DNA of 38,484 nt from Plantactinospora alkalitolerans (GTDB lineage: Bacteria; Actinomycetota; Actinomycetes; Mycobacteriales; Micromonosporaceae). The stretch is taken from the NCBI RefSeq assembly GCF_015690345.1, contig NZ_JADPUN010000147.1, positions 1 to 38,484 of the forward strand, in the 5' to 3' direction. Made by a program: the position numbers and the translations under genes. Position 1 is the stretch's first letter; each line of letters begins with the position of its first letter. The notes below the pieces were generated by a model. The model had not been told where the DNA came from. It was given only the letters and a program-made list of their open reading frames with translations, and searched no databases. Positions 1 through 38,484 of the stretch are shown here, in pieces.

Positions 1-26
1 CCCCGACCCCCACCAGCCCCGAGTGA

Positions 27-76
27 AAGGAAGGGCCCCTTCTTATCGTTTTCGGTAGAAGAAGGGTCCCCTCCTA
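27..76 (-). terminator. Imperfect hairpin, probable terminator of the xylanase gene
   Basis: Arms at 29-44 and 59-74 pair over 16 positions with two imperfect pairs around a 14-nt loop. It lies about 100 bp past the stop of the minus-strand xylanase gene. The same sequence recurs in opposite orientation at 22745-22795, where it follows another gene, so it looks like a dispersed terminator-type element. Termination itself is inferred. Confidence 0.55.
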
Positions 77-177
77 ACGCATGACGGAGGCGGCCCGCCA
101 TCGAGCAGGTGGGGCTCGACGGCGGGCCGCTGGTGGTCGGGGACGGGAATCGCCGAGTACCCGTTCCCGACCGTTCC

Positions 178-1344
178 CTAGAAGCCGCGCCTGCTGTTCG
201 GATCCGAGGCGACGGCGAGCACCTGCTGCAGGCCCCGGTAGGCCGGCTTGGGCTGGAAGTTCTCGTCCAACGGGGTGGCCGAGCCCTGGCCTTCGAAGAA
301 GCCGGGGACCCAGGAGTACTTGTCGGTGAAGCCCCACACGGTGAACATCACGCAGCGCGGGGTGAGCAGGCACGCCTGCAGGAGGGTGTTGAAGCTACCC
401 ACCTGTCCGGCCGTCTTCCAGTTGTCGACCGGCAGGTCGAACCGGACGTCGACCTCGGTGAACGCCGTCTGCAGGCCGAGCTTGTCGAACCGGCGCAGGT
501 TCTCCGGCGCGTCGATCGGCAGCGGGTACTGGAGATCCAGGTGGCCCTGGAAGCCCATGCCGTGCAGCGGGGCCCGCTGCTTGAGCAGTTGCTTGGCCAG
601 CTCGTAGTACGCGGTGCTCTTCGGGTTGATGTTGTCGGTCGCGTAGTCGTTCAGGAAGAGCTTGGCGTTCGGGTCGGCCGCGTGCGCCCAGCGCAGGGCG
701 TCGGCGATGTAGTTCGGGCCGAGGTGCTGCCGGAAGATGGTGTCCCGGAGCACCGGGTTGTCGCCGTCGGTGAACGCCTCGTTGACCACGTCCCAGGCCC
801 GGACCTTGCCCCGGAAGTGCTTCACCACGGTGGTGATGTGGTCCCGGACGATGGTGCGCAGTTCGGCGGGGCTGATCGAGCCGTCGGCGACACCCTCGTT
901 GAGCCAGGCCGGCGCCTGGCTGTGCCAGAGCAGGGTGTGACCGTGCACCTTCTGCCCGTTGCGCCGGGCGAAGTCGACCAGCTCGTCGGCCGGGCCCCAG
1001 TTGTACTCACCTCGGGTCGGCTCCAGCGACTCCCACTTCATCACGTTCTCCGCGGTCACCGCGGAGAACTCCCGGGCCACCAGGGAGCGGTACTGGGGGT
1101 CGGCGTCCAACGCGGCCATGTCGACCGCGGTGCCGATGCCCAGGCCGTGCTTCCTGGCCAGGGTCCGCAGCGGCAGGTCCGTGGTCTGGGCCGGCGGTAC
1201 GTGGGCGACGCTGCCGCCGGTCGCCACTTTCGTGGCGGCCCCGCCGGTCACCTGCGTCGGCGCGGCGGTGGCGGTCGATGGTCCGACCGAGTAAAGGGAG
1301 CCGGCGGCCAGTACGCCGACGAGAACGATCCGAAGCTTTCTCAT
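178..1344 (-). CDS. Secreted endo-1,4-beta-xylanase, glycoside hydrolase family 10
   Basis: 388 aa. GH10 enzymes cut internal beta-1,4 bonds of xylan outside the cell. An N-terminal signal peptide (MRKLRIVLVG then a hydrophobic stretch ending near ATA) is followed by one GH10 barrel. Visible motifs are HGHTLLWHSQ, the acid/base motif WDVVNEAF (Glu189) and the nucleophile motif TEVDV (Glu297). No carbohydrate-binding module follows. The start at 1344 is chosen because GGAGG sits just upstream and the signal peptide begins there; an in-frame extension to 1494 is Arg-rich and not signal-like. The gene follows the anchored solute-binding protein on the same strand after a 229-bp gap. That gap holds a 14-bp palindrome at 1479-1492, a possible operator. 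Xylan specificity is inferred from the family. Confidence 0.93.
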   Translation of the reverse strand: MRKLRIVLVGVLAAGSLYSVGPSTATAAPTQVTGGAATKVATGGSVAHVPPAQTTDLPLRTLARKHGLGIGTAVDMAALDADPQYRSLVAREFSAVTAENVMKWESLEPTRGEYNWGPADELVDFARRNGQKVHGHTLLWHSQAPAWLNEGVADGSISPAELRTIVRDHITTVVKHFRGKVRAWDVVNEAFTDGDNPVLRDTIFRQHLGPNYIADALRWAHAADPNAKLFLNDYATDNINPKSTAYYELAKQLLKQRAPLHGMGFQGHLDLQYPLPIDAPENLRRFDKLGLQTAFTEVDVRFDLPVDNWKTAGQVGSFNTLLQACLLTPRCVMFTVWGFTDKYSWVPGFFEGQGSATPLDENFQPKPAYRGLQQVLAVASDPNSRRGF

Positions 1345-1573
1345 CCGTTCGAAACCTCCACGGGTGTGGTTCGTAGTCGGTCGCCGGAGCGACCGGCGTT
1401 GTCGCGCACGGGTGGGACGGGTGCGCGTGGATCTCCCCCGGAACGCGAGTCGGGCATCGATTTGCTGCACGATCCGTTGTCGGAGATCCGACACTCCTTG
1501 CGAGAGACCGTGGCCTGTTCGAACGGCGTCGAGCGTGCTAGAAGATCACCCGGTGGCGGGTGGGACAGTGCCG

Positions 1574-3016
1574 TCAGTCCCCACCAGCCATGACCGCCGC
1601 GAACTGTTCCGGGGTGAGTTCCGATCTGAACAGTCGTTGGAGGTTGGCGTTCAACCTCGTCGCGGTGGCCGGATCCAGCGCCTGATCCCAGGCCAGGCTG
1701 TACGAGGGAGCCTTCGCCACCAACTCGTGTACCGAGATGGCGAACCCGGCGTGGTCCGTGTCCCGGAGCCGGTCGACGGCGTCGGTGACCGGGGGCACCT
1801 CGCCGTCGGTGACCAGATCGTCGAGATAGGTGTCGGCCGCGACGTCCCGGACGAACCGGAGCGCCGCCTCCCGATCACGACTGCGGGCGGTGACAGAGAA
1901 GTACTGGGCCGGAATCCCGACCAGGTCCGCCGGATTCCCCGCCCCGCCGGCAACGGCCGGGAACGGCACCCAGCCCAGTTGGTCGCCGAGGACGAAGTCC
2001 GGGTTCCGGGCGAGCTGGGTGGGGTACTCCCAGGTCCCCATCAGCTCCATCGCGGCCCGACCGGTCGCGAGCAGGCGAGGTGCGCTGCCGTCGTCGTAGC
2101 TCAGCGAGGAGAAGTCGTCGCCGAACGCGCCCCGCTCGGCGAGGTCCCGCGCACTCCGTAATGCCTCTAACACGGCGGGTTTCGTCCAGGCGCCCGGTCT
2201 GCCGAGCGCGATGTCGGCCGTGGTGCCGGGGCCACCGATCCGTTCGGCCAGGTACATCACGTACATCAGCTCCGTCCATCCCTGGGCGCCGCCCAGGGCC
2301 AACGGGGTGATCCCGTCGGCCTTGAACGCGTCCACCAGGGAGACCAGTTCGGCGTAGCTGCGCGGTGGAGTCCGCCCGGACCGGGCGAAGACCTCCTTGT
2401 TGTAGAAGAGCACGGTCGGATGCGTTCCACTCATCGGCAGTCCGTACTGCCGGCCGTCGACGATGCCGCCGGCCAGAGCACTGGGCAGGAACCTGCCGGC
2501 CGTCGACGGCCCGGTCAGGTCGGCCAGCCGGCCGTCGCGGGCGAGTCGGGCGAGGGCGGCGCCGCCCCAGCTGACGAAGACGTCCGGGCCGTCCGGGGAG
2601 TCGACCGAGGTACGCAGCTTCTCCTTGTAGTCGTCGTTGCTGAAGGTCAGGAGTTCGACGTGCACCTCGGCGGACCTGTTGTACCGGGCGACCAGTTCCC
2701 GCAGGGCCGAGGTCTGGCCCGGCGGGTTGATGGCCCACACCCGGATCGTTGCCGTACCGCCGTCCGCCGGTGGCGCCGGCGACAATCCCCGGCCCCGGGT
2801 CAGTTCCGCGCTGGTCAGGGTGACCGCCAGGATCAGGATCGCGATCGCCGTGCTGGCGATCCGGACGCGCCGCCGCCGTCTCCGCCGAAAGCGCTCGCGG
2901 ATCGTCGTGATCGCACCGGGGGCGGCCGGTGGCAGCGCGGCCTGCGCCTCCGCGAGGGTGGCGACGACCTCCTCGGCGAGCATCCGATCATCCACGGACC
3001 TGATCTTGTCAGCCAC
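1574..3016 (-). CDS. Membrane-anchored extracellular solute-binding protein, putative sigma-factor partner
   Basis: 480 aa. Residues 1-50 form a cytoplasmic segment with a helical stretch (DDRMLAEEVVATLAEAQAA) and an Arg-run. A single membrane helix spans about 52-72. From about residue 90 to the end is a family-1-type sugar-binding domain (starting TIRVWAIN, then RELVARYN, GLPMSGTHPTVLFYNKEVF, GTWEYPTQLA). No lipobox cysteine is present and no permease genes lie nearby. The GTG start at 3016 overlaps the last 8 nt of the sigma gene and has GGAG five bases upstream, so the two are probably translationally coupled. Anti-sigma-like proteins beside SigE-family sigmas often have a short helical N-terminus, basic patch and one membrane helix. 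A ligand-sensing anti-sigma role is therefore inferred. An ordinary transporter binding protein with an uncleaved anchor is the alternative. Confidence 0.8.
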   Translation of the reverse strand: MADKIRSVDDRMLAEEVVATLAEAQAALPPAAPGAITTIRERFRRRRRRRVRIASTAIAILILAVTLTSAELTRGRGLSPAPPADGGTATIRVWAINPPGQTSALRELVARYNRSAEVHVELLTFSNDDYKEKLRTSVDSPDGPDVFVSWGGAALARLARDGRLADLTGPSTAGRFLPSALAGGIVDGRQYGLPMSGTHPTVLFYNKEVFARSGRTPPRSYAELVSLVDAFKADGITPLALGGAQGWTELMYVMYLAERIGGPGTTADIALGRPGAWTKPAVLEALRSARDLAERGAFGDDFSSLSYDDGSAPRLLATGRAAMELMGTWEYPTQLARNPDFVLGDQLGWVPFPAVAGGAGNPADLVGIPAQYFSVTARSRDREAALRFVRDVAADTYLDDLVTDGEVPPVTDAVDRLRDTDHAGFAISVHELVAKAPSYSLAWDQALDPATATRLNANLQRLFRSELTPEQFAAVMAGGD

Positions 3017-3512
3017 GTACGCTCCGAATCGCTGGCTGGGTAGTCGCCAGATGTGCCCGAAGGGACCGTCTGGCTCTCGCGTACCGGCTGGAAACCGTGC
3101 CCGGCGGATCGCCACAGATGGCCGCGATCTCGCTGAACGTGTATCGGTAGAGCACGTGGAGCACCACGACGGTGCGTTCGGGCTTGCCGAGTTCCTGCAA
3201 TGCCTGCCACAGCGCGCCGTTGGTCACCACGGCACCGGCCGGATCGTCGGGCCGGTGGTCCACGTCGTCGCTCGGCACCTCCCGGCGCGACCGCCGCCAC
3301 CGGCTCACGTTCCGGGTCACGATCACCTGCCGGGCGTACGCCTCGGGGTTGTCCCGGGCCTTGCGCCACCGCTGCCACACCTCGACCACCGCGATCTGGG
3401 CCAGATCGTCCGCCTCGGCCGCACTGCCGCTGATCAGGTACGCGAATCGCCTCAGCGCGTCCAGGCGCGCCCGAGCGAACTCCTCGGCGTCGCCGAACGC
3501 GCCACGGGCCAT
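3009..3512 (-). CDS. SigE-family (ECF-type) RNA polymerase sigma factor
   Basis: 167 aa with only sigma regions 2 and 4, as expected for this family. Region 2 spans about residues 8-70 (LDALRRFAYLISGSAAEADDL and the basic RNVSRWRRSRR end). Region 4 spans about 95-155 (ALQELGKPERTVVVLHVL, YTFSEIAAICGDPPGTVSS helix-turn-helix, YARARRSLRAHL). The ATG at 3512 is preferred over a TTG one codon upstream, given GGAGGAGGG just ahead. The stop lies inside the start region of the anchored solute-binding gene. The likely role is to direct polymerase to a small regulon, possibly including the downstream xylanase; that link is inferred from position only. Confidence 0.88.
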   Translation of the reverse strand: MARGAFGDAEEFARARLDALRRFAYLISGSAAEADDLAQIAVVEVWQRWRKARDNPEAYARQVIVTRNVSRWRRSRREVPSDDVDHRPDDPAGAVVTNGALWQALQELGKPERTVVVLHVLYRYTFSEIAAICGDPPGTVSSRYARARRSLRAHLATTQPAIRSVRG

Positions 3513-3675
3513 CAAGGTCCCTCCTCCGGGACGCCGGACGCCGGGCGTCGTCGACTCCAGACGCCGAGCGTCGTCAATCCGTTGCGTCGAACCTATCGGC
3601 TGCGGCCCGGTACATCACGGGTCCGCCGTCGGCCTTGCGGTCAGACCTGTCCCGGTCGCCGCCGAGGAGGCTGAT

Positions 3676-3843
3676 GCCAGCGAGCAGCAGCGAGAGTGGA
3701 CGGCCGAGTGTCGTACCCCGGCCGAGGACCACCACGTCGCGGCCGGCGACCGGAATCTCGGAGAAGGCGAGCAGCGCCTCGATGCCGGCCGGGGTGCACG
3801 GCACCGGGCCGGGCTGTCCGGTGGCGAGTCGTCCGGACCGATC
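3676..3843 (-). pseudogene. folD: folD fragment (methylenetetrahydrofolate dehydrogenase/cyclohydrolase remnant)
   Basis: About 56 codons on the minus strand retain two FolD signatures in one frame: [14 protein letters not shown], and after it [20 protein letters not shown], which matches the conserved nucleotide-binding strand and loop. FolD is normally close to 290 aa. Neither the N-terminal folate-binding region nor the C-terminal half is present; the frame runs into unrelated sequence on both sides. It lies upstream of the sigma gene on the same strand. A short independent gene is unlikely because the fragment starts and ends inside the fold. Confidence 0.7.
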
Positions 3844-3931
3844 TCCCGAGCCCCGGCTGGTCCAGGGGAACATCCCCGTTGACCTGCGGGAACACGAGTC
3901 CATTTCGGGCGGGTACGGCTCGACTCGCGCC

Positions 3932-3961
3932 TGTCGTACCCGGGCCGTACCGTTCTATACA
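3932..3961 (+). promoter_or_regulatory. Candidate promoter of the DUF4230 gene
   Basis: A TATACA box at 3956-3961 lies 32 bp before the ATG at 3994. A weak -35-like TGTCGT starts at 3932, 18 bp upstream of it. GTACC/GGTAC repeats bracket the -10 box. This is a pattern call only. Confidence 0.35.
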
Positions 3962-3993
3962 GGTACTTCTGGAGACAAGGACGGTGAGGGCGG

Positions 3994-4806
3994 ATGTCCC
4001 GAGAAGGCGATGTCAACCAGCCCACTCGTGAGTTCCCCGGCTACGCGAAGGGGCGGGCGGCGCCCGACCCCGCTGACCCCTGGGCGGGCGGTACGGAGCA
4101 CCCGGAGCCGTCCGACGTCGGTGGGCACGACACGGGTGCCCCGGGGCCGGAGCCGACCGGCGGTGGCAGGCGAGGCCGGGGCCTGGTGCTGCTGGCCGGG
4201 ATCATCGGCCTGGCGGTGGTACTGGTGCTCGGTGTGCAGGTCAGCGGGCTCCTGCCCAACCTGAGCAACCCGTTCACGAAGGAGGAGACCGACCGCAGCC
4301 AGCCGCCGCTGCTGAAGTCCATCCAGGACCTCAGCCGGTACGTTGCCGCCGAGGGCAACTTCGAGGTCGTCGTCGACCTGGAGAAGAACCGGAAGTACGT
4401 TCCGGAGTTCCTGCTCGGTGAGCGCACCCTGTTCGTCGGCGCCGGCACCGTCGACTCGTACGTCGACTTCGGGAAGATCGCCGAAGGGGCGGTGGTCGAG
4501 TCGGCGGACCAGAAGTCGGTGGAGATTAAGCTGCCGGCGCCGCAGCTCGGAAAGATCAATCTGGATCTGGAGCGCAGCTACGTCTTCGCCGAGAAGCGCG
4601 GCGTGCTCACCCAGCTCGGCGAGATCTTCGGCGGCGACCCCAACCGCCAGCGTGAGGTCTACCTGAAGGCCGAGCAGAAGATCGCGGATTCGGCCAAGAG
4701 CAGTGGGTTGAACGAACGGGCCCAGGAGAACACCCGCAAGATGCTGGAGGGGCTGCTCCGCTCGCTCGGCTACGAGAAGGTGACCATCACCTACACCCAG
4801 CCGTAG
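3994..4806 (+). CDS. DUF4230-domain membrane protein
   Basis: 270 aa. Residues 1-60 are a hydrophilic, Pro/Gly-rich cytoplasmic tail. One membrane helix spans about 63-84 (LVLLAGIIGLAVVLVLGVQV). The DUF4230 domain follows from about residue 103 (LLKSIQDLSRYVAAEGNFEV, KNRKYVPEFLLGERTLFVGA) to the end. The family is widespread in Gram-positive bacteria and its function is not established. The start is supported by GTGAGGGCGG just upstream. The gene is convergent with the PspC gene and the two share a strong hairpin terminator. It appears to be monocistronic. Confidence 0.85.
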   Translation: MSREGDVNQPTREFPGYAKGRAAPDPADPWAGGTEHPEPSDVGGHDTGAPGPEPTGGGRRGRGLVLLAGIIGLAVVLVLGVQVSGLLPNLSNPFTKEETDRSQPPLLKSIQDLSRYVAAEGNFEVVVDLEKNRKYVPEFLLGERTLFVGAGTVDSYVDFGKIAEGAVVESADQKSVEIKLPAPQLGKINLDLERSYVFAEKRGVLTQLGEIFGGDPNRQREVYLKAEQKIADSAKSSGLNERAQENTRKMLEGLLRSLGYEKVTITYTQP

Positions 4807-4820
4807 CAACCGACGACATC

Positions 4821-4864
4821 CGGCGGTGCCGTCCAGGCCGGGTCCGGCCTGGACGGCACCGCCG
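4821..4864. terminator. Perfect 20-bp hairpin between convergent genes
   Basis: Arms 4821-4840 and 4845-4864 are exactly complementary around the loop GGTC. It lies 14 bp past the DUF4230 stop and 5 bp past the PspC stop, so it can serve both. No T-run follows, which is usual for actinomycete terminators. Confidence 0.8.
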
Positions 4865-4869
4865 TTCGG

Positions 4870-5079
4870 TCAGTGCCGGTACTCCGCGACCGGCGAGGAC
4901 TCGGACGGCATGATGATCCAGAGGGCCAGGTAGATGATCACCTGCGGGCCCGGCAGCAGTACGGAGAGCACGAAGAGAAGCCGCATCATTCCGGCGGACA
5001 TGCCGAAGCGGCGGGCCAGGCCGGCGCAGACACCGGCGATCATTCGGTTGTCCCGGGGGCGGGTCAGCTTTCGACTCAT
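4870..5079 (-). CDS. Small PspC-domain membrane protein
   Basis: 69 aa, about the size of a lone PspC domain. The sequence KLTRPRDNRMIAGVCAGLAR followed by RFGMSAGMMRLLFVLSVLLP is the PspC signature. A second hydrophobic stretch (VIIYLALWIIMP) completes the fold. PspC proteins sit in the membrane and are linked to envelope stress in other bacteria; the actinobacterial function is unclear. The start has GGAGACGACG just ahead. It is convergent with the DUF4230 gene and divergent from the serine dehydratase gene, and it stands alone. Confidence 0.88.
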   Translation of the reverse strand: MSRKLTRPRDNRMIAGVCAGLARRFGMSAGMMRLLFVLSVLLPGPQVIIYLALWIIMPSESSPVAEYRH

Positions 5080-5353
5080 CGTCGTCTCCTCACTCGGCGC
5101 CGGAACTCCACCACATCGGGTTCCACGGCGGCTGCTTTCCACGGTAGGAACGGCACGACCCCGCGCCCTCGGCCCGCAGGGGGATCCGGACATGAGGTAC
5201 CCGTAGGTGTATGTACCCGGGCGGGCCGCCCCGGATTCCTGCCCGTCGGCTCCGGGTAGGCTCGCCGATCGGCAGCTCAGGGGTGATGCTGGGGGAACCG
5301 GTGGAGTCGCCGGGCCGACAGCCGGCAACGACGCCGGCTCGGGAGGGGTATCG

Positions 5354-6724
<1,371 letters not shown>

Positions 6725-6860
6725 CCGGACTTCTCAGGATCGATGGCGGGTGGGTGTCTGGCGGGTGGTAGGGCGGTGGCCGTCCGGTAGCGTTGGGCCG
6801 TCGTCGGGTTGTGGGTCGCGGCCGGAGGCCGGAGCGGGTGGCGAGTCCGGTTAGTCGTAT

Positions 6861-6888
6861 TTTTGGAGATTCTCCCGACTGGTACCCT
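6861..6888 (+). promoter_or_regulatory. Candidate promoter of the wall-polymer operon
   Basis: TTTTGG at 6861-6866 and TACCCT at 6883-6888 are 16 bp apart, about 57 bp before the first gene of the operon. They lie in the only AT-richer patch of the 220-bp gap after the serine dehydratase gene. Pattern-based only. Confidence 0.35.
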
Positions 6889-6944
6889 ATGGCGCGTCGG
6901 CGGCTGCGCCGGAGCGGCTCGACCGGAACGAGCGGGAGGCGGCT

Positions 6945-7772
6945 GTGACGTCTGGCGTGGTGGCGGTGTGGTCGCACCGCAACACGCTCCGGCTGCTCGT
7001 CCGGCGGGACCTTGCCGTGAAGTACCAGCAGTCGGTGCTGGGCTACCTCTGGTCGCTCATCGAGCCGCTCGGCATGGGCGCGATCTACTTCTTCGTCTTC
7101 GGCCTGCTCTACAAGTCGGCCACCAACCGGCACCTCGGCGACGCCGCCGACTCGTACCCGCTGTTCCTGATCACCGGCATCTTCGCCTGGATGTGGACCA
7201 GCTCGGCGATCGGCGAGGCCACCAACGCGCTCACCGGGCAGGCCCGCCTGATCACCACGATGAACCTGCCGCGCGAGGTGTTCCCGATCGGGCGGGTCGC
7301 CGGCCGGTTCGCCGAGTACGTCGCCGGGCTGCCGATCCTGGCCGCGATCGCGATCGTGTACGCCTCGCTCGGCAAGATCGATCTTGGCGTTTCGCTGCTC
7401 GCGCTTCCGCTCGCGGTACTGATCCAGGCGACCCTGCTGATCGGCATCGCGCTGCTGCTCTCCTCGCTCAACGTGCTGATGCGGGACATCGAACGGCTGA
7501 TGCGGCTGGTCACCCGGGTCCTCTTCTACGCGACCCCGATCATCTATCCGCTGACCCTGGTCCGGGAATCCTCGATGCCGGACTGGGTGAAGATCGTGTA
7601 CGAGCTCAATCCGCTGGTCGGGATCTTCCAGCTCCACCACGCGGTCTGGTACCCGGACGAGTTCCCCGACGCGCGGCTGCTGGGGGTGGCGGCCGGTGGC
7701 AGCCTGCTCGTCCTGCTCGCCGGCTGGTGGGTCTTCCGCCGGCTCGAACCCGCCGTACTGAAGGAGCTCTAG
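6945..7772 (+). CDS. ABC-2 type polysaccharide/teichoic acid exporter permease (TagG/Wzm-like)
   Basis: 275 aa, the family's usual size. It is an integral membrane subunit that moves lipid-linked wall polymer across the membrane with the next gene's ATPase. The N-terminal motif LLVRRDLAVKYQQSVLGYLW is typical of this subfamily. It is followed by about six hydrophobic segments, with LITTMNLPREVFPI, VLMRDIERLMRLVTRVLFYA and LNPLVGIFQLHHAVW. The GTG start at 6945 follows GGGAGGCGGCT. The stop overlaps the ATPase start by one base, indicating a tight operon. The exported polymer is inferred from the downstream CDP-alcohol and TagF-type enzymes to be glycerophosphate-like. Confidence 0.9.
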   Translation: MTSGVVAVWSHRNTLRLLVRRDLAVKYQQSVLGYLWSLIEPLGMGAIYFFVFGLLYKSATNRHLGDAADSYPLFLITGIFAWMWTSSAIGEATNALTGQARLITTMNLPREVFPIGRVAGRFAEYVAGLPILAAIAIVYASLGKIDLGVSLLALPLAVLIQATLLIGIALLLSSLNVLMRDIERLMRLVTRVLFYATPIIYPLTLVRESSMPDWVKIVYELNPLVGIFQLHHAVWYPDEFPDARLLGVAAGGSLLVLLAGWWVFRRLEPAVLKEL

Positions 7773-8518
7773 TGGGCGGGGCGATGATCGAGGCGGACGA
7801 CCTGGGTATCCGGTTCGTCCGGAACCGCCGGCGCAACCTGCGGCTGCGGGAGATGTTCATCCACCGGGGCGGGCGACAGCCCGCGGCCGGGGTGTTCTGG
7901 CCGCTGCGCAACGTCTCGTTCGCCGTCTCCTCGGGCGACACCGTCGGCATCATCGGCCGCAACGGCACCGGCAAGAGCACGCTGCTGCGCCTGATCGCCG
8001 GAGTGCTGATCCCCGACGAGGGTGAGATCCGGGTACGCGGCGCGGTGGCCCCGCTGCTGGAACTCTCGGCCGGCTTCTCCAACGACCTCACCGGCCGGGA
8101 GAACGTCCACCTGGTCGGCTCGCTGCACGGGCTGAGCCCGAGCTTCCTCCGGCGACACTTCGACGAGATCATCGCCTTCGCCGGGGAGCAGATCGAGAAG
8201 GCCATCGACACCCCGGTCCGGCACTACTCGTCCGGGATGAAGGTCCGGCTGGGCTTCTCGGTGATCGCCCAGCTCCAGCATCCGATCCTGCTGATGGACG
8301 AGGTGACGGCGGTCGGCGACGCCGACTTCCGGAAGAAGTGTTACGACACCATCGACGGACTGATCGCCGAGGGTCGGACCGTGATGCTGGTCTCGCACAA
8401 TGAAAACGATCTCACCCGGTTCTGTAGCCGGGGACTCTACTTCGACGGAGGACGATTGCGGGTGGACGGCACCATACGCGAGGCACTTGACGCATACCAC
8501 GACGTGGTCAGGCCGTGA
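7772..8518 (+). CDS. ABC transporter ATPase of wall-polymer exporter (TagH/Wzt-like)
   Basis: 248 aa; powers export through the preceding permease. Walker A is GRNGTGKST, the signature is YSSGMKVRL, Walker B is ILLMDEVTAVGD, and the switch histidine lies in MLVSHNENDL. The family-typical region PLLELSAGFSNDLTGREN is present. The protein ends soon after the nucleotide-binding domain, so it lacks the C-terminal sugar-recognition domain of longer Wzt proteins. GTG at 7772 is chosen because AAGGAG lies six bases upstream; ATG at 7784 is an alternative. The stop overlaps the next gene's start as TGATG. Confidence 0.9.
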   Translation: MGGAMIEADDLGIRFVRNRRRNLRLREMFIHRGGRQPAAGVFWPLRNVSFAVSSGDTVGIIGRNGTGKSTLLRLIAGVLIPDEGEIRVRGAVAPLLELSAGFSNDLTGRENVHLVGSLHGLSPSFLRRHFDEIIAFAGEQIEKAIDTPVRHYSSGMKVRLGFSVIAQLQHPILLMDEVTAVGDADFRKKCYDTIDGLIAEGRTVMLVSHNENDLTRFCSRGLYFDGGRLRVDGTIREALDAYHDVVRP

Positions 8519-10785
8519 TGCTGGCGATTCTGCTCACCCCGACCCGGTCCGGCCCACCCCTCACCCTTCCCGACGGCAAGCCGCTCGCCGCCGTACTGCG
8601 CGAACAGTTGCGCGCCGCCGGCGCCCGGGACGTCGTACTCACCGACGACCTGGCGGAGTTGGCCGTGCTGGCCGGCACCGCCCGGGAGCCGGTGCTGCTC
8701 TGCTCCGGCGACCTGGTCGCACACACCGCCGTACTGCGTCACCTCGGCACCAGCCCGATGCCCGGAACGGTGGCCCTGGTGCTGCCCGACCCGGACGCCG
8801 GCCCGGTCGCGGTGCTGGAGGACCGGGGCCAGGTGGTCGCCGCCGGGCCCGCCGGGACCCTCGGTGTCGCCCCCACGGGAGCCTCCGGCGGGGCGGTACG
8901 GGTCAGCGTGGCCGACCTCCCGGCCCTGGTCGCCGCGGCCCGCGCCCTCGCCGAAACCGAAACCGAAACCGAAACCCACGCCCACGCCCGCACCCACGCC
9001 GAGAACGCGGCCGGAACGGTCGGCGCCGGAATCCCCGGCGCTGGGACCGTCGCCGCCGGAACCTCCGGCGCCGGGACCGTCGCCGCCGGAACCTCCGGCG
9101 CCGGGACCGTCGCCGCCGGAACTCCCGGTGCTACGTCGGCGGCCCTGGACCGGCTGCTCGCGGAGCTGGCCCGCCCGGACTCCGCGACCGGGCCGGGGAT
9201 CACGATCTTCACGTCCCGGGTACGCCTGCTCGTCGCCCGCCGGGTCGCCGATGCCGCCGAGCTGGCCGAGGCCGAGGCCGCGGTGGCCGCGGTCGACTCC
9301 GACCGGGCCGAACTGCGGCTCTCGGTGAAGGAGAAGGACGACTTCTTCACCACGTACTTCGTCAGCACCTGGTCGCCATGGGTGACCAAGCTGAGCGCCC
9401 GGCTCCGGCTCACCCCGACCGGGGTGACCGCGATCTCGGTCGCCTTCGCGGTGGCGGCGGCGGTGCTCTTCGCGCTCGGTGGCCGTCCAGCCCTGGTCGC
9501 CGGGGCGATCCTGCTCTACCTGGGCTTCATGCTGGACTGCGTCGACGGGCAGTTGGCCCGCTACACCCGGCACTTCAGCCCCTGGGGCGGCTGGCTGGAC
9601 ACCCTCGCCGACCGGGCCAAGGAATACCTGGTCTACGCCGGCCTCGCGGTCGGGGTCGAGCGGGCCGGTGGTCCCGGCTGGGCGCTGGGCATCGCCGCGA
9701 TCACCCTGCAGACCGTCCGGCACATGACCGACACCTGGTACGGCGCGCTGCACGACGAGGCTGCCAAGCGTCCCCGTACGGCCGGTCCGGGCGGCCCGGG
9801 TGGGCTGGGCGACCGGCTCAGCCAGGCGTCGAACCGGGTACAGGCCGACACCGGCTCGTTGACGTACTGGTTGAAACGGACAGTGGTCTTTCCGATCGGT
9901 GAACGGTGGGCCCTGATCGCGCTGACCGTGGCGATCTTCAGTCCGCTGGTCAGCCTGGTCGCCGTACTGGTCTGGGGTGGGCTCGCGGCGGCGTACACGC
10001 TGGCGCTGCGTACCCTGCGGGCCCGCTCGATGCGGGTCCCGGTGCTGACCCGGGTGGACACCATGCTGCACCGCGACGACGGGCCGGCGGCGCGCTGGCT
10101 GGCGGCGCTCGGCCGGAGCGCGGGCCTCTCCGGCCCGTTGCCGCTGGCCGTACTCGCGGCCGGGGCCGGTGCCGCCCTGCTCGGGGCGGGCCTGGCCGGG
10201 CTCGACAGCGGTCACGCCCGCTGGGCGGTGCCGCTGGCGGTCCTGGTCGTCCTGCTCGCCGGGCTGCCGGCGGCGGTACCACACGCCGGGGCGCTGGACT
10301 GGCTGGTGCCGGCCGCGCTGCGGGCCGCCGAGTACCTGCTGGTGATCGCGACCGGCGTACTGGTCGATGCCGACGGGGCGGTGATCTTCGCACTGCTCTT
10401 CGCGCTGGCCCTGCGGCACTACGACCTCACCGCCCGGCTGGAGAAACGGGAGCGTGCCCCCCTGCTCGGGTCGCTCGGGCTGGGCTGGGACGGGCGGCTG
10501 ATCGTGCTCTCCGCCGCCGTGCTGGTCGGCCCGGCCGCCGGCCGGATCGTGATGCTGCTGCTCGCCGGGTACCTTTTGGCGATTTTCGTAGTGAACGCGC
10601 TCCGTGGCTGGGTACCCAGGGACGTCCCCGGGCCCCGACAGCCGAGCGCCGCCGAGACCAGGACGGACGGACAGCCCGGTTCCGGCGACGCGCTCGCGGT
10701 CGCCGGGGCCCGCGAGGGCTACGTACCGGCCGGCGGGGAATGGGACCGGGGTAACTCCCCGGCGGAACGGGACCGGGACGGGTGA
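8518..10785 (+). CDS. Fused nucleotidyltransferase-like / CDP-alcohol phosphatidyltransferase / DUF5941 protein
   Basis: 755 aa. Residues 1-145 resemble a sugar-nucleotide/cytidylyltransferase fold (LTLPDGKPLAAVLREQLRAA, LLCSGDLVAHTAVLRHL), but the N-terminal glycine-rich loop looks degenerate. A low-complexity linker spans about 145-205 (ETETETETHAHART and three 10-aa repeats). The CDP-alcohol phosphotransferase domain follows with all motif residues: Asp340, Asp343, Gly344, Ala347, Arg348, Gly357, Asp361 and Asp365. The C-terminal 300 residues carry further membrane helices of DUF5941 type and a hydrophilic tail. The enzyme would transfer an alcohol phosphate from a CDP-alcohol to an acceptor in the membrane. 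Its position between the exporter and a TagF-like enzyme suggests wall-polymer or linkage-unit synthesis. The substrate is unknown. Confidence 0.85.
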   Translation: MLAILLTPTRSGPPLTLPDGKPLAAVLREQLRAAGARDVVLTDDLAELAVLAGTAREPVLLCSGDLVAHTAVLRHLGTSPMPGTVALVLPDPDAGPVAVLEDRGQVVAAGPAGTLGVAPTGASGGAVRVSVADLPALVAAARALAETETETETHAHARTHAENAAGTVGAGIPGAGTVAAGTSGAGTVAAGTSGAGTVAAGTPGATSAALDRLLAELARPDSATGPGITIFTSRVRLLVARRVADAAELAEAEAAVAAVDSDRAELRLSVKEKDDFFTTYFVSTWSPWVTKLSARLRLTPTGVTAISVAFAVAAAVLFALGGRPALVAGAILLYLGFMLDCVDGQLARYTRHFSPWGGWLDTLADRAKEYLVYAGLAVGVERAGGPGWALGIAAITLQTVRHMTDTWYGALHDEAAKRPRTAGPGGPGGLGDRLSQASNRVQADTGSLTYWLKRTVVFPIGERWALIALTVAIFSPLVSLVAVLVWGGLAAAYTLALRTLRARSMRVPVLTRVDTMLHRDDGPAARWLAALGRSAGLSGPLPLAVLAAGAGAALLGAGLAGLDSGHARWAVPLAVLVVLLAGLPAAVPHAGALDWLVPAALRAAEYLLVIATGVLVDADGAVIFALLFALALRHYDLTARLEKRERAPLLGSLGLGWDGRLIVLSAAVLVGPAAGRIVMLLLAGYLLAIFVVNALRGWVPRDVPGPRQPSAAETRTDGQPGSGDALAVAGAREGYVPAGGEWDRGNSPAERDRDG
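9031..9120 (+). repeat. Three 30-bp in-frame tandem repeats in the fusion-protein linker
   Basis: Units at 9031-9060, 9061-9090 and 9091-9120. The last two are identical and the first differs at a few positions; partial copies flank both ends. They encode GAGTVAAGTS-type decapeptides in the linker between the nucleotidyltransferase-like and CDP-alcohol domains. Unit number probably varies among strains. Confidence 0.85.
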
Positions 10786-10868
10786 CGCCGCTGCCGGGGT
10801 GATCGGCCACCCCCGACTGGCGGCGCGGAAGAGGGACGGATGACGCTGCCAGCGGGGGACCGGCGCCA

Positions 10869-13112
10869 ATGCCGCTGATCAGCTTCGTCGTGCCGGTCTA
10901 CCGGGTCCAGGGCTACCTGCGCGACTGCCTCGACTCGATTCTCGGCCAGCCGGTACGGGACGTCGAGGTGGTCGCGGTCGACGACTGCTCGCCGGACAGC
11001 TGCGGCGAGATCATCGCCGAGTACGCCGCCCGGGACCCCCGGGTCCGGGTGGTGACGCTGGACGAGAACATGGGGCTGGGCCAGGCCCGCAACATCGGCC
11101 TCGACCTGGCCACCGGTGACTACGTCTGGTTCCTGGACAGCGACGACTGGCTGGTCGACGGCTGCCTGACGGCGGTGGCCGAGCGGCTGCGCCGGGTCGA
11201 TCCGGAGGTGCTGATCGTCGACCACGTGCGGGCGTACTGGAACAACCGGACGCTCGGCAGCGGCCTGGACGACACGATCGCGGACTCCGGTGGTGCCGTC
11301 TTCGGGGTGCGGGACCGGCCCGAGGTGATCGGGGTGCTGCACACCGCGTGGAACAAGGTGGTGCGCCGGCGGTTCCTGGACGACCTCGGCCTGCGCTTCG
11401 GTCCCGGCTGGTACGAGGACGTCTCGTTCAGCTATCCGGCGCTGCTCGCCGCGCGCCGGATCAGCGTGCTGGACGTGGTCTGCGTCAACTACCGGCAGCG
11501 GCGTTCCGGCGCCATCACCCGGACCCTGGACGACCGGCACTTCGAGGTGTTCCCGCACTGGCGGCGGGTGTTCGACCTGATGCGGGGCTGGGGGCCGGCG
11601 TACGACGACCTGCGGCCGCTGATCTTCGAACGGATGGTCTGGCACTACCTGATCGTGCTGGGCAACGGGCGGCGGGTCTCGCCGAAGCTGCGCAGGGCCT
11701 TCTTCGAGCAGGTGGCCGCGGACTACCGTCGCTGGCTGCCGCCGGGCGGGTACCGGGTGCCGGGCGGGGTGGAGGGGCTGAAGCACCGGCTGGTGGCCGG
11801 CGGCCACTGGCGGCCGTACGTCCTGCTCCGGGCGCTGCACCGGTCCCGGGGCAGCGCCCGCCGACTCGCGCGCCGGCCGTTGCCGGGCCCGCTGTCCCGG
11901 GCCGCCCGACTGGCCGTACCACCCTTCCGGGCCGCCCGGCTGGCCCGGGCTGCGCTGCTGCGCGGCTACTACCACGCCCAACTGCGTGCGCCGCTCGATC
12001 CGACGCTGGCCCTGTACGCCTCGTACTGGTACCGGGGCTACGCCTGCAATCCGGCGGCGATCCACGCCAAGGCGCGCGAACTCGCTCCCGGGATCCGGGG
12101 TGTGTGGGTGGTCCGGCGGGACCGGGTGTCGAGTCTGCCGGCCGGAGTGCCGTACGTGGTGGCCGGGAGCCGGCCGTACTTCCGGGCGCTGGCCCGGGCG
12201 CACTGGCTGATCAACAATGTCAACTTCCCGGACTACGTGGTGAAGCGGCGTGGCTCCGTGCACGTGCAGACCCACCACGGCACCCCGGTCAAGGTGATGG
12301 GGCTGGACCAGCAGCGCTATCCGCGTGGTGCGGTCGGATTGAGTTTTTCCGGGCTGCTGCGCCGGATCGACCGCTGGGACTACAGCGTCACCGCCAACAC
12401 CTTCTCCACCCAGATGTGGGAGCGGGCCTATCCGGCGGACTACCTGACCCTGGAGACCGGCTATCCGCGCAACGACCGACTGGTGAATGCCGGGCCGGAG
12501 GAGGTCGAGGCCGTCCGGAATCGGCTGGGCATCGCGCCCGGCGACCGGGTGGTGCTGTACGCGCCGACCCACCGGGAGCACCATCCCGGCTACTGGCCGC
12601 CGTTCGATCCGGGTGCGCTGCTCGACGTTCTCGGGCCGGCCGGCCGACTGCTGATCCGGGGCCACTATCTCGATCCGGGTGCGGTGACCGCCGGTGGCGA
12701 GGACTCCGGGATGCCGACCGCCGCGGGCGCGCCGGACGTCCGGAGTCGGGTGACGGACGTGACCGGGCACCCGTCGGTGGAGGACCTGTACCTGGCCGCC
12801 GACGTCCTGGTCACCGACTACTCGTCCGCGATGTTCGACTACGGCACGCTGGACCGGCCGATCGTGATCTACGCCCCGGACTGGGACGACTACCGCCGGG
12901 AGCGCGGGGTCTACCTGGATGTCCTGGTCGAGGCGCCGGGGGTGGCGGCGACGAGCCTGCCGGACCTGCTCGACCTGTTCGCCACCGGTGCGGTCGACGG
13001 CGTCGAGGCGACCGAGGCCCGCGCCCGGTTCCGGCACCGGTTCTGCGATCTGGACGACGGCCGGGCGGCGGAGCGGGTCGTCCGGCGGACTCTGCTCAAC
13101 GAGCCCGGTTGA
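10869..13112 (+). CDS. Bifunctional GT2 glycosyltransferase / CDP-glycerol glycerophosphotransferase (TagF-like)
   Basis: 747 aa. Residues 1-330 are a GT-A family 2 domain: MPLISFVVPVYRVQGYLRDC, VDDCSPDS, and the metal-binding DSDD at residues 90-93. A basic linker runs to about 370. The C-terminal half is a CDP-glycerol glycerophosphotransferase domain with THHGTPVKVMG (His469, His470), APTHRE (His568) and VTDYSSAMFDYGTLDRPIVI. It would glycosylate an acceptor and polymerise poly(glycerol phosphate) at the inner membrane face. It is the last gene of the exporter operon, 83 bp after the fusion gene. Its last 17 bp overlap the convergent HxlR gene. Domain assignments are firm; the polymer is inferred. 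Confidence 0.92.
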   Translation: MPLISFVVPVYRVQGYLRDCLDSILGQPVRDVEVVAVDDCSPDSCGEIIAEYAARDPRVRVVTLDENMGLGQARNIGLDLATGDYVWFLDSDDWLVDGCLTAVAERLRRVDPEVLIVDHVRAYWNNRTLGSGLDDTIADSGGAVFGVRDRPEVIGVLHTAWNKVVRRRFLDDLGLRFGPGWYEDVSFSYPALLAARRISVLDVVCVNYRQRRSGAITRTLDDRHFEVFPHWRRVFDLMRGWGPAYDDLRPLIFERMVWHYLIVLGNGRRVSPKLRRAFFEQVAADYRRWLPPGGYRVPGGVEGLKHRLVAGGHWRPYVLLRALHRSRGSARRLARRPLPGPLSRAARLAVPPFRAARLARAALLRGYYHAQLRAPLDPTLALYASYWYRGYACNPAAIHAKARELAPGIRGVWVVRRDRVSSLPAGVPYVVAGSRPYFRALARAHWLINNVNFPDYVVKRRGSVHVQTHHGTPVKVMGLDQQRYPRGAVGLSFSGLLRRIDRWDYSVTANTFSTQMWERAYPADYLTLETGYPRNDRLVNAGPEEVEAVRNRLGIAPGDRVVLYAPTHREHHPGYWPPFDPGALLDVLGPAGRLLIRGHYLDPGAVTAGGEDSGMPTAAGAPDVRSRVTDVTGHPSVEDLYLAADVLVTDYSSAMFDYGTLDRPIVIYAPDWDDYRRERGVYLDVLVEAPGVAATSLPDLLDLFATGAVDGVEATEARARFRHRFCDLDDGRAAERVVRRTLLNEPG

Positions 13113-13524
13113 GCCCTGCTTGACGTGCCGGGCTGCCCTGGGACGAGGCTTCGGGCTTCTGCGGGCTGGGGCAGGATTCCTCGGCGGGTAGATGTTCGGC
13201 GGCCCAGCGCGAGACCTGTTCGAGGGCGGGCATCAGCGCCAGACCACGGTCGGTCAGTTGGTACGAGACCGTGACGGGGGGCCCTTCGTCGACGGTCCGG
13301 GCGACGAGCCCGTTGCAGGTCAATTCCGACAGGCGGTCGGAAAGCACCGAGTCGCTGACCCGCCCGACCGCCCGGGAGAGTTCACGGAATCCGGCCGGTC
13401 CGGACTTCAGGCTGCCGAGCACGACCGCCGTCCACCGCTTGCCGAGCAGCACGAAGGCCCTGGTCAGGGCGGCGTCGCTGCGTGCGCAGGCCTCCGGGGT
13501 CTCCGCACTCGTCCTGGCCGCCAT
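13096..13524 (-). CDS. HxlR-family winged-helix transcriptional regulator
   Basis: 142 aa. The HxlR core is clear: LGKRWTAVVLGSLKSGPAGF, then RELSRAVGRVSDSVLSDRLSEL (recognition helix), then the wing VSYQLTDRGLALMPAL. An N-terminal Cys13 is at the position where redox-sensing members often carry one (EACARSDAAL), so thiol sensing is possible. It is divergent from the FAD oxidoreductase gene, which is the likely target. The shared intergenic region contains repeated CTAGC-type half-sites. Its 3' end overlaps the TagF-like gene by 17 bp in convergent orientation. Confidence 0.9.
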   Translation of the reverse strand: MAARTSAETPEACARSDAALTRAFVLLGKRWTAVVLGSLKSGPAGFRELSRAVGRVSDSVLSDRLSELTCNGLVARTVDEGPPVTVSYQLTDRGLALMPALEQVSRWAAEHLPAEESCPSPQKPEASSQGSPARQAGLNRAR

Positions 13525-13530
13525 GTCTGA

Positions 13531-13577
13531 AGCCTAGCAACGGAATGTCGCTAGGCTTTTAGAAGTTGCTAGGTTAG
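13531..13577. promoter_or_regulatory. Candidate HxlR operator region
   Basis: Perfect 8-bp inverted arms AGCCTAGC (13531-13538) and GCTAGGCT (13550-13557) flank an 11-bp spacer, immediately upstream of the hxlR-type start. A related half-site GTTGCTAGG follows at 13565-13573. The spacing and position between divergent genes fit autoregulation plus control of the oxidoreductase. Inferred from symmetry only. Confidence 0.5.
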
Positions 13578-13647
13578 GAATTGCTACTCTCAACGAAGAT
13601 GTAGCTACTGATCTAGGCGCAGCTTCTACTTTCCGACGAGGAGTCTC

Positions 13648-14763
13648 ATGACTGAGCACACTGGCTCGCGGCCCACCGTGGTGGTCGTGGGAGGCGGATA
13701 CGGCGGGATCAGTGCCGCCAAGGCCCTGGACGACGTCGCCGAGGTGACCCTGGTCGACCCGACCGAGGCGTTCACACACACCGTGGCGGCCTGGCGGGCA
13801 CTGGTCGAGCCGGAGTGGCTGGACCGGATCTTCATGCCGTACGACCGGCTGCTGAAGAACGGACGCTTCGTACGGGACCGGGCGGTGACGGTCGACGGTC
13901 GGCAGGTCACCCTCGCCTCCGGTGCGCGGCTCGAGCCGGACTACCTGATCCTGGCCACGGGCTCGTCCTACCCGTTCCCGGCGAAGACCGACGAGCTCAC
14001 CGTCGACACGGCGCGGGCCCGGTTCCGCCAGGCGCACTCGGCCCTGCTCGACGCCGAGCGGGTGCTGCTGGTCGGTGCCGGCCCGTCCGGCCTGGAGCTG
14101 GCCGGTGAGATCAAGTCGTTCTATCCGGACAAGCACGTGACGATCGCGGACGTCTCCCCGGACATCCTGCCCGGCCCGTTCGACCAGGAACTCCGGGACG
14201 AACTGCGTCGCCAGCTCGACAAACTCGGTGTCGAACTTGCGCTCGGCAGCCCGCTGCGGGCGCTGCCGGACGCCGCGCCGGCCACCCTCGCCCCGATCTC
14301 CATCTGGACCGAGGCGGGCGAGGAGTTGACCGCCGACATCTGGTACCGGTGCTTCGGGGTCACCCCGACCAGCGACTACCTGGGCGAGTCGATGGCGCAG
14401 GTGCGCGACGAGCGCGGCTACCTGCGGGTCGACGGGCGACTGCGGGTCGCCGGCCAGGACCGGGTCTACGCGATCGGCGACGTCTCCGACGCGGACTACA
14501 ACATGGCCGGCCGGGCCGGTGCCCAGGCGGAGGTCGTGGCGGCCAACATCAAGGCCACGATCACCGGCGACGGCGAGGTCGGCGACTACCAGCCGATGCC
14601 GCCGGTCATCCTCGTGCCGCTCGGGCCCGAGGGCGGCGCCGGACAGCTTCCGGGGATGGACGGCATCGCGGGCCCGGAACTCGCCGCCGAGTACAAGGGC
14701 CGGAACATGCTGGCCGAGAGGTTCGCCGTCCTCTTCGACGCCGAGCCCACCGAGGGCCGCTGA
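13648..14763 (+). CDS. FAD-dependent NAD(P)H oxidoreductase (NDH-2/AIF type)
   Basis: 371 aa, typical length. Two dinucleotide-binding motifs are visible: VVVVGGGYGGISAAKAL near the N-terminus (FAD) and VLLVGAGPSGLELAGEI around residue 140 (NAD(P)H). The FAD-contacting motif VYAIGDVSD comes near residue 275. No redox-active CxxC or membrane anchor is present. It would pass electrons from NAD(P)H to a quinone or other small acceptor. The start follows GAGGAG. It is divergent from the HxlR regulator and is probably induced through it, as seen for other HxlR-controlled reductases. The physiological acceptor is unknown. Confidence 0.88.
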   Translation: MTEHTGSRPTVVVVGGGYGGISAAKALDDVAEVTLVDPTEAFTHTVAAWRALVEPEWLDRIFMPYDRLLKNGRFVRDRAVTVDGRQVTLASGARLEPDYLILATGSSYPFPAKTDELTVDTARARFRQAHSALLDAERVLLVGAGPSGLELAGEIKSFYPDKHVTIADVSPDILPGPFDQELRDELRRQLDKLGVELALGSPLRALPDAAPATLAPISIWTEAGEELTADIWYRCFGVTPTSDYLGESMAQVRDERGYLRVDGRLRVAGQDRVYAIGDVSDADYNMAGRAGAQAEVVAANIKATITGDGEVGDYQPMPPVILVPLGPEGGAGQLPGMDGIAGPELAAEYKGRNMLAERFAVLFDAEPTEGR

Positions 14764-14784
14764 CGGTCATCCACAGCCCGATCG

Positions 14785-14833
14785 GTCGTACACACGTTCT
14801 ATCCACAACCTGTGGATAGAACGTGTGTACGAC
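14785..14833. terminator. Perfect 23-bp palindrome between convergent genes
   Basis: Arms 14785-14807 and 14811-14833 are exactly complementary with a 3-nt loop. The element lies 21 bp past the oxidoreductase stop and 14 bp past the glycosyltransferase stop, so a bidirectional terminator is the natural reading. Each arm ends in CTATCCACA, one mismatch from a DnaA box, which may be chance. Confidence 0.75.
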
Positions 14834-14847
14834 GGTGGACGGTGCTT

Positions 14848-16551
14848 TCAGTCGGCGGTCGGCGGCGGCCGGCGTACCCGCTGCCGGACCCGGTCGGCGG
14901 CCAGTCCCGCGTACCGGCCGGCGACGAACCGGGTGGCGGTGGCGAGTGACCTGATGCCGCCGACCGGGATCGTCTCGACCCCGATCAGCGCCGCCCGGCG
15001 GGACCGCTTCGCGGGCCGGGTCACCAGGCGGGGCCGGGGCGCCACCCACTGGTTCTCCGGCAACAACCGCAGGTCGAGTACGCCGAAGTCGTTCCCGCTG
15101 ACCCAGCGCCGGCCGGCCACCTCGGCCACCACCTCGTCGAGCTGCTCACCGGGTCGCCGGACCCGCCGCGCCCGGGACAGCGCCGAGGTACGCCAGAACG
15201 ACATCCCGTCGTCCGGGGAGACCGCACCGGGCGGCAGCAGCCGGACCAGGCCGACCTGCCACTCGTCGGCGACCGCCACCAGCCGCCGCACGCTGTCCGC
15301 GTCGACACCGAGGTGCGGGGCGAGTTCCAGCAGGTACGGCGACGGATATGCGCTCTCCGGAGCCCGTTCGACCAGTTCCACCCGGGGCTCGGACCGGTAG
15401 GTGGCGGCGAGGAGCCGGCGGTCCAGCAGAGGGTCCGCGAGCACCGGGCGGCGGTCGTCGGACAGTTCCGCCCAGTCGGCAACCAACAGCACCCGCAGGT
15501 CGGTCTGGTCACCGGCCAGCAACCGGTCGACACAGGTCCGCACCAGCTCGTACGGGCCCTCGGCCGGCACCACCGCGACGACCAGCGGTACGGCCCAGCA
15601 GCGGTGTGCGGCCGGCCGGAGGTAGCGGGGCTGGGGCATCAGGTCGGCCAGGAACGGGCGGTTGTACCGGCGCAGCGCCTCGCCCCTGGTCATCATGTGC
15701 GAGGGCCCCAGGTGCCAGCTCCGGGCCCGGGGCTCGGGCACGAACACGGCGCCCGCCTGCGCGAGCCGGTAGCCGAACTCGGTGTCCTCGCCGAGCCGCA
15801 ACTCGGGGTTCAGTCCACCGGTCTCCTCGTACAGGGTCCGGGTGAGCGCGGCGGTCGCACCCACGTGCGCCCGGAAGTTGAGATGGTTCCCGGCCCGAAG
15901 CTGGTCGGTGTCGTCGATCAGCCGCTCGACGTACTCGTGGGGCTCGGTTTCCTCCCACCGGAAGAGTTGGTCGAGGGTCCCGGCGGTACACCGCTGGGCG
16001 ACCTGCTCCGGATCCGGCCACTCGCCGTCGGTGAACCGCTTGTATCCCAGGGTCACCGCCTCGTCGCTGACGTGCTGCCAGCGGGCCTGCGCCGCCACGT
16101 GCTCGGGAAAGACGACCATGTCCGCGTCCAGCCAGTGCAGGATCTCACCCTCGCTGTCGCGCGCCCCGACATGCAGCGCGGCGGACCGTCCCCAGCCGGC
16201 GGAGCGGTCGGCCATCCGCACGACGCGGCAGTTGTCTGGCCGGATCTTCGGCAGGGTCAGGGGCGGATCGCTGCCGTCGTCGACCACCACCACCTCGAGC
16301 AGCTCGGCCGGATAGGTCTGATGGCGCAGCGCGGCCAGGGTGAGGTCGAGGGAGCGCTGACAGTCGCGGGCCGGAATGACCAGCGAGACCGACCGGTTCG
16401 GCCGCCAGTCGTCCAGGTCGGGTGGGCGCAGTGGACTCCAGTCGTTCCGGAACAACCGGACCTGGGAACGGGCCGCCGTGGCCCGGGCGCGACTGGACAC
16501 GCGGCACAGTGTAGTGAGCCAATCGCCCAGAGCTGACATTCCACGCGACAT
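14848..16551 (-). CDS. Family 2 glycosyltransferase
   Basis: 567 aa. The GT-A domain spans about residues 50-290: SVSLVIPARDCQRSLDLTLA, VVVDDGSDPP, the metal motif HWLDADMVVFPE, and the acceptor-side region LGEDTEFGYRLAQAG. The C-terminal half has no motif I recognise. No membrane helix is evident, so it is probably a cytoplasmic or peripheral enzyme adding a sugar to a surface glycan. The start is uncertain: ATG 16551 is used here, with ATG 16539 and GTG 16575 possible. It is divergent from a second GT2-type gene across a 105-bp promoter region, so the two may be co-regulated. Confidence 0.85.
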   Translation of the reverse strand: MSRGMSALGDWLTTLCRVSSRARATAARSQVRLFRNDWSPLRPPDLDDWRPNRSVSLVIPARDCQRSLDLTLAALRHQTYPAELLEVVVVDDGSDPPLTLPKIRPDNCRVVRMADRSAGWGRSAALHVGARDSEGEILHWLDADMVVFPEHVAAQARWQHVSDEAVTLGYKRFTDGEWPDPEQVAQRCTAGTLDQLFRWEETEPHEYVERLIDDTDQLRAGNHLNFRAHVGATAALTRTLYEETGGLNPELRLGEDTEFGYRLAQAGAVFVPEPRARSWHLGPSHMMTRGEALRRYNRPFLADLMPQPRYLRPAAHRCWAVPLVVAVVPAEGPYELVRTCVDRLLAGDQTDLRVLLVADWAELSDDRRPVLADPLLDRRLLAATYRSEPRVELVERAPESAYPSPYLLELAPHLGVDADSVRRLVAVADEWQVGLVRLLPPGAVSPDDGMSFWRTSALSRARRVRRPGEQLDEVVAEVAGRRWVSGNDFGVLDLRLLPENQWVAPRPRLVTRPAKRSRRAALIGVETIPVGGIRSLATATRFVAGRYAGLAADRVRQRVRRPPPTAD

Positions 16552-16622
16552 GCTTCCGATGTCAGATGAAATCACCGCAAGATGCAGCTACGGTAAGTGC
16601 CTTTGTGACTGCGACGCGTAGG

Positions 16623-16639
16623 CTGAGGTTCGTCCTCAG
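16623..16639 (+). other. Short leader hairpin before the GT2-type gene
   Basis: CTGAGG and CCTCAG pair across a 5-nt loop, 17 bp before the GTG start and just ahead of GGAGGG. A TAGGCT at 16619-16624 could be a -10 box overlapping it. Role unknown. Confidence 0.3.
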
Positions 16640-16656
16640 TCGATGGAGGGGTCGAC

Positions 16657-18897
16657 GTGCCAGGCAGCGTGCGCCCGGAGAAGTACCTCCGTTGGCGGGT
16701 CCGGGTCGGTGATCCGGGTGACCGGCGGCACCGACGGTGGCCGCTCGTCCTGCTCGGCTCCGGCCTGACCGAGGTACCGGACGGAGGAACGCGGGCCGGG
16801 CGTCGCCGTCGCCCCGCCGGGCCGTGGCACCAGGTCTTCGTCGGCCGGATGGCCGTCACCGCCCGATCGGTGGACCGGCTGCGACGGCTGCTCGACCATC
16901 CGGTCTCGCTGGCCCGGGTACGCCGGGTCACCGTCGCGGTGGAGGACTGGCGGATTCCCCAGCGCGGCTGGTCCGGGCGGTTGGGTCCGCTGCCCCACCT
17001 GCTCACCTCACGGGTCGGTGCGCCCCACGGTGACCGAGGGCGGATGGTGGTCGAGATCGAGGTCAGATGGTCCGTGCCGCTCCGCTCGATGCTGGTCGCC
17101 ATCCTGCCGCTGCTCACTCCGGTACGCCCGATGCCGACGCCGGGCGGGCCGGAGGTGACCGCCCAGGACGTGTTCCCCGACTGGCTGGGCGCGGGTCCCC
17201 GGCTCGCCGTGACCGCCGGTGAACTGACCACCAGCGACGACATCCGCCCGTACGACATCGTGCTCCGGCCCGACGGCGCCGCGCCGGGTACGGCGGGCGG
17301 AACGGCGGATCCCCCGTACCGGGCGGTGTTCCCCGTCGGCCGGCACGGTGCCGCTTCCCGGGGCGGCGACGGTAGCGGTGGCAGTCGTGGCGGCCGGACG
17401 TCGGTGCTGGTCGACCTCGAACACGCCGTACCCGTCGGTCGTTACGGACCCTTCGGCCCCGCCACGCCCCGGGCGGAGCTGACCTTTTCCTCCGAACCGG
17501 ACGGTCGGGACTGGTGGATCGTCGGCCCGGACGGGGCGGGCCGTGGCGGCCGGCTGGACCGACCGTGGCTGACCGAGGAGATCGGCGCGGCGCTGGACGG
17601 GATCGGGGTGCTCGACTGCCGCGCGGTTCCGGGGCGGTACCCCGAGGCGGAGGCGACGCTGTTGCTGCACCTCGTACTGGCCGGCGTACTGGTGCACGCG
17701 CCGGGCCTGCCGCCGGCCTGTGCGGCGCCGCTGGCCGACGAACTGGTCGAACTGCTCGGCAGGCCGCTCCCCGACCGGCCGGGCGCGTCCTCCGACCGGT
17801 ACGCGGACCTGGAGTGGGAGGCACGGGCGGTACGCCAGCGTCGCGCCGCCATGCGCGGGCACGGCCGGGAGTTCGTACTGCCCCGGCTGGCGGCGGGCGC
17901 CTTCCCGGGGTTCGGGCGGCTGCCCTCGGTCTCCGCGCTGCTGGTCACCCGTCGGTTGGCGTACGTCCTCGACGCGGTCGCGGCGATCGAGGCGCAGAGC
18001 TATCCCGAACTGGAGATCGTGCTCTGTCTGCACGGCGTGGGCCTGCCGGCCGACCTGCGTGCCCGGTTGGCGGGTTGCACCCGGCAGTTGGAGATCGTCG
18101 AGGTGCCGGCCGGGCAGAGCTTCGGCGAGGCGGTCGGCGCGGCCACCGCCCGGGCCCGGGGCAGCCTGGTGACCAAGTTCGACGACGACGACACGTACGG
18201 GCCGGAACACGTCTGGGATCTGGTGCTCGCCCGGCACCACTCCGGCGCGACGCTGGTCGGCAAGCCGGCCGAGTTCGTCTACCTGCAGACCCTGGACACC
18301 ACGGTCCGGCGGGACGCGGGGGCGCCGGAGAGCTTCGCCCCGGTGGTCGCCGGCGGCACGATGCTGATCGGCCGGGGTGACCTGGAACAGGTCGGTGGTT
18401 GGCGGCCGGTGCCCCGGTCGGTAGACAGGGGACTGCTCGACCGGGTCCGGCGGGCCGGCGGGCTGATCTACCGGACCCATCCGCTCGGCTACGTCTACCA
18501 GCGACGGTCGGCCGGACACACCTGGGATCCGGGACTGGAGTACTTCCTGCGGGACGCGGGGGCACAGTGGCCCGGCCTGCCCCGGCACCCTGAGTTCGGC
18601 ACCGGTCCGGCGCCGGCGACCGCGCCGGCCCGGTCCACCGCCGTGTCGGATCGCTCCAGCGCCGTGTCGGATCGCTTCACCGCCGTGTCGGACCGCTCCA
18701 GCGCCGCTCCGGCCGGTCCCGTGCCGTCGAGCCGCGGCCCGGCCGGACCCGTGCTGACCCGCGTCGATCCGGTCCGGCCTCCCCGCGTTGATCCGGCCCG
18801 GCCTCCCCGGGGCGGCGCCCCGGCGTCCACCGGTGCCGGCGACGAAGGGTCACGGCGTCGGGGCGGCGGCACGCTCGGTCACCGTCGACTACTCTGA
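16657..18897 (+). CDS. Large GT2-like glycosyltransferase with novel N-terminal region and repeat tail
   Basis: 746 aa. Residues 1-410 match nothing I recognise; they are Arg/Gly-rich with beta-like stretches. A GT-A-like domain covers about 425-640: SVSALLVTRRLAYVLDAVAA, SYPELEIVLCLHG, then KFDDDDTYGPEHVWDL carrying the metal-binding acidic run, and GGTMLIGRGDLEQVGGW. The last 100 residues are low complexity, with three 7-aa AVSDRSS-type repeats and two RVDPxRPP repeats. The GTG start follows GGAGGG at a 6-bp spacing. Divergence from the other GT2 gene suggests both modify the same surface glycan. The role of the N-terminal region is unknown. Confidence 0.8.
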   Translation: MPGSVRPEKYLRWRVRVGDPGDRRHRRWPLVLLGSGLTEVPDGGTRAGRRRRPAGPWHQVFVGRMAVTARSVDRLRRLLDHPVSLARVRRVTVAVEDWRIPQRGWSGRLGPLPHLLTSRVGAPHGDRGRMVVEIEVRWSVPLRSMLVAILPLLTPVRPMPTPGGPEVTAQDVFPDWLGAGPRLAVTAGELTTSDDIRPYDIVLRPDGAAPGTAGGTADPPYRAVFPVGRHGAASRGGDGSGGSRGGRTSVLVDLEHAVPVGRYGPFGPATPRAELTFSSEPDGRDWWIVGPDGAGRGGRLDRPWLTEEIGAALDGIGVLDCRAVPGRYPEAEATLLLHLVLAGVLVHAPGLPPACAAPLADELVELLGRPLPDRPGASSDRYADLEWEARAVRQRRAAMRGHGREFVLPRLAAGAFPGFGRLPSVSALLVTRRLAYVLDAVAAIEAQSYPELEIVLCLHGVGLPADLRARLAGCTRQLEIVEVPAGQSFGEAVGAATARARGSLVTKFDDDDTYGPEHVWDLVLARHHSGATLVGKPAEFVYLQTLDTTVRRDAGAPESFAPVVAGGTMLIGRGDLEQVGGWRPVPRSVDRGLLDRVRRAGGLIYRTHPLGYVYQRRSAGHTWDPGLEYFLRDAGAQWPGLPRHPEFGTGPAPATAPARSTAVSDRSSAVSDRFTAVSDRSSAAPAGPVPSSRGPAGPVLTRVDPVRPPRVDPARPPRGGAPASTGAGDEGSRRRGGGTLGHRRLL
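18637..18699 (+). repeat. Three 21-bp in-frame tandem repeats at the GT2-like C-terminus
   Basis: Units at 18637-18657, 18658-18678 and 18679-18699 encode (S/T)AVSDR(S/F) heptapeptides. A partial fourth unit follows, and two 24-bp units encoding RVDPVRPP/RVDPARPP lie further downstream. They form a disordered-looking tail. Confidence 0.75.
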
Positions 18898-19056
18898 AGC
18901 TCGGGTGGCCCCCGGCACAGACCGCGTTCCCGCTCGTGACGAGTCTGGTAACCGTTATGTCACAACGTGAACATGGCACGTTTACCCGATGGGCTTAGCC
19001 GATGATCCTCGTCACAGTCATTCCGGGGCCGGCCATTACGCTGCGGGGAGGTGACG

Positions 19057-20370
19057 GTGACCACCGTCGCGCTCAAAGACGTCACGAAGGTGTTCCCGGA
19101 TGGGACTGTGGCAGTCGACAAGGTGAGTCTCGACGTCAACGACGGCGAGTTCATGGTGCTGCTCGGCCCCTCGGGCTGCGGAAAGTCCACGGTGCTCCGG
19201 ATGGTTGCCGGCCTGGAGGACCCCACCAGTGGCGCCGTGCTGCTCGACGGCGAGCTCGCCAACGACCTGCCGCCGCGGGAGCGCGGGATCGCGATGGTGT
19301 TCCAGGATTTCGCGTTGTATCCGCACATGTCTGTTGGGTCCAATATTGCCTTTCCGCTCCGGTTGTCGGGAGTGGAGGAGGGTCCGCGCGGCGAACGGGT
19401 CGCCGACGTGGCCAGCGCGCTGGGCATCGGCGACGTACTCGGACGCAAGCCCAGCCAGCTCTCCGGCGGGCAGCGGCAGCGGGTGGCGATGGGCCGGGCC
19501 ATCGTCCGGCGACCCGGGCTCTTCCTGATGGACGAGCCGCTGTCGAACCTGGACAGCGGACTGCGGGCGGAGCTGCGCGCCGAGATCTCCGGACTGGTCC
19601 GCGAACTCGGCGTGAGCACGGTCTACGTCACCCACGACCAGGCCGAGGCGCTGACCATGGCCGACCGGGTGGCGATCATGCGTAAGGGCGTACTCCAGGA
19701 TGTCGGCACGCCGACCCAGGTCTACGGCCGCCCGGCGACGCTGTACGTCGCCGCGTTCCTGGGCAGCCCCCGGATGAACCTGCTGGAGGCGACGGTCTAC
19801 GTGCACCTGGACCGGTACGTCACGCTCAACCTCGGTGAGCAGGCGCTCTACCTGCCCTGGGACGACATCCGGGCGCGTGCGGTGGCGCACTACCACGGCG
19901 AGCGGATCGTGGTCGGGATGCGCGCGGAGGCGCTGACCCCGGTGGCGCCGGACACCCCGGGCGACGTACTGCAGGGGCGGATCCGCTATCTGGAGCATCA
20001 CGGACACGAGTCACTGGCGTTCCTCGACATCGGTGCGACCGCGATCGTCGTCGACGAACTCGGCGGCCCCGCGACCGAGGAGCGGACCGCTGGCGCGGGC
20101 CGGGGGCTGCGCCGGCTGGGACAGGTGATGCAGCGGCTGACCGGCCGGGCGACCGGTGGCGCGGGGCAACCGGCGGCCGAGGCCCAGAGCGGGCGTACCA
20201 GCGTGCTGAACGATCCGGGCCGGCACCACCGGCGTCCGGCCGAACTGGCGGTACGGCTCGCCCCGTACCCGGCCGTGACGACGGGCCATCCGATGGCGGT
20301 CTCGGTGCGGATGGACGCGGTGCACTTCTTCGACGAGCGCGGGGATCGGATCGACGTCGGATGGCGCTGA
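19057..20370 (+). CDS. Sugar ABC importer ATPase (MsiK/MalK/UgpC type)
   Basis: 437 aa. The ATPase domain has Walker A GPSGCGKST (37-45), Q-loop VFQDFALYPHMSV, signature LSGGQRQRVAMGRA, Walker B LFLMDEPLSNLD and switch region VYVTHDQAEAL. From about residue 235 is the TOBE/regulatory domain, interrupted by a low-complexity insertion near 335-385. The gene stands alone without permease or binding-protein genes. This fits MsiK, which energises several sugar importers in actinomycetes. The GTG at 19057 is chosen because GGGGAGG lies just upstream at good spacing; GTG 19051 is too close to it. Serving importers encoded elsewhere is inferred. Confidence 0.9.
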   Translation: MTTVALKDVTKVFPDGTVAVDKVSLDVNDGEFMVLLGPSGCGKSTVLRMVAGLEDPTSGAVLLDGELANDLPPRERGIAMVFQDFALYPHMSVGSNIAFPLRLSGVEEGPRGERVADVASALGIGDVLGRKPSQLSGGQRQRVAMGRAIVRRPGLFLMDEPLSNLDSGLRAELRAEISGLVRELGVSTVYVTHDQAEALTMADRVAIMRKGVLQDVGTPTQVYGRPATLYVAAFLGSPRMNLLEATVYVHLDRYVTLNLGEQALYLPWDDIRARAVAHYHGERIVVGMRAEALTPVAPDTPGDVLQGRIRYLEHHGHESLAFLDIGATAIVVDELGGPATEERTAGAGRGLRRLGQVMQRLTGRATGGAGQPAAEAQSGRTSVLNDPGRHHRRPAELAVRLAPYPAVTTGHPMAVSVRMDAVHFFDERGDRIDVGWR

Positions 20371-20432
20371 CCGCCGTTGTCGGTCCGGCGGCTCGGCGGC
20401 GCGTTCCGGTGGTGGGCTGAGGCTCGACCGCC

Positions 20433-20462
20433 TTGCCGGAGAAAGTTACCAGCGAGTAGCGT
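20433..20462 (+). promoter_or_regulatory. Promoter of thioesterase gene, probably leaderless transcript
   Basis: TTGCCG at 20433-20438 and TAGCGT at 20457-20462 are 18 bp apart. The -10 box ends six bases before the ATG at 20469 and no ribosome site lies between. This is the geometry of leaderless actinobacterial genes. Confidence 0.55.
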
Positions 20463-20468
20463 ACGGCC

Positions 20469-20933
20469 ATGTCTCCCGACGTGCGGCAGATCGCCGCTGG
20501 CCTGCTCGGCTCGGTACCGTTCGCCCGGACCCTCGGCTTCGAACTCGTCGAGGTGACCCCGGACGAGACCGGCGGGGTACGCGCCGTCGTCCGGCTGCCC
20601 GACTCGCCTCCGACGTACAACCATGTCGGTGGCCCGCACGCCGGTGCGCTGTTCACGCTCGGCGAGACCGCCTCCGGGGCGGTCGTACTCGGCACGTTCG
20701 GGCAGCTCTTCGACCGTGCGGTGCCGCTGGCGGCGCAGGCCGAGATCCGTTACCGGCGACTGGCGATGGGTGCGGTGCGGGCGACCGCCCGGTTGGGGCG
20801 CCCGGCCGGCGAGGTGCTCGCCGAGTTCGAGGCCGGCAGCCGGCCGGAGTTCCCGGTGTCGGTCGAGATCGGCACCGAGGACGGCGAGGTGACCACCGAG
20901 ATGACGGTGCGCTGGACGCTGAAGCGACGGTAG
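20469..20933 (+). CDS. Hotdog-fold thioesterase-like protein (DUF4442/PaaI type)
   Basis: 154 aa, a complete single hotdog domain. The central helix motif YNHVGGPHAGALFTLGETAS matches the DUF4442/PaaI group, where the helix carries the catalytic acidic or polar residue. A C-terminal strand run (SVEIGTEDGEVTTEMTVRW) completes the sheet. It would hydrolyse an acyl-CoA or related thioester in the cytosol; the substrate is unknown. Translation probably starts on a leaderless transcript. It is not in an operon with its neighbours. Confidence 0.85.
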   Translation: MSPDVRQIAAGLLGSVPFARTLGFELVEVTPDETGGVRAVVRLPDSPPTYNHVGGPHAGALFTLGETASGAVVLGTFGQLFDRAVPLAAQAEIRYRRLAMGAVRATARLGRPAGEVLAEFEAGSRPEFPVSVEIGTEDGEVTTEMTVRWTLKRR

Positions 20934-20965
20934 CCGGGGACCCGTCCGGCCACCGTCGTTCCGGC

Positions 20966-21040
20966 GCCTGCCGGACGGGTGCCTGCCGGACGGGTGCCTG
21001 CCGGACGGGTGCCTGCCGGACGGGTGCCTGCCGGACGGGT
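20966..21040. repeat. Five exact 15-bp tandem repeats
   Basis: GCCTGCCGGACGGGT is repeated five times without change in the gap between the thioesterase and multicopper oxidase genes. The array is bracketed by a 14-bp direct repeat (CGTTCCGGCGCCTG at 20957-20970 and 21048-21061). A small hairpin CGCCTG/CAGGCG follows at 21057-21073 and may terminate transcription. No spacer structure is present, so it is not a CRISPR array. Confidence 0.9.
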
Positions 21041-21155
21041 GCCGAGTCGTTCCGGCGCCTGTCCGGCAGGCGACCCCGGGGTCGGGTACGGGTTTCCCTG
21101 AACCGTCCCTGAGTTCCGTCGGCCGGCATGGACGCCGCTCCGATAAGAAGGCAGC

Positions 21156-21165
21156 CTACATGTAG
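21156..21165. promoter_or_regulatory. Palindrome CTACATGTAG before the multicopper oxidase gene
   Basis: A perfect 10-bp palindrome lies 28 bp upstream of the ATG. It resembles the TACA/TGTA half-sites of CopY/BlaI-type repressors, though with no two-base spacer. CGATA/TATCG arms surround it at 21141 and 21176. Copper control is a guess from gene context. Confidence 0.35.
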
Positions 21166-21193
21166 CTGTCGGAGCTATCGGGGAGGTACCGGA

Positions 21194-22729
21194 ATGGCCG
21201 GCGAGGGATCGCGGCGCTGGACGAAAGTGCTGGTCGGAGTGCTGTCCGTGGTGCTGCTGCTGTGCGGGGCAGGTGTCGGGCTGGGCACCTGGGCGTGGAC
21301 CGGCACCGTCGTGGACACCACCGGAAAGGTCGACTTCGTCCGCCCGCTCGCCGTACCGCCACTGGCGGAGTCCAGGATCGACGCCCAGGGGCGCCGGGTC
21401 TTCGACCTACGCGCACAGGCCGGCGAGCGCGACTTCGACCAGGGTGGCCGGACCCGTACCTGGGGCTACAACGGCGAGTACCTGGGCCCGACGCTGCGGG
21501 CGAAGCGCGGCGAAGAGGTGCTGGTGAACGTAATCAACGGGCTCGACCGAGCGACCAGCGTGCACTGGCACGGCATGCACCTGCCGGCGGTGATGGACGG
21601 CGGTCCGCACCAGATGGTCCGGCCCGGCGCCACCTGGTCGCCGCACTGGACCGTCAACCAGCCGGCCGCCACCCTCTGGTACCACCCGCATCCGCACGGC
21701 GAGACCGAACAGCACGTCTACCGGGGACTCGCCGGAATGTTCATCCTGGACGACGAGCCGACGGCGGCGCTGGCGCTACCCCGGCGGTACGGCGTCGACG
21801 ACATCCCGGTGATCGTCCAGGACCGCGGGTTCGAATCCGACGGGCAGTTCGACGACGGCCGGAGCCTGCTCGGCGGGGTCGGCATCCTCGGCGACACGCT
21901 GCTGGTCAACGGCACCGTCGGGCCGTACCTCGACGTCACCACGGAACGGGTCCGGCTGCGCCTGCTCAACGGCTCCAACGCCCGGTCGTACGACTTCGGG
22001 TTCGCCGACGGCCGCGCCTTCGCGCTGATCGGTACGGACGGCGGGCTGCTCGCCAGCCCCCACCAGACCGGCCGGATCCGGCTCTCTCCGGGCGAGCGGG
22101 CCGAGATCGTGGTGACGATGCGGCCGGCGGAGCGGGTCGTGCTGCGCAGCTACCCGCCGGACGAGGGCGTCGACTTCTTCAGCAGCAGGTTCAGTGGTGG
22201 GGACGACTCGTTCGACGTGCTGGAACTGCGGGCCGCCGGAAGTCTCGCACCGGCGCCCGAGGTGCCGGCCCGGCTCGTCCCGATCGACCGGTTGGACCCG
22301 GCGACGGCGGCCGCGGACCGCCGGTTCGACCTGTCCGGTCGCAAGATCAACGGCGCCGCCATGGACCCGGCGCGGATCGACTTCGCGGTCACCCGGGACA
22401 CCACCGAGATCTGGGAGATCAGCAAACAGGACGGTACGCCGCACAGCTTCCACGTCCACGACGTGCAGTTCCAGGTGCTCTCGGTGGACGGTCGGGAACC
22501 GCCACCCGAGCTGCGGGGCTGGAAGGACACCGTGCTGGTGACGATCAGCCGCCCCATCCGGATCATCGCCCGGTTCGCCGACTACGCCGACCCGAACATC
22601 CCGTACATGTTCCACTGCCACCTGCTCTACCACGAGGACCAGGGCATGATGGGCCAGTTCGTGGTGGTCAACCCCGGCCAGTCCCCAGGCCACCCGCCCA
22701 GCCACGAGCAGCACGAGCAGCACGGTTAG
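21194..22729 (+). CDS. Multicopper oxidase, membrane-anchored or secreted
   Basis: 511 aa. An N-terminal hydrophobic segment (VLVGVLSVVLLLCGAGVGLG) is a signal or anchor. All four copper-ligand motifs are present: HWHG (His124, His126), HPHPHG (His164, His166), HSFHVH (His417, His420, His422) and HCHLLYHEDQGM (His474, Cys475, His476, His480, Met485). It should therefore be an active laccase- or cuprous-oxidase-type enzyme outside the membrane. No Met-rich insert like that of CueO is seen. The ATG at 21194 follows GGGGAGG; an upstream in-frame ATG at 21128 lacks one and would spoil the signal. Three CACGGTTAG-type repeats occur at the 3' end, the first containing the stop codon. Confidence 0.92.
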   Translation: MAGEGSRRWTKVLVGVLSVVLLLCGAGVGLGTWAWTGTVVDTTGKVDFVRPLAVPPLAESRIDAQGRRVFDLRAQAGERDFDQGGRTRTWGYNGEYLGPTLRAKRGEEVLVNVINGLDRATSVHWHGMHLPAVMDGGPHQMVRPGATWSPHWTVNQPAATLWYHPHPHGETEQHVYRGLAGMFILDDEPTAALALPRRYGVDDIPVIVQDRGFESDGQFDDGRSLLGGVGILGDTLLVNGTVGPYLDVTTERVRLRLLNGSNARSYDFGFADGRAFALIGTDGGLLASPHQTGRIRLSPGERAEIVVTMRPAERVVLRSYPPDEGVDFFSSRFSGGDDSFDVLELRAAGSLAPAPEVPARLVPIDRLDPATAAADRRFDLSGRKINGAAMDPARIDFAVTRDTTEIWEISKQDGTPHSFHVHDVQFQVLSVDGREPPPELRGWKDTVLVTISRPIRIIARFADYADPNIPYMFHCHLLYHEDQGMMGQFVVVNPGQSPGHPPSHEQHEQHG

Positions 22730-22744
22730 CACGGTTAGCACGGT

Positions 22745-22795
22745 TAAGAAGGGTCCCCTCTTATGCAGAAAGCGATAAGAAGGGGCCCTTCCTTA
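22745..22795 (+). terminator. Imperfect hairpin, second copy of the dispersed element
   Basis: Arms at 22745-22763 and 22776-22795 pair with a few mismatches, 15 bp past the multicopper oxidase stop. Read on the minus strand, its first 22 bases match 27-48 exactly. It probably terminates the oxidase transcript. Confidence 0.6.
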
Positions 22796-22850
22796 CCGGC
22801 CCGGCGTGGCCCTGAAGGCGGGAAGTGGTTGGTGCGGATAGGTTGTATGC

Positions 22851-23618
22851 GTGTTGGGGCTACCCGCGCAGGTGACCGCCTGCCTGTTCGACCTGGACGG
22901 TGTGCTGACCCAGACCGCCCGGGTGCACAACGCGGCCTGGGCGGAGACGTTCGACGACCTCCTCCGGCGACGCGCGGCCCGGACCGGTGAGCCGTTCCGG
23001 GCGTACGACCCGGGGGACGACTACAACCGGTACGTGGACGGCCGCCCCCGCGCCGACGGGGTACGCACGTTCCTCGCCTCGCGGCAGATCGTCCTGCCCG
23101 AGGGGGAGCCCGACGACCCGCCGACCGCCGACACCGTGCACGGGGTGGGCAACCGGAAGAACGTCCTGCTGCTCCAGGTGATCAAGCGGGACGGCGTGCA
23201 GGCGTACCAGGGATCGGTGGACTACCTGCACGCCGCGCAGGCGGCCGGACTGCGCCGGGCGGTCGTCTCGGCCAGCGCCAACGCCGCCGACGTGATCGCG
23301 GCGGCCGGGTTCGAGCCGATGGTCGAGGTTCGGGTGGACGGCGTGGTGGCCCGGGAGCGGGCGCTGCGCGGCAAGCCCCATCCCGACACCTTCCTGGCCG
23401 CCGCCGAGCAACTCGGGGTACGACCCGACCAGGCGGCGGTGTTCGAGGACGCGCTGGCCGGCGTCGCGGCGGGTCGGGCCGGGAAGTTCGGGTTCGTGGT
23501 CGGGGTGGACCGGGTCGGCCAGGCCGACGCGTTGCGCGGACACGGCGCCGACGTGGTGGTCCGGGACCTGTCTGAACTGCTCACCGGGTCCGGTGCCGAG
23601 CCGGTGGAGCAACCGTGA
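22851..23618 (+). CDS. HAD-family beta-phosphoglucomutase-like phosphatase
   Basis: 255 aa. HAD motifs are clear: nucleophile DLDGV (Asp14, Asp16), motif [14 protein letters not shown], Lys in [11 protein letters not shown] and the acidic [12 protein letters not shown]. The cap domain lies between. This subgroup interconverts beta-glucose 1-phosphate and glucose 6-phosphate. The adjacent GH65 phosphorylase gene, 58 bp downstream, would supply beta-glucose 1-phosphate. The GTG start has no ribosome site, but a TAGGTT box ends six bases upstream, so a leaderless transcript is possible. Start confidence is lower than function confidence. Confidence 0.88.
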
Positions 23619-23676
23619 GTGCGCGGAGCGGGCCGGGTCCGCGAGCCCCGCGGTCACGAACTGAAGGTGAGAACCG

Positions 23677-26049
23677 ATGATCAGGGAACGGGCCTATCCG
23701 GTCGAGCCGTGGCACGTCCGGGAGACCCGGCTCGACCTGGACGTGCTGGCCCAGTCGGAGTCGGTGTTCGCGCTCTCCAACGGACACATCGGGCTGCGCG
23801 GCAACCTGGACGAGGGCGAGCCGCACGGCCTGCCCGGCACCTACCTGAACTCCTTCTACGAGCTGCGCCCGCTGCCGTACGCCGAGGCCGGGTACGGCTT
23901 CCCCGAGTCCGGCCAGACGCTGGTCAACGTCACCAACGGCAAGCCGATCCGACTCCTCGTCGACGACGAGCCGTTCGACGTCCGGTACGGCGAACTGCTC
24001 CACCACGAGCGGGTGCTCGACCTGCGGGCCGGCACCCTGCAACGCTCGGTCGAGTGGCGCTCGCCGGCCGGGCGTACGGTGCGGATCTGCAGCACCCGGA
24101 TGGTGTCGTTCACCCAGCGCTCGATCGCGGCGATCGAGTACCAGGTGGAGCCGGTCGACGGCCCGATGCGGCTGATCGTGCAGTCGGAACTGGTCGCCAA
24201 CGAGCAGTTGCCGACACAGAGCCGGGATCCCCGGGTGGCGGCCGTGCTGGAGTCACCGTTGCAGGCCGAGGAACGGCTGGTGAACAGCGACGGGGCCCTG
24301 CTGGTGCACCGCACCAAGGCGAGCGGGCTGCGGCTGGCGGTCTCGATGAGCCACGAGGTGCACGGGCCGGAGCGCAAGGTGGTGGGCAACGAGGCGTACG
24401 AGGACTGGGCCCGGACCACCGTCACCTGCGTACTCAAGCCGGGCGAGCGGCTGCGGGTGGTCAAGTACGTCGCGTACGGCTGGTCGAGCCGGCGCTCCCG
24501 GCCGGGGCTGCGAGACCAGGTCGCGGCGGCACTGGCCGGCGCCCGGTTCTCCGGCTGGGAGGGGCTCTGCACCGAGCAGCGCGGCTACCTCGACACCTTC
24601 TGGGACGACTCCGACGTGCAGGTGGAGGGCGACCCGGAGGTGCAGCAGGCGGTCCGGTTCGGGCTCTTCCACGTGCTCCAGGCCGGCGCGCGGGCGGAGT
24701 TGCGTCCGATCGCGGCCAAGGGCCTGACCGGGCCGGGGTACGACGGCCACGCGTTCTGGGACACCGAGACGTTTGTGCTGCCGGTGCTGACGTACACCCT
24801 GCCGTCGGCGGTCGCCTCGGCGCTGCGCTGGCGGCACTCCACGCTGCACCTGGCCCAGGAGCGGGCCAGGACGCTCGGGCTACAGGGCGCCGCCTTTCCG
24901 TGGCGGACGATCCGGGGCCAGGAGACCTCCGCGTACTGGCCGGCCGGCACGGCCGGTTTCCACATCGCGGCCGACATCGCCGACGCGGTACGCCGGTACG
25001 TGCAGGCGACCGGGGACGAGCAGTTCGAGCGCGAGGCAGGGCTCGAACTGCTTGTGGAAACCGCCCGCCTGTGGCGCTCGCTCGGCCACCACGACCGGCA
25101 CGGCAAGTTCCACCTGGACGGGGTGACCGGCCCGGACGAGTACACGGCGGTGAAGAACGACAACGTCTACACCAACCTGATGGCCCAGCGGAACCTGCTG
25201 GCCGCCGCCGAGGCCGTCAGCCGGCACGGCGAGCAGGCGTACCGGTTGGGCGTCGACGACGAGGAGACCGCCGCCTGGCGGGACGCCGCGAACGACATGC
25301 ACATCCCGTACGACCCGGACCTCGGGGTGCATCCACAGGTGGAGGGCTTCACCCGGTTCCAGGAGTGGGACTTCGCCGCCACGCCCCCGGAGCAGTACCC
25401 GCTGCTGCTCAACTACCCGTACTTCGACCTGTACCGGAAACAGGTGATCAAGCAGGCCGACCTGGTGTTGGCGATGCACTGGCGGGGGGACGCGTTCACC
25501 GACGAGGAGAAGGCGGCCAACTTCGCCTACTACGAGCGCCGTACGGTCCGCGACTCGTCGCTGTCGGCGTGCACCCAGGCGGTGTTGGCCGCCGAGGTCG
25601 GGCACCTGGAGTTGGCGCACGACTATCTGGGCGAGGCCGCCCTGATGGATCTGCACGACCTCAACCAGAACACCCGGGACGGCGTACACGTCGCCTCGCT
25701 GGCCGGCGCCTGGATCGCCCTGGTGGCCGGGTTCGGCGGGCTGCGGGACCACACCGGGACGCTGGCCTTCACACCCCGACTGCCGAGCCGGATCGACCGG
25801 CTGGAGTTCTCGCTGCGCTGGCGTGGCGTGCACCTGCGGGTGGACGTGCGGTCGGAGGAGGCGACGTACGTGCTGCGGGACGGTGATCCCGACGACGTCA
25901 TGGAGTTGCTGCACCACGGTGAGCTGCTGCGGGTCACCTGCGACCATCCGGTGACCCGGCCGGTGCCGCCGATCTACCCGGCCGGTCCACAACCGGCGCA
26001 GCCGGCGGGTCGGGCACCGGTGCGGCGGGCTCCGGAGAGCGAGCCGTAG
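23677..26049 (+). CDS. GH65 disaccharide phosphorylase (trehalose/maltose/kojibiose type)
   Basis: 790 aa, the normal size for the family. It uses phosphate to split an alpha-linked glucose disaccharide into glucose and beta-glucose 1-phosphate. The N-terminal beta-sandwich domain (ESVFALSNGHIGLRGNLDEG) is followed by the catalytic barrel. The general acid lies in VTGPDEYTAVKNDNVYTN (Glu488). The phosphate/substrate regions FWDTETFVLPVL and YRKQVIKQADLVLAMH are conserved. A Pro-rich tail ends the protein. AAGGTGAG precedes the ATG. With the HAD gene it forms a two-step route to glucose 6-phosphate. Trehalose is the commonest substrate in actinobacteria, but sequence alone does not settle it. 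Confidence 0.9.
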   Translation: MIRERAYPVEPWHVRETRLDLDVLAQSESVFALSNGHIGLRGNLDEGEPHGLPGTYLNSFYELRPLPYAEAGYGFPESGQTLVNVTNGKPIRLLVDDEPFDVRYGELLHHERVLDLRAGTLQRSVEWRSPAGRTVRICSTRMVSFTQRSIAAIEYQVEPVDGPMRLIVQSELVANEQLPTQSRDPRVAAVLESPLQAEERLVNSDGALLVHRTKASGLRLAVSMSHEVHGPERKVVGNEAYEDWARTTVTCVLKPGERLRVVKYVAYGWSSRRSRPGLRDQVAAALAGARFSGWEGLCTEQRGYLDTFWDDSDVQVEGDPEVQQAVRFGLFHVLQAGARAELRPIAAKGLTGPGYDGHAFWDTETFVLPVLTYTLPSAVASALRWRHSTLHLAQERARTLGLQGAAFPWRTIRGQETSAYWPAGTAGFHIAADIADAVRRYVQATGDEQFEREAGLELLVETARLWRSLGHHDRHGKFHLDGVTGPDEYTAVKNDNVYTNLMAQRNLLAAAEAVSRHGEQAYRLGVDDEETAAWRDAANDMHIPYDPDLGVHPQVEGFTRFQEWDFAATPPEQYPLLLNYPYFDLYRKQVIKQADLVLAMHWRGDAFTDEEKAANFAYYERRTVRDSSLSACTQAVLAAEVGHLELAHDYLGEAALMDLHDLNQNTRDGVHVASLAGAWIALVAGFGGLRDHTGTLAFTPRLPSRIDRLEFSLRWRGVHLRVDVRSEEATYVLRDGDPDDVMELLHHGELLRVTCDHPVTRPVPPIYPAGPQPAQPAGRAPVRRAPESEP

Positions 26050-26069
26050 GCCCGGCCGCGCCGGACTTC

Positions 26070-27098
26070 CTAGAGCAGCGACAGGTGTACGTGGTTCGTG
26101 TGGTCGCTGGACGGGTCCCCGTGCGCACCGCCGTACGAACTCCAGCCGGTCGTCGGCATCCAGATCTGCCGGTACCAGATGACGTAGAGCACGCCCAGCC
26201 GGTCGGCGTTGCGGACGAAGAAGGCGGCGAGGTTGTTGCCGTAGGTCCGGTCGGGTCCCTTGGCGTTCCCGCCGAACCCGCTGGACTCGGCGGAGAAGTC
26301 GCAGGCCCGGCCCTTGGGGTGCTCGTACGGCCCGCCTGAGCGGTAGCACGAGGTGAACCGGGTGAAGCCGACCCGGCGGGCCTCGTCGAACGCGTGCAGC
26401 GTGCGCGGGCTGACGCAGCCCGGGGTGGTCGGGTCGGGCAGGCTGCACGCCTGCGGCGGCCAGGAGCCGTCGCTGTTGCGCGGCGCCGACCGGGCGACCG
26501 GTGAACTGGCCACCACGAAACCGCCGGTCGAGGCGCCGCCGACCAGGGTCAGTGCCCGTTCGGCCGCCTGCTTCTGCCGCAGCATGATGGTGAGCTGTTT
26601 GCGTTCCTCGACGACCTCGGCGTCAAGTGCCAGCTTCGCCCGGGCGGCCCGGTCCCGGGCCTGCCCCAGTCGGCGCAGCGTGTCGTTGTCCCGCAGCGCC
26701 ACGGCCTCCAGCCCTCGGGCGCGCTCCAGGAAGTCGTCGGCCGAGCCGGCGTGCAGCAGCACCAGCACCGGGCCGATCCGACCGGTCTGGTACGCGTTGC
26801 GGGCGACCAGTTCGACCTGCGGCCGCAGTTCGGCGATCCGGTGCTCGACCCGGACGAGTTCGGCGGCCAGCCTCGCCTGCCTGGCCTTGGCGTTCGCCAG
26901 CGCGTTCCTGGCCGCCAGATAACCTCGGCCGGTGGATTCGAGCACGTCGCGGAGCAGTGGCGTGTCGCCCTCCTCGCCGAGGGTGGCGGGGTTGAGGGCC
27001 GCCGCCGCGCCGGGTCGGGCCGCCGCTCCAGCGAGCGCGCCGACCGTGGCGAGCAGTGCCAGGACCAGCGGTAACCGCCGACGTCTGGATCCCGTCAT
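26070..27098 (-). CDS. Secreted coiled-coil cell-wall protein with C-terminal ARB_07466-like domain
   Basis: 342 aa. A signal peptide covers residues 1-34. A long coiled coil spans about 45-185 (ARQARLAAELVRVEHRIAEL and following heptads), like the RipA/EnvC-type regulatory helices. The C-terminal domain from about 215 carries FTSCYRSGG, HPKGRACDFS and DHTNHVHLSLL, whose His/Asp arrangement resembles M15-like wall peptidases. Two Cys pairs could form disulfides outside the cell. A role in cell-wall remodelling is inferred and is supported by the c-di-AMP riboswitch upstream, which in actinobacteria usually controls wall hydrolase genes. It is convergent with the GH65 gene. Confidence 0.85.
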   Translation of the reverse strand: MTGSRRRRLPLVLALLATVGALAGAAARPGAAAALNPATLGEEGDTPLLRDVLESTGRGYLAARNALANAKARQARLAAELVRVEHRIAELRPQVELVARNAYQTGRIGPVLVLLHAGSADDFLERARGLEAVALRDNDTLRRLGQARDRAARAKLALDAEVVEERKQLTIMLRQKQAAERALTLVGGASTGGFVVASSPVARSAPRNSDGSWPPQACSLPDPTTPGCVSPRTLHAFDEARRVGFTRFTSCYRSGGPYEHPKGRACDFSAESSGFGGNAKGPDRTYGNNLAAFFVRNADRLGVLYVIWYRQIWMPTTGWSSYGGAHGDPSSDHTNHVHLSLL

Positions 27099-27107
27099 GC
27101 ATGTCCC

Positions 27108-27232
27108 TCCGTCGGCCGCCTACCGGGTTAGCTGACGGGTTCGGGACGGAACAAGCCCCTACCGCGGTCGCGGACTCACCCCACCTACCTGGGTCCCCGG
27201 CTCACCCGAAGGTGATTCGGCGGCGGTCGCAC
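27108..27232 (-). promoter_or_regulatory. Cyclic di-AMP riboswitch (ydaO/yuaA class)
   Basis: Read on the minus strand, the leader of the coiled-coil wall protein gene carries the consensus blocks in order: GCCGAATC (near 27220), a GGGTGAGCC hairpin region, GGGGACCC, GGGGTGAGTCC (27172-27182), CCCGAACCCGTCAGCTAAC (27127-27145) and GGTAGGCGGC (27115-27124). The last block pairs with GACCGCC at the 5' end to close the P1 stem. It ends about 10 nt before the start codon. In this class c-di-AMP binding normally turns expression off. Ends are approximate. Confidence 0.93.
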
Positions 27233-27289
27233 CGGCACGGAGGGGACGCCACCGGGCGAAACCGGGGTCAGCCTACCGGACCAACCGGG

Positions 27290-27778
27290 TCAATGTGGTG
27301 AAAGTGGGCGGCCGGGCGTGGAAAATGCGCGCGGATCGGGTCCTGACCGAGTGTTGGAGAAATCGACCGTCAGGACGCGGCAGCACAGAGGCCGGTGCGG
27401 TTGCCCCCCACTGCTGGAGGCAGTGAGCTGAGAGACGCGTTGTGGCGAAATCCCAAGCAGCTTGCCAGCGTCCCGCACCGTCTAGCCCTTTGCGACGAGG
27501 GCTTTCGCTGCCTCAACGGTTGCCTTTTCGGCTGACTGCTCAGCCTCGACCAGCTTGGCGCAGGCCCGACGGGCCCTTGTGACCTCTCCGGGCACCTCGG
27601 GCTGGATCGCCACGCCGAAACTCTTGGGAGACACGTCTAGGAAGAGGGCGATGGCGTCACGAGCGGTGGCCTCAACCTGGTCAAGTCTGCGCGCCTGCGA
27701 GAAGACGCCACGCAGGTCGGGAACGCTGATAGCCCACCAGTTGCCGGTGCGGGTGCACTTGACTGCATATTCGAACAT
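27290..27778 (-). pseudogene. hicB: hicB antitoxin gene interrupted by an amber codon
   Basis: Residues 1-98 are a HicB-type fold (MFEYAVKCTRTGNWWAISVP, DLRGVFSQARRLDQVEATAR, DAIALFLDVSP). They end at a TAG at 27482-27484. The same frame continues directly with TVRDAGKLLGISPQRVSQL, the DNA-binding helix-turn-helix that normally ends such antitoxins. A single base change (TTG to TAG) would explain the break. The frame then runs on past the expected end to 27290. The first part could still be made as a 98-aa protein without DNA binding. The partner hicA remnant lies 10 bp upstream. Confidence 0.75.
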
Positions 27779-27788
27779 CTGGTCCCCT

Positions 27789-27908
27789 CTACTTCAGGCC
27801 AAGACTGCGCAGGATGCTTCGTGCGGTCAGTTCGTTGATCTCCTTGTGACGTGGCACCGTGAACTGTTGCGAGCCGTACCGGTAGACCGTGTGGTTGCCG
27901 GTGACCAA
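27789..27908 (-). pseudogene. hicA: hicA toxin gene, 3' remnant
   Basis: The last 40 codons of a HicA-type mRNA interferase are recognisable: HTVYRYGSQQFTVPRHKEIN then ELTARSILRSLGLK and a stop. The N-terminal strand-helix part, including the catalytic His region, is missing. A TAA stop, which ends the upstream gene, lies in frame at 27942. No good start exists except a TTG at 27908. Order and spacing to hicB are those of a normal hicAB pair. It is probably inactive. Confidence 0.7.
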
Positions 27909-27941
27909 ACTTGGGTCTGAGATAGGACTGATGGAGTCCTC

Positions 27942-28367
27942 TTAGCTTTCGGCGAGATGCTTGGCTCGGTTGAGCAGCGAATCCAGTTCGGCGTCGGAGA
28001 GGTTTGCCTCGACCAGGGCCTTATGTACGGCGAATGTTTGCACTCTTCCAAGCATCTCCGGTGATACCTCAAGATCCACTGAAGAGTCCAAGACTGCGAA
28101 GATGGCGTTCTCGGCCTGGCTGGCGTCGATTTGGTTAGCTACATCTGCGTTATCGGATCGCATCTCGGCGACGAACTGCCTGATCGCGCGGTCGTCACGC
28201 TTTCCGTCGAAGTGTAGATCGATTGCGTAGAAGAAGATGGCACTCAGGAAGGGGGCAAATCCGTCCCAACCATCTTCGTTGAGCTGAGCTTCGATTTGGT
28301 CGTTTGTCGTGTAGTCATCCCGCACGAATGTGCGGATGTAATCAACTATCTGTGGCCTGATCATCAT
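27942..28367 (-). CDS. Hypothetical protein, last intact gene of the helical-protein operon
   Basis: 141 aa, acidic and mostly helical, with no membrane segment or motif I recognise. The sequence begins MMIRPQIVDYIRTFVRDDY and contains an aromatic patch (FAPFLSAIFFYAIDLHFDG). Its start lies inside the end of the tail-anchored helical gene (26-bp overlap), so the two are likely coupled. The codons look less GC-rich than the core genes of this window. Its stop codon abuts the hicA remnant. It could be an immunity- or adaptor-like partner, but nothing in the sequence shows that. Confidence 0.7.
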   Translation of the reverse strand: MMIRPQIVDYIRTFVRDDYTTNDQIEAQLNEDGWDGFAPFLSAIFFYAIDLHFDGKRDDRAIRQFVAEMRSDNADVANQIDASQAENAIFAVLDSSVDLEVSPEMLGRVQTFAVHKALVEANLSDAELDSLLNRAKHLAES

Positions 28368-29001
28368 CTGATCGTTTCCTCTCGCGACGCTTTCTTGTGC
28401 TTTGAACAGCCACTCTGGCCGCTAAGGCGATACCCGCAACTGCCAATACGGCATCCGCAATCGGGTGCCCGGACTTAGCTGCTTGTGGAGGCGACGGCGG
28501 CGGATGGCTTGGCGTTCCCGTGCTGGCCTGCGCATCTCCTGGACGAACCCGGTCCTTGACAATCGAGATCGCTTCTCTCGCGGTCGCCTCGATCTTTTTC
28601 GCGCCTTCCTCGTGATTTGCTGCCGCCTGTGTAGCTTTCGTGTGGTACCTTGCCGCACGCGACTCTTGATCGGCTGCCTCTTTTACAAGGCGCTCGCCAG
28701 ACGGCATCATGTCTGGAACTTCAACGGCGGAGCCCGGAGCGATGAGGTTGATGTACTTGACGAGGTACTTCTGTGAGTCGTTCAGCAGTCGGACGATCTT
28801 CGCTGACTTGTCACTGGCTGTGCGCGCCTCAGCCACCGCCGCACGGATCTCGCGGTGGTTGGTACCTTTGGAGGCTTCTTCGTAGCGAAGGTGGGCCTCG
28901 TCGGCCTCGGCCTTCGCGCGAAGGGCTGTCACGACTGCGTTAGCCAGGTTGTCGCGTACGGCGAGCAGTTGAGCGACAACCGCAGCCATGTCGCCGCTCA
29001 T
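28342..29001 (-). CDS. Helical protein with C-terminal membrane anchor
   Basis: 219 aa. Residues 1-90 form a long amphipathic helical hairpin (LLAVRDNLANAVVTALRAKA, EIRAAVAEARTASDKSAKIV), resembling the small helical neighbours. A second helical stretch spans about 103-150. A Pro-rich linker follows at 163-173, then one membrane helix at 180-200 (IADAVLAVAGIALAARVAVQ) and a strongly basic tail. The topology suggests a tail-anchored protein with its helices in the cytoplasm. The ATG overlaps the stop of the upstream gene as ATGA. Function unknown; it is the only membrane-bound member of the operon. Confidence 0.75.
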   Translation of the reverse strand: MSGDMAAVVAQLLAVRDNLANAVVTALRAKAEADEAHLRYEEASKGTNHREIRAAVAEARTASDKSAKIVRLLNDSQKYLVKYINLIAPGSAVEVPDMMPSGERLVKEAADQESRAARYHTKATQAAANHEEGAKKIEATAREAISIVKDRVRPGDAQASTGTPSHPPPSPPQAAKSGHPIADAVLAVAGIALAARVAVQSTRKRRERKRSDDDQATDS

Positions 29002-29258
29002 CCGAGGGCTCGGACGTAGGCGTCCGCGTGCTCGACGGCAGCAGTGAACCGCCGAAGGGTTACTTCGACCTCACGTGCCAGTCCTGCCATCCCCTCAAGC
29101 GCTTTCTGTGCATATTCATCCTCGCTGTCGTGAATGGTGACGCGGGCCAGGGTGTCAGCCTCTGCTGCCTCGGAAGCGGCCCGTTCTAGGATTTTCGCGC
29201 CGGCCTTAGCGGCGCGGCTGCCCGCGCGGATCGTCGTCTTGACGCCGTCAATGTCCAT
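28998..29258 (-). CDS. Small helical protein, operon member 2
   Basis: 86 aa, predicted almost wholly helical: DGVKTTIRAGSRAAKAGAKI, then a central TIHDSEDEYAQKALEGMAG, then a final helix to the C-terminus. No Cys, signal or membrane segment. Size and hairpin-like layout are close to the first operon gene, 17 bp upstream, though similarity is weak. No strong ribosome site is visible, and translational coupling is likely. WXG100-like proteins have similar size, but the WxG motif is absent. Function unknown. Confidence 0.7.
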   Translation of the reverse strand: MDIDGVKTTIRAGSRAAKAGAKILERAASEAAEADTLARVTIHDSEDEYAQKALEGMAGLAREVEVTLRRFTAAVEHADAYVRALG

Positions 29259-29275
29259 CGCGGCCCGGCCTGATA

Positions 29276-29539
29276 TCAGCCGAGGATGCCGATGTAGTCG
29301 CGCGCGGCCTGTGAGCCGCCTTGCGCAAGGGTGGCGGCCTCACCAAGGCGCTGCTTGCTCTGCTCAGCTCGATTGATCGCCTCGCCGATCTTGGGATGAC
29401 TGGTGCCGGCAGCGACGGCGCGGAGCCGGCTCAGCATCTGTTCAACGCCGTTCATGGCCGCTCTGATCTGGTTGGTAGCAGTGTTGCCCTGCTCGGCGGC
29501 CGGGGCGAGCGCCGCCTTCACTTCCTCGATGCTGGCCAT
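29276..29539 (-). CDS. Small helical protein, operon member 1 (DUF6244-like)
   Basis: 87 aa. It opens MASIEEVKAALAPAAEQGNT and continues with helices containing NGVEQMLSRLRAVAAGTSHP and AINRAEQSKQRLGEAATLAQ. This matches the pattern of small actinomycete helical-hairpin proteins that I associate with DUF6244, from memory and unverified. The ATG at 29539 is chosen because GGGGAGG lies just upstream; the in-frame extension to 29638 is Arg-rich and unlike the family. It is the first gene of a four-gene minus-strand operon, 185 bp after the GntR gene. No export signal is visible. Function unknown. Confidence 0.75.
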   Translation of the reverse strand: MASIEEVKAALAPAAEQGNTATNQIRAAMNGVEQMLSRLRAVAAGTSHPKIGEAINRAEQSKQRLGEAATLAQGGSQAARDYIGILG

Positions 29540-29724
29540 GTGGTCCTCCCCTGAACCCCGGGCGCAGGGCCGAAGACGGTGAACTGCCCAAAGCAGGCAG
29601 ACTGCCGTCCCCGCGCTTCTGCGTAGTCGGAGGAACACTATCGGAAGTCACTTGTGGACGCAGCCTCGCGGGGACAACCGATCATGGAGCATCACCGCCC
29701 CGGGTGGTGCAGTCCAAGGAATCG

Positions 29725-29952
29725 CTATTGCCCTTGCTTCTCAGTTACGAACACGCCTCGACCAGGGCGGCCGACCAGCACACCACGCTTGCGCAACCTG
29801 GCCACTGCCCGGGAAACAGTCGACATAGATACGTCGTAGTGGTCGGCCAGCTCGCTGGTGGACGGGATCTGGGTGCCGGGTGGAAAGACGCCCCGATGGA
29901 TGCGTTTAACAAGATCCTCGATCAGTTCGCTCATGGTCGGCGGAATGGGCAC
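29725..29952 (-). CDS. Short GntR-family winged-helix protein
   Basis: 75 aa. It is almost only the GntR DNA-binding domain: LIEDLVKRIHRGVFPPGTQI, PSTSELADHYDVSMSTVSRA and RKRGVLVGRPGRGVFV. The usual C-terminal ligand domain is absent. Such minimal GntR proteins are common in mobile or accessory actinomycete DNA. The GTG start at 29952 follows AAGGGG. It lies upstream of the helical-protein operon on the same strand and may regulate it; that is inferred from position. Confidence 0.85.
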   Translation of the reverse strand: MPIPPTMSELIEDLVKRIHRGVFPPGTQIPSTSELADHYDVSMSTVSRAVARLRKRGVLVGRPGRGVFVTEKQGQ

Positions 29953-30029
29953 GGTTCGCCCCTTGCGATCGGTTGGCCTACTCGATATTGATCGTGGTCC
30001 TCGAGGCCCGCCGCCTCGATCTCAAATCA

Positions 30030-30236
30030 CTACTCGTCCTGGCCACTGTCCAAGCGCTGTCGACGACTCGCCGCGTACTTCCTGACGTCTGCCGCAGCCC
30101 AGATCCGGCCGACGGTCAGCGTGTCCAGGGGAGCCGGGAAGTCGGGCCTGTCGACCAAGACTGCGGCGCGCTGACGGCTGACCCCGAGGTGTTCGGCCAC
30201 TTCTGCGAGCGCCATGACCTGCATTCGGCGGACCAT
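30030..30236 (-). CDS. Small excisionase/MerR-like helix-turn-helix protein
   Basis: 68 aa from ATG 30236; ATG 30224 or 30215 are possible starts. The motif MALAEVAEHLGVSRQRAAVL followed by PDFPAPLDTLTVGRIWAAAD and a basic tail is typical of AlpA/Xis-like HTH proteins that bind DNA as small accessory factors. It precedes the GntR gene on the same strand. No integrase is in view, so excisionase activity is not implied. It could be a simple regulator of the divergent DivIVA-like operon. Confidence 0.7.
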   Translation of the reverse strand: MVRRMQVMALAEVAEHLGVSRQRAAVLVDRPDFPAPLDTLTVGRIWAAADVRKYAASRRQRLDSGQDE

Positions 30237-30457
30237 CCAACCGAAGGGGTTGACAGGTTGCCTACCCCGGGGTTGACTACCTGCCAACGGCTTGCTGAGG
30301 CGGCGAGTATGCCCAGTTGAGGTGCGGTGAAACGCCGGGTCGGCGGACTGGGATGGCAGTAGTGGATCTTTGTTCGCTGTCTCTTCCCAGTCGTCCGTAA
30401 CCAGTCACTGCGGCTACCCCGGTGCCGTACTGCCGATTGAGGCTGCGGTGGCGGGGT

Positions 30458-30496
30458 GGGGTGGTCCGGCCGGACCCGAAACGGCCGGGCCACCCC
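30458..30496 (+). other. Leader hairpin before the DivIVA-like gene
   Basis: Arms 30458-30472 and 30482-30496 pair over 15 positions with one G-U wobble around a 9-nt loop, about 54 bp before the GTG start. It may be an attenuator or a terminator of antisense transcripts. The rest of the 30237-30549 gap holds GGTTGAC direct repeats at 30248 and 30270 and no gene. Confidence 0.45.
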
Positions 30497-30549
30497 TTCC
30501 ACCGGACATCGCAGGAGACAGGACATCTCAGGAGAAAGGACGTACCGAC

Positions 30550-30862
30550 GTGCGACAACTCCTCCGGCGCATCCTGACCAGAACGAGAGAAAACCGACGC
30601 TGGTACGCGGTGGTCGGCGAATACCGCTCCGCGTCGTACCGGCCGACCCGGCCCGCTCAGGTGCGGGGCCGGCAGTTCGCGGTCACACTGGCGTGGGCTG
30701 GACCCCGACGAGGTGGCCGCGTTCCTCGACCGGGTCGCCGACGACCTCGGCGGCGTCTACGCCGAGCTGGCCCGAAGCCGGGAGGAGACGGCCCGCATCA
30801 AGGACGCGTTGCGTCGATGGCAGTCCAGCCAGGCGAGCATGCGGGAGATGGCGCGGCGATGA
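30550..30862 (+). pseudogene. Short DivIVA-like protein gene with a frameshift
   Basis: The first 46 codons (VRQLLRRILTRTRENRRWYA, YRSASYRPTRPAQVRGRQFA) are in one frame. From about 30690 the coding sense continues in the next frame as GLDPDEVAAFLDRVADDLGG, LARSREETARIKDALRRWQS and a stop at 30862. Removing one T near 30689 restores FAVTRRGLDPDEV, the conserved DivIVA-like core. The intact product would be about 103 aa with a short coiled coil, possibly a polar or septal scaffold. The GTG start has AGGAGAAAGGA upstream. The stop overlaps the next ATG. A true mutation and a sequencing error cannot be told apart here. Confidence 0.7.
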
Positions 30863-31128
30863 CGATCGAGGTGTCGCGGTACGTCATCCACCTGCCGATC
30901 GTCACGACCGACCTGGTCCGAGCGCGCGTCCTGGCCCGGACCGCCGCTCGGGCGCTGACGTTCCTCTGCGTCGACGCCCAGGAAACCACCGTGTCGGAGG
31001 AGCACAACCCCGACGTACGCCATCGGGTCTTCTGCCCCCGGCGGCTGCCCGACGGCCGGCGCTGTGGCCTGCGGATCGACCACGACGTTCCGTGCACCCG
31101 ACGACGGGTACGGCGGCGGTCGATATGA
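30859..31128 (+). CDS. Small Cys-containing hypothetical protein
   Basis: 89 aa. It starts MTIEVSRYVIHLPIVTTDLV. The C-terminal half holds three Cys in the pattern FCPRRLPDGRRCGLRIDHDVPC followed by a very basic tail; a histidine between them could help bind zinc. Its ATG overlaps the DivIVA-like stop, and its own stop overlaps the next gene as ATGA. The three genes therefore form one operon. I do not recognise the family. A small zinc-binding accessory of the downstream cysteine-rich protein is possible but unproven. Confidence 0.7.
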   Translation: MTIEVSRYVIHLPIVTTDLVRARVLARTAARALTFLCVDAQETTVSEEHNPDVRHRVFCPRRLPDGRRCGLRIDHDVPCTRRRVRRRSI

Positions 31129-33207
31129 CGGCGCTGGTCTGCCCCGACTGCGTCGGGCTGACCTTCAGCCTCGACGCCTGCCGGTGCACCTGGGGCGGCG
31201 ACAGGTTCCTCGTCGACGAGCGACGGCAGCCGAGCGGCGAGCCGTACCGGGACTGTCCGCTGTGCCGGGGCGATGGCACGGTTGCCCTGCCCTGCCACCG
31301 CTGCGGCCAGCGGGGGGAGGTCCGGGCGCAACTCGTGCTCACCGTGGTCAACGCCGACACCGGCGCGGTCGCGTCGGCCAGCGTCACGGCCGGCGCATTC
31401 GCACCACGGCAGCGGCCGGACACGCGCTGGGAACTCGCGCTCACCCCGGTCGTCTCCGAACTCGCCGCCACCGTCGGTGCCACCGTAACCGCACTGTCCG
31501 ACATCTCCACCGGGTGGCGTCCACTCGGTGACGAGTACGTTCTGCTACCCCGGGAGTGGCGCCCCGACCTGCCCGCCGAGCGCCGGGACGCTCTGGTCGC
31601 CGCCGCCCTCACCACGTGCTCCCACAATCCGTGGCGCGTCTTCCACGGCCGTAGCGTCGCCGCGCCGCCACCCGACCTCGACGCCTGGCTCGCCGGGCTC
31701 TGCCGGCTCGCCGACCAGCTCTTTCTCGACCTGGTCATCGAGGCCCGGGATTCCGGATACGGTCAGCTGGACTGGGACATCCGCTACGAGGCGCCCGGAG
31801 CCGCCGTACCGGCAAGCTCGCGGGTACGCGGCGACGACCTGCCGGCAGCCGTTGCCGCAACCTCGGTCGCCGACGCCTTCGACGGGTTCGAACCGCACGG
31901 CCTCGGCGCCCACGCGCACTATCTCCGGGCCGGCGCCAAGCCATCCGACCTCACCGACCTCACCGGCCCCGTCGCCCTCGATCAGGTCGAGCGGCGGGTT
32001 GTCCGCGACTGCGACGGTCGGCCCGGCGCACAGGCGATCTGGCGAAACGGCCGCTGGTGGCACACCTCGCTGCGCCCCGGCCGCCTCGTCGAGACTCTGA
32101 GCGAGGAATCGACCGGTCAGATCTCCCGCCGGGTCACCACCACCCTGGTACGCGGCTGGGAACCACCCCCGCCGGACTGGCGTGGTGAGCCGATTCCGTA
32201 CCACGACTGTCCCGACTGCGATCCGGACAGCAGGCTTCGCGCCTGCTACTGCACCCTCGGTGGTAGGCCGGCCGACCCGTCGTGCGACCGCTGTGCCGGG
32301 GCCGGCGCGAGCGCCCAGCACCTGTCCTGCCACACCTGTGGCGACAGCCGGCGGGTGTATCACGGCGCGGTCGTCACCGTGACCGACCTCGCCGGTCGGG
32401 CAATCCACGAGAACTGGTCCCATCGGCAGCCCGGAAACGCGTGGGTGGACGCACCACTCGTCGCCACCCAGTCAGGTGGCAAACCCGTCGTCCAACTGCC
32501 CGGACGGTATCGGCTCGCCCGGTTGGCCCGGCGGCTCGACCAGCACCCGGACGACCTCACCGAACTCGACGGCGGTCACCAACTCGGCCAGGACCTCCGC
32601 GACGGCATCGTCACCCTGCACCATCCCGGCGACGACCCGCTCGCCGAACAGATCGCGCTCGCCACCCGTGGCCGCCCCGGCGGCCGGCTGCTGCTGGCCG
32701 CCCGGCCCGCTGACGCGCCACCGCTGACCGAACTGATCGGAATAGCCCTTGGCCTGCACCTGGCCATCGCGGTCACCGTGCAGGACCACCGACGCAACGC
32801 CGGGAACCCGCTGCGGGTGCACGACGAGAGGTGGGATGTGGAGATCATCGCCGCAGAACCCAGCAGCCCTGTTCACCGACCGGCCGCTGCACCGGAGCCT
32901 GCCGGCGGCGGTCGCGGCGTGTCTGACGTACCTCGAGGTGGCCCTTGCCGCGACCGTGCCCGACGATCCGCACCAGCCGATCCCGGTACCGCAGACCCTA
33001 CGGCGACGCCCGGTCGACGACCCGGGTCGGCTTCTCGCGCGGCTCGGGCATCACCACCCCGGCAAGCCGGTCACCGTACGCTTCGACCGCGCCGGCTGCA
33101 CCGTCCACGTGCACGAGTACGGCAACACCCACGTCCTGGCCAAGGCGGCCACCCTGGCGGCGGCGGTCAGCGCGCTCGGGCTGCCCGTGACGGACCACCC
33201 TCGCTGA
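31125..33207 (+). CDS. Large protein with duplicated DnaJ-like cysteine modules, frameshifted
   Basis: The N-terminal module has Cys6, 9, 19, 21, 44, 47, 57 and 60, including CPLCRGDG and CHRCGQRG, which resemble the CxxCxGxG zinc repeats of DnaJ. A second module repeats the layout at Cys362, 365, 374, 376, 387, 390, 402 and 405 (CPDC, CYCTLGG, CDRCAGAG, CHTCGDS). Each is followed by a beta-rich stretch starting LTVVNADTG or VTVTDLAG, so the two halves look like an internal duplication. Near 32850 the frame changes: the coding sense continues as NPAALFTDRPLHRSLPAAVA to a stop at 33207. Left in the first frame it runs on to 33584 as shadow sequence. A separate downstream gene starting at ATG 32836 is the alternative. 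Product about 690 aa; function unknown. Confidence 0.7.
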
Positions 33208-33230
33208 CCAGCACCCACCTCGTCGACGAC

Positions 33231-33440
33231 CTACCGGTCGTGCGTGTCGTCGTCGGTGTACCGCTCGCCGCTGGAGGGCAGTCCGGTCGGATCGCGCGGC
33301 GGTATCAGGCGTGGGTCGTCGAGTGTCCTCGCCTTGGCCGCCTCGTCCGTCCACTTGCTCAGATCAGGGGTCTGCTGCTTCCCGGCCTCGGCGGTGCTGG
33401 GCGGGGCAGACTTCGACTTGCCGGATTTCTGGCGGCCCAT
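33231..33440 (-). CDS. Small hydrophilic hypothetical protein
   Basis: 69 aa. It starts MGRQKSGKSKSAPPSTAEAG and ends in an acidic tail (YTDDDTHDR), with a central LDDPRLIPPRDPTGLP. It looks largely disordered and has no Cys, signal or membrane segment. The ATG follows GGGGGA at suitable spacing. It is convergent with the cysteine-module gene, 23 bp away. The longer in-frame reading to 33656 is not protein-like. I do not recognise a family, so the call rests on start signal and position. Confidence 0.5.
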   Translation of the reverse strand: MGRQKSGKSKSAPPSTAEAGKQQTPDLSKWTDEAAKARTLDDPRLIPPRDPTGLPSSGERYTDDDTHDR

Positions 33441-33645
33441 AACATCCCCCACGTTCGTTTGCCGGTCGGCGCGACGGCCATCCGGTGGCTGGTCGGGTGT
33501 CCGAGTGGCCTTCCCCGGCCACACACCAGCAAACCCGTCCCGCTGCCCGTCCGCCGACCAGCCATCGGACGGCGTCGGGGTTAGGGCCGCCAGCGCCGGG
33601 TAGGGCCAAGAACGCAGACCACGGATCAAGCCCTTTGACTGGGCA

Positions 33646-33691
33646 GATCTTGACAAGTTGTCGTCGTTCGCGACAACAACTCGTCAAGATC
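33646..33691. repeat. 21-bp inverted repeat with TTCG loop
   Basis: Arms 33646-33666 and 33671-33691 match at 19 of 21 positions around TTCG. It sits in the 340-bp gap between the small hydrophilic protein and the hydrolase gene, where I see no other feature. It could be a terminator, an operator or a dispersed palindromic element. Confidence 0.75.
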
Positions 33692-33780
33692 CACGCTATT
33701 CGCCTTCGTAGCCGGGTGGGCGGTCCGGCACCCCGCTGCGCGGATCAAGCGCGGCAGTGACAGGTAGGGGAGGCAACCGG

Positions 33781-34476
33781 ATGGACAGCCGGACGACCGA
33801 GACGACGGTTCCGACCGGAGGCGTCGAACTGACCGGTGACCTGGTCGTACCGGCCGGCGCGCGCGGGATCGTGCTGTTCGCACACGGCAGCGGAAGTTCC
33901 CGGCACAGCCCTCGCAACCGGCTGGTCGCCGACGCGCTGAACCGGGCGGGCCTGGCCACCCTGCTGGTGGACCTGCTGACCCGGGAGGAGGAGGCGGTTG
34001 ACGACCAGACCGGCGAGCTGAGGTTCGACATCGGTCTGCTCACCGGTCGGCTCGTCGGCATCGTCGACTGGCTGGGCAGCGGCGCCCCGGCCGGGCCACT
34101 GCCGATCGGACTGTTCGGCGCCAGCACCGGCGCCGCCGCCGCGCTGGCCGCCGCCGCGTCCCGGCCGGACCAGGTGTACGCGGTCGTCTCCCGGGGCGGG
34201 CGCCCGGACCTGGCCGGTCCGGACCTGCCCGGGGTACGGGCCAGCACGCTGCTGCTGGTCGGCGGGCGCGACGACGAGGTACTCCGGCTCAACGACGAGG
34301 CGCTAGCCGAGTTGACCGGCACGGCGCGGCTGCGGGTCGTACCCGGCGCCACCCACCTGTTCGAAGAGCCCGGCACCCTGGAGCAGGTGGCCCGGGAGGC
34401 GGCGGAGTGGTTCGTCGCCCACCTGCCCGGCCCACCGCCCGAGGTGGCCGACAGACCGGCCTACCACGCGAGGTAG
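33781..34476 (+). CDS. Alpha/beta hydrolase (dienelactone-hydrolase-like)
   Basis: 231 aa, a complete small alpha/beta hydrolase. The oxyanion region is GIVLFAHGSGSSRHSPRNRL, the nucleophile elbow is GLFGASTGAAAALAAA (Ser), the acid is in LLLVGGRDDEVL (Asp) and the base is in VPGATHLFEEPG (His). The substrate is unknown; this group is often found fused or next to phosphoribosyltransferase-like proteins, which is not seen here. ATG 33781 follows GGGGAGG; GTG 33757 is less likely. A 27-bp segment overlapping its 3' end is repeated after the stop. Confidence 0.88.
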   Translation: MDSRTTETTVPTGGVELTGDLVVPAGARGIVLFAHGSGSSRHSPRNRLVADALNRAGLATLLVDLLTREEEAVDDQTGELRFDIGLLTGRLVGIVDWLGSGAPAGPLPIGLFGASTGAAAALAAAASRPDQVYAVVSRGGRPDLAGPDLPGVRASTLLLVGGRDDEVLRLNDEALAELTGTARLRVVPGATHLFEEPGTLEQVAREAAEWFVAHLPGPPPEVADRPAYHAR

Positions 34477-34511
34477 CCGACAATCCGGCCCACCGCCCGA
34501 GGTGGCCGACA
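34427..34511. repeat. 27-bp direct repeat spanning the hydrolase 3' end
   Basis: 34427-34453 is repeated exactly at 34485-34511, with a partial third copy (GAGGTAGCCGACA) around 34470. The first copy is coding and the second is intergenic, which suggests a recent slippage or duplication event. Confidence 0.85.
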
Positions 34512-34543
34512 AAGGGATGCGGGCGGGTTCCATACTGGAAGGT

Positions 34544-35239
34544 ATGACGGACCCATCGGACGCCAGCACCACGGACCTCGGTTACCTGAGCGGTGGCCCG
34601 TGGGCCGCTGTCCGGGCCGCCCTGGTCAAGCTGCACGTCCGGGGTCTGGTGGTCGCCGACCGTCCCGGTGGGCTCCGCCGGACCGGTGCCCTACCGGCCG
34701 GTGTGGAGCCGCTGGAACGGGCCCTGTTCGGTGCTCTCTACGGCTCGATGGCGCCCCGCGAGGTCGCCAACCAGCAGCGTGTCCGGCGGGCCCTGGCCGA
34801 GCAGCGCGAGGATCTGATCGGGCTCGGCCTGCTCCGCCCGTCCTGGCACCGGGTCCTGCTTCCGGCGATGCTGGTGCTCGTACCGCCGACCCTGGTCGGC
34901 CGGCTGGTCGCCGGTGACCTGGTCGGCATCGGCACCGGCCTGGTCATGGTGCTGGCGTTCGGCGGAATCGCCAGTTGGTTCCTGCCCCGGCGGACCGTGA
35001 GCGGTGCCCGGCTGCTCCGTGCCGCCCGGCGCCGGCATCCGTTTCCCGTGGGCGGCGAACCGAAGCTCGATCCGGGACTGGCGGCGGCGTTGTACGGCGC
35101 GGAGGGGATGTTGACGACGGTGCCGCAGCTCGCCAGGGAGGGCGGTCTGCTCGGTGGCGGCCGCTGGTCGCGCTTCCTCGGCGACTCGCCGCTGGACGGC
35201 TCCTCGGTGCCGGCGGGCGCGGCCACGGGCGGATTCTGA
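34544..35239 (+). CDS. TIGR04222-type membrane protein
   Basis: 231 aa. The N-terminal region (DLGYLSGGPWAAVRAALVKL then HVRGLV) matches the start of the TIGR04222 domain as I know it. Two membrane helices lie near residues 105-145 (VLLPAMLVLVPPTLVGRLVA and LVGIGTGLVMVLAFGGIASW). The C-terminus often ends Gly-rich in this family and does so here. The ATG at 34544 is used; it has GGAAGG very close and a CATACT box eight bases upstream, so it may be leaderless. ATG 34517 is an alternative. Function of the family is not known. Confidence 0.8.
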   Translation: MTDPSDASTTDLGYLSGGPWAAVRAALVKLHVRGLVVADRPGGLRRTGALPAGVEPLERALFGALYGSMAPREVANQQRVRRALAEQREDLIGLGLLRPSWHRVLLPAMLVLVPPTLVGRLVAGDLVGIGTGLVMVLAFGGIASWFLPRRTVSGARLLRAARRRHPFPVGGEPKLDPGLAAALYGAEGMLTTVPQLAREGGLLGGGRWSRFLGDSPLDGSSVPAGAATGGF

Positions 35240-35244
35240 CCGCG

Positions 35245-36075
35245 TCAGCCGATCCTGGGTGCCGGCTGGTCCACGAGGTCGGACCGGCCCGGCAACGGCC
35301 GGGGTCCCGCCGGTTCGGCCGGCAGCACCGGAAAGCCGTCCGAGCGGAAACTCAGCTCGTCGGAGGTGACGATGCCGACCTCGTAGCCCGGCAGGTCGGC
35401 CAGCCACCGCAGCCCGGCCTGCCCCATCGCCACCCCGGCGGTGGCGTACGCGTCCGCCCGGCCGAGATCCTTTCCGACCACGGTCACCGAGGTCAGCCCG
35501 GTGGCCGGCTCGCCCCGGTACGGGTCGATGACGTGGAATCCCCGCTCGTAGGTGCCCGAGGTCGCGATCGCGAAGTCGGTGCTGCCCAGCACCCAGCAGA
35601 CCTTGTCCGGCTGCCACGGGTGCCGGACCCCGATCCGCCACGGCTCGCCGGGGCGGGGACCGCCGTGGGCCCGGATGTCCCCACCGGCGTTGATCCAGTG
35701 CGAGCGGCAGCCGGCGGCGAGCAGCCGGTCCGAGGCCACCTGCACCGACCAGCCCTTCACGAAACCGGACGGGTCGAACCGCCCGGTCGCGTACGCGTCG
35801 AAGTAGCCGTCGGTGTCCCGCCACAGGTCGGCACAGGCCTCGACGACCAGCCGCAGGTCGGCTGAGCAGTCCGCCAGGGCGAGTTCACCCCGGTCGAACC
35901 GGTTGACCTCGCTGTCCTCCTTGTAGGTGCTGAACCGCTGGTCCACCTCGCGGAGCCAGTCGAAGACCTCCTCGGCCAACTCCTCCAGCCGGCGTGCCGG
36001 CAGCGGGTCGGTGAGCTGCACGCTGATCGGCGTTCCCATGATCTGCTCGACCCGGCGCAGCCCTGCGGCACCCAT
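35245..36075 (-). CDS. apbE: FAD:protein FMN transferase
   Basis: 276 aa. ApbE attaches FMN from FAD to a Ser/Thr of target proteins. Recognised motifs are MGTPISVQL, RFSTYKEDSEVNRF, RFDPSGFVKGWSV, INAGGDIRAHG, AIATSGTYERG and DAYATAGVAMG, the last with the metal-binding Asp. No signal peptide or lipobox is visible, which is common in actinobacterial ApbE. It lies 4 bp after the FMN-binding-domain gene, whose SGAS site is the obvious substrate, and shares an operon with a ferric-reductase-like protein. Confidence 0.93.
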   Translation of the reverse strand: MGAAGLRRVEQIMGTPISVQLTDPLPARRLEELAEEVFDWLREVDQRFSTYKEDSEVNRFDRGELALADCSADLRLVVEACADLWRDTDGYFDAYATGRFDPSGFVKGWSVQVASDRLLAAGCRSHWINAGGDIRAHGGPRPGEPWRIGVRHPWQPDKVCWVLGSTDFAIATSGTYERGFHVIDPYRGEPATGLTSVTVVGKDLGRADAYATAGVAMGQAGLRWLADLPGYEVGIVTSDELSFRSDGFPVLPAEPAGPRPLPGRSDLVDQPAPRIG

Positions 36076-36079
36076 CGGC

Positions 36080-36580
36080 TCAGGCCTTCGCCTTGTCGAG
36101 CGCCGACTGCAACGACGCCTTGTACGCGGCGCTGGTCAGGCTCGCCCCGGAGACCGTGGTTATCTTGGCGGCGCTCTGCGCGGCGAGCACCTGCTGACGC
36201 AGCTTCGGGATGGCGTTCTCGTTGACCCCGGCACTGGTCGGGTCCTCGTCCGGGTAGGTGGCGTCCACGTCGGACACCTTGCCGCCCTTGACGGTGATGG
36301 TGACCTTGATGGTGCCGTAGTCGTACTTGGCGCCGGCTCCGGCGAAGGTGCCGTCGCGCAGCCCGCTCGCCGGAGGCTTGGCCGCGACGTCCTTCTTCGG
36401 CGGCGCGGTGGTCTTCTTTCCGGTCGGGGCCTTCGCGCCCGCCGTGGGGGTGGCGGCGTCGGCGGGCTCCTCCAGCGCGACCTGGGTGCCGGAACCTGGG
36501 GTCGGGGTGCCGAGCTTGGCGCCGATCAGCAGGGCGGTGCCGATGGCGGTGCCGAGGACGGCGAACGCGGCGCGACGCAC
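36080..36580 (-). CDS. Secreted FMN-binding-domain protein, probable ApbE substrate
   Basis: 166 aa. A signal or anchor (RRAAFAVLGTAIGTALLIGA) is followed by a Lys/Ala/Pro linker to about residue 75. The FMN_bind domain covers the rest (DGTFAGAGAKYDYGTIKVTI, TTVSGASLTSAAYKASL). SGASLTS is the flavinylation motif with a Thr for covalent FMN. The GTG at 36580 follows GGAGGT; the upstream extension to 36709 overlaps the reductase gene and is not protein-like. The protein probably carries electrons on the outer face of the membrane. It lies between the reductase and apbE in one operon. Confidence 0.9.
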   Translation of the reverse strand: MRRAAFAVLGTAIGTALLIGAKLGTPTPGSGTQVALEEPADAATPTAGAKAPTGKKTTAPPKKDVAAKPPASGLRDGTFAGAGAKYDYGTIKVTITVKGGKVSDVDATYPDEDPTSAGVNENAIPKLRQQVLAAQSAAKITTVSGASLTSAAYKASLQSALDKAKA

Positions 36581-36614
36581 GGGGTCTACCTCCGTTGGGG
36601 GTGGAGCGGAAGGA

Positions 36615-38225
36615 TCAGAATTCGAACGGGTCGAGGTGCATCTGTCGGCGCGGCACCCGGAGCTTGCGCATGGTGCGCATCGACACGTCCACCAGTCCGG
36701 GTGGTCCACAGAGGTAGATGTCCCGCCGGCGTACGTCCGGGACGAGTTCCCGCATGCCCTTGGCGGTGAACAGGTGTCGGGGCGCCGGGTCCTCCCGGGA
36801 TCCGATGACGTACCAGACCTGGGCGTTGCGGGCCCGGGCCAGCCAGTCCAACTCGTCGCGGAACAGCAGCTCGTCCTCGCTGCGGGATCGGTAGATCACC
36901 ACGGTGTGCTCGGGCAGGTCCTCCAGCAGGGCCCGGATCGGTGCGATGCCGCTGCCGCCGGCGATGAGCAGGGCCCGGGGCCGGATCGCCCGGTCGGCGG
37001 TGAACACCCCGGAGGGTCCCTCGGCGAAGATCCGGGTGCCGGGCTCCAGGTACTGGAGGGACTCGGTGTGGTCGCCGACCACCTTGACGGTCAACCGCAG
37101 CCACTGCTCGTTCGGCGCCGCCGAGAGCGAGAACGGGTGCGCCTGCCACCAGCCGCCCTTGGTCAGGAACCGCCAGCGGAAGTACTGCCCCGCCCGGGCG
37201 TCGAGCTCGTCGAGCCGGTTCCCCGAGATGTAGATCGACACCATGTCGGGTGCCTCCGGGACGACGTCCTCCACCCGCAGCCGGTGCCGGACGTTGAACG
37301 CGATCGGGGCGATGATCCGTCCCCAGAGGACGCAGGCGATGACGAAGAAGTAGAGCCCGGCCCAGAAGTACCGGCCGAAGCCGGGCTTGGACAGCTCCTG
37401 CCCGGTGGCGAACTGGTGGCCGTAGCCGAACAGCAGCACGAGGTAGGTGCTCAGGTGCAGGTAGTACCACAGCTCGTAGTTCATCATCCGGCGGATCGCC
37501 CGGATGGCGAGCAGGGCGATCCCGATCAGGATGCCGGTGGCCAGCGCCGCGCTGAGCATGTCCTCGTAGGTGTTCAGCAGCCGCCAGGTGCCGGCCACCA
37601 CCGGCTCGTTGGTGAGCTTGCTGTAGCCGACCGCGATGAGTCCGGCGTGGGCCAGGATGGCGAGGAGCAGGAAGGCACCCAGTTCCCGGTGCCAGATGAG
37701 CAGCGAGTGTGCCCCGATCCAGCGCTCCAGCCAGCGCACCCGGCTCATCAGCAGCACCTGGGCGAGCAGCAGGAAGCCGCCGACCATGCCGGTGAGCCGG
37801 CCACCGGCGATCAGGATGTCGGCGGTGGTGTTGATCGACCCGGACGGGGTGTTCAACCACCACAGCTCGACGCTGGTGGCCAGCGCCGACCAGAAGACGA
37901 TGTGGAAGAAGAGCCGGCCGCTGCGGTCGTACGGCTCGACCTCCGCGGTTTCCCGGTGGCGGGCGGCGTCCAGACCCCCGCCGGGCCCGGGACGGTGGTC
38001 CGGGGCGTCCTGGGCGTAGGAACGCGGCTCGCGGCTCCGCGTCGTCGTCGACCATCCGCCGTCCGAGCGGGGTGGTTCGGGCGGCGGATAGGGCGCGAAC
38101 TCGGGGTCGCGGCTCCGTCCTCCCGCCGGCCGGTCGTAGGGATCTTCGGACGACACCTTTGGCAGCAGACCGGTCACCCACTCGGTGAGCGGCTCCGCCG
38201 TATCGACATCCCGACGACGAGTCAC
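36615..38225 (-). CDS. Ferric-reductase-like transmembrane flavocytochrome
   Basis: 536 aa. A disordered N-terminus of about 95 residues precedes about six membrane helices. Haem-binding histidines are probably in LLIWHRELGAFLLLAILAHA and WYYLHLSTYLVLLFGYGHQF. The C-terminal half is a ferredoxin-NADP reductase module with FAD motif HPFSLSAAP, NAD(P) motif LLIAGGSGIAPIRALL and LCGPPGLVD. It would move electrons from cytoplasmic NAD(P)H across the membrane. The neighbouring FMN protein and ApbE suggest delivery to an external flavin carrier. The GTG at 38225 lacks a ribosome site but has TACACC six bases upstream, so it may be leaderless; the start is uncertain. Confidence 0.88.
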   Translation of the reverse strand: MTRRRDVDTAEPLTEWVTGLLPKVSSEDPYDRPAGGRSRDPEFAPYPPPEPPRSDGGWSTTTRSREPRSYAQDAPDHRPGPGGGLDAARHRETAEVEPYDRSGRLFFHIVFWSALATSVELWWLNTPSGSINTTADILIAGGRLTGMVGGFLLLAQVLLMSRVRWLERWIGAHSLLIWHRELGAFLLLAILAHAGLIAVGYSKLTNEPVVAGTWRLLNTYEDMLSAALATGILIGIALLAIRAIRRMMNYELWYYLHLSTYLVLLFGYGHQFATGQELSKPGFGRYFWAGLYFFVIACVLWGRIIAPIAFNVRHRLRVEDVVPEAPDMVSIYISGNRLDELDARAGQYFRWRFLTKGGWWQAHPFSLSAAPNEQWLRLTVKVVGDHTESLQYLEPGTRIFAEGPSGVFTADRAIRPRALLIAGGSGIAPIRALLEDLPEHTVVIYRSRSEDELLFRDELDWLARARNAQVWYVIGSREDPAPRHLFTAKGMRELVPDVRRRDIYLCGPPGLVDVSMRTMRKLRVPRRQMHLDPFEF

Positions 38226-38344
38226 GGACAAGGTGTACAGGTTTACCGCGCGGGAAACCAGTCCGAGTGCCCCGCTTAGTTGAGTCTTAAGAATCGCTTC
38301 GCAGTGGGCTAAGGAAGCCGGGCGTGGCGATTGGGGAAACCAGA

Positions 38345-38392
38345 CCGCGACGGCTGGAAAATCGGGGTCCGCGACGGCGGGGAAATTCGGGG
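38345..38392. repeat. Two imperfect 24-bp tandem repeats
   Basis: CCGCGACGGC-headed units at 38345-38368 and 38369-38392 differ at a few positions. They lie upstream of the reductase gene in a 213-bp stretch without any supported gene. Confidence 0.5.
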
Positions 38393-38438
38393 CCGCGCGG
38401 TGCCGGCCGGGCCTGCGCCCGGTCGGTCACCACGCCCC

Positions 38439-38484
38439 CCGTTGACCTGGCGGCCCGCCGGGGGGCGGGCCGCCAGGTCAACGG
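38439..38484. terminator. Perfect 21-bp hairpin at the window edge
   Basis: Arms 38439-38459 and 38464-38484 are exactly complementary around GGGG. It probably ends a gene that lies beyond the window. It may extend past the last base shown. Confidence 0.7.

Follow-up and report, generated by a model that had tools for sequence, protein, structure and literature searches.

The clostridial SigI/RsgI pairs, such as SigI6/RsgI6 for xylan, combine a cytoplasmic sigma-binding part, one membrane helix and a polysaccharide-recognising outer domain; as described in PMC4711584, the sigma factor is autoregulated, xylanase genes are among its targets, a promoter motif occurs at both sigma and target genes, and SigI lacks region 4 and has a SigI C-terminal domain. 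In the actinobacterial groups ECF52 and ECF53, an ECF sigma factor is likewise tied to a carbohydrate-recognising membrane part, both being joined in a single protein that has a zinc-finger region together with glycosidase or carbohydrate-binding parts (PMC10766802, PMC8999054). Bacteroides hybrid two-component and ECF/anti-sigma glycan sensors also turn transmembrane glycan sensing into the switching on of degrading enzymes (PMC10766802), with other proteins and in an outer-membrane setting. PMC10766802 describes ECF control of hemicellulase genes as less understood, and the actinobacterial ECF52/53 glycan-binding candidates as being without experimental validation. Our search of the open-licence literature brought up no description of an ECF partner with a solute-binding sensor; the ECF surveys doi 10.1093/nar/gkaa1229 and PMC4518836 lay outside this scope.

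Here we describe a locus in a window of 38,484 nucleotides from the soil actinomycete Plantactinospora alkalitolerans, the whole stretch of DNA that was analyzed. The window starts at the contig start, where the GH10 gene is the last readable gene of the locus. The features are as follows.

3560..3585, minus strand: predicted sigma-gene promoter, GCAAC - 16 nt - GCGT(C), with one mismatch to the GCAGC consensus and without the palindrome
3009..3512, minus strand: SigE-like ECF sigma factor of 167 aa, from ATG 3512 to the stop at 3009 (Pfam regions 2 and 4; TIGR02983 the best model, under its cut-off)
1574..3016, minus strand: membrane-anchored sensor and presumed anti-sigma factor of 480 aa, from GTG 3016 to the stop at 1574, overlapping the sigma gene by 8 nt (3009-3016)
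2867..3016, minus strand: cytoplasmic tail of the sensor (residues 1-50) with a helix, an ALP motif and an arginine-rich patch, presumed to bind sigma (partner-tail profile)
2810..2866, minus strand: single membrane helix of the sensor, about residues 51-69 (hydropathy scan)
1583..2749, minus strand: ABC-type sugar-binding outer domain of the sensor, BxlE-like, residues ~90-478, with platform residues W247, Y307 and W329
1478..1493, minus strand: palindrome TGTCGGATCTCCGACA, 9 nt upstream of the -35-like element
1442..1468, minus strand: predicted GH10 promoter, GCAGC - 17 nt - GCGT(T), kept in 7/7 Plantactinospora genomes
178..1344, minus strand: secreted GH10 xylanase of 388 aa, starting at MRKLRIVLV (PF00331, E 2.4e-98)

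Gene order, overlap, domains, hydropathy topology, receptor family and platform residues were all read directly from the sequence, as were the single origin of the fusions, their pairing with the sigma, and the promoter-like element common to GH10 and sigma genes. We consider it probable that the second protein, hereafter the fusion, is a recruited xylo-oligosaccharide receptor serving as the presumed anti-sigma sensor of a near-dedicated xylanase sigma factor. An ABC importer's xylo-oligosaccharide receptor would have been fused once, in a Micromonosporaceae ancestor, to the tail-and-helix module found in partners of SigE-like ECF sigma factors. As long as ligand is absent, sigma would be kept at the membrane by the cytoplasmic tail. 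Xylo-oligosaccharides released by basal xylanase would close both lobes of the outer domain, and the signal might pass the single helix as a change of conformation or by opening the helix to proteolysis, so that sigma is freed. The freed sigma may then read GCAGC-N16/17-GCGT promoters, chiefly the GH10 promoter and, at most loci, also the promoter of its own gene, which would make a positive loop. If true, the locus is a small natural xylo-oligosaccharide switch, a one-pass, two-protein device built from an importer receptor.

The traits of SigI/RsgI recur in this scheme, the sigma-binding part being presumed and the autoregulation, the xylanase target and the motif at sigma and target genes being proposed. 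However, the window's sigma has a normal region 4, no RsgI N-terminal domain was matched in the fusion (Pfam, E <= 0.001), the outer domain is a soluble-oligosaccharide receptor rather than the CBM or GH10 of RsgI, and one target was found where SigI/RsgI drives a set. Membership in SigI/RsgI was rejected on account of region 4 and the missing RsgI domain; the initial annotation had proposed a similar logic with an unrelated sensor. Unlike ECF52/ECF53, the locus consists of two overlapping genes with an ABC-importer-type receptor, and a zinc finger was not matched.

The sigma protein carries PF04542 (region 2) and PF08281 (region 4), and otherwise matched just overlapping sigma models in Pfam. 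Its earlier placement in the SigE family held as far as the best model: SigE-fam_strep TIGR02983 ranked first in NCBIfam, but its 115 bits lie under the cut-off of 141.55 bits, and we refer to the protein as SigE-like. Of 354 family genomes, 14 gave a match to the sigma; they belong to 3 of 44 genera, and all 14 contain the fusion, the 14th locus (G314) being known from a tblastn match only. In 12 other loci the sigma proteins are 66–97% identical to that of the window. In these loci and the window's own, the fusion gene lies directly behind the sigma gene with an 8- or 4-nt overlap (for L049, counted with the ATG at 2143 as start); in the exception, L040, the genes are 1 nt apart. The order sigma-fusion-GH10 is kept in 7/7 Plantactinospora genomes, and this conservation, together with that in 14/14 sigma genomes, led us to reject chance neighbours. 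The suggested co-occurrence of fusion and glycoside hydrolase genes in Micromonosporaceae was borne out in part: GH10 accompanies every Plantactinospora fusion, but the fusion is rare and its pairing with GH10 is limited to that genus.

A hydropathy scan of the fusion revealed one membrane segment, the top 19-residue window beginning at residue 51. The entire 480-aa protein contains no cysteine and therefore no lipobox, which agrees with the topology first assigned to it. A Pfam scan at E <= 0.001 returned SBP_bac_1 and SBP_bac_8 only; no known anti-sigma domain, zinc finger or other curated, was matched in the cytoplasmic part. With a profile built from 22 partner tails of the window's own genome, 13/13 fusion tails scored 21–33.5 bits, as against at most 4.6 bits for 13 shuffles and at most 15.2 bits for 94 lipoprotein N-termini.

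SigE-like sigmas are encoded at 27 or more additional loci of the same genome. A tail plus membrane helix was the layout of 23 of the 24 partners examined behind them (27 sigma loci, three without a partner call; the 24 include two identical copies), so that partners of SigE-like sigmas are usually built in this way in the genome. The fusion shares with these partners the overlapping downstream gene, a basic tail resembling the class (~40–60 aa), a single helix and a large outer part. Their outer parts, however, are unrelated to its receptor domain: none of the 20 scanned partners has an ABC-type sugar-binding domain, one is LytR-CpsA-Psr, two gave weak beta-propeller hints, and the remainder showed no convincing family. 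For most membrane partners of SigE-like sigmas here, the outer domain is uninformative on the signal. In the fusion, the outer domain points to a class of ligand and the promoter next door to a target, which opens the workings of the class as a whole to tests in a single system. We lean, by a little, towards a bolder joint reading, in which an importer receptor was retasked as an ECF-partner sensor with about one dedicated target, and in which the numerous SigE-like pairs of actinomycetes would be modular, one tail and helix carrying exchangeable outer receptors, with ligand class and target nameable in this instance.

The sugar-binding nature of the outer domain, stated in the initial annotation, was confirmed by a match of SBP_bac_1 (PF01547) to fusion residues 101–389 (E 3.1e-34). 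The nearest solved structures are xylo-oligosaccharide receptors (BxlE), with 3vxb as the top phmmer match (E 1.2e-99; profile E 9.3e-129). An AlphaFold model of the fusion (13 rows) was poor (pLDDT 61, pTM 0.57, tail below 50) and served for the fold search only; with this low-confidence model, the top seven matches were BxlE, 4g68, 8xba-c and 3zkk entries, with titles that refer to BxlE or to the binding of xylan, xylobiose, xylotriose or xylo-oligosaccharides. The xylobiose platform of BxlE is given in PMC8233162 as Trp204, Tyr264 and Trp286. Its equivalents in the fusions are W247 (14/14), Y307 (12/14, with Leu in the other two) and W329 (14/14). By fold, sequence family (36–50% identity) and platform residues, the outer domain is of BxlE type and likely a xylo-oligosaccharide receptor, which strengthens the original guess of a xylan product as ligand. 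In contrast to BxlE-type importer receptors, which have a lipoprotein signal and adjacent permeases, the fusion has the tail and helix, with neither lipobox nor neighbouring permease.

Some residues of the fusions depart from the transporter receptors. H430 is present in 13/14 fusions, the position being Tyr in 87/87 transporter receptors. M254, V/I368 and A442 also differ from the transporter consensus but are common to the sister transporters L025 and L027, suggesting a ligand shift before fusion; the idea that fusion-specific residues mark a lost permease contact was weakened by the same sharing. That shift, with the fusion-specific H430, lends something to an alternative that we hold to be unlikely, namely that the fusion senses another sugar, such as an oligomer of decorated xylan, or that it has the opposite sign and recruits or activates sigma. 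Sequence alone does not reveal the sign of control, and the tail matches no known anti-sigma family, both of which suit this alternative. However, the xylobiose platform is kept, and overlapping downstream membrane partners in ECF systems are usually negative regulators.

The link between the presumed anti-sigma sensor and the xylanase gained from the promoter regions. The xylanase gene, which the initial annotation had placed after the fusion on the same strand, matched PF00331 over profile positions 2–309 of 311 (in a scan of the longer open frame, which starts at 1494), and the motifs NEAF and TEVD, which we take to be the GH10 active-site motifs, are visible in its translation. A predicted promoter-like element is common to the GH10 and sigma genes. 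In its composite form, GCAGC-N16/17-GCGT lies 9 nt from the palindrome TGTCGG-N6-GACA, upstream of GH10 in 7/7 Plantactinospora genomes and, in the seven other loci, ahead of the sigma gene; the sigma gene's own element has one mismatch in the window genome, two in L038 and none in L039. The exact composite pattern occurs in 13 of the 354 family genomes, once in each, all of them carrying the sigma, and in 0 of the 340 without it; a reversed-pattern control gave two matches across the 354. Since the pattern was derived from these loci, its presence there is not independent evidence; what counts independently is that it is absent elsewhere and occurs in single copy. A looser -35/-10 pattern gave ten matches in the window's own genome versus eight in the control, without enrichment: eight lie within other predicted genes, one (L193) is near a contig end and one is that of GH10. 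Because these matches fall mostly within other genes and the control is similar, no wider regulon was found in this genome.

Conservation within the composite element is highest in the palindrome, whose 9-nt spacing is constant. In 3/7 non-Plantactinospora loci, a second GCAGC-N-GCGT element points away from the same palindrome. Both observations would suit control of GH10 by a regulator binding TGTCGG-N6-GACA, with sigma serving other targets, which we regard as improbable: palindrome and element together occur only in sigma-bearing genomes, and the exact Plantactinospora palindrome occurs once per genome. A regulator acting besides sigma, rather than replacing it, fits better.

In a tree of 14 fusions and 87 transporter receptors, the sample also used for the conservation counts, the fusions formed one clade nested within the transporter receptors (support 100/99) and have a single origin; the tree excludes nine rows that were duplicates or wrongly labelled (L017, L028, L087 and six named copies of fusions). 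A scan of named genomes gave 411 relatives, of which the best 80 comprised eight fusions and 72 tail-less proteins. Of these, 72/72 passed a loose test for a Cys motif (around the mature start, any C directly before G, S, A or N), and 70/72 had a related permease no more than 3.5 kb away, whereas the full-length fusions of the 14 loci stand beside the sigma without a lipobox. Fusions found mainly with permeases and a lipoprotein signal would have told against the original proposal, and this was not the pattern. As first reported for the window, permeases were missing nearby: BLAST found no related permease in six other Plantactinospora stretches, of which five extend over 6 kb to either side and L040 offers just 101 bases before the sigma. 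L098, one of the Actinoplanes-like fusion loci, has a permease match ~2.6 kb upstream, though a weak one (31%). Although anchored receptors serving importers exist, it is very improbable that the fusion is mainly an importer's anchored receptor with its permease elsewhere, beside sigma by chance or on double duty, given its presence in all 14 sigma genomes of three genera, a tail resembling sigma-partner tails rather than lipoprotein N-termini, and flanks without a related permease at six Plantactinospora loci; an ordinary importer receptor was likewise rejected, there being neither permease nor lipobox and the sigma always beside the fusion.

Outside Plantactinospora, other genes lie downstream of the fusion. 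GH10 or GH43 gave no match in the available flanks of two Micromonospora loci. In five Actinoplanes-like loci, the gene after the fusion encodes a secreted protein with weak alpha/beta-hydrolase likeness (Pfam E 5e-4, under the cut-off; best PDB match E 0.12), for which AlphaFold, on the protein from four of the five loci, gave a pLDDT of 31.

The sigma operon and the xylanase gene lie at one end of the window, whose first base is the contig end.

3512 down to 178, minus strand: ECF sigma gene, a membrane-anchored solute-binding protein gene that overlaps it, and GH10 xylanase gene

The 8-nt overlap between the sigma gene and that of its partner, proposed in the initial annotation, proved exact (3009-3016), and a GH10 xylanase gene does adjoin the pair, with all three genes on the minus strand. 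A single hydrophobic segment was found in the 480-residue partner, which lacks cysteine altogether; because of this, the lipobox is truly absent, as had been proposed.

In a search of 200 Micromonosporaceae genomes with the whole fusion, 82 matched at E ≤ 1e-50, with the N-terminus aligned in only part of the 82. Thirteen full-length fusions, including our own, were laid out beside their sigma gene, and a fourteenth was found by tblastn in G314, a genome probably identical with Micromonospora sp. KC213 (locus L088). The fusion starts at -8 nt relative to the sigma stop codon in six of the seven Plantactinospora loci and otherwise at -4 (in L049, the ATG at 2143), except for +1 in L040. A sigma search of 354 family genomes at E ≤ 1e-45 returned 14, in 3 of 44 genera, and these were the same 14 genomes as for the fusions; among 296 genomes drawn class-wide, the sigma factor was found at E ≤ 1e-35 only in its own genome. 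Named records place the fusion in Plantactinospora, Micromonospora and Amorphoplanes/Nucisporomicrobium. One record grouped with Plantactinospora bears the name Micromonospora sp. HM5-17.

The cytoplasmic tail was compared with other partners in the same genome, where 27 further loci match the sigma factor at E ≤ 1e-10. A partner was called at 24 of these (two being identical copies). In 23 of the 24, a single N-terminal helix begins between residues 37 and 65, and the 15 positions ahead of it include 5-9 Lys/Arg; the L179 partner is the sole exception. Against a profile built from 22 of these tails, every one of the 13 fusion tails scored 21.1-33.5 bits, compared with at most 4.6 bits for 13 shuffled tails and at most 15.2 bits for 94 lipoprotein N-termini (some genes counted twice). 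The anti-sigma-like tail of the initial annotation thus matches the SigE-like partner tails by profile, and an anti-sigma role is predicted. Given these scores and the common layout, the tail is, judged by sequence, a module of the SigE-like partner class itself, and the new part is the receptor. Among 20 partners scanned with Pfam, none showed a solute-binding domain, one had a LytR-CpsA-Psr domain, and the remaining matches were weak. The LytR-CpsA-Psr case is the partner of another SigE-like sigma factor (L181 1973-3115, PF03816, E 2e-25). Separately, L173 and L174, both on a single contig (G000:C397, 23628 minus and 73116 plus), carry the same sigma gene and an identical-looking partner in opposite orientation, either an inverted duplication or an assembly artefact.

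The closest solved structures to the outer domain are 3vxb/3vxc (E 1.2e-99), which a fold search lists under the titles BxlE and xylobiose-BxlE complex. The BxlE platform, given as Trp204-Tyr264-Trp286 in PMC8233162, maps by profile alignment to W247, Y307 and W329, retained in 14/14, 12/14 and 14/14 fusions, respectively. In 87 transporter receptors, 92 columns reach at least 85% conservation; 64 of these columns are also preserved in 13 or more of the 14 fusions. Residue 430 is fusion-specific (His in 13/14 fusions versus Tyr in 87/87 transporters), and A153 in most fusions also departs from the transporters; M254, V/I368 and A442 are common to the fusion and its sister transporters L025 and L027. 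A xylo-oligosaccharide of some kind is therefore the likely ligand of the outer domain.

A scan of named genomes confirmed 411 relatives of the outer domain. Among the best 80 of the 411, 8 are fusions with the sigma gene and 72 are not. A Cys motif lies close to the mature start in all 72, and in 70 a related permease is encoded no more than 3.5 kb away; the 5 kb examined at L091 and L112 contain none. GH43 beta-xylosidase-like genes occur at several of the non-fusion loci. In a tree of the 14 fusions and 87 transporter receptors, the fusions form one branch (support 100/99) with L025 and L027 as sisters; we therefore infer that an importer receptor was recruited once. A second receptor of the xylo-oligosaccharide family was not found in the fusion's own genome, the next match being 29% identical and adjoining a permease.

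Upstream of GH10, all seven Plantactinospora loci share the composite TGTCGG-N6-GACA, 9 nt, GCAGC, 16-17 nt, GCGT, which also precedes the sigma gene in six other loci and KC213/G314. In 14 loci, including L044, L047-L051 and L084/L088, the spacing between the palindrome (window 1478-1493) and the -35-like element is always 9 nt. At the Plantactinospora sigma gene, GCAGC-N-GCGT occurs without the palindrome in four of seven loci; our genome shows it with one mismatch and L038 with two, and L039 has no such element there. The exact composite, written with T in the palindrome middle, has a single copy in each of 13 genomes among the 354 of the family. Each of the 13 carries the sigma gene (G314 differs by that T and is uncounted), and the composite is absent from the 340 genomes without this gene; a reversed-pattern control gave 2 matches across the 354. 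As the composite was derived from these same loci, the search tests specificity alone. A looser -35/-10 pattern showed no enrichment in our genome (10 matches versus 8 in the control) and no further convincing target. A further GCAGC-N-GCGT element, oriented in the opposite direction from the composite's palindrome, precedes unlike divergent genes in L047, L050 and L051.

In the proposed mechanism, the tail would retain the sigma factor, a xylo-oligosaccharide would close the outer domain, and the membrane helix would pass the signal on, freeing the sigma factor either conformationally or through proteolysis; for RsgI, PMC12203970 describes proteolysis as the final step of signalling. The freed factor would then read the GH10 promoter and, in most loci, that of its own operon. 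The SigI/RsgI-like logic suggested initially finds its counterpart in SigI6/RsgI6, where work in a heterologous host confirmed that xylanase genes share a promoter motif with the sigma gene (PMC4711584). This likeness concerns the logic of the proposed control; membership of the pair in SigI/RsgI was rejected. Assignment of the partner to class I anti-sigma factors was rejected by Pfam, and the sigma factor falls below the TIGR02983 cut-off. The pair would represent a new form of ECF sigma/anti-sigma control, in which a familiar type of receptor occupies an unprecedented position; no comparable case was found in the open-licence literature, a scope outside which the two main ECF surveys lie.

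The Actinoplanes-like loci carry a further gene some 20-50 nt after the sigma operon.

L050 10028-11641; also L047, L048, L049 and L051 (five loci): gene for a secreted protein behind the fusion

The 534-539-residue product has a GGASQGAY motif and weak alpha/beta-hydrolase matches. It occurs in 8 of 354 family genomes, five with and three without the sigma gene, and is a candidate target of the same sigma operon.

Finally, a dispersed palindromic repeat, GGAAGGGCCCCTTC and kin, was observed at window 25-78 and 22743-22796. This repeat type has 6 matches in the window versus 0 expected, and its exact core is present in 11 of 215 loci (some places counted twice). In L039, whose sigma gene lacks the promoter element, a copy (10292-10305) immediately precedes that gene.
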